DNA of 56,223 nucleotides from Chitinispirillum alkaliphilum (GTDB lineage: Bacteria > Fibrobacterota > Chitinivibrionia > Chitinivibrionales > Chitinispirillaceae): positions 1 through 56,223 of the forward strand of contig LDWW01000024.1 in NCBI GenBank assembly GCA_001045525.1, in the 5' to 3' direction. Every line of letters starts with the position of its first letter. Position 1 is the stretch's first letter. The notes below the pieces were generated by a model. The model did not search any database, had not been told where the DNA came from, and saw only the letters and a list, made by a program, of their open reading frames with translations. Positions 1 to 56,223 of the stretch are shown one piece after another. Made by a program: the position numbers and the translations under genes.

Positions 1-3000
1 TTTTGTGGATCAGCCTTTACTGTAATTGCTCTTGGGGTGATAGTAAGAGTATCACCAATAAAGGTAAGAGAGTAATTATCTCCGGCGCTAAGATCGCCTA
101 ATGATATGAGGTATTCACCAACATCCTCGCCAGATTCACGGATCAATGTACCTGTAAAGCTATCATCTGAAAGAAAAGAGCCTGATACTATATCAAAACT
201 CAGCTGAGGATCTTCATCACCATACTCCTTACTCTGTGAATCAGCCTTTACTGTAATTGCTCTGGGAGTGATAATAAGAGTGTCACCAATAAAGGTAAGA
301 GAGTAATTATCACAGACTCTTAAGTCTCCCAGCGTTATGAGATATTCACCAACATCTTCACCTGATTCACGGGTCAATGTACCTGTGAAGCTATCACCGG
401 AAAGAAGAGTGCCTGAGATTATCTCAAAACTCAGCTGAGGATCTGAGTCACCATACTCCTTACTCTGTGAATCAGCCTTTACTGTAACTGCTCTTGGGGT
501 GATAGTAAGAGTATCACCAATAAAGGTAAGAGAGTAATTATCACTGGCGCTAAGGTCGCCTAATGTTATGAGATATTCACCAACATCTTCACCAGATTCA
601 CGAACCAATGTACCTGTGAAGCTATCACCGGAAAGAAGAGAACCTGATATTATATCAAAACTCAGCTGAGGATCTGAGTCTCCATACTCCTTACTTTGTG
701 AATCTGCTTTTACTGTAATTGCTCTGGGAGTGATAGTAAAGGTATTAGGTGTAAAACTGATATTATAATTATTGCCGGCACTTAGATCGCCTATTAAAAT
801 AGAATATGTACCTGCGTTTTCACCCGGCTCGCGACTGAGGGCACCGCTGATTTCGTCTTCCCCAATCAGCGAACCAGATGTAATAGTATAATCAAAAGCA
901 GGGTCCTGATCGCCATAGACTTTTGAGCTTTCGGTCGCTGTGATGTTTAACTCTTTCCTGAGTACTTCAATACTGACAGTGAAAGTTATTCTTTCCCAAT
1001 TATCTTCATCAGTTGGGATAAACTCTACCTCAACAGATGCATTACCCGCGCCATATACAGTTGATGTATCGGTGAAATAGAAATTGCCGGGTGTTGAAGC
1101 CTGACCACCAGACAATACCGATTGATTGAGTGTTTGTCCATACACTATTGGAGATACGAAAGGTGCATCTATTATTTCTGGAATATGCTTACCCTCATAC
1201 TCTATAGTTACTGTTCCGGCAGTTATATCAATGACACCTGGCATGTTATGAGCTGAAACTTTAAAGGAAACAGTATTTGAAGAGATAGCTGGTGCATTCC
1301 AGGTATAACTTCTGTCATTAGCAATTCCCTCCGCAATAGTAATCCAGGTTTCACTATCAAGGGAATAGTAAATGGTGACATTTTCAATGTCGGGAGTCGA
1401 CAGCCATTCGATAGTAATCGGGTCCTGGTACTGGTAAATTGACCCGGCAATAGGTGCATTGATAAAGATAGCTGAATCGGTTATTTCCTGAAGACTAACG
1501 TTATCTAAAAAGATGGTTCCTACTGCTATACCAGACTGAAATTGAAGAGAAGCACTATTATCCGTTGGCCCTTCCATCATAAACACTTCGGAGTAGCGCG
1601 AAAAAGTTGTTGCAGGTATTATCTGATTACTGAAGTAAACATCATATGGATCATCAGGCATCATTACATATGCATAAAGTGGCTTTGTCCCATCACCCCT
1701 TGCATCATAACTAAGCCTGTATAAATATCCGTTGTGAAGAGTGAAAGGCATCTGCCGGAGAGTGTTATCCCAGATATTACTTCCAGCGATTGTGGTCTCA
1801 AAATGGTAAGTTTCATTTACAACAGATCCACGACCGGATCCTGACCCCCAGTTGTAAAAATTCCAGTACTGTGAGCCATTCGAGAAATCACCGTTACGAA
1901 CCAGCTCTCTGGATGCATTTCGGACGATTCTAAAAACATCACTTTCAAAATTGATAAGGTAATTATCTCCGGCTGTTAAAGAACCCAAAGTTATGGTATA
2001 CATACCCACTTCTTCACCTGGAGTACGACTGAGTGTTCCGGAGAAGGTATCATATCCAACAAGTGACCCTTGAGTAATTGCAAATGTAAGGGGTGGATCG
2101 TTCTCTCCAAACATCTTGGTCCCTGCATTTGCTCTCACTGAAATCGGTCTTGGGTTGATTGTTAACAGAGCGTTTTCCAATGATATATCGTAATTGTCAC
2201 CTGCACTGATAGTTCCGATTCTAAGTGCATAGGAGCCTACATTTTCTCCTGTATCACGTGTAAGTGTTCCTGTTATATTGTCATCAACGATAAGCTCACC
2301 AGCTGTAACACTAAAGGTAAAATCAGGATCATCATTCCCGAACACCTTGCTCTGGGAATTTGCTGTAATTGTTATGGGCTTTGGTGAAATCGTGAAGGTA
2401 TTTTCAATATATTCAATCTCATATGTATCACCGGCACTTAAGCTTCCAAGTGTAATGGTATAGATACCGACATTTTCTCCCGGCTCCCGCGAAAGTGAAC
2501 CAGAGAAAACAGACCCATCTATAGTATTTGGTTCAAAATTAAACGTAAATACCGGATCATCATCACCATATATTTTGCTACTCTCTTCAGCCCTGACAGT
2601 TATCACCATTTGTGTGATCCTGAATGTATCGGCTACAAAAGTAAGATTATAATTGCTCCCAGCACTAAGGTCACCCTGAGTAATTAGATACACCCCAATC
2701 TCTTCCCCCTCTTCTCTTGAGAGTGAACCACTGAAGCTATCATCACCGATAAGATTCCCATCAGTTACCTGGTAGGTAAGTTCAGGATCATTCTCTCCAA
2801 TTACTTTTCTTTTAGGATCAGCCTTAACCGTGATCTCTTTTGGAATGATTCTGAGAGTATCGCCTATAAAAAGTATTTCATAATTAATTCCAGCACTAAG
2901 AGAACCTTGCGAAATTGAGTAAATTCCTACATCCAGTCCTGCCACCCTTTGGAGTGAGCCACTAAAGCTGTCTCCATCCACAAGAGATCCATTTATGATA

Positions 3001-5309
3001 TCAAATGTAAGCTCAGGTTCCTCATCGCCATAAGCCATGCTTTGAGAATCGGCTTTTACAGTCAGTGGTCGTGGGTTTACTGTAAAAGTATTGCCAACGA
3101 ATGTAAGTAGATAATTATCACCTGCACTGAGATTTCCAACAGTTATGGCATAGGTACCAACATCTTCACCTGCTTCACGCGTAAGGTTTCCGACTATGCT
3201 GTCTTGACCTACAAGTTCTCCGTTTAAAGTATAAGCCAACTCGGGATCTTCATCACCATAAGTTTTAGTACCTTCTCCGGCAATGATTTCAAGCCCCCTT
3301 CTTTGTACCTCTACAGTGACAGTGAACGTAATACTTGTCCAGTTTTCTTCATCTTCAGGGGTGAAAACAACCTCAGCATTTATAGTTCCGGCATCCAAAA
3401 CTTTCGTATCATCCGCAAAAGAGAATGCTCCAGATACCGACGCTTGCCCACCGCTCAGTAATGATTGGCTGAGAGTTTGCCCGTAAACAATCGATGATGC
3501 CACGGGGTTTACAAGAATCTCAGGAACTTGCTTACCACCTTCTACAATCGAGATTGAACCAGCTGTAATATCGCTTACACCAGAAACATTTCGTGCGGCA
3601 ACTCTTATGCGAATATTATCAGACAAAATCGCAGGAGCTCTCCAAGTGTAACTTCCACTATTTGCAACTGCAGTTTCTATAGGAATCCAGTTTCCTCCAT
3701 CCCGTGAATAAAACAGATCTACTTGCTCAATATCAGGTGTAGATAACCAGGATATGTTAATTGTATCACCAGCCCTATACTCTTCACCTCCGGCTGGAGA
3801 AGTGATAAACAGAGCGGAATCGACCAGTTCCATAATAGAAACATTGTCAAGAACGATTGTACCAGCACCGATTCCAGACTGAAACTGCAGAGATACATTG
3901 GCATCTGTTGCATCCTCCATAACAAACACTTGTGAATATCTCGAAGTTGTAGTCCCCGGCACAACCTGAATGCTATTATACACCTGATATGGTTCCGTTG
4001 GTGCCATAATAAATGAGTGAAGAGCTTTACTGCCATTACCTCTTGCATCAAAACTAAAATGATACAAACGTCCGTTTCTTAAGGTAAAAGGCATCTGTCT
4101 AAGAGTGTTATCATAGATATTTGTGCCTGAAATGGTAGTTTCGAAATGATAGGAACCATTTATAACAGATCCGCGACCCGATCCGGATCCCCAGTTATGA
4201 AATTCCCAATTCGTGGAACCTGCAGTAAAATTGCCGTTTCTAACAAGCTCACGATTCTGGGGAACCCGGTTTTTAATCTGGTCCATTATCCAGAGGCCAG
4301 CTTCTTTAAGATTTGACGGGTCTGAGAAGGCAGAAACAGGCGACCACCCATTTACGGTTCCGGGTCTGAAAACTGCACCACTTCTAACATCTGTAGAGTA
4401 ATTCCAGTTACACCAGCTGATTTTGTATTTTGCCAGAGTATCGAGCCACATTTGTGAGGATGTAAAATCATTTGCCCAGCGATCAGTTCCGGGATCACCT
4501 CCGCAATAGCCCTGTGTTCCAAATTCTGATACAAATATTGGTAAGCCAGCATGAACAGCCTGCATCATCTTATCCATGTATTCGCCTGTTGCAAGATGCG
4601 AGGCTGCATAAAAATGCATCGTGTACATCACATTTTCCGGCGCGTTAACTTCATTTCCGATTACATCGTTTGGACTTGAAGCCCAAGTGGGAGTACCTAC
4701 AATGATGATATTCTTGTGGTTACCCGGTTCGTTTCTTCGAATCACACTGATAAGAGAATCTGCATAGGGTTTTATGTGGTTATCCCAGGTCACTTCATAG
4801 TCTACACCGTGATCATTTGGCTCATTACAGATTTCAAAGATAACATTTTTTTTGTTTCCATGCCTTTGAGCCATATATGTAAAGAACTCTACAGCTGCAT
4901 CAATATTTAGATTGGGATCACCGGGATTGAGCATATGCCAATCAATGATCACATATAGTCCATAGTTAGATGCAATAGAGATCAATTGATCAATACGATC
5001 TCTCCATTGTCTGCGTTGGGTAGCATTACCATCGGCGTATCCACCCTCATTTGCATATAATGACAATCTGATTACGTCAGCTTCCCAACCATTTGCAAGA
5101 GCGTTAATTGCATTATCTGTGTACAAATTATTAAACCATTGCAATCCATGGGTACTCATTCCTCTAAGCTGGACGTGTTGACCATGTTCATTAGTGAGAT
5201 AGGAAATTCCATTCGATTTGGTGACACTGAGATTTCCGTGACGACTAACCGGAGTTTGACCACTGACGCTTAAGCATAGCAAAATCAGAAGGATACATAG
5301 ATTTTTCAT
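1..5309 (-). CDS. Secreted GH5-family glycanase with CBM, Kre9-like and multiple MBG repeats (3' end outside window)
   Basis: The frame stays open from ATG 5309 (AAAGGGA four bases upstream) to the window edge, giving 1769 residues and no stop. An N-terminal signal peptide (about residues 1-18) exports the protein. A GH5 cellulase-like domain follows (about 25-340), with acid/base Glu163 in ICNEPN and nucleophile Glu262 in VSEFG. Next come a CBM4/9-like carbohydrate-binding domain (nt ~4250-3825), a Kre9/KNH-like Ig domain (starts FITSPAGGEEY), an MBG-type domain, and six MBG_2-type repeats of about 77 residues (YGDxDP...GxYxI...LSAGxNY). The CBM/Kre9/MBG block is then repeated (nt ~1920-950), followed by at least four more MBG_2 repeats. 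The family hydrolyses beta-glucans or related polysaccharides outside the cell; the exact substrate cannot be read. The C-terminus, possibly with a sorting signal, is missing. Family assignment is strong, domain borders are approximate. Confidence 0.9.
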   Translation of the reverse strand, partial: MKNLCILLILLCLSVSGQTPVSRHGNLSVTKSNGISYLTNEHGQHVQLRGMSTHGLQWFNNLYTDNAINALANGWEADVIRLSLYANEGGYADGNATQRRQWRDRIDQLISIASNYGLYVIIDWHMLNPGDPNLNIDAAVEFFTYMAQRHGNKKNVIFEICNEPNDHGVDYEVTWDNHIKPYADSLISVIRRNEPGNHKNIIIVGTPTWASSPNDVIGNEVNAPENVMYTMHFYAASHLATGEYMDKMMQAVHAGLPIFVSEFGTQGYCGGDPGTDRWANDFTSSQMWLDTLAKYKISWCNWNYSTDVRSGAVFRPGTVNGWSPVSAFSDPSNLKEAGLWIMDQIKNRVPQNRELVRNGNFTAGSTNWEFHNWGSGSGRGSVINGSYHFETTISGTNIYDNTLRQMPFTLRNGRLYHFSFDARGNGSKALHSFIMAPTEPYQVYNSIQVVPGTTTSRYSQVFVMEDATDANVSLQFQSGIGAGTIVLDNVSIMELVDSALFITSPAGGEEYRAGDTINISWLSTPDIEQVDLFYSRDGGNWIPIETAVANSGSYTWRAPAILSDNIRIRVAARNVSGVSDITAGSISIVEGGKQVPEILVNPVASSIVYGQTLSQSLLSGGQASVSGAFSFADDTKVLDAGTINAEVVFTPEDEENWTSITFTVTVEVQRRGLEIIAGEGTKTYGDEDPELAYTLNGELVGQDSIVGNLTREAGEDVGTYAITVGNLSAGDNYLLTFVGNTFTVNPRPLTVKADSQSMAYGDEEPELTFDIINGSLVDGDSFSGSLQRVAGLDVGIYSISQGSLSAGINYEILFIGDTLRIIPKEITVKADPKRKVIGENDPELTYQVTDGNLIGDDSFSGSLSREEGEEIGVYLITQGDLSAGSNYNLTFVADTFRITQMVITVRAEESSKIYGDDDPVFTFNFEPNTIDGSVFSGSLSREPGENVGIYTITLGSLSAGDTYEIEYIENTFTISPKPITITANSQSKVFGNDDPDFTFSVTAGELIVDDNITGTLTRDTGENVGSYALRIGTISAGDNYDISLENALLTINPRPISVRANAGTKMFGENDPPLTFAITQGSLVGYDTFSGTLSRTPGEEVGMYTITLGSLTAGDNYLINFESDVFRIVRNASRELVRNGDFSNGSQYWNFYNWGSGSGRGSVVNETYHFETTIAGSNIWDNTLRQMPFTLHNGYLYRLSYDARGDGTKPLYAYVMMPDDPYDVYFSNQIIPATTFSRYSEVFMMEGPTDNSASLQFQSGIAVGTIFLDNVSLQEITDSAIFINAPIAGSIYQYQDPITIEWLSTPDIENVTIYYSLDSETWITIAEGIANDRSYTWNAPAISSNTVSFKVSAHNMPGVIDITAGTVTIEYEGKHIPEIIDAPFVSPIVYGQTLNQSVLSGGQASTPGNFYFTDTSTVYGAGNASVEVEFIPTDEDNWERITFTVSIEVLRKELNITATESSKVYGDQDPAFDYTITSGSLIGEDEISGALSREPGENAGTYSILIGDLSAGNNYNISFTPNTFTITPRAITVKADSQSKEYGDSDPQLSFDIISGSLLSGDSFTGTLVRESGEDVGEYLITLGDLSASDNYSLTFIGDTLTITPRAVTVKADSQSKEYGDSDPQLSFEIISGTLLSGDSFTGTLTRESGEDVGEYLITLGDLRVCDNYSLTFIGDTLIITPRAITVKADSQSKEYGDEDPQLSFDIVSGSFLSDDSFTGTLIRESGEDVGEYLISLGDLSAGDNYSLTFIGDTLTITPRAITVKADPQ
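10..702 (-). repeat. Three near-identical 231-bp tandem repeats (MBG_2-coding)
   Basis: Units 10-240, 241-471 and 472-702 have exactly 231 bp (77 codons) spacing and differ at only a modest number of positions by eye. Each encodes one MBG_2-type domain of the GH5 protein. The upstream repeats (nt 703-3300) share the protein motif but are much more diverged in DNA, so these three look like recent in-frame duplications. More copies may lie beyond the window. Confidence 0.9.
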
Positions 5310-5569
5310 AAAATCCCTTTAGTGGTAAAATGATTGAAAACAGAAGATGAGGTAAATAAGTTTGCTCTTAATATAAACAATAAATTGACTTTGTGCACAA
5401 ATTAGTAAATCTATTTCAATCTTTTTTTGACAAAACCCAATTTCAGCATGATATCAGCTTGCAGCTCCCTAAACCACAAAATGAGATACATTTTGATTGA
5501 TATCTGTCCAAAAATTTTTAGTATTCGGGGTTTTTTTCTGTAGCGAAAGACCTGTTCAGATATTTTATT

Positions 5570-5581
5570 GAAAGCGCTTTC
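5570..5581. promoter_or_regulatory. Palindromic cre/LacI-family-like operator upstream of the GH5 gene
   Basis: GAAAGCGCTTTC is a perfect 12-bp palindrome. With its flanks (TTGAAAGCGCTTTCG) it matches the general form of LacI/CcpA-family operators, which have a central CG and TGNAANCG half-sites. It lies about 260 bp upstream of the GH5 start, between that gene and the 162-aa ORF. Control of the glycanase by a carbohydrate-responsive LacI-type regulator is inference; no such regulator is encoded in the window. The rest of 5310-5611 is AT-rich and I see no gene in it. Confidence 0.4.
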
Positions 5582-5611
5582 GGCTGGTATGAATTGAGGC
5601 TTACTACAAAC

Positions 5612-6100
5612 TCACTCACAAAACAGGCTATTATGTTTATTGACAATCGACAGAGTGGCACAATCGTACATAATTTTCAACAGGTATAAATGTCGGCAGT
5701 CTAAATAATATCCGTACTCGTCATCTATCTTTTTAAACGAATTTACATGAATTACCTCTTTCATTTCACGGATCCCATCAACACCGAAATCTTCTGAATA
5801 AACGACACTAAGCAATCGTTCTCTGTTTGGACTACGCAAAGTTACCTTTAAAAATACTTCACCCGTATCATTTTTATACAGACCGTCTCTTATATGTACC
5901 ATTCGTGTGTTTGAACTGGCACAATTGCCTGGGATAAATAATACCAAAATACTTAACAGTATGATTGCCACTCTATTGAATTTTAATGTTGCCAAGCTCC
6001 TATTCACCCTCCTTGCATTTTTAATGCGACTGCGGTTACTGTCTTTTAGCTCTCTTAACCTATAATATATATTTTTTCTGGCTGGAGGTGAATTCTGCAT
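5612..6100 (-). CDS. Unknown protein with one N-terminal hydrophobic segment
   Basis: 162 residues, no family recognised. A long basic N-terminal stretch (about 1-43, many Arg/Lys/Asn) precedes a hydrophobic segment (about 44-60) ending PGNCASS. This could be a membrane anchor or an unusual signal sequence; the residue before Cys does not fit a standard lipobox. The rest looks like a soluble extracytoplasmic domain with several Tyr residues and four Cys in total. GGGG six bases before ATG 6100 is an acceptable ribosome site. The start follows the 74-aa ORF by only three bases, so the two may be translated together. Moderate confidence that it is a real gene; function unknown. Confidence 0.5.
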   Translation of the reverse strand: MQNSPPARKNIYYRLRELKDSNRSRIKNARRVNRSLATLKFNRVAIILLSILVLFIPGNCASSNTRMVHIRDGLYKNDTGEVFLKVTLRSPNRERLLSVVYSEDFGVDGIREMKEVIHVNSFKKIDDEYGYYLDCRHLYLLKIMYDCATLSIVNKHNSLFCE

Positions 6101-6103
6101 TGT

Positions 6104-6328
6104 TTACCCCATTAATGTGAAGATTAGTTTTTCAAACTCATTGCATAATATTCCACATCTCAGATCTGGTTCAGGATACTTGATATTGCCAGACAGCTCA
6201 TTGTGTAAAATGTAACATTCAAAATCTGGGTGCAGACCGAAACACGTTTGAATAGCTAAATGGGCCAGTATATTTGAAATACAAATTGTAACTACACTAA
6301 ATTTCTGACGGATTATAATCAGGGGCAT
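6104..6328 (-). CDS. Small Cys-containing ORF, doubtful
   Basis: 74 residues, no recognisable family. The only support is position: its TAA stop is three bases before the ATG of the 162-aa ORF on the same strand, as in a translationally coupled pair. No good ribosome-binding site precedes its ATG. The N-terminus is hydrophobic (SVVTICISNILAHLAIQ) and the remainder has four Cys. It could equally be a chance frame in the leader of the downstream ORF. Confidence 0.25.
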   Translation of the reverse strand: MPLIIIRQKFSVVTICISNILAHLAIQTCFGLHPDFECYILHNELSGNIKYPEPDLRCGILCNEFEKLIFTLMG

Positions 6329-6402
6329 ACACTAATCAAAAGGGTCCGGTTATCATCTAACCGAACCCTATCCTTATGAAAATTATGAATTACACACTCT
6401 CT

Positions 6403-9390
6403 CTACCGTACAGTCATTCTCGACACTATTGTTTCATTTTCGCTTGTTATTCTCACCAATACAGTACCTGCTGAAAGATTTAAATGCCTGATCCCCACCT
6501 CATGTATTCCAGCTTCAAGAAATCCATTATTGATCACAGCAATCTTTCTTCCGTTAAGCGAATACAATACAATTCTGCAGTATCCCTCGGGTGCAGAGAA
6601 TCTGATAGCTGAACGGGTAAGATTTTTGGCTGCCAGTTTCATCATCTGACCAGCATTTTTATTTACAACATTTACAATTCCATCCCAGTTATACATCACC
6701 AGCTCCCTTATTTGAATAACAGAGCTCTGGTACTTGGTGTAATCAGGATAATTTATTGAGAATGCAAATGAATTAATTCCTTTTCTGTCCAATTTAACCG
6801 GGTCTTCAACCCATTTTTCCTGAATGAACTGTTCCAATGACAGATAAATGGTATCAAATGAGTTCCCGGTAGCCGGAGCTGTATACGAATGTGTTTTTCC
6901 TGAAGCGATCAGACTTGACATGGGGAGCTGTATATCAAGAGGTAAATCACTACTGTATACAAGCTTTATTGCTGTTACATTTTCCAGATTTGTTCTGCCA
7001 AGTGACCCTGTGAGGTTGGTCCACGGCCACAGATTTCCGTCAGGCTGCCGCGCGCGGTTAAGCGTCACTTTCACCCCCTCTGAACACCTCAGAGAGGTAC
7101 CGGTGTCAGCAGATGAACCAAGTGTATCATAGTTCACTCTCCAATGCATCAAAGCCAAAAGGTTGGAGCTGGGGTTTGTTGTATCAATTAAGGTATCAAA
7201 GTTTGCGGTTAGCTCAAAATTACCATCCATCGTAATAATTATGTCCGGATAAGATCCGGAGAAATCTCCTGTCCAACCGGTAAAATTATTATAACCTGGT
7301 AAAGGAGTCGCAATTAGCCTGACTTGCTCCCCTTTATTATAGTATGCTTTTTCCGGAATCTGCTGTACGGTACCATTTGAGGCGTTGACTTTGAGCGTAA
7401 AAAGATTTTCCTGGTCCCATTCCAAACCATAGAACAGTAATTCTCTTATCTCTATTTTACCTGCAGTTTCTGAAGAATAGGCTGGTATCGGATCAAAAGA
7501 CACCGCTCTTATACTATCCAGCCTCAATGAGTCAGCAGAAGTCACATGTTCAGGCTGTGCAAAATCTGAAAGCTCTATATGAATTGTTTCCCACTCGCTG
7601 CTTGATCTCACAGCTGCGCGGTAGGATTTACCTTCCTGATTTAAGGAGGGCTGATCAAGTGTAACATAAAATCTTTCACTGCTTCTATAAGTAACCGCAA
7701 TACTTGTTAAACCTTCAAGAGAATGGATGAATCCAGCAGTTAGCTTTACCCATGGCCACGTATCTTCATCTGGTTGCTTTATCAGAGAATACACCATTGT
7801 TGCAGCTTCCTCAATCATTACACCGCTGCCAGTATCCACTGATGAGCCATATTCATCGCTGTATACATCCCACTTAGCCAAAGACACTACATTACCACTG
7901 TTTTTAGTACTTAGGAAATTTGCCCTGATTGCTTTGTCTTCATCCATTACGACCACAACAGAAGAAGATGAGTCCACCAGATCGCCACTCCAGTGCGTGA
8001 AAACAAAACCCGGATCGGGATTTGCGGTAAGCGTAACTTCCTCACCATATAGGAACTCATCCTTATCCGGCAAGCGGCTTACAGTTCCATTCAATGCCTC
8101 AGTTTCAAGAAAGACTCGTTTTTCAGTATCCCACTCTACATCATGAAAAATCAGTTCACTTATCTCAATGCGTCCCTTTGTTCTTGAGGTATATGAGGGC
8201 AAAGGGCTGAAAGAAACAGTCGTGATGGCGTTGAGATCCAAACTATCATCCGGTTCACCACATTCGGGTTGGGAGAATTGAGATATCGGGATATTTACCG
8301 TTCTCCAATCTGTGCCGGGCGGTAGTGCTCTTCTGAAAGAGGTGTTGTTTTCTGCCAGTGAAGGTTGGTCCAAAATCAGGTCGGCTCCATGAGGTGAGCG
8401 GTAGGTTATTGTTACAGAGCTTAAATCAGAGAGAGAATTATTCAGATAGCAAGTGAGTACAACCCAGGGCCATTTGTCCTTATCTGACTGCTGTGCTATA
8501 CTATACTCCAAAGCGGCAATCTCATCAATCACTACCCCATTTCCAGAATCGATATCAGAACCATAGTCATCCCTGTAAGCAATCCATTGAGCAAAAGAGA
8601 CTGTATTACCACTATTTTTAACACTGGCGAAATTTGCCCTGACAACTTTGTTACCATTCATCACAATCTGAACAGAAGGAGAAGTTTCATAAACATCCCC
8701 ACTCCAGCTGATAAAGTCATACTTAGGCAGAGGACTTGCCGTAAGTGTTACCACTTCTCCTGATTCATATTTCTCTTTTTCAGGAGAACGGGAGACATTA
8801 CCATTGTCAGATATCACAGTAAGTGTAAAGTGTTCTGAAGGATCATCCCCACCGTAAAAGCTAAAAATCAGCTCTTCTATTTCGATTCTTCCCTCTGTAA
8901 CAGAAGTGTACCCGGGCACCGGTTTGAAAGATACACTTTTTATGCTGTCTGTAATCAGGGTATCTCCTGGAGAAGCATATTCTGGCTGGATGAAATCTGA
9001 AAGCCCAAGGGTCAGACTTTTCCAATCGGAGCTCGCTTCTGCATTTGCCCTGAAAGAAGTGCCTTTTTCACTCAGCGATTTTTGATCCAGTACAATGTCA
9101 AACTCATCTGTACTTTTGTATTTTACTGTCAGACTTTCCAGACCGGCAAGAGAGGTCTCAAAATAAGCCCCCAAAGAAACCCAGGGCCAACTGTCTTCAT
9201 CGGGCTGTATTGAAATGGAATAGTCCATCGCCACTACATCTCCAGAAAACAATCCACTTCCGGTATCAACTTCCGATCCATATGAATCCGTGAGAACAAT
9301 CCAATGTGCGCTACTCACTACATTCTGACTGTCATTTGCAAAGACGGATAAGACAGCAGAGAGATAAACAAGCAATGGGATTCTATTCAC
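6403..9390 (-). CDS. Secreted protein of alternating carbohydrate-binding-like and InlB-like repeats with T9SS-like C-terminus
   Basis: I choose GTG 9390 because AAAGGGGG precedes it and because it puts a clean signal peptide (hydrophobic core PLLVYLSAVLSVFA) at the N-terminus; the frame is open 62 codons further upstream but without a ribosome site. The 995-residue product has three consecutive units of about 238 residues (about 19-258, 259-495, 496-732). Each unit is a beta-rich CBM11/CBM30-like domain (W-P-W motif, YGSxxDTGSG start) plus an InlB B-repeat-like domain (GxVxxxPxKxxYxxGExVTLTAxP...W-S/T-GD). A fourth CBM-like domain follows (about 740-910), then a C-terminal domain resembling T9SS type A sorting domains (LYSLNGRKI...AGIHEV...LSAGTVLVRI). 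No catalytic domain is visible. Likely a cell-surface or secreted polysaccharide-binding protein. Confidence 0.85.
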   Translation of the reverse strand: MNRIPLLVYLSAVLSVFANDSQNVVSSAHWIVLTDSYGSEVDTGSGLFSGDVVAMDYSISIQPDEDSWPWVSLGAYFETSLAGLESLTVKYKSTDEFDIVLDQKSLSEKGTSFRANAEASSDWKSLTLGLSDFIQPEYASPGDTLITDSIKSVSFKPVPGYTSVTEGRIEIEELIFSFYGGDDPSEHFTLTVISDNGNVSRSPEKEKYESGEVVTLTASPLPKYDFISWSGDVYETSPSVQIVMNGNKVVRANFASVKNSGNTVSFAQWIAYRDDYGSDIDSGNGVVIDEIAALEYSIAQQSDKDKWPWVVLTCYLNNSLSDLSSVTITYRSPHGADLILDQPSLAENNTSFRRALPPGTDWRTVNIPISQFSQPECGEPDDSLDLNAITTVSFSPLPSYTSRTKGRIEISELIFHDVEWDTEKRVFLETEALNGTVSRLPDKDEFLYGEEVTLTANPDPGFVFTHWSGDLVDSSSSVVVVMDEDKAIRANFLSTKNSGNVVSLAKWDVYSDEYGSSVDTGSGVMIEEAATMVYSLIKQPDEDTWPWVKLTAGFIHSLEGLTSIAVTYRSSERFYVTLDQPSLNQEGKSYRAAVRSSSEWETIHIELSDFAQPEHVTSADSLRLDSIRAVSFDPIPAYSSETAGKIEIRELLFYGLEWDQENLFTLKVNASNGTVQQIPEKAYYNKGEQVRLIATPLPGYNNFTGWTGDFSGSYPDIIITMDGNFELTANFDTLIDTTNPSSNLLALMHWRVNYDTLGSSADTGTSLRCSEGVKVTLNRARQPDGNLWPWTNLTGSLGRTNLENVTAIKLVYSSDLPLDIQLPMSSLIASGKTHSYTAPATGNSFDTIYLSLEQFIQEKWVEDPVKLDRKGINSFAFSINYPDYTKYQSSVIQIRELVMYNWDGIVNVVNKNAGQMMKLAAKNLTRSAIRFSAPEGYCRIVLYSLNGRKIAVINNGFLEAGIHEVGIRHLNLSAGTVLVRITSENETIVSRMTVR

Positions 9391-9836
9391 AACTGCCCCC
9401 TTTGTAAAAACATTATGAGTACCCAATGAAATAAATACACAGGTCGATGCAATTGCGTGATATTGGACTTCCGAGAGAGAAATTGTGCAGAGAAATTGTC
9501 CACACATAAGGGAGTTTTTTGAAACAACAACAGAGGAAGGCCGAACTTGTACTTTTGGCCTATTCACAACATACAAAAAACGCCTCGTTTTGTCAAAGAG
9601 ACATTTTCAAAAATGAAATTTTTATTTGCGGTGCCCTTATGAAGATCATTTTGCTCAGAAAAAACCAACCCCGAGTCTGCTTTTTTTTGCAGAATGCAGT
9701 ACTGAAGCAGAGTAATGTGATCAAATTCAAATAAGATAAAGAAAGCAGTTATATTCAGCGACTATTTTTTCAGGCCTGTTGCGCAGCAGAAATATCCTGA
9801 AAAACAGATAATTAACATCTCCGTGGATGAGGGAAA
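9391..9836. other. Intergenic region without recognisable gene
   Basis: This 446-bp stretch lies between the start of the repeat protein and the end of the DUF72 gene. It is AT-rich with several homopolymer runs (for example the T-run near 9681-9690). A 71-codon plus-strand frame (9519-9734) has no ribosome site and no family resemblance. I see no RNA gene and no strong inverted repeat. Confidence 0.5.
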
Positions 9837-10586
9837 CTATTGAAGTTGTCTGACCATTCCTTTAAGCTCCAGGCAGTTTTTGACAGAGTATGCATTGATA
9901 TCATTATTGAAATACCCCATTACCTTTTTACCCCTTTTCTTTTGGATATCGAAGATCCATTTCGCCCAGTTTTTGAGAACCTCTTCCGGATAATCCCCTC
10001 CGTATAATGACTCATGCCCGTGGAAACGGATATACACATTCTCTGAAGTGATAATCTTTTCTGAGGGGAACCCGGGCAGGTCGTGAATACAGAACGCCAC
10101 ATGATGAGCCTTGAGCAACTCCAGAGTTTTATCAGTATACCAGGAGGTGTTGCGAAACTCAAGAGCATATGAATTATCCCCAGGAAGTGTTTTTAAAAAA
10201 CCAGCCAATCTGTCTATGTCACATTTCAGGTTGGGTGGAAGTTGAATCAGGTATATACAGATTTTCTCTTTAAGGGGCTCAAAAACGGAAAAAAACCAGT
10301 CAAGTTCTCTTTGGCAATCTTTTAATTTTTTGACATGGGTTATGAGCCTTGAGAATTTAACCGCGAAACGGAAATTTTCAGGCGAACGGTTAAACCAGCC
10401 CTGAGTCACCTTGGCTGTTGGTATTCTGTAAAATGACGCATTAAGCTCAACTGTGTCAAAGTGATGAGTATAGTAGCCAAACCATTTCTGTTTCGAGAGC
10501 TCTTTGGGATAGAAGCGCTCTTTCCAGTGCTCGTATGTCCATCCGGAAGTTCCAAGCAGAAGATTGATACTACTACCTCCTGACAA
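9837..10586 (-). CDS. DUF72 (YecE-like) family protein
   Basis: 249 residues counted from TTG 10586. The start of the fold, LLLGTSGWTYEHWKERFYP, and later motifs (FDTVELNASFYRIP, YALEFRNTSW, YIRFHG) are typical of the DUF72/YecE family, a TIM-barrel-like family of unknown function. The start is uncertain. TTG 10586 has no ribosome site, whereas a strong AGGAGG (10576-10581) sits seven bases before an in-frame ATC at 10568, which would give a protein starting M-N-L-L-L-G-T-S-G-W, the expected N-terminus for the family. It stands alone on the minus strand, downstream of the dCMP deaminase and its terminator. Confidence 0.9.
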   Translation of the reverse strand: MSGGSSINLLLGTSGWTYEHWKERFYPKELSKQKWFGYYTHHFDTVELNASFYRIPTAKVTQGWFNRSPENFRFAVKFSRLITHVKKLKDCQRELDWFFSVFEPLKEKICIYLIQLPPNLKCDIDRLAGFLKTLPGDNSYALEFRNTSWYTDKTLELLKAHHVAFCIHDLPGFPSEKIITSENVYIRFHGHESLYGGDYPEEVLKNWAKWIFDIQKKRGKKVMGYFNNDINAYSVKNCLELKGMVRQLQ

Positions 10587-10707
10587 AAAAACATTTGAGA
10601 AAGCATCTGCAGATTAAATAAGCAACAGATATGCCGCCCAAAGGGGATCGCTGGAGTTGAAGCGGTGTATATAAAAAAGCTGCACAAACAGGAAGGAAGT
10701 GGTCAGA

Positions 10708-10735
10708 GGAGGGGAAAAATCTGTTTTTCCCTCCC
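10708..10735 (-). terminator. Likely terminator of the dCMP deaminase gene
   Basis: On the minus strand GGAGGGAAAAA and TTTTTCCCCTCC form a stem with a four-base loop and one bulge, 30 bp after the deaminase stop. The U-tract is part of the stem, so it is a plausible rather than textbook terminator. Confidence 0.45.
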
Positions 10736-10764
10736 CCAATATTGCCGTAAGCTGGTGTTTTTTT

Positions 10765-11238
10765 TTAAATCTGGAAAACAACTTGTTTCAGTTCTATCCC
10801 AGCCTGCTGTGCCACCTTGATGACTTTGTCATCTCTGTAGAATTCAAAATAGAGGATTTTCTTTATTCCGCTGTTGGCTATGAGCTTAAAGCAGTTCCAG
10901 CAGGGTGATGCGGTAACGTATATTGCCGCCCCGTCAATAGCAGTGCCGTTTTTGGCAGCCTGTATAATCGCATTGGCTTCGGCATGGACAGTTGCCACAC
11001 AGTGTGAGTTATCCATCATATGCCCGACATCATCACAATGGGGCATCCCCCGCACACTGCCGTTATACCCTGTAGAGAGTATGGTTTTATCCCTCACGAT
11101 CACAGCTCCGACATGTTTTCTGTCACAGGTGGAACGTGTTGCAGCCTGCAAAGCTATGCGCATAAAATATTCATCCCAGGATGCCCGTCTGCGAACAGTT
11201 TTACTCTCCGCAGACTCCATCTGCATCAGATCACTCAT
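10765..11238 (-). CDS. dCMP deaminase (ComEB-like cytidine/deoxycytidylate deaminase)
   Basis: 157 residues with the zinc-dependent deaminase signature: His and catalytic Glu in HAEANA and the two Cys ligands in PCWNC. The YNG motif (STGYNGSVRGMPHC) is typical of deoxycytidylate deaminases, which convert dCMP to dUMP for dTMP synthesis. GGGG before ATG 11238 supports the start. Just downstream of rpiB (28 bp), so probably cotranscribed. Function within the deaminase superfamily is inferred from motif and length; a tRNA or riboflavin deaminase is less likely. Confidence 0.9.
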   Translation of the reverse strand: MSDLMQMESAESKTVRRRASWDEYFMRIALQAATRSTCDRKHVGAVIVRDKTILSTGYNGSVRGMPHCDDVGHMMDNSHCVATVHAEANAIIQAAKNGTAIDGAAIYVTASPCWNCFKLIANSGIKKILYFEFYRDDKVIKVAQQAGIELKQVVFQI

Positions 11239-11266
11239 AAATCCCCCTGCTTACCAGTATGTGTTA

Positions 11267-11722
11267 TTACTTTTCCGGCAAATTATCCAACTGCTTAACT
11301 CTTCTTGAATGTCTCCCGGCAGAGAATTCACCATCAAGCCACTCATCAAGGATTTGTTTGGCAGTATTTTCGGGTGTAGTTCTTGCACCGAGCACCAGGA
11401 CATTTGAATCATTATGAGCTCTGCTCATCTGTGCCATTTCCGGGGTAAAACAGAGAGCTGCACGCACACCCTTGTAGCGGTTGGCTGCAATGGAAGCCCC
11501 TACTCCCGTTCCGCAAAACAACACTCCACGTCTGCACTCACCTTTAGAAATCGAGGAAGCCAGAGCGGAAGCAAAAATCGGGTAATCATCTTCACCATCG
11601 TATTCCTTAGCACCACAATCAACGACGGCCAGTCCTTTTTGCTCAAGATATGATTTGATTTTTTCCTTTAATTCAAAGCCAGCGTGATCACCAGCAACAC
11701 AAATTGTACTTTCTCTATCCAT
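11267..11722 (-). CDS. rpiB: Ribose-5-phosphate isomerase B
   Basis: 151 residues from ATG 11722, which has GGAG eight bases upstream; the open frame extends 32 codons further but lacks a site there. It shows the RpiB/LacAB signatures: CVAGDHAGFELKE near the N-terminus, active-site Cys in GVLFCGTGVG, and the RAHNDSNVLVLGARTT block. The enzyme interconverts ribose-5-phosphate and ribulose-5-phosphate in the pentose phosphate pathway. Divergent from the ECF sigma gene and followed closely by the dCMP deaminase. Confidence 0.93.
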   Translation of the reverse strand: MDRESTICVAGDHAGFELKEKIKSYLEQKGLAVVDCGAKEYDGEDDYPIFASALASSISKGECRRGVLFCGTGVGASIAANRYKGVRAALCFTPEMAQMSRAHNDSNVLVLGARTTPENTAKQILDEWLDGEFSAGRHSRRVKQLDNLPEK

Positions 11723-11810
11723 TAAAAGACTCCATAACAGAAAAATGCGATTCCTTATAGGATAAAAATACAATACGGCTTCAGTTTGCAAAAACGTAAT
11801 TATTTTTTTC

Positions 11811-11840
11811 TGTAACATTGTTCCCTCAACACAGGTCTAA
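11811..11840 (+). promoter_or_regulatory. Possible ECF-type promoter before the sigma factor gene
   Basis: TGTAAC (11811-11816) and GTCTAA (11835-11840), separated by 18 bp, resemble the bipartite promoters used by ECF sigma factors. They end five bases before the GTG start, so a transcript from here would be nearly leaderless. TGTAAC also occurs upstream of the first Spy-like gene (about 12715), where no convincing -10 element follows. Weak evidence. Confidence 0.2.
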
Positions 11841-11845
11841 CAGTT

Positions 11846-12388
11846 GTGAAAGAGATAGAAAAAGAGATCATAATAAAAGCCCAGCGGGGCAACACCAAGG
11901 CATTCAGGGAACTATACGATTTTTATGCGCCTACGGTGTGGAGGCTCTGTTACCGCTCAGCTAACGGAGTACAGCAAGCGGCTGAGGAAATTGTACAGGA
12001 TGTTTTTATCAAAGTACACAAATCACTAAAGACATTCAATCATAAGGCCGCTTTCTCAACATGGCTTTACAGGATCACCTTCAATGCTGCAATGCAGTTT
12101 CATGGGAAAACGGCCCTTTGGAGGCGTAATATGCTGCCGTTTGAAGAGAATGTAATGGGGGAAGAACATAATGACAGGCTCGAACTCCAGGAACAGGTCA
12201 AAAACATACTTCAACCCCTATCCCGCGAGGAGCGTTTTCTTCTCACGGCCAGAGAAGTTGAAGGGTTTACCTATGAAGACCTCTCGGTTATAAGCGGAGA
12301 ATCAGAAGGCGCCCTCAGAACAAAAATATCCAGACTAAAAAACACAATACGCAAACGTCTTTTAACACTCGAAAAAAGGACGGCATAA
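11846..12388 (+). CDS. ECF-family RNA polymerase sigma-70 factor
   Basis: 180 residues. Region 2 (AFRELYDFYAPTVWRLCYR...AEEIVQDVFIKVHKSLKTF...FSTWLYRITFNAA) recognises the -10 element. Region 4 (REERFLLTAREVEGFTYEDLSVISGESEGALRTKISRLKNTIRKRL) is a helix-turn-helix for the -35 element. GTG 11846 is the first start that fits the family; the ribosome site is weak. The next gene starts one base after the stop and looks like its membrane-bound antagonist. Two Spy-like periplasmic genes follow, so the natural reading is an envelope-stress sigma factor, comparable in logic to CnrH or RpoE systems. Confidence 0.92.
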   Translation: MKEIEKEIIIKAQRGNTKAFRELYDFYAPTVWRLCYRSANGVQQAAEEIVQDVFIKVHKSLKTFNHKAAFSTWLYRITFNAAMQFHGKTALWRRNMLPFEENVMGEEHNDRLELQEQVKNILQPLSREERFLLTAREVEGFTYEDLSVISGESEGALRTKISRLKNTIRKRLLTLEKRTA

Positions 12389-12389
12389 A

Positions 12390-12686
12390 ATGATTAAACT
12401 TGATCAGGACAACTTTTTTGAAGAGCTGAGAGCAGCACCAGAACTTCCTGACACGATATTTGAAAAAATCGAGCCAGAAATAAAAAAACCTTTAAACAGA
12501 TTCAGAAAATTTGCCTTAGCCGCATCAGTTACACTGTTCATCGGGTTTACATCCATTATGATCAGCCAAAATAACAATACCCGGTATTTTGCTGATGAGG
12601 ATATAATCTCTGAACTTCAACTTGTGCACGATTACCTCAATGGTAACGATATAGATGAAGAATTTTTCATATCAAGCCTGTGGTAA
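12390..12686 (+). CDS. Putative single-pass anti-sigma protein
   Basis: 98 residues: a charged cytoplasmic N-terminal part (1-49), one transmembrane helix (about 50-68, FALAASVTLFIGFTSIMIS) and a short acidic outer part (69-98). No family is recognised and the HxxxCxxC zinc anti-sigma motif is absent. The anti-sigma role is inferred from topology and from its position one base after the ECF sigma stop. The acidic C-terminus could contact the basic Spy-like proteins in the periplasm. Confidence 0.65.
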   Translation: MIKLDQDNFFEELRAAPELPDTIFEKIEPEIKKPLNRFRKFALAASVTLFIGFTSIMISQNNNTRYFADEDIISELQLVHDYLNGNDIDEEFFISSLW

Positions 12687-12792
12687 CATGATGAGCAAAT
12701 GAGCTGCGAAAAACTGTAACGAAACAAAACTAGATAGAAAAAAAACTATTGTTTACCCCGATAAACTTCACATCACAATCAGGAGTCACCAC

Positions 12793-13266
12793 ATGAAAAC
12801 AAAACTGTTGATTATAACTCTAACCACCGCGTTTCTTATTGTTCCGGTTAATTTATCAGCCCGTGAAGGGTCAAATAACCGACGAGGACAACCGCGCTGC
12901 ACTCAGACTATGCGCAAAAAATGGAATGAGCTTGGAATAACTGAGGAGCAAAAAGACAAGATCAGAGAGCTTAACTCAACAAAGCGCCCTCTGCGGGGGG
13001 AAGTTATGAGAGAGATCGCTTCAATAAGAGAAAATATCAAAGTTGAGATGCTGAAAGATAGCCCCGACAGGGAGCAACTCAGCTATTACTCCCGGCGACT
13101 CGGTGATATACACAAAGAAGCAAATGAAAGGCGAATCGAGCACCTCCTTGAGCTAAAGTCAATCCTTACCGAGGAACAGTTTAACCATATAGTGGAAGGT
13201 GACCTTTTCAACAGACAGCCGCGGGGCAGAAGTGAAAATCAAAGAAGGCCAGGGGAAAAAAAGTAG
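12793..13266 (+). CDS. Spy/CpxP/ZraP-like periplasmic protein
   Basis: 157 residues with a signal peptide (about 1-23, cleavage near LSA-RE). The mature part is all-helical and charged, with two LTxxQ-type motifs (LGITEEQKDKIREL and SILTEEQFNHIVE), as in Spy/CpxP and periplasmic metal-sensor families. Such proteins act as periplasmic chaperones or feedback sensors of envelope stress. AGGAG nine bases before ATG 12793 supports the start. It follows the sigma/anti-sigma pair and ends at a strong terminator. Confidence 0.85.
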   Translation: MKTKLLIITLTTAFLIVPVNLSAREGSNNRRGQPRCTQTMRKKWNELGITEEQKDKIRELNSTKRPLRGEVMREIASIRENIKVEMLKDSPDREQLSYYSRRLGDIHKEANERRIEHLLELKSILTEEQFNHIVEGDLFNRQPRGRSENQRRPGEKK

Positions 13267-13298
13267 ATTACCATCTCTCTGACTGCCGACAGAAATTC

Positions 13299-13330
13299 AA
13301 TCCCGCTCCCGCAAAAGGAGTGGGATTTTT
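13299..13330 (+). terminator. Rho-independent terminator after the first Spy-like gene
   Basis: AATCCCGCTCC (13299-13309) pairs with GGAGTGGGATT (13317-13327) through one G-T, followed by a T-run. It closes the sigma/anti-sigma/Spy unit. Confidence 0.88.
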
Positions 13331-13497
13331 GCTATAAACTTAAGAAGATAACAGATCAATATTGAGCGGTTCATGACCAAAGAATAGTGTAAAGCACCGG
13401 GGAAATATTTTTAACTTTTCCATACTTTTTAATACCCTGTGCCGTAATAGAGAAAAAACTTGTCCTTAAGAATTCAGCCCCAAAGAGAGTTTTATCT

Positions 13498-13938
13498 ATG
13501 GTTCCCAAAAAAGTCTTATTAGCATTAGTGGCACTTAGCATTACCATACCGGCAGCACACGGTGAAAACAGGATAGACAACGAACAGAAACAGCCTATGG
13601 AGATGACCGCTATGGGCTTGAATTTTAAAGCTTATGAGTGTGACACAATAGATAAGATGCACTCAGAACTCAGTGATCTAAAAGCAGACCACCAAAAGAG
13701 CATATCAAACTTACAGCAAAAGATCGATGCGGAGCTTATAAACGACACTCCAGACGAGAGTTTAATACTTCGTTACACAACTGAATTAGGTTCTCTTGAA
13801 ACAACTTATCAGCAGCAGAAAACCGATGTACTTCTAAAGTACCGATCGCTACTGAGCAAAGATCATTTTGCCAGAGCATTAAGAGAATTCAGAACACTCA
13901 GCTCAACCACTTCTCCTGCAGCCGAAAATGTACAATAG
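13498..13938 (+). CDS. Second Spy-like periplasmic helical protein
   Basis: 146 residues with a signal peptide (about 1-22, ending PAAHG-EN). The mature part is a helical hairpin-like sequence (HSELSDLKADHQKSISNLQQKIDAEL...LETTYQQQKTDVLLKYRSLLSKDHFARALREF) that resembles the first Spy-like protein in size and organisation but has poor LTxxQ motifs (LLSKDHF). Probably a diverged paralogue in the same stress response. It is bracketed by terminators on both sides, so it needs its own promoter in 13331-13497. Confidence 0.7.
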   Translation: MVPKKVLLALVALSITIPAAHGENRIDNEQKQPMEMTAMGLNFKAYECDTIDKMHSELSDLKADHQKSISNLQQKIDAELINDTPDESLILRYTTELGSLETTYQQQKTDVLLKYRSLLSKDHFARALREFRTLSSTTSPAAENVQ

Positions 13939-13940
13939 TC

Positions 13941-13980
13941 AATTGACCCTGAGCAGCAATCAGCCTCAGGGTCAATTTTC
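13941..13980 (+). terminator. Rho-independent terminator after the second Spy-like gene
   Basis: AATTGACCCTGAG (13941-13953) and CTCAGGGTCAATT (13965-13977) form a perfect 13-bp stem with an 11-base loop, immediately followed by TTC and more T/C-rich sequence. Confidence 0.85.
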
Positions 13981-14178
13981 ATCTTCTTACAGTTATCTCT
14001 TTTGGCAAATGATTTCAGTCTCTCTTCCAGGCCTGAACACCAAATTTTTGGCTTTATTTTTGCTCACAGAGTTGCGGAACCATTTATATTGGTTTTTTGG
14101 CTAATCCTCTGGCGGATTCGCCAATATGCTTTTTCACGGGTAACTATTCACTCTAAACCCTGTAGAGATTGGAGCATT

Positions 14179-15465
14179 ATGAGTACCACATCACCTGCAC
14201 TGATTTATAATCTCTTCCCTCGCCTTTTTAAAACCATCGATGACTGGACTACCCATTTAGGTGAAGTCAAATCGATGAATTTCAACTCTATCTACGTAAA
14301 TCCATTCCATGCGGTAGGTGGATCTGACAGCCTTTACGCTGTTAAGGACTACTTCAAACTCAATTCTCAGTTTTTACCCAAGGGAGCAAGCACAGAAGAT
14401 TTTAAACCCCTTGAGAAGTTCACATCTGAATGCAAGAAAAAAGGCATAAAGGTCCATATGGATCTTGTAATTAATCACACTGCAAACGAATCCGACTTAA
14501 TCACCCAACATCCGCAATGGTTTAAAAAAGATCACAACGGAAATATCATACACCCCTATGCAATAGACCCTGCCAATCCTTCCGATGTTACAGTATGGGG
14601 AGATCTTTCAGAAATTGATTATGAAAACAATCCCGATATGGAAGGACTTATAGAATACTGGGATAAAATGATCGCGTTTTACCAGGAAAAGGGGTTTGAT
14701 GGTTTCAGGTGCGATGCAGCCTATAAGATCCCAGGCTCGGTGTGGCACAGGCTTATAACTTCTGCTAAAAAAAGAAAACCAGATACCGAATTTCTCGCAG
14801 AAACATTGGGATGTACTCTGGACCAGACTCAAGCCCTGAACAACTGCGGGTTTGATTATCTGTTCAACTCTTCAAAATGGTGGAATTTCGAAGGTTCCTG
14901 GTGCATTGATCAGCACTGCCAGTTCAGACACATAGCCCCTTCTGTTTCTTTCCCTGAGTCACATGACACTGTTCGTTTGGCACTCGAGCAACCAAGTACT
15001 CTCAATATGCAAAAAAACCGCTTTCTGTTGGCGACAATTTTTTCAAAAGGTATTCTCATGCCCTCGGGATATGAATACGGAAACAGGAAAAACCTCAACG
15101 TAGTCAATTCGGTTCCCGAGGATCTCAACGATAAACAGTGGGATCTTCAAAAGTGGATTAAGGATATTAATTCCTTAAAGCTTAAATCAGAAGTGCTCAG
15201 CCAGGAAGGCAAATGGAATACCATGTCAGGATATGACTGGGATCTGCTGTTTCTAAAGAAGGAAACCGACAACGGCAGCAGTGATATCGGAGTGATGATA
15301 AATAAAGACTGGTATAACACAAGAGCTGTAAACAAAGAGGAAATCCCTTCAGATTTCTCACACTACACTCATGTAATAAAACCATTCAGCAGCAGCAAAA
15401 AAACCAGTTTCTCTTCAGAACAGTTTGAACTTCAACCTTCCGAAATTGTTTTGTTCGTTAAATAG
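14179..15465 (+). CDS. GH13 alpha-amylase-family enzyme
   Basis: 428 residues from ATG 14179 (GGAG just upstream, and the barrel starts at once with IYNLFPRLFKTIDDW); the frame is open 59 codons upstream, but that part reads like non-coding sequence. Conserved GH13 regions: DLVINHTA (region I), GFDGFRCDAAYK with nucleophile Asp179, AETLG with acid/base Glu208, and FPESHDT with Asp263. The pattern is closer to GlgE/GH13_3-like enzymes than to classic secreted amylases, and there is no signal peptide, so an intracellular role on maltodextrin, glycogen or a sugar phosphate is likely. Exact specificity is not resolved. Monocistronic, ended by a terminator. Confidence 0.85.
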   Translation: MSTTSPALIYNLFPRLFKTIDDWTTHLGEVKSMNFNSIYVNPFHAVGGSDSLYAVKDYFKLNSQFLPKGASTEDFKPLEKFTSECKKKGIKVHMDLVINHTANESDLITQHPQWFKKDHNGNIIHPYAIDPANPSDVTVWGDLSEIDYENNPDMEGLIEYWDKMIAFYQEKGFDGFRCDAAYKIPGSVWHRLITSAKKRKPDTEFLAETLGCTLDQTQALNNCGFDYLFNSSKWWNFEGSWCIDQHCQFRHIAPSVSFPESHDTVRLALEQPSTLNMQKNRFLLATIFSKGILMPSGYEYGNRKNLNVVNSVPEDLNDKQWDLQKWIKDINSLKLKSEVLSQEGKWNTMSGYDWDLLFLKKETDNGSSDIGVMINKDWYNTRAVNKEEIPSDFSHYTHVIKPFSSSKKTSFSSEQFELQPSEIVLFVK

Positions 15466-15482
15466 GCTTTATGACCGTTCCC

Positions 15483-15519
15483 CGGGGTACAGATTTTCAT
15501 GTACCCCGCACCTTTTTTT
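15483..15519 (+). terminator. Rho-independent terminator after the GH13 gene
   Basis: CGGGGTACA (15483-15491) pairs perfectly with TGTACCCCG (15500-15508), followed by CACC and a run of seven T. Confidence 0.88.
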
Positions 15520-15550
15520 GACACCGATAACTTAATCTCAGGAGTTTTCC

Positions 15551-16459
15551 TTGCAGCAGAAGAAAAAACCGCACCCCTTGATCGACAGAATAATCGAGAC
15601 TGAAGAGGAGCTGATTCAATATGTTGGCAATTTAAGGAAAAAAGGAATAAAAGAGATCTGTCTTGATCTTGAAGGTGATCAGGGATCAATTCGCTACGCC
15701 TATTCAATCTCCATATTTCAGATTTATGATGGCGAGGAAACCGTAATCATCGATGTTTTGAAAATGGGCAACAATTCGATTCTCAGGGATTTTTTAACCC
15801 GCAAGGATATTGTAAAAATTATGTTCTCCTGTCATAATGATATCTATATGACACAGAACGTTCTCAACTGTACAATTTCACCAGTCAGAGATATTGCTGC
15901 GGGGCAAAAGCTGCTTGGCCAACCGGTGAATCTCAGCGACCATATTAAGGTTGACAAAACAACAAAAGACACCTTTCAAAGAGCGAATTGGCTTAAAAGG
16001 CCAATTCATCCATCTATGCTTGAATATGCGATTAACGACGTTCTCCAGCTTTTTGATATTGAGAATGCTATCACAGCACAGTTGCAAAGCCTAAATCTTT
16101 ACAGTGAATACATTTTGAATTCATCACTCCCAACCAGAAGATCTTTTCGAGTGGACCAACAGAAGCAGTACAGTGTTAAGTTCCCCGGTTATCCCCGGAT
16201 GAGCGATACGCAAAAGCGTCAGGCGGCCACGCTCTGGATATTCAGAGAACTTCTGGGCAAGCACCTAAACAGCCCCGTGGGGTATCTTCTCTCCAAGAAA
16301 TCGATGTCCTATATTGTCCGCCACCACCCGGATAAGCTTCAGGTTTTACTTGAGCGGGAATTAAACCTGAAGAGAAGAGGGGGGAAAAGGATACCCACAT
16401 CACTAATAGAGAGGTTATATAAAAAAGCAATTCGGTCTGAGAATCTCCCACCTCTTTAA
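15551..16459 (+). CDS. rnd: Ribonuclease D-like 3'-5' exonuclease
   Basis: 302 residues from TTG 15551, six bases after GGAG. The DEDDy exonuclease residues are present: Asp39 and Glu41 (CLDLEGD), Asp97 (SCHND), Tyr159 and Asp163 (YAINDVLQL). The C-terminal third (about 215-300) is helical and HRDC-like. RNase D trims the 3' ends of tRNAs and other small RNAs. It is shorter than E. coli RNase D, which has two HRDC domains. Lies between a terminator and the convergent protease gene. Confidence 0.88.
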   Translation: MQQKKKPHPLIDRIIETEEELIQYVGNLRKKGIKEICLDLEGDQGSIRYAYSISIFQIYDGEETVIIDVLKMGNNSILRDFLTRKDIVKIMFSCHNDIYMTQNVLNCTISPVRDIAAGQKLLGQPVNLSDHIKVDKTTKDTFQRANWLKRPIHPSMLEYAINDVLQLFDIENAITAQLQSLNLYSEYILNSSLPTRRSFRVDQQKQYSVKFPGYPRMSDTQKRQAATLWIFRELLGKHLNSPVGYLLSKKSMSYIVRHHPDKLQVLLERELNLKRRGGKRIPTSLIERLYKKAIRSENLPPL

Positions 16460-16480
16460 GCTTATACACAGGCTTATTTT

Positions 16481-18094
16481 TCACTCTAACCGAAACTCAA
16501 CAAAGAATGCATTTTGTTCCCTTTGCACCATTATCATAACCGGATCCCCCGGTTTCAGAGTTTGAGAGAAATTTTTAAATTCTCTTTTTGAACTGATAAG
16601 GTGAGGGGAATACCCCCTCACCCTTACTTCCTTTATAACATCACCGGTTAACAAAGTCGATCTGTTGTCCCTTACATTTTCGCAAACATCCAGCACCATC
16701 ACCCCCTCCACGTTGTAGAGGATATTGAATTTCGAGCGCAACTCATTGGTGATATTACACACGGTGATCCCTGCGCCTTTCTGGACTTGAGGGTCTGCGT
16801 TTTGGGATTGTGGGAAGGCGGGAGGGGTGCGCTCGTTTTCAGGATGGTGTGAGGGAGGCAAAGAGGGCAACTGTTCAGGCCTTTGGGAGACAGTCATTGT
16901 GACCTGCTTTTCTTTACCGTTTCTTATGATGGTAATGGTGATAATTTTTCCTGGATCGAAGGAGGCTATTGTGTTTCTGAGATGGTTTGAATTGTTGATC
17001 TGTTTTCCATCGATGGAAACGATAACATCTCCTCTTTTAAGCCCTGCTCTCTGAGCAGGCTCCCCTCTGAAGAGGTCGGAAATTAACACACCTGTGTAGT
17101 TGTAATTCAGCCCGAGGGCTTCTCTTGACACGTTGTTGAGATCCTGAATGGAAATACCGATCCATCCTCTGGATACTTTTCCCTCATAGATGAGATCCAT
17201 CATTATTTTTTTTGCCATATTGATGGGAATTGCGAATCCTATACCGATGAAGCCTCCGGTTTTGGAGTAGATAAGGGTATTTATTCCCACCAGTTCCCCG
17301 TAGATATTTACAAGGGCACCACCGCTGTTTCCCGGATTGATTGCAGCATCGGTTTGGATGAAATCCTGATACTGAGAAGCATCTCCGACCTGTCGTCCAA
17401 GCGCCGATACAATACCCGCTGTCACAGAGGAGGTAAGGGAGAATGGATTCCCCACGGCCACAACCCAGTCCCCTGGCTCTACAGAATCTGAATCCGCCAG
17501 ATAAGCCACCGGCAGATCTTCCGGGACATTTCCCGTAATCTTCAGCACCGCCAGATCACTCAGTGAATCGATACCAACCAACTCGGTGCTGAAAGTTCTG
17601 TCATTTGACATTCTGATTTCAATCTCTGCGGCACCGGCAATGACATGGTAATTTGTTATAATGTAGCCCTCTTTAGAGACTATTACCCCACTGCCCAGCC
17701 CCTCCTGTCTTCTCTCCCTGGATTCCGGGGCTACGTTACCATACTCTTCGGAGTCGAAGAAAAGCTCCCCATCATCGCTTTGGTTCTGCCCCTCACCATT
17801 AAACTGACGGTAGAAGGGGTTTTGATGAAACAGGACAGTGTCTATTTTGGTCGGGATAACAGAAACCACATACGGTACAACTTCTCTTGCAATGTTGACA
17901 AAAACATTCCTGAACCGTTCAATCTGATCTCTGTTTTCCTGAGCCGGGGGGGTGTTTGCCCCGAATTCTACACTGCCCCGCTGGGGCCTGGGTTGCTCGT
18001 TCTGCTCTGCAAAGCTACAATTTACAAAAAACACAAGGGAGATAACCACTACAGAACATACCTTAGTGAATCTAGTGCTGTTAGTCTTTTCCAT
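16481..18094 (-). CDS. HtrA/DegP-family periplasmic serine protease
   Basis: 537 residues from ATG 18094, which has AGGAG eight bases upstream (other in-frame starts at 18100 and 18112 are worse placed). A signal peptide (about 1-30, ending FVNCSFA) exports it. The trypsin-like S1C domain carries His150 (TNYHVIAG), Asp180 (SLSDLAVL) and Ser257 (NPGNSGGAL). A PDZ domain follows (GWIGISIQDL...AGLKRGDVIVSIDGK) and a second, poorer PDZ-like region lies at the C-terminus after a Pro-rich linker (about 405-440). It degrades or refolds damaged envelope proteins. Two further oddities are a long insertion with acidic and Gln/Asn-rich residues (about 90-130) before the catalytic core and the Cys near the signal-peptide end. 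Confidence 0.92.
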   Translation of the reverse strand: MEKTNSTRFTKVCSVVVISLVFFVNCSFAEQNEQPRPQRGSVEFGANTPPAQENRDQIERFRNVFVNIAREVVPYVVSVIPTKIDTVLFHQNPFYRQFNGEGQNQSDDGELFFDSEEYGNVAPESRERRQEGLGSGVIVSKEGYIITNYHVIAGAAEIEIRMSNDRTFSTELVGIDSLSDLAVLKITGNVPEDLPVAYLADSDSVEPGDWVVAVGNPFSLTSSVTAGIVSALGRQVGDASQYQDFIQTDAAINPGNSGGALVNIYGELVGINTLIYSKTGGFIGIGFAIPINMAKKIMMDLIYEGKVSRGWIGISIQDLNNVSREALGLNYNYTGVLISDLFRGEPAQRAGLKRGDVIVSIDGKQINNSNHLRNTIASFDPGKIITITIIRNGKEKQVTMTVSQRPEQLPSLPPSHHPENERTPPAFPQSQNADPQVQKGAGITVCNITNELRSKFNILYNVEGVMVLDVCENVRDNRSTLLTGDVIKEVRVRGYSPHLISSKREFKNFSQTLKPGDPVMIMVQREQNAFFVEFRLE

Positions 18095-18260
18095 ATGCAT
18101 TTCTCCTCTCAAACCATTGCACCTCTTTTTCAGGTGATTTCATAATATCTAACAGTCAAGAAACATGCCATTCTCATTTCTCTCACACTGGCACAATGCT
18201 TGCCTTTTTTTAAATACGGAAATAAATGATCAGAAATACATTTGAAAGGAGCAGAAGATC

Positions 18261-18761
18261 ATGAGGTCAATTCTGGTATTATTCTCTGAAATAAAGAGTG
18301 CAAAAGAGAGCGTCGACTCTCTTCTCCAAAGAGGTTTCAGCCTTAAAGAGATGAACTGCATAGTGCTAGATTCAATTGCAAGGCTCAATCTTGACATAAA
18401 CAGAGAAGAACTGAAAGCGGAAATATCCCCGTTTCTTGGCAAAGATGTAATCGGAGGAATCGAGAGGCTCTTCACCGGGAAACGTCCCATAAATACTGCC
18501 GATGCCGGGAAAATCCTAACCGCAGGGGAAACAGCCACTATTGTAGGAACAACTGCTGAGCCCCAAAATCCAGGCAAAGTAAACAGCCTCAAGAGAGCCC
18601 TTGTAGATTTCGGTGTAACAGCTGAAACCGCTCAGCTCTACACCGATAAAGTTACACGGGGAGAGGTACTGTTCTGGATCAAAACACTCGAAAGCAGAGC
18701 TCCCGAAGCGGTAAACATCCTTCGAGACCATCAGGGAAAGCACATAATCACTATTCCATAA
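18261..18761 (+). CDS. Small general-stress-17M-like protein, function unknown
   Basis: 166 residues; AAAGGAG 13 bases before ATG 18261. The N-terminus (ILVLFSEIKSAKESVDSLLQRGFSLKEMNCIV) and the later LVDFGVTAETAQLYTDKVTRGEVLFWI block resemble YflT/general-stress-protein-17M-like alpha/beta proteins, where a ferredoxin-like fold precedes a modest helical region. No catalytic motif is seen. The gene is monocistronic; its last 11 bases overlap the convergent DUF4184 gene. Family resemblance is moderate. Confidence 0.65.
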   Translation: MRSILVLFSEIKSAKESVDSLLQRGFSLKEMNCIVLDSIARLNLDINREELKAEISPFLGKDVIGGIERLFTGKRPINTADAGKILTAGETATIVGTTAEPQNPGKVNSLKRALVDFGVTAETAQLYTDKVTRGEVLFWIKTLESRAPEAVNILRDHQGKHIITIP

Positions 18762-19593
18762 CTCCCGGTGAATCGTTCTGTGAAGTATGGTGTTGCCTTT
18801 CCAGTAAATGTACCCTTTGGGCATAGGGAACTAATCTGTGCCAAAGGTATGAAAATACAACTATAGAAAGAAAAAAACTGGTAACAGAAGCTATTGCTGC
18901 TTTGGGTAAAAATCTACGAAGCTCAATTATACTTTCCATGTAATATGATGCTGCTATCCCATATACTATTCCACCTATAACTGTAGAAAAAACTATTGCC
19001 ATTATTGCAACAACTCTCTTGCCGCCCGGGAAATGATGCTCTCTTAAAAAAGCCTCCCTTTGAGCGCCCTTATACCATCTCCAGTACCAATATATTAAAA
19101 ATACTATCCCTGCTAAGGAAAAAAAGTATTGAAGGAAAAAATAGCCTCTTACAGTTGACCCAAACAGAGTAAACATCGTTCCTGAGAGAAACGGAAGCAT
19201 CCTTACCACCAGTCCATCATGATGGGTAAAAGAGTCAAATGCAAAATGAGAAAGAGCTCCCACTAAAAGAGAAATCGTGATATTCAAAAACCTGGTAAAA
19301 GGGAAAAATTTGAACTCTCTTGCATAGGGTAGAATTTTCTCCTGATGACTGTGGGGCAGTATAGATATAAGAGGAAATTTTACAAACTTGTGGAAAAGCA
19401 GCAGTGTCAGAAACCCAACCGGAAGACAGAAAAGAAAAAGTCCCAGATAGGTGTGTGCAATTAATCGCCCGGTTGAAAGGCGCAGAAAAAATTCAAAATC
19501 TGGAACCACACTGCCAACGATTAATGGGGAAAGTAGTAAACCGAATCTTTTAAAAGGTACGGCAACAACGGGATGAGCTATTGTAAGGGGCAT
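18751..19593 (-). CDS. DUF4184 family integral membrane protein
   Basis: 280 residues with about six hydrophobic segments. The N-terminus MPLTIAHPVVAVPFKR...LIVGSVVPDFEFFL and the FDSFTHHDG motif are characteristic of DUF4184, a membrane family with conserved His/Asp residues and distant likeness to metal-dependent membrane hydrolases. No biochemical role is established that I can name. Alone on the minus strand; 19594-19837 behind it holds nothing I can identify. Confidence 0.85.
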   Translation of the reverse strand: MPLTIAHPVVAVPFKRFGLLLSPLIVGSVVPDFEFFLRLSTGRLIAHTYLGLFLFCLPVGFLTLLLFHKFVKFPLISILPHSHQEKILPYAREFKFFPFTRFLNITISLLVGALSHFAFDSFTHHDGLVVRMLPFLSGTMFTLFGSTVRGYFFLQYFFSLAGIVFLIYWYWRWYKGAQREAFLREHHFPGGKRVVAIMAIVFSTVIGGIVYGIAASYYMESIIELRRFLPKAAIASVTSFFLSIVVFSYLWHRLVPYAQRVHLLERQHHTSQNDSPGVME

Positions 19594-19837
19594 AGGCTAC
19601 GTTTAATCCTTTCCTGAAAAAACAGAATAGATATACGGGGCGGTCCTGATTTTATTTCAATCAGATCACTGGAAGAGAGGTTTTTCGCCCGGAAAAAAAT
19701 CTGATTTTCATACAACTACAGAGGCTTGATTACGGGAAGGAGCGCAGAGAATAGCAAAAAGTCGAATGTTTGAAGGCAGGGGGTAAAAATCAAGCAGGGC
19801 GGGCACACAGGTTCTAAGTGCACCCTGTCCACGGATA

Positions 19838-22177
19838 TTATCTGCTGATAAGAAACCGTACAGTCTCACTTTCCATTCTGTTTTTCGTAAGCCTTAGGAG
19901 ATACATCCCTCTTGCCAGGTTAGCGGTTTTGATATTCAGATTATGAGTACCTGCATTGAGCCTGTCATTATATGCGACCTTAATTACTCGGCCTCTTAAA
20001 TCAACCATCTCTACTTTGATGTGTGAGTTCAAATCCAGATTGATTTTAGCCATGACTCCGTAATCGCGTTGCCTCAAGGAGAAAAAGGTATTCTCTGCCC
20101 CCATGTTCCTTGCCATTCTTATCGAGGATGTTTCTGAATTATCAATCCTTACAATTGTACCAGCTCCCCCCACAGCCCAGCCTGTGGAATCATCGGCAAA
20201 GTGCATACCCTCAATCTGAAGATGGTTTGGTCTGGTTCCAGACTCCCGTTCCCAGCTTATCCCCCCATCATTGGTGTACATAATTACCCCGTTTCCTCCT
20301 GCTACCCAGCCTGTGTTTTCGGAAGTAAAATAAACCGAAGCAATATCCCCCCCATCAAAACCAATATCCCTTAAATTCCAGCTCTCTCCCCCATCGGTAG
20401 TTTGATAGAGGTTGGATCCACCTATCCAACCGATATTCTGAGATGGAAAACTGACAGCATAGACATTCCCCTCTATGCTGGTATTAAAGCCATTGTCCAA
20501 AACCTCTTGTCTTCTATGCCAATTTTCTCCTGCATCATCGGTGTACAGGACAAATCCGTTCTCTCCTCCGACAACCCAGCCACGGAGTGACTCTGTAAAA
20601 ACAATCTGCCCGTTATTTATAGCATCAGTATGTGGCATAGTGATTGAAGTCCATGTGGAGCCAAAATCTGAGGAGTGAAAAATAAGAGAATTCTCATTAT
20701 CGCGGCTTTCTGGCAAAACCCATACGTCTCCATTCGCGGTAGCAGAAACTGAGAGAATTCTCATTCCTGCTCTATTAAAAACAGGCTCCCAGGTTTGACC
20801 ACCATCAGAGGTGTACAAAACAGAATTGTTCTGAGAATTGCAGACTTCCCCCCCGGTGTACCCAACAGCCCAACCATTGTTTTCGTCTACAAAAGTTATA
20901 TCATTAAGCCGTTGCCAACCGTAAACCGGCCCCAAACAGGTTGTGTCTGTTTCATGTATAACATACCAGCTCTCTCCCCCGTTTTCTGTATGCATTATAA
21001 CCTGAGTTCCTCTGTCAATGTAGAGTTTGATCCCAACCACCCAACCTCTGAGCCGGTCTTCAAAGTGCACACCTCTGAAGCGATACTGGGGATTCAGCTG
21101 AATCTGGGTAAGGATGGTGCCGCTGTTATTGTCATCAACCAGGGCCCATGGATCGTTTGATATGCAGGTGAAATCTCTCTGACCAACAGAAACCATACGT
21201 TCATGAAAAACATCGACTGCAAATAGTCCTTCTCCCCTGTGGTGGTTTATGGTAAGATTCTGCCATGAATTTCCACCATCGGTTGTTCTAAACACAGGTG
21301 GTGCACTGCCGAGTCTGAAACCTACAGCATACCCTCTGAGCGAATCGGTAAAATGGATATCCCGTAAATTTCGGTTCAGATCCATTTCCTCCCACATATC
21401 ACCACCATCTGATGTTTTAATGGCTGTCGGTCCGCTTTGTGCCCCAGAAGAGTTGTAGGATGATGCCCATCCGTTCCGGGAATCGGTAAAGAAAACAGAG
21501 GTAAAGTAGTTTCCCTCTTCCGATGTGTGCTGAACAATCCAGCTTTCACCTCCATCGTTTGTTTTAAAGATCGCTCCAGTGTTATTCATCACACCAGCAA
21601 GCCAGCCCTCTTGTTGGTTAAGAAAAAAGACTCTGTTCATGGCAGCGCTGTTTGAGGGAAGATCAATTTCCCCCCAAGTCTCTCCACCATCACTTGTCTT
21701 ATAAACTACCCCCACCCTTTCGTTTTCCGGAGGAGCTACTCCGCTATGACGCTGTGCTCCGACTGCAAACCCAAGATTTCTGTTAAGGAAATAAACTCCC
21801 CTTAGCTCATCGGAGATCTCCAACGCTTGTTCATTCCATGTTTCTCCCCCATCAGAGGTGTGGAGTATATCTCCTCTTGCACTTACCACCCATCCGTACA
21901 TTTCATCCACAAAGTGTACAGCGTTTAAAGCTCTGGAAACAGGCACATTCAATTTCTCCCAGCTCTGAGCACCATCGGATGTTTTGATTACAGTGCCCCT
22001 ATAAATTTTTTGTTCTTGATCGAAATGTGGTTCCCCTACAGCCCACCCGAGGGTTGAAGAGACAAACGACTGATCCCTTAAGCTAAAGGAGGACTCTCTG
22101 AACTGCAGGGATGTTTGAAACGCTGAAACTGAAAAAATAGCCGATAGAACGGATACAGAAATCAATTTTACAATCAT
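19838..22177 (-). CDS. Secreted BNR/Ycf48-like repeat protein with T9SS-like C-terminus
   Basis: 779 residues; AGGAGG just before ATG 22177. A signal peptide (about 1-19) is followed by roughly a dozen beta-propeller repeats built around T-x-DGGExW and GW(A/V)(V/A)G, as in Ycf48/BNR-like proteins. The last 85 residues (about 695-779: MVDLRGRVIKV...LNAGTHNLNIKTANLARGMYLLRLTKN) resemble T9SS type A sorting domains and match the C-terminus of the 995-residue protein. Related proteins are secreted or surface-attached; Ycf48 itself is a photosystem II assembly factor, but nothing photosynthetic is implied here. Binding partner unknown. Confidence 0.85.
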   Translation of the reverse strand: MIVKLISVSVLSAIFSVSAFQTSLQFRESSFSLRDQSFVSSTLGWAVGEPHFDQEQKIYRGTVIKTSDGAQSWEKLNVPVSRALNAVHFVDEMYGWVVSARGDILHTSDGGETWNEQALEISDELRGVYFLNRNLGFAVGAQRHSGVAPPENERVGVVYKTSDGGETWGEIDLPSNSAAMNRVFFLNQQEGWLAGVMNNTGAIFKTNDGGESWIVQHTSEEGNYFTSVFFTDSRNGWASSYNSSGAQSGPTAIKTSDGGDMWEEMDLNRNLRDIHFTDSLRGYAVGFRLGSAPPVFRTTDGGNSWQNLTINHHRGEGLFAVDVFHERMVSVGQRDFTCISNDPWALVDDNNSGTILTQIQLNPQYRFRGVHFEDRLRGWVVGIKLYIDRGTQVIMHTENGGESWYVIHETDTTCLGPVYGWQRLNDITFVDENNGWAVGYTGGEVCNSQNNSVLYTSDGGQTWEPVFNRAGMRILSVSATANGDVWVLPESRDNENSLIFHSSDFGSTWTSITMPHTDAINNGQIVFTESLRGWVVGGENGFVLYTDDAGENWHRRQEVLDNGFNTSIEGNVYAVSFPSQNIGWIGGSNLYQTTDGGESWNLRDIGFDGGDIASVYFTSENTGWVAGGNGVIMYTNDGGISWERESGTRPNHLQIEGMHFADDSTGWAVGGAGTIVRIDNSETSSIRMARNMGAENTFFSLRQRDYGVMAKINLDLNSHIKVEMVDLRGRVIKVAYNDRLNAGTHNLNIKTANLARGMYLLRLTKNRMESETVRFLISR

Positions 22178-22447
22178 CTATACCTCCTTGACCGGTTTCA
22201 GAAAACATTCAAAGAGAGCTGTATCAGTTAACTATTAAGAAGCAAAGGTAGTACCATCTCAGGCAAGTCATCCTTTTTTATCACGAAAAAGTTTTTTCTT
22301 AAAAATCACAAATCTGAAAAATCAACCCACATTAGCTTACACATTATTATATTAAGAGTCTATTATATGAAAACTCTGTTTTCATTCTCGGTTTATTGAA
22401 AACGGGAATGAATATTTTTCCTTTTACAACATAAGAAGAGAGGTTTT

Positions 22448-23431
22448 ATGTCCCTTCAAGCTTTCATTATCATAGTACTGGTAGTAGTCACACTGATAGT
22501 TATTTTTTCTATTGGATCCGCTTTTTCACTTTGGATTCAGGCCATTATTTCAGGTGCCAAAGTAGGGCTGCCCAACATCATCTTTATGCGATTCAGAAAG
22601 GTACCTCCGAAACTGATCGTACAAGCTAAAATCATGGCAAACAAAACGGGTCTTGATATCTCAACAGATTCACTTGAATCTCATTTTCTGGCGGGAGGAA
22701 ATGTAATGAGGGTTGTGCAGGCTTTGATCGCTGCTGATAAGGCCAATATTCCTCTTCCTTTCAAAAGAGCTGCAGCCATCGATTTAGCAGGAAGAAATGT
22801 TCTTGAGGCTGTGCAGATGAGTGTTAACCCAAAAGTGATCGAAACACCACGTGTGGCCGCAGTTGCCAAAGACGGTATCCAGCTTACAGCTCTTACAAGG
22901 GTAACCGTACGGGCAAACATCGACAGATTGGTTGGGGGTGCAGGTGAAGAAACTATCCTTGCCCGCGTTGGAGAGGGTATAGTAACGACAATCGGTTCTG
23001 CTCAGGCCCATAAAACCGTTCTTGAAAATCCTGACTCAATTTCCAGAAATGTTCTTGAGAAAGGACTTGATGCGGGCACCGCGTTTGAAATTCTCTCCAT
23101 TGACATTGCTGATGTTGATGTGGGTAAAAATATTGGTGCTGTTCTTGAAACCGATCGCGCCGAAGCGGATAAAAAGATCGCTCAGGCCAGAGCTGAGGAA
23201 CGCCGTGCAATGGCGATTGCAGCTGAGCAGGAGATGAAGGCAAAGGTTCAGGAGATGAGAGCAAAAGTTGTCGAAGCTGAAGCAGAGGTCCCTCTTGCAA
23301 TGGCAGAAGCGTTCCGTAAGGGACAGCTTGGTGTTATGGATTATTACAGAATGAAAAATCTCGCTGCAGACACAAGCATGCGCGAGTCTATCGGAGGAAG
23401 TGACAAATCTTCCCAGAACAATAAAAAGTAA
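22448..23431 (+). CDS. floA: Flotillin-like protein FloA
   Basis: 327 residues. An N-terminal membrane segment (about 5-28) is followed by the FloA/UPF0365 sequence ([57 protein letters not shown]-like block) and a coiled region rich in Glu/Ala (about 225-300). FloA organises ordered membrane microdomains and scaffolds membrane proteins. The usual partner, an NfeD-family protein, is absent; the gene is followed 63 bp later by a different membrane protein. A consensus-like site AGAGAGG precedes ATG 22448. Confidence 0.95.
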
Positions 23432-23494
23432 ATACTCACAGAATTCAATTTTGTCCGGAACAGGTTTCCGGACAAAATTTTTGAGAGGTAAGGT

Positions 23495-23977
23495 ATGAAT
23501 ATGATTAGTCTTGGAAGTTTGATTGAAGAATTGCTGCCGTTTTTGATTATCGTTTTTTTTGTGATAATATCAATCTTTGGTAACTCAGGAAAAAAAAGAA
23601 AACAGCAGCAAGGTTCAGAATATAAGGAAAGTTTGGGTACTAAAAGAGGTGGTCGGTTATCAGAGCAGCTAAAAGGCTCTCTGGAACAGCTGTTCGGCAC
23701 TGTTGATGAAGATGATGAGGAATTTGACATTAAGAATATCTCAAAACCCAAATCACAGGTCAAAAAAGTAAAGCCCGCTGAAGCCAAAGAAAAAAGTCCT
23801 TATTACACTGAAAAAAAACAGTTTCCCTCTCATATGGAAGCGTATCAAAGAGACAAGAGTTTTCCTTCAGCAGATCGTGCAGAAGAGAAAAAACATTTTG
23901 TCATGAAAAAAGAGGATCTTGTGAATGCGGTAGTGTGGTCAGAGATTATTCAACCACCTCTGAGCCTCAGAGATTAA
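23495..23977 (+). CDS. Unknown single-pass membrane protein downstream of floA
   Basis: 160 residues; GAGAGG eight bases before ATG 23495. One transmembrane helix near the N-terminus (about 11-31, LLPFLIIVFFVIISIFG) is followed by a long charged, disordered-looking cytoplasmic tail with an acidic cluster (DEDDEEFD, about 74-80). The C-terminal 20 residues (LVNAVVWSEIIQPPLSLRD) form a short hydrophobic/Pro motif that looks like a conserved docking tail. No family recognised. Its position in the floA operon suggests a microdomain-associated role. Confidence 0.75.
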   Translation: MNMISLGSLIEELLPFLIIVFFVIISIFGNSGKKRKQQQGSEYKESLGTKRGGRLSEQLKGSLEQLFGTVDEDDEEFDIKNISKPKSQVKKVKPAEAKEKSPYYTEKKQFPSHMEAYQRDKSFPSADRAEEKKHFVMKKEDLVNAVVWSEIIQPPLSLRD

Positions 23978-25201
23978 CAGGAAAGCGGATCTATCGAACT
24001 GGACCAAGTATTGCCCCCTTACATTTATTCTCCATGATATGTCGGGGGAATAATAATTTATTTGTGTTTTTTTTCACACGGGCTATTTACCACCTAAGAA
24101 ACAGTTCTAATCACTTATTCAAACCGAATGACTTTGGCTATTTACTGCTCAGTTCTAAAACCCAAATCTTTACAAGTACATTGAAGGTGCAGGCATGGAT
24201 AAATGGATTCTCCATAAACAAAACACCCGACAATTTCAGACACCCGCCAACAGCACCAATGATTCATCACAGAACGGGGTCAATTTTTTTTTGCCGTTAT
24301 GCTTGTGTCGTTTATTGGTAACCAGCTTAAAAATGGCTATATTACGATTAACCGCAGGTCCAACAGGAAAAACTGCACAGGCGATTTACACTTACAATAG
24401 CGGACTGCGGTCCGGTTCAGCTATATTTGACTGATGACCAAACTTCAATTGTAAACAGATCCCTTTCTCCTGAAGGGTGACTTCCTGTCGAACAGCGCGA
24501 AATCTCAAAAATTAATTTTCCACATGGGAAAAAAGGTTCTTTCACAATCCTTATGACTGATATCAAAGTATCACACTTTTTACACCACACCCCGATATAT
24601 TTGCAAATTTTTTACTACGACAGAAGCAATGAGCGACGGAACCTATTTATATCACGGATTGGACAGTGTGATTCTGAACAAGGGTCTGCTTTGAGGATTT
24701 TTTATAGAGCATTATCTTGAAGGAGAGCAGAGAAGCTCTGCTAAGATTCAATCCGGTATGCCAGAAATAAAAGTTTACTTGTAGACCATTGTTCTGTCAC
24801 TTCTGATTTGGATATCGCAATGTTAGTCCCGGGCACATTGGATTAAGCCTATAACAATGACCCACTATGTTGCAGATCGGAATTGCCACTTTGGGTGCCG
24901 GGGTCAGTTCAGTTTAACATGTTTGCATTTTGGCTTCAGGGTAAGTTTTGATTAAATAATTTTTCCACAACCATAACTGCTGTGTTTTTCCGTGCCCGAT
25001 AAGATTTTGCATGCAAGCCTCCACACCGAATCTTAAGATCATACAATTTAGCATTTTTTTTCTGACCTTTTACAAATTGGACAATCTGTTTGTAAACAGA
25101 ATGCAACTTTGGTAAGGCTGAGACTATATAATTATTGCATCTTCCGTTATCAACGATCTATTTTATCTCTCATTTCTTTTTTCAACTATGGAGGTTTTTT
25201 T
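23978..25201. other. 1.2-kb region without recognisable gene
   Basis: Only short frames without ribosome sites are seen (longest about 128 codons at 23935-24321, partly inside the previous gene). CCCCC (24013-24017) and GGGGG (24044-24048) could form a weak terminator stem for the floA operon, with a T-run near 24068-24075. Around 24640-25000 several reading frames are interrupted by stops, as expected of decayed coding sequence, but I could not assign a family. The last ~100 bp before the enolase-like gene should contain its promoter. No tRNA-like or riboswitch-like fold was recognised. Confidence 0.5.
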
Positions 25202-26722
25202 ATGGCCAGAGAAACAGTAGTTACCAGGTTCAAACTCATTGGAAGAGAGATTCTTTCTTCATACGCCAGTATGACTCTTGAAGGAGTAATGACCGCTCGC
25301 GTTGCAAGAGGAAAAGACAGCTGGACAATTGAGGAGCGCAATGGTATTGCGAAAGGAACTTCCGACGGAGAGAATGAAGCGATTTACATTCCAAACGATA
25401 AGGCCATTAGGTCAATTGAAAAAAACATCGCTCCACTTCTTCCCAGAAGAGTTGTGATCCGTAAGCCATCTGACATACTCGATGCCTGCAGAGCTTTCGA
25501 TCTGAAGCTTGTTGAAAATGCAGGTCCCAACAAGAAAAAATGGGGTGGCAATGCATGCCTGGCATCTTCAACTGTTTTCTTCCAGACTCTTTTGAGTGCC
25601 TCTGGTTTCAAACCCTGGGAAGTTCTTACAAATGGTAAAAAACCGAAAAATTTCTATATGCCCAATATCGCCTTCAACATGGTATGTGGAGGAGAGCACG
25701 TTCCCGGTACAAAGCAGGACATACAGGAGATGTTTTTCTTCGCCATGGCTGAAAAATCAGTTAAAGATGTTTTCATAACCGGTACAAAGTTTTTCCGTCA
25801 GTTTGAAGAAAACCTTGTAAGAGACGGCCTGCCAACCGGAACGGCTAAGGAACGTGGATTTGTGTTTCCTGTAAAAGACAACTTTGAAGGTCTTAAAAGG
25901 ATAAAAGAATGTGCATCACAGCTTGGGCTTGAGGAGAAAGATTACGCGATCGGCACAGACAATGCCTTTTCTGAAATACAGAAAGGTGAGGCCCTCCGTA
26001 AGGAAGGAAAATATGACCTCAGGTTTTCTGGTGAAGGTGTAAAGACCCGTGAAGAACTTGTCGAATTTGATTATTCAGTTGTAAAAAGTGCCAAAAACTT
26101 TGTTACAATGGAAGATCCCGGTTCGGAGCATGACCTGATTGCCCATAAGCTGATGAATGAAAAATATGGCGACAGAACTCAGATTGTGCTTGATGACATC
26201 GCTGTTACACAGATGCGTTTTATTATCCCATTCCTCGCAGCTGAGGAGAGAAAAGACCGTGCAGGTAATTCCGTTCTTATCAAACTGAACCAGGCCGGTA
26301 CATTCTATGAAACACTTCTTGCATCACAGGTAGTACTTGGTGTAGCAGATGCTGAAGAGGTTGAGGAGTTTCTGAGAGCCCGTAAAGATATAAGAAAAAC
26401 TCTTTCTGACCTTAAGTCTGTTGGAGTAAAGAGCATCGAAGAAGCTCTTGAGAATATTAAAAACGGTGGATTCACTGCTTTCTTCTCACACCGTTCAACA
26501 GAAGGTTCATCAGAATTTCTGCCACTTCTTCCATTAATGTTCGGTTCAATAAGCCGCAAAGTATGGTTCAAGGCCGGTGCACCTAACGGGGAAAGAAATC
26601 TCCAGAACTATAACCCTCTCATCAGAGCTGAAGAGGCGATGATCGATCAGGGCATAAATGTCGAAGTTGCAGGTTTTGAAGGTTTGCCTGAGGGAGTTGA
26701 AATTCCTGCACTCAAGAAATAA
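25202..26722 (+). CDS. Divergent enolase (phosphopyruvate hydratase superfamily)
   Basis: 506 residues from ATG 25202 (GGAGG seven bases upstream). The protein aligns along its length with enolase: GREILSSYASMTLEG, NKKKWGGNACLASS, GGEHVPGTKQDIQE, FVTMEDPGSEHDL, VLDDIAVTQ, IKLNQAGTFYET, FSHRST, FKAGAPNGERNLQNYNPLIRAEE. Equivalents of the active-site residues are present: His166, Glu176, Glu217, Asp253, Glu304, Asp331, Lys361, His430-Arg431 and Lys457. It differs from canonical enolase (about 430 residues) in the mobile Ser loop (usual SGASTG replaced by KGTSDGENEA), in the SHRSGETED segment, and by about 40 extra residues between Lys361 and His430. It may be the glycolytic enolase of this lineage or a relative with another substrate. 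Confidence 0.85.
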   Translation: MARETVVTRFKLIGREILSSYASMTLEGVMTARVARGKDSWTIEERNGIAKGTSDGENEAIYIPNDKAIRSIEKNIAPLLPRRVVIRKPSDILDACRAFDLKLVENAGPNKKKWGGNACLASSTVFFQTLLSASGFKPWEVLTNGKKPKNFYMPNIAFNMVCGGEHVPGTKQDIQEMFFFAMAEKSVKDVFITGTKFFRQFEENLVRDGLPTGTAKERGFVFPVKDNFEGLKRIKECASQLGLEEKDYAIGTDNAFSEIQKGEALRKEGKYDLRFSGEGVKTREELVEFDYSVVKSAKNFVTMEDPGSEHDLIAHKLMNEKYGDRTQIVLDDIAVTQMRFIIPFLAAEERKDRAGNSVLIKLNQAGTFYETLLASQVVLGVADAEEVEEFLRARKDIRKTLSDLKSVGVKSIEEALENIKNGGFTAFFSHRSTEGSSEFLPLLPLMFGSISRKVWFKAGAPNGERNLQNYNPLIRAEEAMIDQGINVEVAGFEGLPEGVEIPALKK

Positions 26723-26748
26723 ACAACTTCACAAATTCGTACATAATT

Positions 26749-26780
26749 AAGGGGTTCCGTTATGGAACTCCTTTTTTTTA
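26749..26780 (+). terminator. Rho-independent terminator after the enolase-like gene
   Basis: AAGGGGTTCC (26749-26758) pairs with GGAACTCCTT (26764-26773) through one G-T across a five-base loop, followed by a run of T. Confidence 0.9.
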
Positions 26781-26891
26781 AGATCGGTCTTTAGAACAAG
26801 CTGAATATGGGTTAAATGTTTCAGCTTCCCGCGGATTTAATTATTTTTTCAGATGCTTAGTTTTTAGTCTTTAATATTTCGGGAGCCGAAT

Positions 26892-28004
26892 ATGATAAGA
26901 GTTGGTTTTATCGGATGGCGAGGTATGGTTGGGTCTGTTTTGCTTGAACGCATGCAGGCAGAAGGTGATTTCAAGGGTTATGAGCCACTGTTTTTCTCTA
27001 CATCTCAGGTCGGACAAAAAGGCCCTTCACTTGGATTTGAGACACCGCCATTAAAAGATGCCTATGACATAGAGGAACTGAAAAAGCTTGACATCATAGT
27101 TACATGTCAGGGTGGAGATTATACCTCTGGGATTTATAAAAAACTCAGGGAATCGGGATATAAGGGATACTGGCTTGATGCAGCTTCTACCCTGCGTATG
27201 GAAGAATCAAGCATAATTGTTCTTGATCCTGTTAACAGGGAATTGATAGACAGAAGCATCAGGGAAGGTGTGAAAGATTATGTTGGCGGTAACTGCACAG
27301 TAAGCCTTATGCTCATGGCTCTTGGTGGACTGTTCAGAAACGGTTTAGTTCAATGGGTTTCATCTATGACCTATCAGGCTGCAAGTGGAGCCGGCGCCAG
27401 AAACATGATCGAACTAATCAGACAGATGGAGCACATATCCAAAAGTGCATCAGACAACCTGAATTCACCTTCCGGAAATGCTCTTGAGTTGGATAAAAAA
27501 GTCACAGAAACACTTCGCAGCAGTGATATACCTTCGGAAAACTTCGGTGTCCCTTTAGCTGCTTCCCTTATACCCTGGATAGACAAACCCATGGAAAACG
27601 GGCAGACTAAAGAGGAGTGGAAAGGATTTTCAGAAACAAACAAAATTCTCGGAACAAACGATCCAGTTCCGATTGACGGAGCATGTGTGAGAATAGGTGC
27701 GATGCGTTCCCATAGCCAGGGTTTTACCATCAAGTTAAAAAAAGATGTTCCCATAGATGAGATTTCAGAGTTGATTGCTTCAGACAACCAGTGGGTTAAG
27801 CTGGTAAAGAATGAAAAAGAAGCGACACTCAAAGAACTCACTCCGGCAGCTGTTTCTGGTACACTTAACATTCCTGTTGGAAGATTGAGAAAAATGAATA
27901 TCGGTCCTGAGTATCTTACCGCATTTACCGTTGGTGATCAGCTGTTATGGGGTGCGGCAGAACCGATTCGCAGGATTCTTAAGATCATTCTTAAAACATT
28001 ATAA
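26892..28004 (+). CDS. asd: Aspartate-semialdehyde dehydrogenase
   Basis: 370 residues, the length of the proteobacterial-type enzyme. The NADP-binding start is [18 protein letters not shown], the catalytic Cys lies in [17 protein letters not shown], and the substrate-binding region includes [16 protein letters not shown]. It reduces aspartyl-phosphate to the semialdehyde in lysine, threonine, methionine and diaminopimelate synthesis. ATG 26892 follows GGGAG. The gene is preceded by a terminator, and the next gene starts 25 bp after its stop. Confidence 0.95.
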
Positions 28005-28029
28005 TATCACCCTTCACAGGGAAATACGT

Positions 28030-28770
28030 TTGAGAGTCATCCACAATAAATGCAGGCTACTACCACTATTGCCTGCATTAATTATACTCTGCAGTGCAGT
28101 ACAAGGTTCTGACAGAAGTGATTTTTCTGAATCATTTGTGTTGCCTGGGATTTATTTGAACAATTCCGTACGGAAACCTTACCGTAAATATGACAATTTT
28201 CAGCAAAGAGAATTTCTGGATGAAAGTAGTCTTAACACTTATGGGCTACTTATCGGCAAAAGAGAGCGTCTAACATCCAGTTTCAGATATCAGTTAAGCG
28301 GAAGCTACGAATTTGGAAACGCTGCCGGAGATACAACTCACAATGTATTACTGACAGACAATACCTACAGAACACTTGTGAGCTTCAAAAGGTTCTCTTT
28401 TGTTAGTATAATACCGGAACTTCACTACGTTATGGAACCCAATCACAGAGGCAATCTTTTTTTAACTGGAGGACTGGGTCTGCATTATATGATTCTTAAT
28501 GAGTTTGAAACAGATATAGATAAAGAAATCGATATTTCTGATCCAGGTCATGTTTCAGAAAACAGGTTCAGTCTTAGTTATAATCTGGGTTTGGGATTTG
28601 AAACTCAGCTATCGGGAAATTCCGGGATCGCTTTTATATATGGTCTAAGATTATGGAAACCGGTGCAATATATACAAACCGGAGATCTTTTTCCGATGGG
28701 CGCAGATTACAGTGAGAATTTTCTAACCCACTCATTTCAAGTATCACTGCTCTTTCCTGCATTATTATAA
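28030..28770 (+). CDS. Putative outer-membrane beta-barrel-like protein
   Basis: 246 residues from TTG 28030 (AGGGA seven bases upstream); the frame is open upstream inside asd, but this start yields a proper signal peptide (about 1-25, LLPLLPALIILCSAVQG). The mature part alternates polar and aromatic residues in strand-like stretches (YQLSGSYEFGN, FSFVSIIPELHYVM, GNLFLTGGLGLHYMI, FSLSYNLGLGFETQL) and ends in an aromatic-rich strand (HSFQVSLLFPALL), as in outer-membrane barrels. No family named. It lies 25 bp after asd, so it may be cotranscribed although the functions look unrelated. Confidence 0.7.
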   Translation: MRVIHNKCRLLPLLPALIILCSAVQGSDRSDFSESFVLPGIYLNNSVRKPYRKYDNFQQREFLDESSLNTYGLLIGKRERLTSSFRYQLSGSYEFGNAAGDTTHNVLLTDNTYRTLVSFKRFSFVSIIPELHYVMEPNHRGNLFLTGGLGLHYMILNEFETDIDKEIDISDPGHVSENRFSLSYNLGLGFETQLSGNSGIAFIYGLRLWKPVQYIQTGDLFPMGADYSENFLTHSFQVSLLFPALL

Positions 28771-28798
28771 ACAAAACAGATATCAGCTCAGAAATACT

Positions 28799-29515
28799 TT
28801 ACATGTCACAGAATGCTGCAATCTGAGAGCAAAAAGTTATGGCAGCCAACTCTGTACGCAATCGGTTAGAAGCGAGTTTAACCTTTACAGCACCCTGAAC
28901 AGAGAAAAAGTCCTGCTCATTATGAGTAAAGCCTCCTGGAGGACCTATTAAGCACAGTACTTTATCGGTGCCGTTTATTTCAAGATTTCTAAGGGGCTCT
29001 CCTAGCTGGTCTGCAATGAGAATCAGCTGAGAATTATAGTTTGCAATACCGGTAGAGGTTACCGGATTTTCAAGATTTGGCATGTAAGGGTAGAGACACT
29101 GTTTCATTGAAACTACCATTTTTTCTTCAAACCGGTTTTTGTACTTTTGCCACTTATCCCACCATGGTTTTCTGCTATTTTCAGTTATCAGAGGGAGTAT
29201 TTTTCTGACACCAAGTGCTGTCAGGGTTTGGAGAATCTCTTCAAACTCAGATCTGTCGGGCAGTCCCACAGCAACTGTAATTTCTGGTTTCGTTCGGGAG
29301 ATAGTTTCTTTTTCCAGAATGGTGCAGGTCAGTTGATCTTTTTCAACCGAATTAACACAACACTCGTAAATTATCCCTTTACCATCTGTAACTCTTATGG
29401 GATCACCATCACTTACCCTTAGTACCGAAACGGCATGGTGTTTTTCGGATTTATTCAAAACAAGAGTGCCGCTGTAAATATTTTGAGTAAAAAAAAGAAA
29501 GTGATCTTTTTTCAT
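28799..29515 (-). CDS. rsmE: 16S rRNA (uracil1498-N3)-methyltransferase
   Basis: 238 residues from ATG 29515 with GGGAG four bases upstream; the frame also allows a start at 29548, inside the preceding gene. An N-terminal PUA-like domain (HHAVSVLRVSDGDPIRVTDGKG) is followed by the SPOUT knot: IGPPGGFTHNEQDF and the C-terminal LASNRLRTELAA block that binds S-adenosylmethionine. It methylates U1498 of 16S rRNA in the assembled small subunit. Last gene of the DUF362/lipoate-ligase-like operon, with which it has no obvious functional tie. Confidence 0.92.
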   Translation of the reverse strand: MKKDHFLFFTQNIYSGTLVLNKSEKHHAVSVLRVSDGDPIRVTDGKGIIYECCVNSVEKDQLTCTILEKETISRTKPEITVAVGLPDRSEFEEILQTLTALGVRKILPLITENSRKPWWDKWQKYKNRFEEKMVVSMKQCLYPYMPNLENPVTSTGIANYNSQLILIADQLGEPLRNLEINGTDKVLCLIGPPGGFTHNEQDFFSVQGAVKVKLASNRLRTELAAITFCSQIAAFCDM

Positions 29516-29534
29516 AATACTCCCACATATCTGA

Positions 29535-30176
29535 TTAGCATTCACCAAGATGTTTTTTGAGACCTTCTCTGATTGCCTTCTTTAAATTCCTGAGATTTTC
29601 ATTATACCCCCGGGCTTTAAGAGTTGTACAGAACTCCTCATGTGATCTCTTGATCCTGTAATCCGGCTCTCTAGGGGGGTGTTTAAGATATAGTGGCAGA
29701 AGCGAAATATCTGATTCAACCATAAGGCATGACTGATAATAGTAATAATCGGGGTTTCGCCCCATGTAAAGAGAACTGCCAAGAATTTTTTTATTATCCA
29801 GGGCAAGGTCACTTATTCCCCTTGAGCTTACATTCTCAATACCATTTTGTTCTAAAACTGAAATATAAGCCTTATGCAGGTAAGTAAATACCTCAAGAGG
29901 TGACTGATCGGTATTTCTGTTTCCAACAATAACGGTAACCAGCATTCCGGGAGAAAGGACCACTGTACCCCCTCCCCCTCTGCGCTCTACAACCGGGACA
30001 CCATCTTTACTACACCTGTTAAGATAAATTTCATCTTCAGGTTTGCAGGATGGACCATGCACTACCTCCACAGATTCTTGTTCGTAGACATGAATGTAAG
30101 GTTTTGCGCACAACGCCCCGTACATAAACAGGGCATCATTTTTTTTCAGGTTACCGCGAAGAAGAGCGTTTCTCAT
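29535..30176 (-). CDS. Lipoate-protein ligase A-like (BPL/LplA/LipB family) protein
   Basis: 213 residues. It has the family motifs VERRGGGGTVV and ISDLALDNKKILGSSLYMGR, the latter including the Lys that contacts the acyl-adenylate. Such enzymes attach lipoate or related acids to a Lys of a carrier domain. It is shorter than E. coli LplA and lacks its C-terminal domain, so it may be an octanoyl- or lipoyl-transferase or need a partner. The start overlaps the end of the DUF362 gene by 26 bp, a sign of coupling. Substrate not determined from sequence. Confidence 0.8.
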   Translation of the reverse strand: MRNALLRGNLKKNDALFMYGALCAKPYIHVYEQESVEVVHGPSCKPEDEIYLNRCSKDGVPVVERRGGGGTVVLSPGMLVTVIVGNRNTDQSPLEVFTYLHKAYISVLEQNGIENVSSRGISDLALDNKKILGSSLYMGRNPDYYYYQSCLMVESDISLLPLYLKHPPREPDYRIKRSHEEFCTTLKARGYNENLRNLKKAIREGLKKHLGEC

Positions 30177-31383
30177 TTTTCACCAAATTATTTTTTTTCA
30201 TAAAGCGGGATGAAGCAAAGAGTCCCAGGAAAGAGAGGAATGGAAATAATTTGCCAAGAATTGGTTTCCTGATATGGATAGCCCTTGAGGGACACATTTC
30301 ATGACAGCAGAAGCAACGTATACATTCCTTGTAATGATAGACCGGAGGTGCTTTTCTGCCCCTTTTCCCCCAATTAACAGCTTTAGGATCAACCGGACAC
30401 ACCTGAATACACCTGCCACACCTGGTACATGCATCTTTGATGATAACAGGTTTTGAGAGTATCATATTCTTGACTACTTTAAGATATCTGGATTGAGGCA
30501 TAGGTTCAACAGGCTTCCTCACAACCTTGAAATCCTTGACAATGAATTGGTCAATTTCATCTCCAAGGAGCTCAATCTCATCCTCAAGATAGGTACCCAA
30601 ACCTGAAATTTTTCCGGGAAGAGAAGTTGATATGTATTCTGGTTTCAAATCGATGAGTCTTGCAGCCACAGCATCAAGTGCGACCGGATCTGCAGAGACA
30701 AGAAGTAACCCCATCTTTCTTGGGTCCCCACTTTGTGGCCCGTTTCCTTCCATGGCAAAAACTGCATCCATTACATACAATCTCGGACGGACTAAACCAC
30801 AGACATCAACAATCAATCTGGAAAACTCTAGTATATCAGGGAATCTTGCATGATAATCTCCTTTTACAGCACCAGGCAGACACCCATACTGGTTTTTAAC
30901 AGCTCCCGTCATACGTGTAAGACCATGGGTCTTCAGTTTGGGCAAACTTATAACACCATCAGACTCAAGCACCCCATTTGCAATCGTCAGTCGTTTGCTG
31001 GAGACCCCCTCAGGATAAGAAATTTCTCTGCCATGCTCAAAGTCAGCAAGTTCGACTTCCTCCTCCAGTGCGACCTGGTGGTGGCCGGTTTTCTTTAATG
31101 CTTTTAAAGGAGACTGAATCCCTCCCGGTGAATCACCGTAAGACACAACAGCTCCGGATTCCTTAACAAGTTGAACTACAGCTTTGAACACAACGGGGTG
31201 AGACACAACACACTGCTCAGGGTCAGTTCCCCACAGAATGTTAGGTTTCAGAAGAATTTTTTCGTTGGGTGAAACAAACCGTTCAACACCACCCAGAAAA
31301 TTGATCCCCCGTTCAACAGCGGCCCTTACATCTGAAAACTCGTAACTGTTACACCCCACCAGAGCGACTTTAGATTTTTCCAT
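30151..31383 (-). CDS. DUF362 domain protein with C-terminal 2x[4Fe-4S] ferredoxin
   Basis: 410 residues. Residues about 1-290 match DUF362 (KVALVGCNSYEF, ILLKPNILWGTDPEQCVVSHP, GDSPGG, SLPKLKTHGLTRMTGAVKNQYG), a family often seen in anaerobes. The C-terminal part (about 316-380) has two clusters, CTRCGRCIQVCPVDP and CIRCFCCHEMCP, which bind two [4Fe-4S] centres. A basic tail follows. It probably takes part in electron transfer or in a redox-dependent reaction on an unknown substrate. First gene of the operon with the lipoate-ligase-like and rsmE genes. Confidence 0.85.
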   Translation of the reverse strand: MEKSKVALVGCNSYEFSDVRAAVERGINFLGGVERFVSPNEKILLKPNILWGTDPEQCVVSHPVVFKAVVQLVKESGAVVSYGDSPGGIQSPLKALKKTGHHQVALEEEVELADFEHGREISYPEGVSSKRLTIANGVLESDGVISLPKLKTHGLTRMTGAVKNQYGCLPGAVKGDYHARFPDILEFSRLIVDVCGLVRPRLYVMDAVFAMEGNGPQSGDPRKMGLLLVSADPVALDAVAARLIDLKPEYISTSLPGKISGLGTYLEDEIELLGDEIDQFIVKDFKVVRKPVEPMPQSRYLKVVKNMILSKPVIIKDACTRCGRCIQVCPVDPKAVNWGKRGRKAPPVYHYKECIRCFCCHEMCPSRAIHIRKPILGKLFPFLSFLGLFASSRFMKKNNLVKNEKRSSSR

Positions 31384-31469
31384 TCATTTCTCCATAACAG
31401 ACAGAGCTAGAAAATAATACCCGCGATAACCAATGGCGGCAGAGATATTCCAATCATATTAAATATTTC

Positions 31470-33758
31470 TCAGATATCATATTTTCTTGCAAGGTCATTA
31501 TCGATAACATAGATACAGACCTCTTTTGACCCTTGCTGGGTGTACCCGAATTTTCTTCTGAGGTTTCTTATGAGATATCTTACGTCATCTCTTATACGTT
31601 TGTCATATGTTTTGAAATCCTTTGTATCATAATCTTTAATTGCCCTTCTAAAGTTTTCGTTATCTAGAAATGGATCCAGAGCATGCTTTTTAAGGCTCTG
31701 AACATATCTTCCATAAAGATCTTTAAAGAGATCGGTTTCAGTGATAGCTTTATTCTCCAGCATCAAATCCTGTGTGAGAGTTTTTGATGTATAATCTTTC
31801 TGGACCTGCTCCCTGAAAGTCCATCTTCTTGATGCTCCTGCATCTGAACCGATAAGACGATTTTCAATACTGCGGAAAAACTCTTCGGAAATTTTGAGGT
31901 TTTCACCTGTGTAGGTGCAAACTTCATTTGCCGGCGGTTCGAAATTTATCGCGAATATATAATTGAGGATATCTCTCTCAATCTGTTTTTCATTATAATA
32001 ATAAAGCGACTCTTTAACTTCCTGCAGCACGGTATAATTGTATAATCTCAAAAGTGAGTCAAGAAATCCTGCGGGTATGGAACGCATCAGATCTCTTTTC
32101 TTTTTAAGAAAATAATCCACAAGCATGGACATATTTATCAGCTTACCCTGCCTTGAGTATGAAGAGATAAAGTCATTGAAAATCTTTATTGAATCTCTCC
32201 CGGATATTCCACTTATCCCCTCTCTGTCCGATTCTGCTATAATCCTTCTTCTTCTCGAAGCATTGAGGTTAGCCCGATCCTCCTCTGTTAACCAGGAAGG
32301 TATAATCCCTGAATAAATCTCCATTTTCAACAGCTGAAGATTTTCATCACAATACATGTTGTACTTTTTAGGATCTCCAATCCATTCAAGCAAAGCCTCT
32401 GAGCGGGTGTTCATTCTGGATGAAATAATAATCCTGGCAAAGTTATTTAAAACTCTTGGCAGAAAATATTCCTCCACATGGGTACCGAAGGTGTGGGTGT
32501 AGATTTTCACCTCGGTAGTGAGATCTAAAACGTATGGAATATTGATATATTCTATTCTGTCACTGAAAGATCGAAACTCTTTAATGTTATTCTGGTCTTC
32601 AGGATTCATGATAGCCAGCAGTAATGAATTTACATTTTCCTCAATGTTGTCTACCTTATGAACACCCTCACTGATAATGTTGTGCAGCTCTATTAGACGC
32701 TCTCTGTTGTGTGATTTAATATCCATCAATGCATACACCCCATTGTTTGTTTTTGCATGTCTTGAATAGATATAGTACACATCAGAGGCATCGTTGAGAA
32801 GCATATTTATTTTTCGCTGAATCTGCTGATTCTGAATCACGGTATTGTCCGGAAGTGAATCACCGGGGTTAAAAACACTTACCCCTTCACCGATACGTCT
32901 GTTGAAACGGTAATGACGTGCATAGAGCATGTTATGTACGATTTCTGGACTTTTGAATTTATTCATCAAAGCCCTGTACAAACCGCTACAGAACGTACAG
33001 GGTTCTTCTTTAAAGACCCAATGGTACTCCTTGTTTGAGTAGAGAGTATCCAGGAATGGTGATTCCTTGAAAACTTCACGAAAAAGAATCTCTCTGTAGT
33101 TTTTTGGTATTATCAGTACAGGATGATCATGGCTTGGACACGGTATCTCCACCACGCCCTCATTTGCTAAACAGGTTTCCTTTAGTTTAGCAAGATTGGA
33201 ATCAGTCTCTCCACCCAGAAGAGTTGCAATCTGCTCAAGGATGGTCTCCTGTTTAAGGGCATTCCCAAACAAAGTAGAATCAAGTCTCCAGATAATCTCA
33301 AACCTCATACCCTCTTCGGAATTTGCGTAGCATTCCAGTTTCCGCAACAGGTTGTTTAGGAAAGTGCTCTTTCCACAACCAGGAGGTCCGTTAAACACAT
33401 AGATTTTGTTTTGCTGAGCCCCTCTTCGTATCCCGTCCACAAGATTAACCAATCTATTTGCAAATATTCTGTCTGCGAAAAATGGGCGATCGGTATCTGT
33501 TTCGAAAAGACTGCTGCAGTCATAGTTAACGTAATGAATAGATTCGGGATCCTTAGGATACTCATCAACCCCGGGACCGATGTTTTCTGAAATCATATCA
33601 TGAAACACCTGAAATACATTTCTCAGAACGGCATCTGGTTTTTGAGCCATTTCTCTGAGGAATGCTTCAAATGAAATAGCCGGTCTGGGACTTCTGTCCG
33701 TCATTCTTCTGTTAAGATTACTAAGTGCAGTATTTACATAGTCCATAATATCAGCCAA
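31470..33758 (-). CDS. Second PrkA-like AAA ATPase/serine kinase
   Basis: 762 residues. The Walker A motif is FNGPPGCGKSTFLNN (about residues 123-137), with PrkA-like text around it (HYVNYDCSSLFETDTDRPFFADRIFANRLVNLVDGI). The central part includes ALMDIKSHNRERLIELHNIISEGVHK and LLLAIMNPED. The protein is longer than, and only distantly similar to, the canonical PrkA encoded 3 kb upstream. A CTFC motif (CTFCSGLYR) sits in the middle. The start overlaps the end of spoVR by 8 bp. PrkA was described as a serine kinase but also behaves as an AAA+ ATPase; whether this paralogue phosphorylates anything is unknown. Confidence 0.85.
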   Translation of the reverse strand: MADIMDYVNTALSNLNRRMTDRSPRPAISFEAFLREMAQKPDAVLRNVFQVFHDMISENIGPGVDEYPKDPESIHYVNYDCSSLFETDTDRPFFADRIFANRLVNLVDGIRRGAQQNKIYVFNGPPGCGKSTFLNNLLRKLECYANSEEGMRFEIIWRLDSTLFGNALKQETILEQIATLLGGETDSNLAKLKETCLANEGVVEIPCPSHDHPVLIIPKNYREILFREVFKESPFLDTLYSNKEYHWVFKEEPCTFCSGLYRALMNKFKSPEIVHNMLYARHYRFNRRIGEGVSVFNPGDSLPDNTVIQNQQIQRKINMLLNDASDVYYIYSRHAKTNNGVYALMDIKSHNRERLIELHNIISEGVHKVDNIEENVNSLLLAIMNPEDQNNIKEFRSFSDRIEYINIPYVLDLTTEVKIYTHTFGTHVEEYFLPRVLNNFARIIISSRMNTRSEALLEWIGDPKKYNMYCDENLQLLKMEIYSGIIPSWLTEEDRANLNASRRRRIIAESDREGISGISGRDSIKIFNDFISSYSRQGKLINMSMLVDYFLKKKRDLMRSIPAGFLDSLLRLYNYTVLQEVKESLYYYNEKQIERDILNYIFAINFEPPANEVCTYTGENLKISEEFFRSIENRLIGSDAGASRRWTFREQVQKDYTSKTLTQDLMLENKAITETDLFKDLYGRYVQSLKKHALDPFLDNENFRRAIKDYDTKDFKTYDKRIRDDVRYLIRNLRRKFGYTQQGSKEVCIYVIDNDLARKYDI

Positions 33759-35388
33759 GTACCTTCCGTGACAATTTTTTATCTTTCATAGTGTACAGAA
33801 CCCTCTGCCATTGAGTTTCTCTGTTCTCTTCATTTTCCGGTCTTCGCCCGAAACGTCCTGCCCCACTGTTATTTTTTTCTACTTCGCTTGTTTCAAGCTG
33901 AACCGGTCCGCCCCACAGGTATTCCAGTCCAAGCATGACATTGGAGATATATTCATTTACAAGAGGTTTCCCCTCAAACTTATGGTCAAGATAAAGTATG
34001 TTGTTCGAATGACGTTCAGCATCAACCGTAATGCTTGGCGGATGGTACAGCTGATCCTGCAGCATTTTTTTATAATCTGATGCCTTTTTGCTTTTCACAT
34101 AATATTCCCACACCATGCGTTCCTGATTGATTCTTTTCCCAGCTATAAACAGGTTATGTTTGTTTACAAAATCCTGATCGATGTAGTTTTCGATGAATAA
34201 ATAATCGCTCAAAGCTTTTCTGACCTCAAAAATCAGCTCATTTCCGTTATTTAACTTCTGGTCATATTTATTTCTGTCTTTTACCCCTGTTAACATATCA
34301 AAAGCCCTGGTGTTCTTACCCGTATCCCCAAGCTCTTCAATATAGTGGAAAATCCTTATACCCAAAGCATATGGATTTAATCCAACTCTTGGCATGGAAG
34401 CGATACCCGCATGGAGTCTGGCGAAGTCTGATTCATGACCGATTATTCTGTCATCACTGAGAAACAGCTTTTCATGCCAGTAACTTGCCCAGCCTTCATT
34501 CATTATTTTTGTTCTGATCTGAGGCTGAAAGAACAGTGAGGTTTTTCTGACTATCTCAATGACTGATTTCATCCACACGTTACTGTGTTTGTTGAGAAAT
34601 TCAGATTTTTCCATTATGTACTGAAGCAGATCAAGTTTTTCATCCCTGGGATTGCTTGCATATCGTTCAAACATGGAAGAAAATTCAGGATATTTAATAT
34701 TTACATCTGCAAAAAATGTCTGTTCCCCAAGTTCAGTCGTTTCTTTTTTGCACTTGTTGTACCTTTCGACCTCTTTTACATATTCAGTCATTGGGACACA
34801 TTTCTCTTTTTGCAGAAATATGTCGAAATAATAATCGAGCATATTGTTCCTATGCCCCGGAGTGACACCATCAAACTTCGATAGCTCGGAATAATAATCC
34901 GCCATATTATCAATCGATCTGGCAAATTCAATGACGTAATCAACCCAATGTCCTTTTTCCGAACGCAATTTACTTATGGTGCGCTTATCCGACAGAGCCT
35001 GTCCGGTAAAGTCGTAGTCCCATGTATTCTGAAAAGAATAGTTGTTCTGAAAAAAATCGATATGAGCCAGTACATGGTAAAAAATCATGACATTCATCCA
35101 GTCAGGATTATTGTCATTATAAAAAGAGATAGCTGGCCTCGTATTGACAACTGTTTCATAGGGGTTATTTGGATAGAGCTCATATCGTCCCTTTTCCTTT
35201 AAAACCTCCACATCATGAACCCAGTAATCATAAAGAGTTGGTATCATGTATTTAGGAGTCAATTCAATAAGGTCACGGTTGGTGACTATATATTCCAGGG
35301 TCTGATTATCGAAAGACAAACCGGCATCGTATGCTCTTTCCTTACAGCCTTCCATTATACTTTTTGTTTTCTGATCAACTAATTCCAT
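33751..35388 (-). CDS. SpoVR family protein
   Basis: 545 residues. It shows the SpoVR-family core: TPKYMIPTLYDYWVHD, SYFNN-like MIFYHVLAHIDFFQNNYSF, KIMNEGWASYWHEKL, and PYALGIRIFHYIEE. SpoVR was named for a Bacillus spore-cortex phenotype but is widespread in non-sporulating bacteria, usually next to prkA and yeaH/yhbH as here. The conserved His/Glu residues (HVLAHIDFF, NEGWASYWHE) look like a metal or active site. Gap of two bases to yeaH and overlap with the second prkA show a tight operon. Confidence 0.93.
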   Translation of the reverse strand: MELVDQKTKSIMEGCKERAYDAGLSFDNQTLEYIVTNRDLIELTPKYMIPTLYDYWVHDVEVLKEKGRYELYPNNPYETVVNTRPAISFYNDNNPDWMNVMIFYHVLAHIDFFQNNYSFQNTWDYDFTGQALSDKRTISKLRSEKGHWVDYVIEFARSIDNMADYYSELSKFDGVTPGHRNNMLDYYFDIFLQKEKCVPMTEYVKEVERYNKCKKETTELGEQTFFADVNIKYPEFSSMFERYASNPRDEKLDLLQYIMEKSEFLNKHSNVWMKSVIEIVRKTSLFFQPQIRTKIMNEGWASYWHEKLFLSDDRIIGHESDFARLHAGIASMPRVGLNPYALGIRIFHYIEELGDTGKNTRAFDMLTGVKDRNKYDQKLNNGNELIFEVRKALSDYLFIENYIDQDFVNKHNLFIAGKRINQERMVWEYYVKSKKASDYKKMLQDQLYHPPSITVDAERHSNNILYLDHKFEGKPLVNEYISNVMLGLEYLWGGPVQLETSEVEKNNSGAGRFGRRPENEENRETQWQRVLYTMKDKKLSRKVLG

Positions 35389-35390
35389 AT

Positions 35391-36776
35391 TTATTTCATA
35401 ACCTCATGTGAGATAAGTTTTCGTATACCTTCTATGAGACGGGACTCATCGGCACTTTCCTGTATCACATCCATGCGCAGATAGTCTGCATACTCATTAA
35501 GCATTCCGGAATCGGCAATATATTTTTCCACTTCTGTTTTTTGTCCGGCGCTGTAAGCGTGCTCTGCGATGGTGATTCCGACTCTGCTGGCATAGGTCAG
35601 TATTTTTCTAAGCTCTGGTAACGCTTTTTCCCCTATCGTGTCCCAGTCATCTCCATCAGTTCCATGAAAGATGAAGATGTTATACTCGTTAGCCAAACTC
35701 TCATTTTCCACAATCTCATTTACAAGACTGTAGGCTGCAGAAACCTGTGTACCACCTGCCACTTTTGAGTTGTAGTAGGTATAGAAGTCGGGAACCTCCT
35801 TGGCCTCGGTGTCATGGACGATAAAACGTGTTTCCACTCTCTTTGCATACTGATAGAGAAGCCATGAATAAATGAGTACATGCTGAGCAACTACCAGTTC
35901 TGTGCATTTACCAGCCATTGAACCGGAGTAATCTCTTACAAAGAAAACCATTGCCTGTGATTCATAATCCTTTTCCCTAGAAAGGACTCTGTAAATTCTG
36001 TCTCTTGGAGAAACCAAAAAACCTGTGGTATCAATATTTGAGACATCTTCAAGCCTGCCCAGACCGATATTGGTTTCAATGACTTTACGAAGAGTAGCCT
36101 TTTTGTCGAGAACCTGTCCAAAGCCCCTGTTTTTATCTGTGATATCGTAGGTATATTTGGTCAGAGCCCTTTTTGTTCCCCTGTCCTTAAGATTTGGGAG
36201 TTCAAACTGCTCTGTCAGTATTCTTCCAAGATCATAGGCACCGGATTCCATCTCGTGATTTGAGTCCTGTCCCTCGCCACCGGCTCCATTCCCCTCACCC
36301 TGCTGAGGACGAATCGGCTGTTCTCCGATAACTTCCCCTTCTTCACCACTACCGGAACCACCAGCCTGTTCCTCCTGGGAACCAGAGATAGTGTCGTGGA
36401 GGAATTTTTCCTCCACAGTCGTTGGGACAATGATTACCGAATCGCCAACACTTTTTCCTGGTCGAAACAGTTTGCCGACTTTGATCTTTCTTGGAAACCC
36501 ATCTTTTTCCCTTCTGCGATCCCTTGCAAGCAACTCATCAATAGTTGACATACCAAGCTGAGCAGAATAATTCATACCCGATATACCCATTATCATATTC
36601 CCGTCATTACTTGAATAAATTCCGGGAAGAGAGATTTTCGGTCCCTCTTCCACAGGGGTATGATCGACTACCTGCTCCTCTTCAGCTTTACGAACCTCCA
36701 TTTTGATTTTCTCAAGCTGCTGCAGATCTGATTTATTATTAGTCTTATCCTGCTTCATTATCCCCTCAGCTCTCAT
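35391..36776 (-). CDS. YeaH/YhbH (DUF444) family protein
   Basis: 461 residues from ATG 36776 (overlaps the prkA stop by 11 bp); ATG 36758 with GAGGGG before it is an alternative. The protein contains a von Willebrand A-like domain (about 275-455: VFFVRDYSGSMAGK, a MIDAS-type DxSxS; FIVHDTEAKEV; VAGGTQVSAAYSLV; IFHGTDGDDWD). The N-terminal half is charged and low in complexity (Gly/Glu stretch about 135-180). DUF444 proteins occur with PrkA and SpoVR in stress and stationary-phase responses; this one should be the adaptor or metal-binding partner of that complex. Confidence 0.92.
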   Translation of the reverse strand: MRAEGIMKQDKTNNKSDLQQLEKIKMEVRKAEEEQVVDHTPVEEGPKISLPGIYSSNDGNMIMGISGMNYSAQLGMSTIDELLARDRRREKDGFPRKIKVGKLFRPGKSVGDSVIIVPTTVEEKFLHDTISGSQEEQAGGSGSGEEGEVIGEQPIRPQQGEGNGAGGEGQDSNHEMESGAYDLGRILTEQFELPNLKDRGTKRALTKYTYDITDKNRGFGQVLDKKATLRKVIETNIGLGRLEDVSNIDTTGFLVSPRDRIYRVLSREKDYESQAMVFFVRDYSGSMAGKCTELVVAQHVLIYSWLLYQYAKRVETRFIVHDTEAKEVPDFYTYYNSKVAGGTQVSAAYSLVNEIVENESLANEYNIFIFHGTDGDDWDTIGEKALPELRKILTYASRVGITIAEHAYSAGQKTEVEKYIADSGMLNEYADYLRMDVIQESADESRLIEGIRKLISHEVMK

Positions 36777-38826
36777 CTTCCTGAGTGCAGAAGTATTCTA
36801 TGGTTTTCTGCGCACAGGTGTTACAGTAGTTAAGTTTTTCGAACATTGTATGAACCATTCGGTCATAAAGCTTCTGATTTTCTTCATTGGTTCTATTGGC
36901 AAGGGCTCCTACAAGACTACCAGCCCCGGCGATATCACTTTTCAGTCTTACATCAGTTACCGCCTTTACAAGTTCCAGATTATCCATAAAATCATAGCCT
37001 GGGTCAAGAGAGATTTTCTGACCGTAGATTTTTCTGATAGATGTTCTGAACGTATCTCTTTGCTCTTTTGTTTTCAAACCGAGACGTTCCTCTACACTGT
37101 TGATGTATCTTTCATCAATTTTAAGTGCCTTAAGCTCTCCGTTCTGCGGATCTTTGTATTTCCACATTTTATCCGAACCAAGATTCTCAGCATCTATCCC
37201 GATAATCATATTCACGTAGTTCATTACATCCTTCCGGATCGCATATGGCTCATCCATGTAGGCGTTGAACATTTCAGTCATGATTCTTTCGCGATAGAGA
37301 CTCTTTGCGATCTTGAGATCCTCAAGGTATTTCTTTCTGTCGTTGTTATCACTGACATAATCCAGCACAACACGCTCAAGAGCCCTGAATATATCGTATG
37401 CAAAAGCACATTTGCCCTCATTGGTCTCTGAGCTTTCAATTAACAACTGTACAGCTCTTCCAAGATTTCTCTGTCCAAGACCTTTCTGACCAAATCTCTT
37501 TTCGATTGAAGTGTCCTGGTTAAGGGTATCGATAACCTCTGCCAGTGTTTTGATACTTTTTTCTCCTGCGACCTCTCCCGCTGACAACTTAAGCATCTCT
37601 ACAGGCGTAAGTTTTTCAGATCTTGGAAGTCTTGAAAGAATCACACCAGCACTTGCCGCATAGTTAAGGTTTGGATCCTGATGAAGCACCTCGTTGTTGA
37701 GGGTTGTTCTGGTTTCCGAACCGATTGTGTACTGAGTCAGATCTTTCTGCAGACGATAATTGGTATTGTGTGAAACGTAGCAGATTCTGCATCTGTCCAC
37801 AATTGGTGCTTCCTCTTTTTCTGAAAGGAAATGATTGAATTCACTATTATTTGAGGTTGCAATTATGAGTGAATCGATTGGCCACTTGTATCCATCAACC
37901 TCTATGGTTCTGTTCTGAATAACTCCCAGATACACCTGAACCAAATCCTTCTTGTTCTTAAATATTTCATCACTGAAATGAATACCTCCCCCAGCGACTC
38001 TTGCCAACGCACCCCGTCTGAGATCAAAGCGGTATGGGTTATTAGTATCTGTTATGTGAAGAAGTCTTTGTATTGATTCCTCACCAAGCAGATCAACAGC
38101 TGAAGATGTCATTTTATCCTTGGCCGGATATTTTCCGGTCACAGTTCCAAGACTCTCTGACATCGGTACGGGTACTACTTCTACAAATGAGAGCATCTCA
38201 TCAACATTCCCATTGGAATGTTCTCTGATCTGGTTCCAGATATATTCACTACATGCACCTAAAGGTCGGTAGCTATTGAATACACGCTCGAGTTCTTTTT
38301 CAGAAAAACCAGCTTTTGAGAGCATAAACTCCTTTGAGTCATGAGCGGTTTCCATGAAGTTCATGGCAAGTACCATAGGATCTTCGTATGTCTGAGACTC
38401 GATGGTTTTGATCTTTCCGTAATCCGCCAACTTATCCAGATTGTTGAATCTGAAAGTATACTTTCTGTTTTTTTCTATAGAAAGGTACTCTCTGTAACGG
38501 GCGCAGAGAAATTCTACAAAAAACGTCTTTCCATTACCGGGCTCACCGACCAGCACAAATGCCATTTCAGATGAAGATCCACCTTCTGCAGCATCTTTGA
38601 CATAGGACACAAAACTGTTAATCTCGTCATACATCCCTATCACATGCTTTTTCCCACTGCGGAAAATCGAGAAATCATAGGTGGTTTTACCATTTACAAC
38701 AACCTTATTTATAGGGCTCTCGAGAATCATTCGCGCAACACCCTGAAACGCATTCTCAAACACCCTTTCTTTTTTCTTTACAGCTGTAAGATGATACAGC
38801 AGGTCTTTTCGGTTCTTTGAACTCAT
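36766..38826 (-). CDS. prkA: PrkA-type serine protein kinase / AAA+ ATPase
   Basis: 686 residues, the usual PrkA length. It has Walker A (LVGEPGNGKTFFVEF, about residues 91-105), the PrkA block RGALARVAGGGIHFSDEIFKNKKDLVQVYLGVIQNRTIEVDG, sensor text LIIATSNNSEFNHFL, and the C-terminal kinase-like PrkA domain (about 450-686). PrkA family members respond to nutrient and stress conditions. GGGAGGAAAG before ATG 38826 gives a strong start, and it is the first gene of prkA-yeaH-spoVR-prkA2. Cys in the C-terminal NYCNTCAQ is noteworthy. Confidence 0.93.
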   Translation of the reverse strand: MSSKNRKDLLYHLTAVKKKERVFENAFQGVARMILESPINKVVVNGKTTYDFSIFRSGKKHVIGMYDEINSFVSYVKDAAEGGSSSEMAFVLVGEPGNGKTFFVEFLCARYREYLSIEKNRKYTFRFNNLDKLADYGKIKTIESQTYEDPMVLAMNFMETAHDSKEFMLSKAGFSEKELERVFNSYRPLGACSEYIWNQIREHSNGNVDEMLSFVEVVPVPMSESLGTVTGKYPAKDKMTSSAVDLLGEESIQRLLHITDTNNPYRFDLRRGALARVAGGGIHFSDEIFKNKKDLVQVYLGVIQNRTIEVDGYKWPIDSLIIATSNNSEFNHFLSEKEEAPIVDRCRICYVSHNTNYRLQKDLTQYTIGSETRTTLNNEVLHQDPNLNYAASAGVILSRLPRSEKLTPVEMLKLSAGEVAGEKSIKTLAEVIDTLNQDTSIEKRFGQKGLGQRNLGRAVQLLIESSETNEGKCAFAYDIFRALERVVLDYVSDNNDRKKYLEDLKIAKSLYRERIMTEMFNAYMDEPYAIRKDVMNYVNMIIGIDAENLGSDKMWKYKDPQNGELKALKIDERYINSVEERLGLKTKEQRDTFRTSIRKIYGQKISLDPGYDFMDNLELVKAVTDVRLKSDIAGAGSLVGALANRTNEENQKLYDRMVHTMFEKLNYCNTCAQKTIEYFCTQEDES

Positions 38827-39133
38827 CTTTCCTCCCGGTTTATTTAAACCTGTTTTTTTGTGTCGTGGTTTTTGTATGCGAAAACGGATCGCTGATTATT
38901 GTGTTAAACTTGTGCATGCTGAATTTACAGATGCTCTTTAAGGATGTGGTGAACCAACAGTTTAGTTTTAAGTTTTTTTTGTGAGGAAGGTTCTGCCCTG
39001 GGTCAGATCAGATAACACACTCTCGTTGAATTTATTAAGAAGTTAAACACACCCTGAAAATGAAGTACGCCCAAAGCGGAGGTTTTATTTGCCGGATAAA
39101 TCATAACTTCGATATATCCGGCAAGAGGAGAAA
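38827..39133. other. Intergenic region upstream of prkA with a hairpin downstream of the DAHP synthase gene
   Basis: This 307-bp gap should contain the prkA operon promoter, reading leftward; I could not fix its -10/-35 elements. TTGCCGGATA (39089-39098) and TATCCGGCAA (39115-39124) form a perfect 10-bp stem ten bases past the aroG-like stop; a true poly-U tract is missing, so it may be an inefficient terminator. No gene is seen. Confidence 0.45.
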
Positions 39134-40162
39134 CTAACAGTTGTCAGCTATAGTATAGATCAGTCTTTCGGTCTCATCCCACCCCAGACAAGGGTCTGTA
39201 ATAGATTTCCCGAAAACATTTTCGTCCGGTTTCTGTGATCCTTCCTCAATGTAACTTTCAATCATAAGGCCTCTGATATAGCGGTTCAGAAGAGAAGAGT
39301 ACTTTCTGCTCCTCATCACTTCCAGAGCAATCCGCGACTGCTCCTTATACCTTTTTCCGGAATTGTCATGATTGGTATCTACAAATATTGCAGGATTTTT
39401 TAAACTTCTTTTTTCATATTGCTCAGCCGCATACATTAGATCCTCATGGTGATAATTGGGAATAACCTGCCCGTGGTGATCTACTGCCCCCCTGAGGATA
39501 AGGTGAGAATATTGATTCCCATCAGTACTTACCTCATAACCGTTATAGGAGAAGCTATGTGGAATCTGAGCAGCATAAACAGAATTAAGTGCTACCTTTA
39601 GATCACCAGATGTAGGGTTTTTCATTCCTACCGGAATGTCCAGGCCACTTGCGGTTAAACGGTGCTGCTGATTTTCGACCGAACGCGCACCCACAGCCAC
39701 GTAGCAAAGAAGATCGTCAAGATAGGAGTGATTGTTTGGATAAAGCATTTCATCGGCGGAGGACAAACCACTCTCAGACAATGCCCGTATATGCATTTTT
39801 CTTATTGCCAGAATACCTTCAACGAGATTGGGGCTTTCCAGATGATTAGGCTGATGTGCCATCCCCTTGTAACCTTCTCCGGTTGTTCGGGGCTTGTTGG
39901 TGTATATTCTGGGAATGATCAACAGCTTGTCTTCAACTTTTTGCTGAACAGCAGCAAGCCTTGAGACATATTCACATACAGCATCCTCATTGTGAGCGGA
40001 GCATGGCCCGACGACTACAACAAAACGCTCATCTCCATTCTCCATTACTTTGCGAAGCTGTATATCGCGTTTTTCTTTCACCTCTTTCAGCTCTTCGGGA
40101 ACCGAAACTGTTGCTTTAACCTCCTCAGCTGTAGGCAGAACACGTATATTCGTAAAACTCAT
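39134..40162 (-). CDS. 3-deoxy-7-phosphoheptulonate (DAHP) synthase, class I AroF/G/H type
   Basis: 342 residues from ATG 40162: AAAGGAG lies eight bases upstream, while the ATG six bases further upstream is too close to it. Family blocks include VVVGPCSAHNEDA, RIYTNKPRTTGEGYKGM, GARSVENQQHRLTASGLDIPVGMKNPTSGD, LRGAVDHHG and FVDTNHDNSGKRYKEQ. It condenses phosphoenolpyruvate with erythrose-4-phosphate, the first step of the shikimate pathway. Which aromatic amino acid inhibits it cannot be told. Apparently monocistronic, 130 bp downstream of hydE on the same strand. Confidence 0.95.
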   Translation of the reverse strand: MSFTNIRVLPTAEEVKATVSVPEELKEVKEKRDIQLRKVMENGDERFVVVVGPCSAHNEDAVCEYVSRLAAVQQKVEDKLLIIPRIYTNKPRTTGEGYKGMAHQPNHLESPNLVEGILAIRKMHIRALSESGLSSADEMLYPNNHSYLDDLLCYVAVGARSVENQQHRLTASGLDIPVGMKNPTSGDLKVALNSVYAAQIPHSFSYNGYEVSTDGNQYSHLILRGAVDHHGQVIPNYHHEDLMYAAEQYEKRSLKNPAIFVDTNHDNSGKRYKEQSRIALEVMRSRKYSSLLNRYIRGLMIESYIEEGSQKPDENVFGKSITDPCLGWDETERLIYTIADNC

Positions 40163-40292
40163 AACCATTACTCCTTTTGAGATAGTCAGAACAGGGAAAA
40201 ACTGCATTGTTTACCAAAATAGTTAACATTAACAAAATACCTCAACCATAAGTTTTTGACAAGTCTGTTGTGGAAGAATACATTCTTCAGTG

Positions 40293-41393
40293 TTAATCCC
40301 GTTTTTTTTTCCGGGCGTAATGCGGGGAATCCCCCCATTGGTCCAAGGCAACTTCACGCCCTACGGACTTGATTCTTCTCTCAAGACAACTTCTGCACTG
40401 CTCCTTTGATTCATCAATGCAGGGCTTGTCCTCATATAACATATAGTCCTTACGCACATTTACAGGTGTTAATTGCGGCATTATAACATTCGCCCCGAAA
40501 TCGAGCCCCTGTTCTCTTCCATTCTCTTTTATTGTCTGAAGTGCTGTAGTGGCGGCAATATTCACATCCCGCAATGTCAACCTTGTCAAAGCAATCATTA
40601 GCAGAGAGCGAATAAAATTCTCTTCGAGATTTTCTTCAAACGCCTCCCTGTATACCTTCATATCTGTACCAGAGTGGACAATGTAGGGCCCCATTCCAAT
40701 CATATCGACATCAATATCACGAAAAAACAGTATATCGTCAACAAGGTGTTCAAGATTCTGCCCAGGTAACCCGATCATAACACCTGTTCCAACCTGAAAA
40801 CCTTCCTCTTTGAGAATTTCAAGACAGCGGATTCTTGATTGCAATGTTTGCCGGGGAGGATGAATTGAAGCAAACAGTTGAGGATTTGAGGATTCTATTC
40901 TCAGCAGGTAACGGTGGGCCCCAGCCTTATAGAACCTTCTGTACGTTTCCCGGCTCTGTTCACCGACACAAAGTGTTATACCCAACCCCGCGGATAATTT
41001 ATCAGAAACTGTTGTTTTCTTTATTTGACGCACGACCTCTTCAACATAATTTATAAAAGGCGGATCTGAACGTTCTCCCGACTGTAATACGATTGATCCA
41101 TACCCCTGCTCTGCACACCATTTTGCGGCCTCGACCACCTCTTCGCTATCAAGCATGAATCGATTCACTGCAGTGTTACTTTTCCTTATTCCGCAGTAGA
41201 AACAATCACTTGAGCATATGTTTGAAAACTCCACCAAACCCCTGTAGTAAACTTTACCACCGCATTTGCTCAAGAGAACTTCCTGTGCCTTATTCTTTAT
41301 GGCATCGATATCTTGGCGGCCTCTGAGCTTGACAAGATAGAGCAGGTCCTCTTTTTCGAGCGTTTTCTTTTCAAGTATGTCTTTAGTATTCAT
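40293..41393 (-). CDS. hydE: [FeFe]-hydrogenase maturase HydE (radical SAM)
   Basis: 366 residues from ATG 41393, five bases after AGGGG. The radical-SAM cluster is CSSDCFYCGIRKSN (about residue 63 on). Typical HydE text follows: GYGSIVLQSGERSD, RRFYKAGAHRYLLRIESSNP, GVMIGLPGQNLEHLVDDI, DMIGMGPYI, and C-terminal Cys (CIDESKEQCRSCLE) that can hold a second cluster. HydE helps assemble the diiron subcluster of the H-cluster, together with HydG and HydF encoded just upstream. Starts inside the end of the 85-aa ORF (11-bp overlap). Confidence 0.96.
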   Translation of the reverse strand: MNTKDILEKKTLEKEDLLYLVKLRGRQDIDAIKNKAQEVLLSKCGGKVYYRGLVEFSNICSSDCFYCGIRKSNTAVNRFMLDSEEVVEAAKWCAEQGYGSIVLQSGERSDPPFINYVEEVVRQIKKTTVSDKLSAGLGITLCVGEQSRETYRRFYKAGAHRYLLRIESSNPQLFASIHPPRQTLQSRIRCLEILKEEGFQVGTGVMIGLPGQNLEHLVDDILFFRDIDVDMIGMGPYIVHSGTDMKVYREAFEENLEENFIRSLLMIALTRLTLRDVNIAATTALQTIKENGREQGLDFGANVIMPQLTPVNVRKDYMLYEDKPCIDESKEQCRSCLERRIKSVGREVALDQWGDSPHYARKKKRD

Positions 41394-41640
41394 CAATACC
41401 CCTTAAACTTTCTCCAAGCAATCTTTTCTGCTCTTCACTCAGTACATTCCACCCATAAACGATATACCCGGTAACCTCATCCACCCTGATTTTTTGTGAA
41501 GAGGTTATAGGTACCTGAAATGACTTTTTACACCCCGGTGCAAAACTCCAGCGATTCCCGGTAATCTTTGAGGGGACAATTACTACATTGAATTCCCTTT
41601 CCAGATTTTCCAGGGCTTGTAAAGCTAAAAAAGTTGACAA
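41383..41640 (-). CDS. Small unknown protein between hydG and hydE
   Basis: 85 residues from TTG 41640, seven bases after GGGGAG. An ATG 5 bp closer to that site leads to a stop after six codons, so TTG is the only workable start. The N-terminus (STFLALQALENLEREFNVVIVPSKI) faintly resembles DUF3343 proteins, which pass sulfur or selenium, but the match is weak. One Cys (APGCKKSF) is present. Placed 21 bp after hydG and overlapping hydE, it is clearly in the maturation operon. Unknown function. Confidence 0.7.
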   Translation of the reverse strand: MSTFLALQALENLEREFNVVIVPSKITGNRWSFAPGCKKSFQVPITSSQKIRVDEVTGYIVYGWNVLSEEQKRLLGESLRGIDEY

Positions 41641-41661
41641 TTCATTTCTCCCCTTAGAAAA

Positions 41662-43161
41662 CTAAAAATACAGATCCCTTTCTCCCATAGCCGTTCTGTT
41701 GTAAAACTCCATAAAGGTCTCAAAGACCTTTGGGTTTTTCATTTTGACCTCATCGATCTCTTTTTGTATGATTTTTTCCCCTATTTCTTTTGTTTCGGGT
41801 GAAGCAAAATCATCGAGCCATTCCCTGTATGTAATCACCGCATTTAGTTTGCAGAATTTTCCTTCGGCTCCAGTCCTAAGCAGATCCATTATACATTCCC
41901 CGGTTCGCCCACACCTGTATCCGGCAGTACAAAAAGAGGTGATATGACCCATTTGCGCCAGTTCCCTTACTACTTCATCAAGGCTGCGGGTGTCTCCCAG
42001 AATAAACTGCTGTCTGTGGGCCATCTGTTCAGGGCCCTTATAGGAGTTGTATGCCCCAAGTCCGATCTTGCTTGATGCATCGGTTTGGGTTATTCCACAT
42101 GGCACCAGGGATCGACGCATCTGGGCATTCTCCCTTGCAGTGAGAATCATCCCGGTGTAGGGAACCGAAAGTCTTATCACAGAAATCAGTTTTCTAAAAT
42201 CCTTGTCACTGACCTGATACCCACTGGCAAGATTAAAAGGTGTATTCTCAGCAGGTTCCAGCCTTGGAAATGAGATTGTGTGCGGTCCTATCCCAAACTG
42301 TTCTTCAAGTTCAATAGCATGATAGAGCAACGCCATCACCTCGAACTTCCAGTCGTAGAGTCCAAAAAGGACCCCTATACCCACATCATCTATACCAGCC
42401 TCCAAAGCCCGGTGCATACAGTATAAACGCCAACGGTAATTACCTTTGAGTGTTGTTTTCGGATGCAGCTTTTCATAAGTGCCCCTGTGATAGGTTTCCT
42501 GAAATACCTGATATGTGCCAATCCCGATCTCATTCAGTTTTACCAGATCATCTACCGGCAACGGAGCAGCATTCACATTTACTCTTCTGATTGATGAATA
42601 ACCATTTTTCACCGCGGCCTTAACACTGTAGATCGCCTCCATGGTTTCAGCCATGTAATCGGTATCACTCTCAGGATGCTCTCCATAAACTATAATCAGT
42701 CTTTTATGACCGATTGTCCCGGCAAGAACCTCAATTTCTCTTTTCACCTCATCAACGGACAGAATACCTCTGTTTACAGCCGTATTATCTTTTCTCAAAC
42801 CGCAATACAAACAGTTATTTACACAAGCAGTGCTTAGATAAAGTGGCGCAAACGTTACAATTCGGTTATCATATACCCTTTGCTTTATTTCCCCTGCGGT
42901 CTGTTCCATTTCGAGCAGTAATTCCGGATCCTCTACATTCAACAGAGCTGCGGTTTCATCGGGAGAAAGAGTTTTGATCTCAAGTGATTTTGCTAATATC
43001 TCTTCAATCCGTTTTTTATCTGGCTTTCTGTATTGCATGAGTTTTGACCCGATTGCCACTTCGTCAATAAAATCCTTATCATCCGGCTTAAGATATTTAT
43101 CGATTTGATCCTGACGTATACGTGTTTCAAACCAAGACTTTTTCCCTGATGATGAGTTCAT
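41662..43161 (-). CDS. hydG: [FeFe]-hydrogenase maturase HydG
   Basis: 499 residues. The N-terminal radical-SAM cluster is CVNNCLYCGLRKDNTAVNRG and the text matches HydG/ThiH (LIIVYGEHPESDTDYMAET, GTYQVFQETYHRGTYEKLHP, DDVGIGVLFGLYDWKFE, HTISFPRLEPAENTPFN). The C-terminal FCTAGYRCGRTGECIMDL Cys triad binds the auxiliary [4Fe-4S]. HydG splits tyrosine to supply CO and CN for the H-cluster. The start overlaps the hydF stop by four bases (ATGA), so translation is coupled. Confidence 0.97.
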   Translation of the reverse strand: MNSSSGKKSWFETRIRQDQIDKYLKPDDKDFIDEVAIGSKLMQYRKPDKKRIEEILAKSLEIKTLSPDETAALLNVEDPELLLEMEQTAGEIKQRVYDNRIVTFAPLYLSTACVNNCLYCGLRKDNTAVNRGILSVDEVKREIEVLAGTIGHKRLIIVYGEHPESDTDYMAETMEAIYSVKAAVKNGYSSIRRVNVNAAPLPVDDLVKLNEIGIGTYQVFQETYHRGTYEKLHPKTTLKGNYRWRLYCMHRALEAGIDDVGIGVLFGLYDWKFEVMALLYHAIELEEQFGIGPHTISFPRLEPAENTPFNLASGYQVSDKDFRKLISVIRLSVPYTGMILTARENAQMRRSLVPCGITQTDASSKIGLGAYNSYKGPEQMAHRQQFILGDTRSLDEVVRELAQMGHITSFCTAGYRCGRTGECIMDLLRTGAEGKFCKLNAVITYREWLDDFASPETKEIGEKIIQKEIDEVKMKNPKVFETFMEFYNRTAMGERDLYF

Positions 43162-44435
43162 AATTTCTTCCTGTCCTGTTTTGGGGATTTCACATTTATT
43201 TCGGTTATGTATTCATTAAGGGCTGCCGGGAAAGGCTCCAGAACCCTTTCCACCACGCCCTGAAAGCAAGAAATAGCCAATCCGTAATTGGTTACAGGAA
43301 CACCACAGTTCCCAGCCTTATCGATTCTCGAAAGCATTTCTTTTCTGGTAATCATACACCCACCACAATGAATAATCAGAGCATACGTTTCAATATCACG
43401 CGGATAGTCTCTTCCACTGCATACATCGATACTTATATTCATTCCAGCCTTGTATTTGTTGAGCCAGCGGGGAATTTTAACCCGGCCGATATCATCCTCT
43501 GTCGCATGATGCGTACAGGATTCTGATATGAGCACCCTGTCACCGCTTTTTAGATTTTGTATTGTTGCAGCACCTCTTGCCGCGGATACAAGGTCCCCTT
43601 TCAGCCGCGCAAACAGAATAGAAAATGTTGTGCATGGAATACCCCCTGGTGTCAGATCAACCATATTTGTAACTACCTGTGAATCACATATAACCAGATC
43701 GGGATTACGATTGAGAACCGAAAGTATATTCTTATACTCAGTTTCCTTTACAATCAGAGCTGAAGCATCATTGTCAAGTGCATCACGGATTGTTTGCACC
43801 TGAGGGAGAATCAACCGTCCCTTTGGTGCCTGAAGATCTATAGGAACAATCATTACAGCCAATCCACCGGAAGGGATAATATCACCAATAATACTTGTTT
43901 TTCTGAAGTGCTCATCCGGAAGACTCTTAATGAGGAATTGTTTTAAACTTCTGAGGCACTCCTCCCTTTGCGTCAAATCGGTGGAGCAGCAGATGAAGAT
44001 AAATGATGTGTGTTCCCGGATCTGTTTTAAAAATTCATCAGAAGGATAATTGAGATCAGCTTTATTCACAACAACGATCAATGGTGTATTTCTCTTAAGA
44101 GATTCTTCATAGACAAACCGCTCAAACTCTCCCCATACCCCATCCTGAGTCAGAAGCAAAAAAACATCAGCCCGGTCAAATACAGCAACCGTTTTTCTGA
44201 TACGTTCTGAAGCCAGAGCGGAAGTGTCATCGATTCCGGCAGTGTCCAAAAAAACAACCGGTCCAATCGGTAACAACTCCGCAACTTTCTCCACCACATC
44301 AGTTGTTGTACCTGGGATTGGAGAAATAATGGATATATCCTGACCGACAATCATGTTCAGAAAACTGGACTTTCCGGTATTAGTTCTTCCAAATATACCG
44401 ATCTGTAATCTCAGGGATTTTGGAGTGGTTTGCAT
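43158..44435 (-). CDS. hydF: [FeFe]-hydrogenase maturation GTPase HydF
   Basis: 425 residues. G-domain motifs: GRTNTGKSSFLN (P-loop), PGTTTDVVEK (switch I), DTAGIDD, and NKAD. The C-terminal part carries the cluster ligands (LIIHCGGCMITRKEM, plus His in CTHHATED). HydF is the scaffold on which the diiron unit is built before transfer to HydA. It is 31 bp after the TM1266-type regulator and directly coupled to hydG. Confidence 0.96.
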   Translation of the reverse strand: MQTTPKSLRLQIGIFGRTNTGKSSFLNMIVGQDISIISPIPGTTTDVVEKVAELLPIGPVVFLDTAGIDDTSALASERIRKTVAVFDRADVFLLLTQDGVWGEFERFVYEESLKRNTPLIVVVNKADLNYPSDEFLKQIREHTSFIFICCSTDLTQREECLRSLKQFLIKSLPDEHFRKTSIIGDIIPSGGLAVMIVPIDLQAPKGRLILPQVQTIRDALDNDASALIVKETEYKNILSVLNRNPDLVICDSQVVTNMVDLTPGGIPCTTFSILFARLKGDLVSAARGAATIQNLKSGDRVLISESCTHHATEDDIGRVKIPRWLNKYKAGMNISIDVCSGRDYPRDIETYALIIHCGGCMITRKEMLSRIDKAGNCGVPVTNYGLAISCFQGVVERVLEPFPAALNEYITEINVKSPKQDRKKL

Positions 44436-44466
44436 AAGGCCTCTAATTTCATTAAAAAGAAGATCT

Positions 44467-44718
44467 TCATTTTCCTTTACTTAATGCTGATTTGACGGTA
44501 ATTCCGCCAACGGCACCGAGTTTACCTGTAAGTGCCCCGAGCTGATCCGTTGTGCAATCGACAACCAGAGTTATTACACTGCAGTTTTTTTTATCATAAG
44601 GAAGCCCTGTCCTTGCCACTATCATTGAGGCAAAATCGGAAAGAATACGGTTAACGTCTTTTGCAGAATTTTCTCTCTGCTCGATTATGATGCCAACAAA
44701 TCCAAGCCTCTTTTCCAT
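44467..44718 (-). CDS. TM1266-type iron-only hydrogenase system regulator
   Basis: 83 residues: KRLGFVGIIIEQRENSAKDVNRILSDF...IVARTGLPY...SVITLVVDCTTDQLGALTGKLGAVGGITVKSAL. This is the ACT-like small protein family found next to [FeFe]-hydrogenase maturation genes, with resemblance to NikR C-terminal ligand domains. Its ligand is not known. First gene of the maturation operon, lying past the terminator of the hydCA operon. Confidence 0.9.
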   Translation of the reverse strand: MEKRLGFVGIIIEQRENSAKDVNRILSDFASMIVARTGLPYDKKNCSVITLVVDCTTDQLGALTGKLGAVGGITVKSALSKGK

Positions 44719-44746
44719 ACCGACAACCTCTTTTTAAATAAAAAAA

Positions 44747-44779
44747 GTCCTGTCCGCTCAAAATCGAGCGGAACAGGAC
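44747..44779 (-). terminator. Rho-independent terminator between hydA and the maturation operon
   Basis: Read on the minus strand, GTCCTGTTCCGCTC and GAGCGGACAGGAC pair with one bulged base across a six-base loop, followed by TTTTTT. This separates the structural hydrogenase operon from the TM1266/hydF/hydG/hydE unit, which then needs its own promoter or read-through. Confidence 0.88.
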
Positions 44780-44874
44780 ACATTATTTCCAGTATTATTT
44801 TCATTTTTCTCCCCTTGGTTTCAGATCATCTCCTCACCTCAGGACATAGTTTTAAGAATAGCTTGCTTACTACA

Positions 44875-46626
44875 CTACCAACGATACTCAGGACGCGGAG
44901 TATAGCTGGTGTGAAGAAGCTCGTGAGATTTTTTACTCAACGGACTTCCCAGGAACTCAGCATAGAGTCTCTGAATCTGGGCGTTGTTGTGTGAGCATCT
45001 TTTCTCGGCCTTAATGTCATCGTTATAGAGTCCAGCAGCACGTGCTTTCCGTTTTTCGTCATCAGCACCATATGGCTGCCCACCTCCACCGACACAACCC
45101 CCTTTACACGCCATCACTTCAATGAAGTGATATGGAGGTTCTTCGCCTTTTTCTGTGGCAGCTTTAACTCTATCAAGAACTGAAGCGATATTTGCCATTC
45201 CATGCGCAACGGCGATTCTCACCTCTGTGCCTTCAACGTCAATTTTAGCTTCCTTTACACCATCCAAGCCGCGTGTCTCGGTAAAATTAACATCGGCAAG
45301 ATCTTTTTTGGTGATCAGGTGGTATGCGGTGCGCAGAGCAGCCTCCATAACACCACCGGTAGCTCCGAAAATGGTTCCCGCTCCGGAGTAATCTCCCAGA
45401 ATCGAATCAGCCTCTTCATTGGGCAGCTTATTGAAATCGATTCCAGCAGACTTTATCATTCTGCTAAGTTCCCGGGTAGTGAGGGATACATCGATATCTT
45501 TCTGACCACTTGAGAACATCTCTTCAGAACGTGCGATTTCAAATTTTTTAGCTGTACATGGCATAATGGAAACCATGAATATTTTCTCCGGATCGATACC
45601 CATTTTTTCAGCATAGTAGGTTTTTGAAAGCGATCCTACCATAGACTGAGGAGATTTGGCTGTTGAGAAATGAGGGATCATATCGGGATAGAATTTTTCC
45701 AGATAATCAACCCATGCAGGACAGCATGTAGTGATCAGCGGTATTGGAGCTGATTTTTTTGTAAATCTCTCGACAAATTCAGATCCCTCTTCCATGATGG
45801 TAAGATCAGCACCGAAATTTGTATCGAATATTGCTTTGAACCCAAGCTGACGCAGTGCAGCATATAGTTTACCGGTCTGAAGAGTTCCCGAAGGCCAACC
45901 AAAAGCTTCTCCGATAGCCACTCTTACAGCAGGAGCAATCTGCACAACAGGAACCATATCGGGTTTGCGCAGTGCGTTCCACACAATGTGCTCTTCAGAT
46001 TTTTCCACAATTGCACCCACCGGACAGTGCGCACTACACTGACCACACTTAATGCAGGGGCTGTCATTAAGACTGACATCTCCCGCAGGTGCGATACGTG
46101 TGTTTTCACCTCTGCTCAGGAATTCAAGAGCCCACACCCCCTGCATGTCCTGACACACTTTTGCGCATCGGCCACAAAGTACACATTTTTCAGGATGAAG
46201 TGACAGCGAAGTGGTGGAGTTATCTTCAGGAAGATCCCTTAGTCTCTGTTCAAATGTCATTTCCCTGATTCCGAATTCAGCAGCCAAACGCTGGAGTTCA
46301 CAGTTCTGGTTACGCAGACATGTGAGACATTCATTTGGATGTGTTGAGAGGATAAGTTCGATTACATTTCTTCTAACCTCTACGATTTCGGAATCATGAG
46401 TTACGACATTCATTCCCTCAGAAACAGTGGTTGCACAGGCCCTGAGCATTTTTGGTGAGTTGTCAACTTTAACGATACAGATCCCACATGCCGCCCAGGC
46501 TTCCAGATCGGGATGGAAACATAGAGTTGGAATGTTGATCGATACCTCTTTTGCAGCCTGCAGGATAGTAGTTCCTTCCTGCACGCTTACATTTTTTCCG
46601 TCTATTGTTAAATTTACTTTTTTCAT
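44875..46626 (-). CDS. hydA: NADH-dependent [FeFe] hydrogenase catalytic subunit HydA
   Basis: 583 residues. Order of domains: [2Fe-2S] ferredoxin (Cys36, 47, 50, 64), His-ligated [4Fe-4S] (HPNECLTCLRNQNCE, 96-109), two [4Fe-4S] (CVLCGRCAKVC, CIKCGQCSAHC), then the H-cluster domain: TTCCPAW (Cys301/302), MPCTAKKFE (Cys357), MACKGGCVGGGGQPY (Cys507 and Cys511). Motif L1 has Thr where Ser is usual (TSCCPxW). With HydB and HydC it forms the electron-bifurcating complex that evolves H2 from NADH and reduced ferredoxin. Last gene of the operon. Confidence 0.97.
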   Translation of the reverse strand: MKKVNLTIDGKNVSVQEGTTILQAAKEVSINIPTLCFHPDLEAWAACGICIVKVDNSPKMLRACATTVSEGMNVVTHDSEIVEVRRNVIELILSTHPNECLTCLRNQNCELQRLAAEFGIREMTFEQRLRDLPEDNSTTSLSLHPEKCVLCGRCAKVCQDMQGVWALEFLSRGENTRIAPAGDVSLNDSPCIKCGQCSAHCPVGAIVEKSEEHIVWNALRKPDMVPVVQIAPAVRVAIGEAFGWPSGTLQTGKLYAALRQLGFKAIFDTNFGADLTIMEEGSEFVERFTKKSAPIPLITTCCPAWVDYLEKFYPDMIPHFSTAKSPQSMVGSLSKTYYAEKMGIDPEKIFMVSIMPCTAKKFEIARSEEMFSSGQKDIDVSLTTRELSRMIKSAGIDFNKLPNEEADSILGDYSGAGTIFGATGGVMEAALRTAYHLITKKDLADVNFTETRGLDGVKEAKIDVEGTEVRIAVAHGMANIASVLDRVKAATEKGEEPPYHFIEVMACKGGCVGGGGQPYGADDEKRKARAAGLYNDDIKAEKRCSHNNAQIQRLYAEFLGSPLSKKSHELLHTSYTPRPEYRW

Positions 46627-46649
46627 CCGGGCTGCTCCTTGACTAAAAA

Positions 46650-48440
46650 TTATTCCCTAATAACCGCATCGAATTTACATGCCTGTTCACATGCACCGCA
46701 CTTAATACACAATTCATTATTGACGACATGTGGTTTTCGTTTTTCTCCGGTAATTGCATCCACAGGACATTTCTTAGCACACAGCCCGCATCCAATGCAC
46801 TTATCAGCAATAATTATGTAACTCAGGAGACTTGAACATTTCTTCGCCGGACATTTTCTGTCGTTAATATGAGCCATGTACTCATCTTCAAAATAGGTTA
46901 GAGAAGAGATGACCGGGTTTGGAGCAGTTTGCCCCAGACCACATAATGATGCCCTGCGCATCGCCTGACTCACCTGGCGCATCTTCTTTATATCTTCCTC
47001 TTCCCCATTTCCATTTGTGATTTTTTCAAGCAGACTGTGCAACTGACGCCCACCTACCCTACAGGGTGCGCATTTGCCGCATGATTCATCCACAGTGAAT
47101 TCCAGATAAAACTTTGGAACATCCACCATACAGTCATCCTCATCCATAACAATCATCCCACCCGATCCCATGATCGAACCAAGCTTGGAGAGGTTGTCAT
47201 AGTCAATTGGAGTATCCAGGTAATCAGCGGTTATAACACCTCCCGACGGGCCACCAGTCTGGACAGCTTTGAATTTTTTACCGTTTGGGATTCCTCCACC
47301 TATGTCGTAGACGATTTCGCGGAGTGTAGTACCCATAGGCACTTCGATCAAACCTGAATTTTTAATTTTCCCTGTAAGAGCAAATACCTTTGTACCCTTG
47401 GAGTTTTCTGTTCCGATTTTTGAAAACCAGCTTCCGCCTTTCGCAATGATCACGGGAATACATGCGAATGTCTCCACATTGTTAATTACGGTTGGTTTAT
47501 CCCAAAGACCTTTTACCGCAGGGAACGGAGGACGAGGTTTTGGCATACCGCGTTTTCCCTCGAGTGATGCAAGAAGGGCGGTTTCCTCACCACACACGAA
47601 TGCACCTGCACCCAGGCGGATCTCTATATCGAAGTCAAACCCACTATCCAGAATATTTTTACCCAGAAGCCCTTTTTCTTTGGCCTGAGCAATAGCTACT
47701 TCCAAACGGTGGATTGCAAGGGGGTATTCTGCTCTGATATAAATATAGCCCTGATTAGCATTGACAGTGCGACCTGCGATTGTCATTGCCTCGAGAATAG
47801 AGTGAGGATCACCTTCCAGTGTACTGCGATCCATATATGCTCCCGGATCCCCTTCATCGGCATTACAAACGACATACTTCTGATCGCCCTGAGCATCCTT
47901 TGTAAAGCCCCATTTCATCCAGGTCGCAAACCCGGCCCCACCTCTTCCGCGTAACCCTGAGACCTTCAGCTCATTGAGAATATCCTCGGGTTTCATCTCA
48001 AAGAGTGCTTTTTCCAAAGCCAAATACCCATCCCGTGCGATATACTCATCGATATCCTCAGGATTGATAAATCCGCAGTTTCTCAAAACAACACGAAATT
48101 GTTTCTGGTAAAAATCAATGTCATCAATTTTGGCGTGTTTATTATTTGCCTGACCATCATAGAGCAGCCTGGTAACTTTTCTTCCCTTCTCTATATGCTC
48201 AGCAACAATTTCCTTGGCATCTTCAGGTACGACTTTAACATAAAAACTCTCATCGGGAAGCACCTTTACGATAGGTCCCTTTTCACAGAATCCAAAGCAG
48301 CCGGTTTTGACCACCTGAGCGTCATTTGAAAGCCCACGAGACTCCAGCTCACCCAAAAGGTTTTTATAGATATCGTCAGCCTTACTGGATTCACATCCCG
48401 TTCCACCGCATACCAGTATAAAATTTTTGTAACTCATCAA
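46650..48440 (-). CDS. hydB: Electron-bifurcating hydrogenase subunit HydB (NuoF-like)
   Basis: 596 residues. An N-terminal thioredoxin-like [2Fe-2S] domain (CGGTGCESSKADD...TGCFGFC) precedes the NuoF-like part with the FMN/NADH site (GLRGRGGAGFATWMKWG, VVCNADEGDPGAYMDR), an SLBB segment, and the cluster CGKCAPCRVGG. Two more C-terminal clusters follow (CIGCGLCAKKCPVDA, CIKCGACEQACKFDA). HydB binds NAD(H) and is the bifurcation subunit. 13 bp after the 128-aa ferredoxin gene, 23 bp before hydA. Confidence 0.96.
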   Translation of the reverse strand: MMSYKNFILVCGGTGCESSKADDIYKNLLGELESRGLSNDAQVVKTGCFGFCEKGPIVKVLPDESFYVKVVPEDAKEIVAEHIEKGRKVTRLLYDGQANNKHAKIDDIDFYQKQFRVVLRNCGFINPEDIDEYIARDGYLALEKALFEMKPEDILNELKVSGLRGRGGAGFATWMKWGFTKDAQGDQKYVVCNADEGDPGAYMDRSTLEGDPHSILEAMTIAGRTVNANQGYIYIRAEYPLAIHRLEVAIAQAKEKGLLGKNILDSGFDFDIEIRLGAGAFVCGEETALLASLEGKRGMPKPRPPFPAVKGLWDKPTVINNVETFACIPVIIAKGGSWFSKIGTENSKGTKVFALTGKIKNSGLIEVPMGTTLREIVYDIGGGIPNGKKFKAVQTGGPSGGVITADYLDTPIDYDNLSKLGSIMGSGGMIVMDEDDCMVDVPKFYLEFTVDESCGKCAPCRVGGRQLHSLLEKITNGNGEEEDIKKMRQVSQAMRRASLCGLGQTAPNPVISSLTYFEDEYMAHINDRKCPAKKCSSLLSYIIIADKCIGCGLCAKKCPVDAITGEKRKPHVVNNELCIKCGACEQACKFDAVIRE

Positions 48441-48453
48441 TCCCCCTGATTAC

Positions 48454-48840
48454 TTAAACAATGTCAGCTGCGGGTTTATCGAAAATATGATCACTCAACA
48501 GCGATTTATTCACAATATGCTTCTCCACAATACTGCGGGCCACATCAGGTTTTACATTTCCGTAAACAACTGCAGGCATATCGGGAGCTATCACCTCAAC
48601 AGTCGGTTCTGCATAGCAAAGCCCCATACATCCGGTTTGGGTCACAGCAACATTACCAAGTTTCCTGCTGTCAATTTCATCTAAAAATGCATCGAATGAT
48701 TCTTTCGCCCCTGCAGCTATTCCGCAAGTCCCCATACCTATAATAACCTTTACGGTTTTTCCTTCGGAATCTCTTCTTCCAAGCTCATTTTTCTTATCTT
48801 CACGGAGCTTTTTGAGATCTGCCAGTGTCAATTTTGCCAT
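48454..48840 (-). CDS. Thioredoxin-like [2Fe-2S] protein of the hydrogenase operon
   Basis: 128 residues with Cys ligands GMGTCGIAAGAKES and TQTGCMGLCYAEPTVEV, the pattern of NuoE/HydB-type thioredoxin-like ferredoxins. The same fold is fused to HydB's N-terminus. A free-standing copy is common in clostridial and Thermotoga-like hyd operons (sometimes called HydD), where it may shuttle electrons or be an accessory subunit. Tightly placed between the HATPase gene and hydB. Confidence 0.88.
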   Translation of the reverse strand: MAKLTLADLKKLREDKKNELGRRDSEGKTVKVIIGMGTCGIAAGAKESFDAFLDEIDSRKLGNVAVTQTGCMGLCYAEPTVEVIAPDMPAVVYGNVKPDVARSIVEKHIVNKSLLSDHIFDKPAADIV

Positions 48841-48855
48841 TTACATTCCCCCTAC

Positions 48856-49395
48856 TTAAAGTAAGCCTTCTTCTAAAGACTGAAGATATTTTCTAACTGC
48901 AACCAGAACCTGACCATCTTCAAAATCATCAGCACTTCCCATAACCTCTGATCTCAAAACAGTATAAGAACCGCCGGCACTTTCTCTGTGTAACCTAAGT
49001 TCAAACTCACCTTTCATACTAAACAGGCACAGAACCGCAGAGGAGAGGTTTCCAACAGGAGGCAGGTCAGGATGATTACGCGGGCATGAAAACAATAGTG
49101 ATGTTCCGGTACCTTTTTCTGAAGAAATATCAAAACTACCATCACACTGTGAAGCAAGCTGTGCAAGAAAAGAGATTCCTAAGCCGACTTTGCGATGTTC
49201 GTGCTTTGCTTTTTCGGTATAGAAAGGATTTTTTGCTTTCCTGAGCTGCTCTTCATCCATTCCGGTACCGTTATCCGCAACATAAAGCTTGAATTCATCA
49301 GCCTTTTCAAGGAAATCAACGATTATAAGGCTTGATTTGGCTTCAATGGAATTTTGCACCAGATCGAGTAGGTAATCTGCTAATGTGTGATGCAT
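48856..49395 (-). CDS. HATPase_c protein in the hydrogenase operon
   Basis: 179 residues. Residues 1-110 are a GHKL ATPase domain: N box LLDLVQNSIEAKS, G1 DNGTGMD, and G2 GLGISF. There is no phospho-acceptor His domain, so it is not a complete sensor kinase. The C-terminal 60 residues are unassigned. Two bases separate it from hydC. It may be an anti-sigma-type or partner-modulating kinase for the operon. A second GHKL protein (50491-51417) sits across the divergent promoter. Confidence 0.85.
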   Translation of the reverse strand: MHHTLADYLLDLVQNSIEAKSSLIIVDFLEKADEFKLYVADNGTGMDEEQLRKAKNPFYTEKAKHEHRKVGLGISFLAQLASQCDGSFDISSEKGTGTSLLFSCPRNHPDLPPVGNLSSAVLCLFSMKGEFELRLHRESAGGSYTVLRSEVMGSADDFEDGQVLVAVRKYLQSLEEGLL

Positions 49396-49397
49396 CG

Positions 49398-49889
49398 TTA
49401 TTTGTTCATCTTGTAATATTTTTCGAGAATTCCCGGAATCTTAGCCCGGGTCAGACTTCCGTAAACTTCACCATCAATGGTCATGACCGGAGCAAGTCCG
49501 CAACAGCCAATGCACCTGACAGCTTCAACTGAAAAGAGACCATCTTCAGTTGTAGAGTTGACCCCTACACCGAGATTAACCTCAAGTTCTTTAATCAAAT
49601 CTTCGCCACCCTTAAGGTAACATGCGGTACCCATGCAAACTGAGATAATATGCTTACCTGGCTTATTCAGTTTGAAGTAGTGGTAAAATGTCATAACGCC
49701 ATAGATATTTGCCAAAGGCACATCCAGCTCCTTTGACACTGCAAAGACGACATCGCGGGGGATATATCTGTATATCTCCTGGACTTTGTGAAGAATCATG
49801 ATAAGATTACCCGGTTTGTCTTTCCACTCTTTGATGAATGAGCGAAGTTCGGGCGTCAACTCTGTCAGAACCGGCATGCTTTGAGGCAT
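49398..49889 (-). CDS. hydC: Electron-bifurcating hydrogenase subunit HydC (NuoE-like)
   Basis: 163 residues with the NuoE fold: LIMILHKVQEIYRYIPRDV, GVMTFYHYF, and the [2Fe-2S] ligands CMGTACYLKGGE and RCIGCCGLAPVM. It carries electrons within the HydABC complex. First gene of the structural operon; AGGAGG eleven bases before ATG 49889. Its promoter region holds two Rex-like operators. Confidence 0.95.
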   Translation of the reverse strand: MPQSMPVLTELTPELRSFIKEWKDKPGNLIMILHKVQEIYRYIPRDVVFAVSKELDVPLANIYGVMTFYHYFKLNKPGKHIISVCMGTACYLKGGEDLIKELEVNLGVGVNSTTEDGLFSVEAVRCIGCCGLAPVMTIDGEVYGSLTRAKIPGILEKYYKMNK

Positions 49890-49959
49890 ACGACAACCTC
49901 CTGAACCTTGAAATTTGGAAGACGTTGAGTATTATTGAAGAAGTTTGGCAGGGGTGTTA

Positions 49960-49977
49960 TTGTGAAAACCGTAACAT
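49960..49977. promoter_or_regulatory. Rex-like operator, proximal to hydC
   Basis: TTGTGAA-AACC-GTAACAT fits the Rex operator layout (TTGTGAA-N4-TTCACAA, clostridial TTGTTAA-N4-TTAACAA) with a perfect left half and five of seven matches to the clostridial right half. It lies about 70 bp upstream of the hydC ATG. Confidence 0.55.
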
Positions 49978-50084
49978 TATACCCGCCTGTCTCCTTACTT
50001 TATTCGTCAAATATAACACATTAATATATGAAATAAAAGTATTTTCGATTATTGCAATAAAAAATTGCATAAAGTTATTTATGA

Positions 50085-50106
50085 TTATGTTACCTTTGTA
50101 ACATAA
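50085..50106. promoter_or_regulatory. Perfect palindromic Rex-like operator in the divergent hyd/rex promoter
   Basis: TTATGTTAC-CTTT-GTAACATAA has two perfect 9-base arms with the 4-base spacer expected of Rex, and the core TGTTAC/GTAACA is close to clostridial Rex sites. It ends 22 bp before the first DRTGG gene. An FNR/CRP-type factor is a second possibility because the symmetry is similar, but rex itself is the last gene of this operon. The remainder of 49890-50128 is AT-rich. Confidence 0.65.
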
Positions 50107-50128
50107 ACGGAAAAAAGGAGCCTCCTCT

Positions 50129-50494
50129 ATGCTTTTGGCTAATATATCGGAAACACTGCAGGCTAAAATCATCCACAAATCAACCCAGTTTGACTCAAGT
50201 GAGATCCAAAGCGTGATAGTAAGTGACCTTATGAGTGATGTATTGATGACGGATCAGCCTTCTCCGGTTCTGCTATCTTCACTATCAACAGATCAGACAA
50301 TCAGAACCGCAAGCATGATTGATGCTTTGGGAGTGATTATCACTCAAAACAAACCACTTCCTCAGGGCATAGACTCCCTTGCAGAAGAACTCGACATAAC
50401 TCTTCTTCATACCCACATGGACAAATTTGATGCTTGCATTCTTTTAGGAACACTCATGGGTAAATGTAACATAAAGGGAAGTGTAAATCAATGA
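50129..50494 (+). CDS. DRTGG domain protein 1
   Basis: 121 residues: SEIQSVIVSDLMSDVLMTDQPSPVLLSSLSTDQTIRTASMIDALGVIITQNKPLPQGIDSLAEELDITLLHTHMDKFDACILLG. This is the small DRTGG fold, otherwise found in phosphotransacetylase and HprK-like proteins; a ligand is not established. GGAG eight bases upstream. First gene of the operon that ends with rex; it overlaps the next gene by four bases. Confidence 0.82.
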   Translation: MLLANISETLQAKIIHKSTQFDSSEIQSVIVSDLMSDVLMTDQPSPVLLSSLSTDQTIRTASMIDALGVIITQNKPLPQGIDSLAEELDITLLHTHMDKFDACILLGTLMGKCNIKGSVNQ

Positions 50495-51417
50495 CAGTAT
50501 CACCCCTTGGTTCCACCACCTCATCTCTTCTTACCCTTGAGATAATATTTAAACTCAAGATCAGAGATGTCATGTCTTCCGATGTGGTATCTGCAGTACG
50601 AACCGATACTCTTCGCCACGTGCAGCACCTGATGAAAACCCACAGGATCTCAGGCGTCCCCATTGCTGAAAATGGCCGGATTTTTGGCCTAATCAGCGTT
50701 GACAACATTCTCAGAGCCCTTGATTTCGGCTATATCGATGACACAGTCGAAGCCTACATGACCAGAAACTTAATGGTTTTGGAAGAAGAAATGCCTTTAT
50801 CCATTGCCATCTCATGGTTTGAAAAATATCAGTTCGGACGATTTCCGGTGATCGACAACAATGAAACACTTACAGGAATTTTAACCAGCCGCGATATTAT
50901 TTCGAAGCTGCTTTCCGAACTGAACCGTAAGATCGACCAAATTGAAAGCAGCCGCATCAGTCAGAACAGAACAGATTTGCAAAGCTACTACAGGGAATTT
51001 AATGTAAAGAAATATGATTTCAAGAGCGGTGGAGCAGCTTCAAATGCTTTCCGAAAAGTTTTAAAGGAAAACGGCTATCCGGTTGCAATCATCCGCCGCG
51101 TTGCAATAACCTGCTATGAACTGGAAATAAACATGGTAGCTCATTCCGATGGCGGTAAGTTGTGTTGCTTGATTGAAAATGGGCGGATAGAAATCATCGC
51201 CAGAGATTGTGGCCCCGGGATAAAGGATATAGACAAGGCAATGACAGAAGGTTTCAGCACTGCAAGTGAATGGATACGGAGCCTTGGTTTTGGAGCAGGG
51301 ATGGGATTACCAAACGCAAAGAAATCGTGTGACGAATTTGACATCCGCTCCCAACCGGGCCTTGGGACAGTTGTAAAGGGTACCGTTTACTTTAAGCCAG
51401 AAAAAGACAAGTCGTAA
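50491..51417 (+). CDS. CBS-pair protein with C-terminal HATPase domain
   Basis: 308 residues. Two CBS domains (about 22-85 and 88-150: KIRDVMSSDVVSAVRTDTL...HRISGVPIAENGRIFGLISVDNIL; VEAYMTRNLMVLEEEMPL...FGRFPVIDNNETLTGILTSRDII) usually bind adenine nucleotides. The C-terminal GHKL ATPase (about 175-305) has ELEINMVAHSDGG, DCGPGI and GFGAGMGLPNA, most like anti-sigma-factor kinases (RsbW/SpoIIAB type). It could sense energy charge and signal through a partner switch. No sigma factor or anti-anti-sigma partner is in this operon. Confidence 0.88.
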   Translation: MTVSPLGSTTSSLLTLEIIFKLKIRDVMSSDVVSAVRTDTLRHVQHLMKTHRISGVPIAENGRIFGLISVDNILRALDFGYIDDTVEAYMTRNLMVLEEEMPLSIAISWFEKYQFGRFPVIDNNETLTGILTSRDIISKLLSELNRKIDQIESSRISQNRTDLQSYYREFNVKKYDFKSGGAASNAFRKVLKENGYPVAIIRRVAITCYELEINMVAHSDGGKLCCLIENGRIEIIARDCGPGIKDIDKAMTEGFSTASEWIRSLGFGAGMGLPNAKKSCDEFDIRSQPGLGTVVKGTVYFKPEKDKS

Positions 51418-51459
51418 AAAAATAAAATAGACCTTAACTTTCTAACACGGAGAAAGCAC

Positions 51460-51798
51460 ATGACTCCCGAACAACTTCAATCACAGCTTGACCTCGAGTC
51501 AATCCAGCCAGCTCACAGGGCTCAAACCGTATCCACCGGGTATACTTCAGACCTCCTCAGCGATGTAATGGCAAATGCTCAGGAAGATTCTGTACTGATT
51601 ACTATTCAGGCACATGTAAACACCATAGCAGTAGCATCTCTTGCAGGAATACCGGCAATAATAGTCTGCAACAGCCGCCCAGTTCCTGAGGATATGATAG
51701 AAGCTGCCCAAAAGGAAAATATTGCCATTTATCGCAGCCAGGAGAATCAGTACACAGTTTCACACCGTGTTTACCAGGCTTTGAACCGGAGCAGCTAA
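51460..51798 (+). CDS. DRTGG domain protein 2
   Basis: 112 residues, a diverged paralogue of the first DRTGG protein: GYTSDLLSDVMANAQEDSVLITIQAHVNTIAVASLAGIPAIIVCNSRPVPEDMIEAAQKENIAIYR. GGAG precedes ATG 51460. Its stop overlaps the next start (TAATG), so the PHP protein is translationally coupled. Ligand unknown. Confidence 0.8.
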   Translation: MTPEQLQSQLDLESIQPAHRAQTVSTGYTSDLLSDVMANAQEDSVLITIQAHVNTIAVASLAGIPAIIVCNSRPVPEDMIEAAQKENIAIYRSQENQYTVSHRVYQALNRSS

Positions 51799-52523
51799 TG
51801 TCATTTTGGGCGGACCTCCATATCCACTCCTGCCTTTCACCATGTGGATCGCTGGATATGTCTCCATCCGCAATAGTTAAAAAAGCAGTTGAGAGGGGTA
51901 TAAACTGTCTTGCTCTTTCAGATCATAACAGCGCTCTCAATTGTAATGTGATGGAAAAATTATGTGCAGAGTCAGGCATATTCTTCCTTCCGGGCCTGGA
52001 AGTAACAACAGTTGAAGAAGCGCATGTAATCTGTCTTTTTGACACAAGTGAAAAAGCCCTTGAACTTGGGGATTACATATACAAAAAACTACCCGAGATC
52101 CAGAACATTCCGGAAAAATTCGGCGATCAGGTATACGTAAATGAACATGAAGAAATCGAGGGGGTTGTAGAGAAGTATCTAGGATTGGCTGCAGGTGTAT
52201 CAGTTGAGGAACTTCGTGAAGTCGTTTTTGGCCTAGGCGGACTTTTCATTCCTGCACATGTAGACAAACCAGTTTTCAGTGTTATCTCCCAACTTGGGTT
52301 TCTTGGAGGGAGTTACAGCGCAGTGGAGATCTCCAATCCATACGGATATGAGGGCCGAAAAATTGCATCTGTTTATGATTATGCATTTATAAGCTCTTCG
52401 GATTCACACTACACCCATCAAATCGGTAAAAATCACATTTTTTTTGATATGCAGGAAGCATCATTTCAGTCATTTATTGAGGTATTGAACAATAAGAGAT
52501 ACAGTATCAATACACTTCAATAA
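51798..52523 (+). CDS. PHP domain metal-dependent phosphoesterase-like protein
   Basis: 241 residues with the PHP signatures WADLHIHSCLSP (motif I), ALSDHNSALNC (motif II), PGLEVTTVEEAHVICLF (motif III), PAHVDK and SSDSHYTHQIG. These bind two or three metals and hydrolyse phosphoesters. Substrate unknown; a signalling nucleotide is possible given the CBS, GHKL and Rex neighbours. Coupled to the DRTGG protein upstream; 49 bp before rex. Confidence 0.87.
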   Translation: MSFWADLHIHSCLSPCGSLDMSPSAIVKKAVERGINCLALSDHNSALNCNVMEKLCAESGIFFLPGLEVTTVEEAHVICLFDTSEKALELGDYIYKKLPEIQNIPEKFGDQVYVNEHEEIEGVVEKYLGLAAGVSVEELREVVFGLGGLFIPAHVDKPVFSVISQLGFLGGSYSAVEISNPYGYEGRKIASVYDYAFISSSDSHYTHQIGKNHIFFDMQEASFQSFIEVLNNKRYSINTLQ

Positions 52524-52572
52524 ATTACAAATTGGAAACATCTGTGCAATTACAGGAAAAGAGAGAATAACG

Positions 52573-53229
52573 ATGGTAACAAACAAGAACTGTATTCTCA
52601 GGTTGTCAAGATACAAAAACGCTCTCCACCGTTTTAAATCGATCGGGTTTGTAAAAATATTTTCTGATTATCTGGCAGACGCGGTCGGAGTTACCAGCGC
52701 TCAGGTCAGAAAGGATTTTTCTCTATTTGGAATTTCGGGAAACAAAAGGGGTGGCTACCATATCGACTCCCTTCTGGAACAGCTTCATGAGATACTTGGA
52801 AAAAATGAATTGCAAAAAGTCGTAATCGCAGGAGCTGGAAGCCTTGGCAGTGCTTTGATCAAGTATAAAAATTTCGAAAAAGAGGGTATCAAACTAACTG
52901 CAGCCTTTGATATCGATCCCGCCAAACACAATACCAAATTATCGATACCGGTTTATCCGCTTGAAAAACTACACAGTTTTGTTCAGAAAAATCAAATAAA
53001 AATCGGTATTATCAGCGTACCGGAAGTTGCAGCCCAACCGACTCTTGATCTTATGATAAAAGCAGGCATAAGAGGTATACTTAATTTTGCTCCGATTCAG
53101 CTTAAAGCGCCCGAAGATTGTGTGGTGAATAATGTTAATCTTGAGCTTGAGCTGGAAAACCTCATCTACTTTGTAAACACTCTCCAAAAAGCCAAGGGCA
53201 CACTGCCTTTTTCAAAAAGAACAGCATAA
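52573..53229 (+). CDS. rex: Redox-sensing transcriptional repressor Rex
   Basis: 218 residues. A winged helix at the N-terminus (LRLSRYKNALHRF...VTSAQVRKDFSLFGISGNKRGGYHID) and a Rossmann NAD-binding domain (VVIAGAGSLGSALIKY...LTAAFDIDPAK...KIGIISVPEVAAQPTLDLMIKAGIRGILNFAPI). Rex dimers bind operators when NAD+ is high and release them on NADH. With the Rex-like sites upstream of this operon and of hydC it should autoregulate and control hydrogenase output according to NADH/NAD+. Confidence 0.95.
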   Translation: MVTNKNCILRLSRYKNALHRFKSIGFVKIFSDYLADAVGVTSAQVRKDFSLFGISGNKRGGYHIDSLLEQLHEILGKNELQKVVIAGAGSLGSALIKYKNFEKEGIKLTAAFDIDPAKHNTKLSIPVYPLEKLHSFVQKNQIKIGIISVPEVAAQPTLDLMIKAGIRGILNFAPIQLKAPEDCVVNNVNLELELENLIYFVNTLQKAKGTLPFSKRTA

Positions 53230-53232
53230 AGC

Positions 53233-53302
53233 TGAGTTGTTCAAGTTTTTTTTGCTTTAAACAACTCTGTCCAGGGAAATGCAAATTTTCCCTGGACAGA
53301 GT
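53233..53302. terminator. Overlapping hairpins downstream of rex
   Basis: CTCTGTCCAGGGAAA (53265-53279) and TTTCCCTGGACAGAG (53287-53301) form a perfect 15-bp stem. GAGTTGTT (53234-53241) and AACAACTC (53260-53267) form a second stem that shares CTC with the first, so only one can form at a time. A T-run (53246-53253) lies in the loop of the second. The site is between convergent rex and the DUF2934 gene and may terminate both. Confidence 0.6.
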
Positions 53303-53347
53303 GACTATTTATGCGAAAAGGAGAAGCGAAAACAGGCTGTTTTTGAT

Positions 53348-53683
53348 TTATTTCTTTTTCGCAGCCTTTTTCTTTGCAGAAGCAGCTCTGGGCCTTGTTG
53401 TTTTGGTTTTTGTAGCCGCAGCAGCAGGCTTTTCTTCTTTTTCAGTCTTGCTTTCAGAAGTCTCTTTTTCTGCTTTGCTCTTTGTGGCAGCTTTTGGTGC
53501 TGTGGTTTTTGCAGGCTGTTTTTTAGTGGTCTGCGATGATTCTGAAGCAGGCTTTTTTTCAAGCTCTGCCATCACTTCCTGTTCAGCCCGGATCCAATCC
53601 TGGATATGATATCCATCCTGTGCACCTCTTTTGAGGAACAATTCATATGCTCTTTTCTCAATTAACTCTTTTACGGTTTGCAT
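53348..53683 (-). CDS. DUF2934 protein with histone H1-like Lys/Ala-rich tail
   Basis: 111 residues. The first 40 (VKELIEKRAYELFLKRGAQDGYHIQDWIRAEQEVM) are a DUF2934 domain. The remainder is low-complexity Lys, Ala, Thr, Pro and Glu (for example AKTTAPKAATKSKAEK, ending AKKKAAKKK), like eukaryotic H1 or AlgP-type tails. A nucleic-acid-binding role is likely. AAGGAGG seven bases before ATG 53683. Composition bias means homology searches may be misled by the tail. Confidence 0.88.
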   Translation of the reverse strand: MQTVKELIEKRAYELFLKRGAQDGYHIQDWIRAEQEVMAELEKKPASESSQTTKKQPAKTTAPKAATKSKAEKETSESKTEKEEKPAAAATKTKTTRPRAASAKKKAAKKK

Positions 53684-53972
53684 AGTGCAGCCTCCTTTTG
53701 GCTTCTAAATGATCACTTTCTCATAGTCTTTTTTTTATTATTGAGCAGAATTAAGTATAATTAATTGTGCTGCAGGTTTTCAACTCGTTAATCTTTGCAA
53801 AGCCAGATCACAAATAAACGATATATATTTGACAACTTGATTAAGTTTAATTTACTTAAAGCCTGATTCAAAAAGAAGTAAAAAAAGGTACTTCGTTGCA
53901 GCACTTTTCCCAAGCCCTTGCTTTTAGTATTTTTATAATGCAGAATAAGAGTACGCTAACCAAAGTAGCAAC

Positions 53973-55787
53973 GTGCATAAAAAAAACAAATACACAGATT
54001 GTACTGATACACAAGAAATGCAAAACAAGCATTCAAATACCCCAGACTCCATTTCTCAACCTGTATCATTTGATGAGATTGTCGATAAGGCACTTCACTT
54101 TTGCCGGGAACTTCCGCATGCCTGCTCTGACTACTGCAATCAAATCTCAGACCTCAAATATCGCCTGACCGGGGGCAAACTCCACCTTGCCGTTCTTGGT
54201 CAGTTTAACCGTGGCAAAAGTACTTTTATCAATGCACTGCTTGGGCTTAAAGTGCTCCCCACCTCCATTCTCCCCGTTACATCAGTTCCAACCCGAATCG
54301 AATATGGTGAGGAACACACATGTACTATCAGCTTTCTTAACGGCAAGCCTGACTTGTCCATACGTAATGACAGGGAAAAAATTTCAGCAGCACTTATAGA
54401 GTATGTTGCAGAAGAAAACAATCCAAAAAACCAACTTTGTGTCAGAGATGTAAAACTAACCTGCAACAGCTCCCTGCTGGCAAACGGTACAGTTCTGATT
54501 GACACTCCGGGTTTCGGCTCAACCCATGTTCATAACACAAGCACCACAGTAGATTTTCTCTCTGGCTGTGATGCAGCGATTTTTATTCTTTCAGCCGACC
54601 CACCTTTCACCCAAACAGAGGTTGAATTTTTAAAACAGGTAAAGCTCTACATACCTAAACTGTTTTTCGTGCTTAACAAAATCGACATACTTTCGAAAGA
54701 CCAGAAAATACAAGTTGACAGGTTTATAAAAAACATTCTCAAAGAAAAACTCCAGCATAGTGGGAATGTTAAGCTATTCCATATCTCTGCCGTCATGGGA
54801 GAAGAGGCTCAGAAACACTCACCCAAAGATAAGCACTGGAAATCCAGCGGCCTGGAGGAGATCAAAGCCGAAGTTTTAGATTTCATGGTCAGAGAGAAGT
54901 ATTTCACTCTTTCTGAGGCTCTTGGAGACAAATTCAAAGCTTCCTTATCCGGAATAGAACATATCATAAGAGAGGAAATTGTAAAACTTAAATCACCTAT
55001 TGATCACAGCGCAAAAGAGCAGCAAAAAATCACTTCATTGCTGGAGGATTTAGCGAAACACAAAGATTATCAATTAAAAAAACTGGATGCCGGAGTTGAG
55101 GAACTCATACAAAGGATTGAGAAACAAATTACCACCTCCGCAGAAAACATTAGGTCTGATATAGATCAAATTATGGATGAAAAACTTATTGAGATTCACA
55201 ATTTTAACAAATCTGCTTCCAATCTTGCGATATTCATACCTTCAGCGCTAAGAAACTCCTTTGACAAATTGCAGTTCGAAACAATGAGCCTCACCGACAA
55301 ATCTTTCAGATTTTTTGTTTCGGCACAGGAGAGTGAATTGCAGCTTTTTATTTCCTCCATTTGGAAATTTCCCCCTAAACCACTGAACGAACCTTTTGTT
55401 GATCAAGAGATTACCCCACCACTGTATCAGGATTTTTTCACAGTGAGCAATTTCCCCCTGCCCCAAAAACCTCCATTTTTAATTTTAGTGTCTGCCCATA
55501 AACAAGCTAAGATCATAAAAGAATATTTTAAAACACCGATTGGAAAACAGATCAATTTTCTCAAAACCCGTGTTATTAATGACTCTACAGCTTCACTCAA
55601 CAAATCAGCTGAAATTCTCCGAAATACAGTCATTTCCAGATACGATCTAACAAAACAGCTCCTTGAAGATATGCTGCAAAAGGAAACCGATAAACTAAAT
55701 AGTAGCGCAAAAGAAAACAGCAAGCTCCAGGATTTAGAGTCGCAGTTAAGGTGTGTGGAAGAGATCAGAAGTTTACTAGTAAACTGA
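53973..55787 (+). CDS. Dynamin-like GTPase
   Basis: 604 residues from GTG 53973; ATG 54018 (residue 16) is an alternative and neither has a strong ribosome site. The GTPase domain has P-loop GQFNRGKSTFINALLG (about residues 76-91), the switch I Thr in PVTSVPTRI, DTPGFGS and NKIDIL. After residue 300 the sequence is helical coiled coil (long stretch about 330-410) with a hydrophobic patch (about 485-500), as in bacterial dynamins that remodel membranes. TTGACA at 53829 may be a -35 element. Monocistronic, with a long A+T-rich leader and a minisatellite behind it. Confidence 0.88.
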   Translation: MHKKNKYTDCTDTQEMQNKHSNTPDSISQPVSFDEIVDKALHFCRELPHACSDYCNQISDLKYRLTGGKLHLAVLGQFNRGKSTFINALLGLKVLPTSILPVTSVPTRIEYGEEHTCTISFLNGKPDLSIRNDREKISAALIEYVAEENNPKNQLCVRDVKLTCNSSLLANGTVLIDTPGFGSTHVHNTSTTVDFLSGCDAAIFILSADPPFTQTEVEFLKQVKLYIPKLFFVLNKIDILSKDQKIQVDRFIKNILKEKLQHSGNVKLFHISAVMGEEAQKHSPKDKHWKSSGLEEIKAEVLDFMVREKYFTLSEALGDKFKASLSGIEHIIREEIVKLKSPIDHSAKEQQKITSLLEDLAKHKDYQLKKLDAGVEELIQRIEKQITTSAENIRSDIDQIMDEKLIEIHNFNKSASNLAIFIPSALRNSFDKLQFETMSLTDKSFRFFVSAQESELQLFISSIWKFPPKPLNEPFVDQEITPPLYQDFFTVSNFPLPQKPPFLILVSAHKQAKIIKEYFKTPIGKQINFLKTRVINDSTASLNKSAEILRNTVISRYDLTKQLLEDMLQKETDKLNSSAKENSKLQDLESQLRCVEEIRSLLVN

Positions 55788-55830
55788 AAAGTTGGTTTAG
55801 GAGTGAAGTCTCAGTCTGGGTTTTGGTTTT

Positions 55831-56223
55831 CACCCCAGAGGTGATTTAGTGGTTTTTATCCCAGAGGTGATTTAGTGGTTTTCACCCCTGAGGTGATTTA
55901 GTGGTTTTCACCCCTGAGGTGATTTAGTGGTTTTCTACCCCAGAGGTGATTTAGTGGTTTCTACCCCAGAGGTGATTTAGTGGTTTTCACCCCTGAGGTG
56001 ATTTAGTGGTTTTCTACCCCAGAGGTGATTTAGTGGTTTCTACCCCAGAGGTGATTTAGTGGTTTCTACCCCTGAGGTGATTTAGTGGTTTTTTCTACCC
56101 CAGAGGTGATTTAGTGGTTTTTTCTACCCCAGAGGTGATTTAGTGGTTTTCACCCCTGAGGTGATTTAGTGGTTTTCTACCCCAGAGGTGATTTAGTGGT
56201 TTTTTCTACCCCAGAGGTGATTT
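55831..56223 (+). repeat. Minisatellite of 26-29 bp units after the dynamin-like gene
   Basis: Fifteen copies of GAGGTGATTTAGTGGTTT begin at 55838, 55864, 55890, 55916, 55943, 55969, 55995, 56022, 56048, 56074, 56103, 56132, 56158, 56185 and 56214 (the last is cut by the window end). Spacing is 26, 27 or 29 bp. The core is constant, and variation is confined to the T-run and the junction (CACCCCT or CTACCCCA). Unit lengths are not multiples of three, so it is not coding. No unique spacers, so not CRISPR. The CACCCCT-type units can form a small CACC/GGTG hairpin with the next unit's start. Confidence 0.95.

Follow-up and report, generated by a model that had tools for sequence, protein, structure and literature searches.

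The stretch of DNA analysed here (the window, 56,223 nucleotides of a contig of Chitinispirillum alkaliphilum; Chitinispirillia, Fibrobacterota) raises the question of what DRTGG1, CBS-GHKL1, DRTGG2, PHP and rex (50129-53229) do in a cassette divergent from the hydrogenase genes hydC-GHKL2-Fd2-hydBA-TM1266-hydFGE. An earlier note, made from the sequence alone, had read these genes, together with the free GHKL and [2Fe-2S] proteins of the hydC operon, as an energy- and redox-sensing system parallel to Rex and tied to the bifurcating hydrogenase, a reading that is partly supported by the analysis. The answer that we lean towards is that the cassette represents the CBS-sensor form of a conserved ferredoxin/H2-energy signalling cassette with an interchangeable input.

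Open reading frame, Pfam and NCBIfam analyses confirm all five genes, and the two proteins of the hydC operon are as described (Table 1). The translational coupling that had been claimed holds at two of the four junctions, where DRTGG1 and CBS-GHKL1 overlap by 4 bp and DRTGG2 and PHP by 1 bp; the other two have gaps of 42 bp (CBS-GHKL1/DRTGG2) and 49 bp (PHP/rex). The cassette genes are a conserved unit: in the loci compared, adjacent DRTGG and PHP genes were seen 81 times; in 76 of these cases they were separated, or overlapped, by no more than 30 bp, and the grouping is thus beyond chance.

Table 1. Features of the cassette and of the neighbouring hydrogenase operon (positions in the window).
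Feature	Position	Strand	Size and evidence
HydA, NADH-linked [FeFe] hydrogenase group A6	44875..46626	-	NCBIfam
HydB (NuoF-like) subunit	46650..48440	-	sequence; served as HydB query
Fd2, thioredoxin-like [2Fe-2S] protein	48454..48840	-	Pfam/NCBIfam
GHKL2	48856..49395	-	179 aa; HATPase_c 9e-14
HydC (NuoE-like) subunit	49398..49889	-	Pfam/NCBIfam
Palindrome TTATGTTAC-CTTT-GTAACATAA, candidate Rex operator	50085..50106	.	22 bp; perfect, 9-bp arms, 5' of DRTGG1
DRTGG1	50129..50494	+	121 aa; Pfam DRTGG E 6e-5
CBS-GHKL1	50491..51417	+	308 aa; two CBS (2e-23) and HATPase_c (1e-5), Pfam
DRTGG2	51460..51798	+	112 aa; Pfam Hpr_kinase_N 30.8 bits, above cut-off
PHP-family metallo-phosphoesterase	51798..52523	+	241 aa; Pfam PHP and PHP_C, both above cut-off
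Rex redox-sensing repressor	52573..53229	+	218 aa; NCBIfam NF003996

Family assignment is clear for Rex, which passes its model with 238.6 bits (cut-off 138), and for HydA (813 bits against a group A6 cut-off of 765). DRTGG1 reaches 23.3 bits with Pfam DRTGG, slightly below the cut-off of 25.2, and in the alignment of its homologues Ser36 is invariant and Asp33 nearly so. DRTGG2 also stays below the cut-off (24.2 bits), a weak score that is resolved by its structure model (pLDDT 95), since the top PDB matches of the model are the DRTGG domain of the C. perfringens pyrophosphatase (3l31) and AF1212 (2ioj; Pfam DRTGG), with TMq 0.76-0.83; D31, S34, T48, Q50, H52 and N54 are invariant in the aligned homologues. 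The metal ligands of PHP are conserved in its homologues (H8, H10, D42, H43, E68 and H76 in 100%, H154 in 96%, D202 and H204 in 93%). GHKL2 consists of a HATPase_c domain, lacking a histidine-phosphotransfer domain, and a C-terminal region of about 70 aa.

The central protein, CBS-GHKL1, contains a CBS pair (residues 23-140), a long helix (133-158) and a SpoIIAB-like Bergerat ATPase (about 165-300). The ATPase fold matches SpoIIAB (Foldseek E 2e-10, TMt 0.81 to 1til/1l0o), and the domain has in common with the anti-σ serine kinases SpoIIAB and RsbW the DxGxG (G1, starting at D239) and GxGxG (G2) motifs and the N-box spacing (E210xxxN214xxxH218, the acidic residue lying four positions ahead of the Asn), although sequence similarity is weak (E 0.002). 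The ATP-site residues E210, N214, H218, D239, G241, G243, G266, G268 and G270 are invariant in 121 GHKL1 sequences, of which 86 are fused to CBS and 35 unfused. Neither a STAS domain or partner (Pfam) nor a σ factor gene was seen within the cassette. The ATP lid, which has W261/S264 when GHKL1 is fused and often E264 when it is not, was considered as a sensor-specific mark and set aside as possibly lineage-driven, because a few fused sequences whose origin is untraced have E264. In the CBS pair, the ribose motif G-h-h-T/S-x-x-D of CBS2 is kept across the GHKL1 homologue alignment (G129 100%, T/S132 94%, D135 98%), while CBS1 has S69 in 98% and D72 in 87%, the latter being N in the protein of the window. 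The nearest folds include AcuB bound to AMP, ADP or ATP. From these features the pair probably binds AMP, ADP, ATP or a related nucleotide, and to this extent the proposed role of CBS as an adenylate reader is supported. CBS-pair and DRTGG folds also occur in AcuB-type CBS proteins and CBS-DRTGG family II pyrophosphatases; however, unlike in these pyrophosphatases, CBS and DRTGG lie here in separate proteins, there is no pyrophosphatase domain and the output is a GHKL ATPase.

The evidence for an interchangeable input comes from Bacillota, where the GHKL orthologue usually stands unfused, ahead of a gene for a group-D putative sensory [FeFe] hydrogenase (HydS), a counterpart of CBS that the earlier note had missed. 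Group-D (M2e) cassettes are known 5' of bifurcating hydrogenases in Thermoanaerobacter and C. thermocellum, TamHydS being an example (PMC3561251, PMC3608648, PMC8163306). The Bacillota loci compared here, with GHKL1 and GHKL2 told apart by separate HMM models, contain in one operon the same GHKL1 orthologue, DRTGG1/2, PHP, GHKL2, Fd2 and HydABC genes as the window, whereas the window lacks HydS, fuses a CBS pair to GHKL and has its cassette, with rex, divergent from the hyd operon. In alignment, HydS retains the cysteines of the H-cluster but not the proton-relay Cys, and it carries a C-terminal Cx2Cx4Cx16C motif, the M2e/group-D signature (PMC8163306). Where the locus left 2.5 kb or more of room, HydS sits next to GHKL1 on its downstream side in 31/34 cases if GHKL1 is unfused and in 1/57 if it is fused to CBS (Fisher p=9e-20). 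In this count loci of one clade are not independent, and the two sets differ in sampling: the CBS loci were mostly chosen for their similarity to the window, the unfused loci came from one phylum. To account for the GHKL tree, a minimum of three changes between fused and unfused forms has to be assumed; its starred branches force only one. Four CBS-GHKL genomes (G059, G060, G078, G085) contain both forms as paralogues, and in each the unfused GHKL1 directly precedes HydS (L168, L169, L170, L173); GHKL1-HydS also occurs as a two-gene pair standing alone (L169, L170, L141). A group-D match is absent in 32 of the 39 CBS genomes searched, the 7 matches scoring above 390 bits, and present in 6/6 control genomes with unfused GHKL1. 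No HydS stands beside GHKL1 in the window, and the homologues found in its own genome are only PAS-type and HydA-like (contig C28). Exceptions to the alternation are one locus with both CBS and HydS (L130), two with DRTGG-HydS and no GHKL1 (L171, L172) and three with neither sensor (L119, L140, L144).

Natural single-ORF fusions further indicate that the parts belong together: DRTGG1-GHKL1 (L134), HydS-DRTGG2 (L145) and PHP-GHKL2 (L114, L117), besides CBS-GHKL1 itself. With the single operon of Bacillota, the PHP-GHKL2 fusion supports the claim that the GHKL and [2Fe-2S] proteins of the hydC operon form one unit with the cassette.

The proposed tie to hydrogenase was checked by gene-neighbourhood analysis, which found conserved linkage to hydrogenase genes in Bacillota; the link is real but non-exclusive. 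A bifurcating [FeFe] hydrogenase is present in 67/73 Bacillota genomes with the module and in 72/126 without it (p=7e-8), and for close orthologues in Spirochaetota an [FeFe] hydrogenase is found in 16/17 and 49/113, respectively (p=5e-5). Among the relatives of the window the difference does not reach significance (12/16 vs 13/25, p=0.13), a divergent CBS-GHKL group has no such association (6/14), hyd genes are absent near 26 of the 33 CBS loci with full flanks, and divergent cassette copies adjoin [NiFe]-maturation (hyp), rnf or CODH/ACS genes.

That most CBS loci lie away from hydrogenase fits a unit of general nucleotide or RNA metabolism whose link to hydrogenase would be secondary. In it, PHP would act as a phosphatase on 3',5'-nucleoside bisphosphates or as an exonuclease on short RNAs, and the DRTGG and CBS domains would respond allosterically to nucleotides. 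The only PDB sequence relatives of PHP include a 5'-3' exoribonuclease and 2yb1, and some nucleotide-regulated pyrophosphatases contain DRTGG together with CBS. We nevertheless regard this as unlikely, given the strong [FeFe] hydrogenase association in two phyla, the HydS alternation and the HydS-DRTGG2 and PHP-GHKL2 fusions. The metal-cluster nature of all neighbouring systems (hydC/B/A in tight operon linkage and, elsewhere, [NiFe] maturation, rnf and CODH/ACS) and the conserved GHKL ATP site would suit ATP-driven, chaperone-like GHKL factors (Hsp90/MutL branch) acting together with DRTGG, PHP and Fd2 in the assembly or protection of HydABC-type iron-sulfur flavoenzymes, with accessory roles for HydS and CBS. 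However, GHKL1 is absent from 72/139 Bacillota genomes with an A6 hydrogenase and is thus dispensable for making this enzyme, its fold is nearer to SpoIIAB, and the stand-alone GHKL1-HydS pairs resemble a sensor and its transducer, so that an assembly role seems rather improbable. Very unlikely is a partner switch in which GHKL1 kinase and the SpoIIE-type phosphatase of a second, hfs-like [FeFe] operon act on a common substrate: such an operon exists in the same genome (contig C28, L163: Rex, Fd, HydS-PAS, SpoIIE phosphatase, Fd, HydA-like protein) and resembles in composition that of Thermoanaerobacterium (HfsA-D; PMC11837493), which likewise sets a sensory hydrogenase and a Ser/Thr-type regulatory enzyme beside hydrogenase but, unlike the cassette, uses HydS-PAS and SpoIIE, and against the switch stand the absence of a STAS protein from the cassette and the lack of co-occurrence of SpoIIE phosphatase with CBS-GHKL (7/16 vs 8/25, p=0.33, 41 relatives).

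In the signalling cassette that we favour, the output core would be the SpoIIAB-like GHKL1 with the two DRTGG proteins, PHP, GHKL2 and the [2Fe-2S] protein. In Bacillota, H2 or redox state would enter through HydS, the putative H2 sensor encoded with unfused GHKL1; here, with no HydS, the CBS pair joined to GHKL1 by the long helix would read an adenine nucleotide, whose state would gate ATP use by GHKL1. By analogy with SpoIIAB, this ATP use would most likely be phosphorylation of a protein, PHP may remove a phosphate or nucleotide signal, and the outcome would set the level or activity of the hydrogenase operon alongside Rex. The 18-bp core of the palindrome has a single exact copy in the 4.43-Mb genome, and counterparts lie before DRTGG1 in L021 (9604-9625) and near the cassette in L003 (2813-2834). 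Against the canonical Rex operator, the hydC/DRTGG1 gap has one site with two mismatches (49960), and canonical sites across the window are at chance level.

The arrangement is known but uncharacterised, and its CBS-sensor form is a new variation; our literature search found DRTGG/PHP named together with hydrogenase only in a single mention in one D. vulgaris mutant survey. It is about an even question whether evolution has swapped sensors on one GHKL core, HydS in Bacillota and an adenine-nucleotide CBS pair in Fibrobacterota, Spirochaetota and Verrucomicrobiota/Kiritimatiellota, feeding H2/redox state and energy charge into the same circuit. If so, GHKL1 would be the signalling partner of group-D sensory [FeFe] hydrogenases, whose signal route is left open in the literature (PMC8163306, PMC13104023), and the HydS/CBS alternation points to this specific partner and to a simple experiment. 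The loci together suggest one regulatory cassette common to hydrogenase, [NiFe] maturation, Rnf and CODH/ACS, which would bear on how fermenters and acetogens control H2 and electron flow.

The cassette, here used for DRTGG1, CBS-GHKL (a CBS pair fused to the SpoIIAB-like ATPase GHKL1), DRTGG2, PHP and rex, belongs to a Chitinispirillia MAG (Fibrobacterota) and diverges from the opposite-facing hydC-GHKL2-Fd2-hydB-hydA-TM1266-hydF-hydG-hydE genes (hydG and hydE, both used as queries, were named from sequence). Its genes overlap by 4 bp and 1 bp at two junctions, with 42 and 49 bp at the other two. The closest record to the window CBS-GHKL, from a Chitinispirillum MAG (75% identity), has an identical gene order. 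A large GTPase-like ORF lies 3' of rex, and L021 and L028 have a similar one after the cassette.

Location of the cassette and of other features described in the text
Feature	Location	Strand
DRTGG1, CBS-GHKL, DRTGG2, PHP, rex	window 50129-53229	+
GTPase-like ORF	window 53973-55787	+
Second hydrogenase operon, same genome (G000)	contig C28, L163:5495-11061	-
Run of rnf, hydrogenase and cassette genes	L182:3934-14824	
Hydrogenase-chemotaxis domain fusion	L138:6034-7947	-

The usual Bacillota order is DRTGG1-GHKL1-HydS-DRTGG2-PHP-HydC-GHKL2-Fd2-HydB-HydA, in which HydS, a putative sensory [FeFe] hydrogenase, carries a pair of [4Fe-4S] motifs at its N-terminus, the H-cluster cysteines and a C-terminal Cx2Cx4Cx16C and lacks the proton-relay cysteine, a motif set that agrees with published M2e/group D enzymes. 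HydS and the CBS pair alternate: counting only loci that extend 2.5 kb or more downstream, HydS comes after GHKL1 in 31/34 where GHKL1 is unfused and in 1/57 where it is fused to CBS (p=9e-20, loci of one clade being non-independent). At the genome level, group-D HydS occurs in 7/39 CBS genomes compared with 6/6 unfused controls. Genome G124 carries CBS-GHKL and HydS in one operon; in four of the six other HydS-bearing CBS genomes checked an unfused GHKL1 directly precedes HydS, and the remaining two (L171, L172) have DRTGG-HydS without GHKL1. The GHKL-only tree contains a supported main CBS clade and requires at least three fused/unfused changes, yet its starred branches force only one. Two side observations concern sensory-type enzymes: in L138 one is fused to a methyl-accepting chemotaxis signalling domain and adjoins a HydS-GHKL1 pair, and the C28 operon, which resembles the hfs operon, encodes a Rex paralogue, two [2Fe-2S] proteins, HydS with PAS, a SpoIIE-type phosphatase and a HydA-like protein.

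Fusions, including CBS-GHKL1 itself, tie most of the cassette together: DRTGG1-GHKL1 (L134), HydS-DRTGG2 (L145) and PHP-GHKL2 (L114, L117) each occur as a single ORF, the last bearing out the earlier proposal that the hydC-operon GHKL2 belongs with the cassette. Rex control through the perfect 22-bp palindrome immediately 5' of DRTGG1 is plausible only, because this palindrome is similar to the canonical Rex site without matching it and canonical sites in the window are at chance level overall. The 18-bp core of this palindrome has no second exact copy genome-wide; related palindromes precede DRTGG1 in L021 and lie near the cassette in L003.

In the CBS-GHKL model (pLDDT 82) a long helix (133-158) links a CBS pair to a Bergerat ATPase, but with a pTM of 0.45 the relative arrangement of the domains is unreliable. 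The CBS half is similar to proteins that bind adenine nucleotides, among them AcuB with AMP/ADP/ATP, and its CBS2 ribose motif is conserved among homologues; the ATPase half resembles SpoIIAB (TMt 0.81), with ATP-site motifs of GHKL1 invariant across 121 homologues. DRTGG2 is modelled with high confidence as a DRTGG fold, and its invariant residues lie where two strands end, a placement that would suit a ligand-binding pocket. PHP retains the metal ligands expected of it, and its HxH motif is followed by an invariant S-P-C. By sequence it has only three relatives in the PDB: the exoribonuclease 7ug9, the putative metal-dependent phosphoesterase 3e0f and 2yb1, labelled an amidohydrolase there, which we take to be a 3',5'-nucleoside bisphosphatase. 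The anatomy, linkage, alternation and fusions are what is observed of the cassette, and all catalytic and regulatory steps are inferred: most likely, the CBS pair would relay nucleotide state to GHKL1, which would spend ATP to modify a partner. The nearest candidate, given fusion and overlap, is a DRTGG protein, and PHP and GHKL2 would act in the same pathway.

Published work has noted group-D hydrogenases that lie, together with a kinase-like gene, upstream of bifurcating hydrogenases, and has proposed a regulatory link (PMC3561251, PMC3608648, PMC8163306). Searches of the accessible literature, which takes in few subscription papers, found no description of the CBS version, the alternation or the fusions; one may exist elsewhere. 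Members of the CBS-GHKL family come from Fibrobacterota, Spirochaetota, Verrucomicrobiota/Kiritimatiellota, Lentisphaerota and Margulisiibacteriota, with a few from Bacillota. The tie to bifurcating hydrogenase proposed in the earlier note holds as an association with [FeFe] hydrogenase in two phyla. In the Bacillota sample, where GHKL1 (mostly unfused) is present in 73/199 genomes, an A6 (NADH-linked) [FeFe] hydrogenase, the group of the window's hydA, accompanies it in 67/73 genomes vs 72/126 others (odds ratio 8.4, p=6.5e-8). Among 149 Spirochaetota genomes, [FeFe] group A hydrogenase accompanies close CBS-GHKL orthologues in 16/17 vs 49/113 family-free genomes (p=5e-5), and the divergent CBS-GHKL group shows no such association (6/14). 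For the 41 relatives of the window it does not reach significance (12/16 vs 13/25, p=0.13), and only in G000, G001, G006 and G033 were CBS-GHKL and the hydrogenase gene seen as neighbours on one contig. The hydrogenase cassette of L034 lies in an environmental MAG titled Borreliella garinii, probably wrongly.

The tie is, however, not exclusive. With 5.5 kb on both flanks, HydABC genes adjoin unfused GHKL1 in 27/32 loci and CBS-GHKL in only 7/33. Divergent CBS-GHKL loci of spirochaetes without group A [FeFe] hydrogenase (L174, L175, L177, L178) have hyp ([NiFe]-hydrogenase maturation) genes nearby, Pfam-confirmed in L178 (hypA/D/E/C) and L175 (hypD) and called from sequence only in the other two; DRTGG was also called alongside in L174, L175 and L178. 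Divergent CBS-GHKL adjoins rnf in L176, L179 and L182 (Rnf-Nqr Pfam-confirmed in L179) and a confirmed CODH/ACS in L180, and RnfC/RnfD-like neighbours recur in Bacillota loci. The L182 run joins rnf genes to HydC, the complete CBS cassette, HydB and a short HydA-like protein in a genome with no group A [FeFe] hydrogenase match, and may encode another BfuABC-type enzyme. In all, the theme common to the cassette loci is ferredoxin/H2 energy metabolism, not bifurcating hydrogenase alone.
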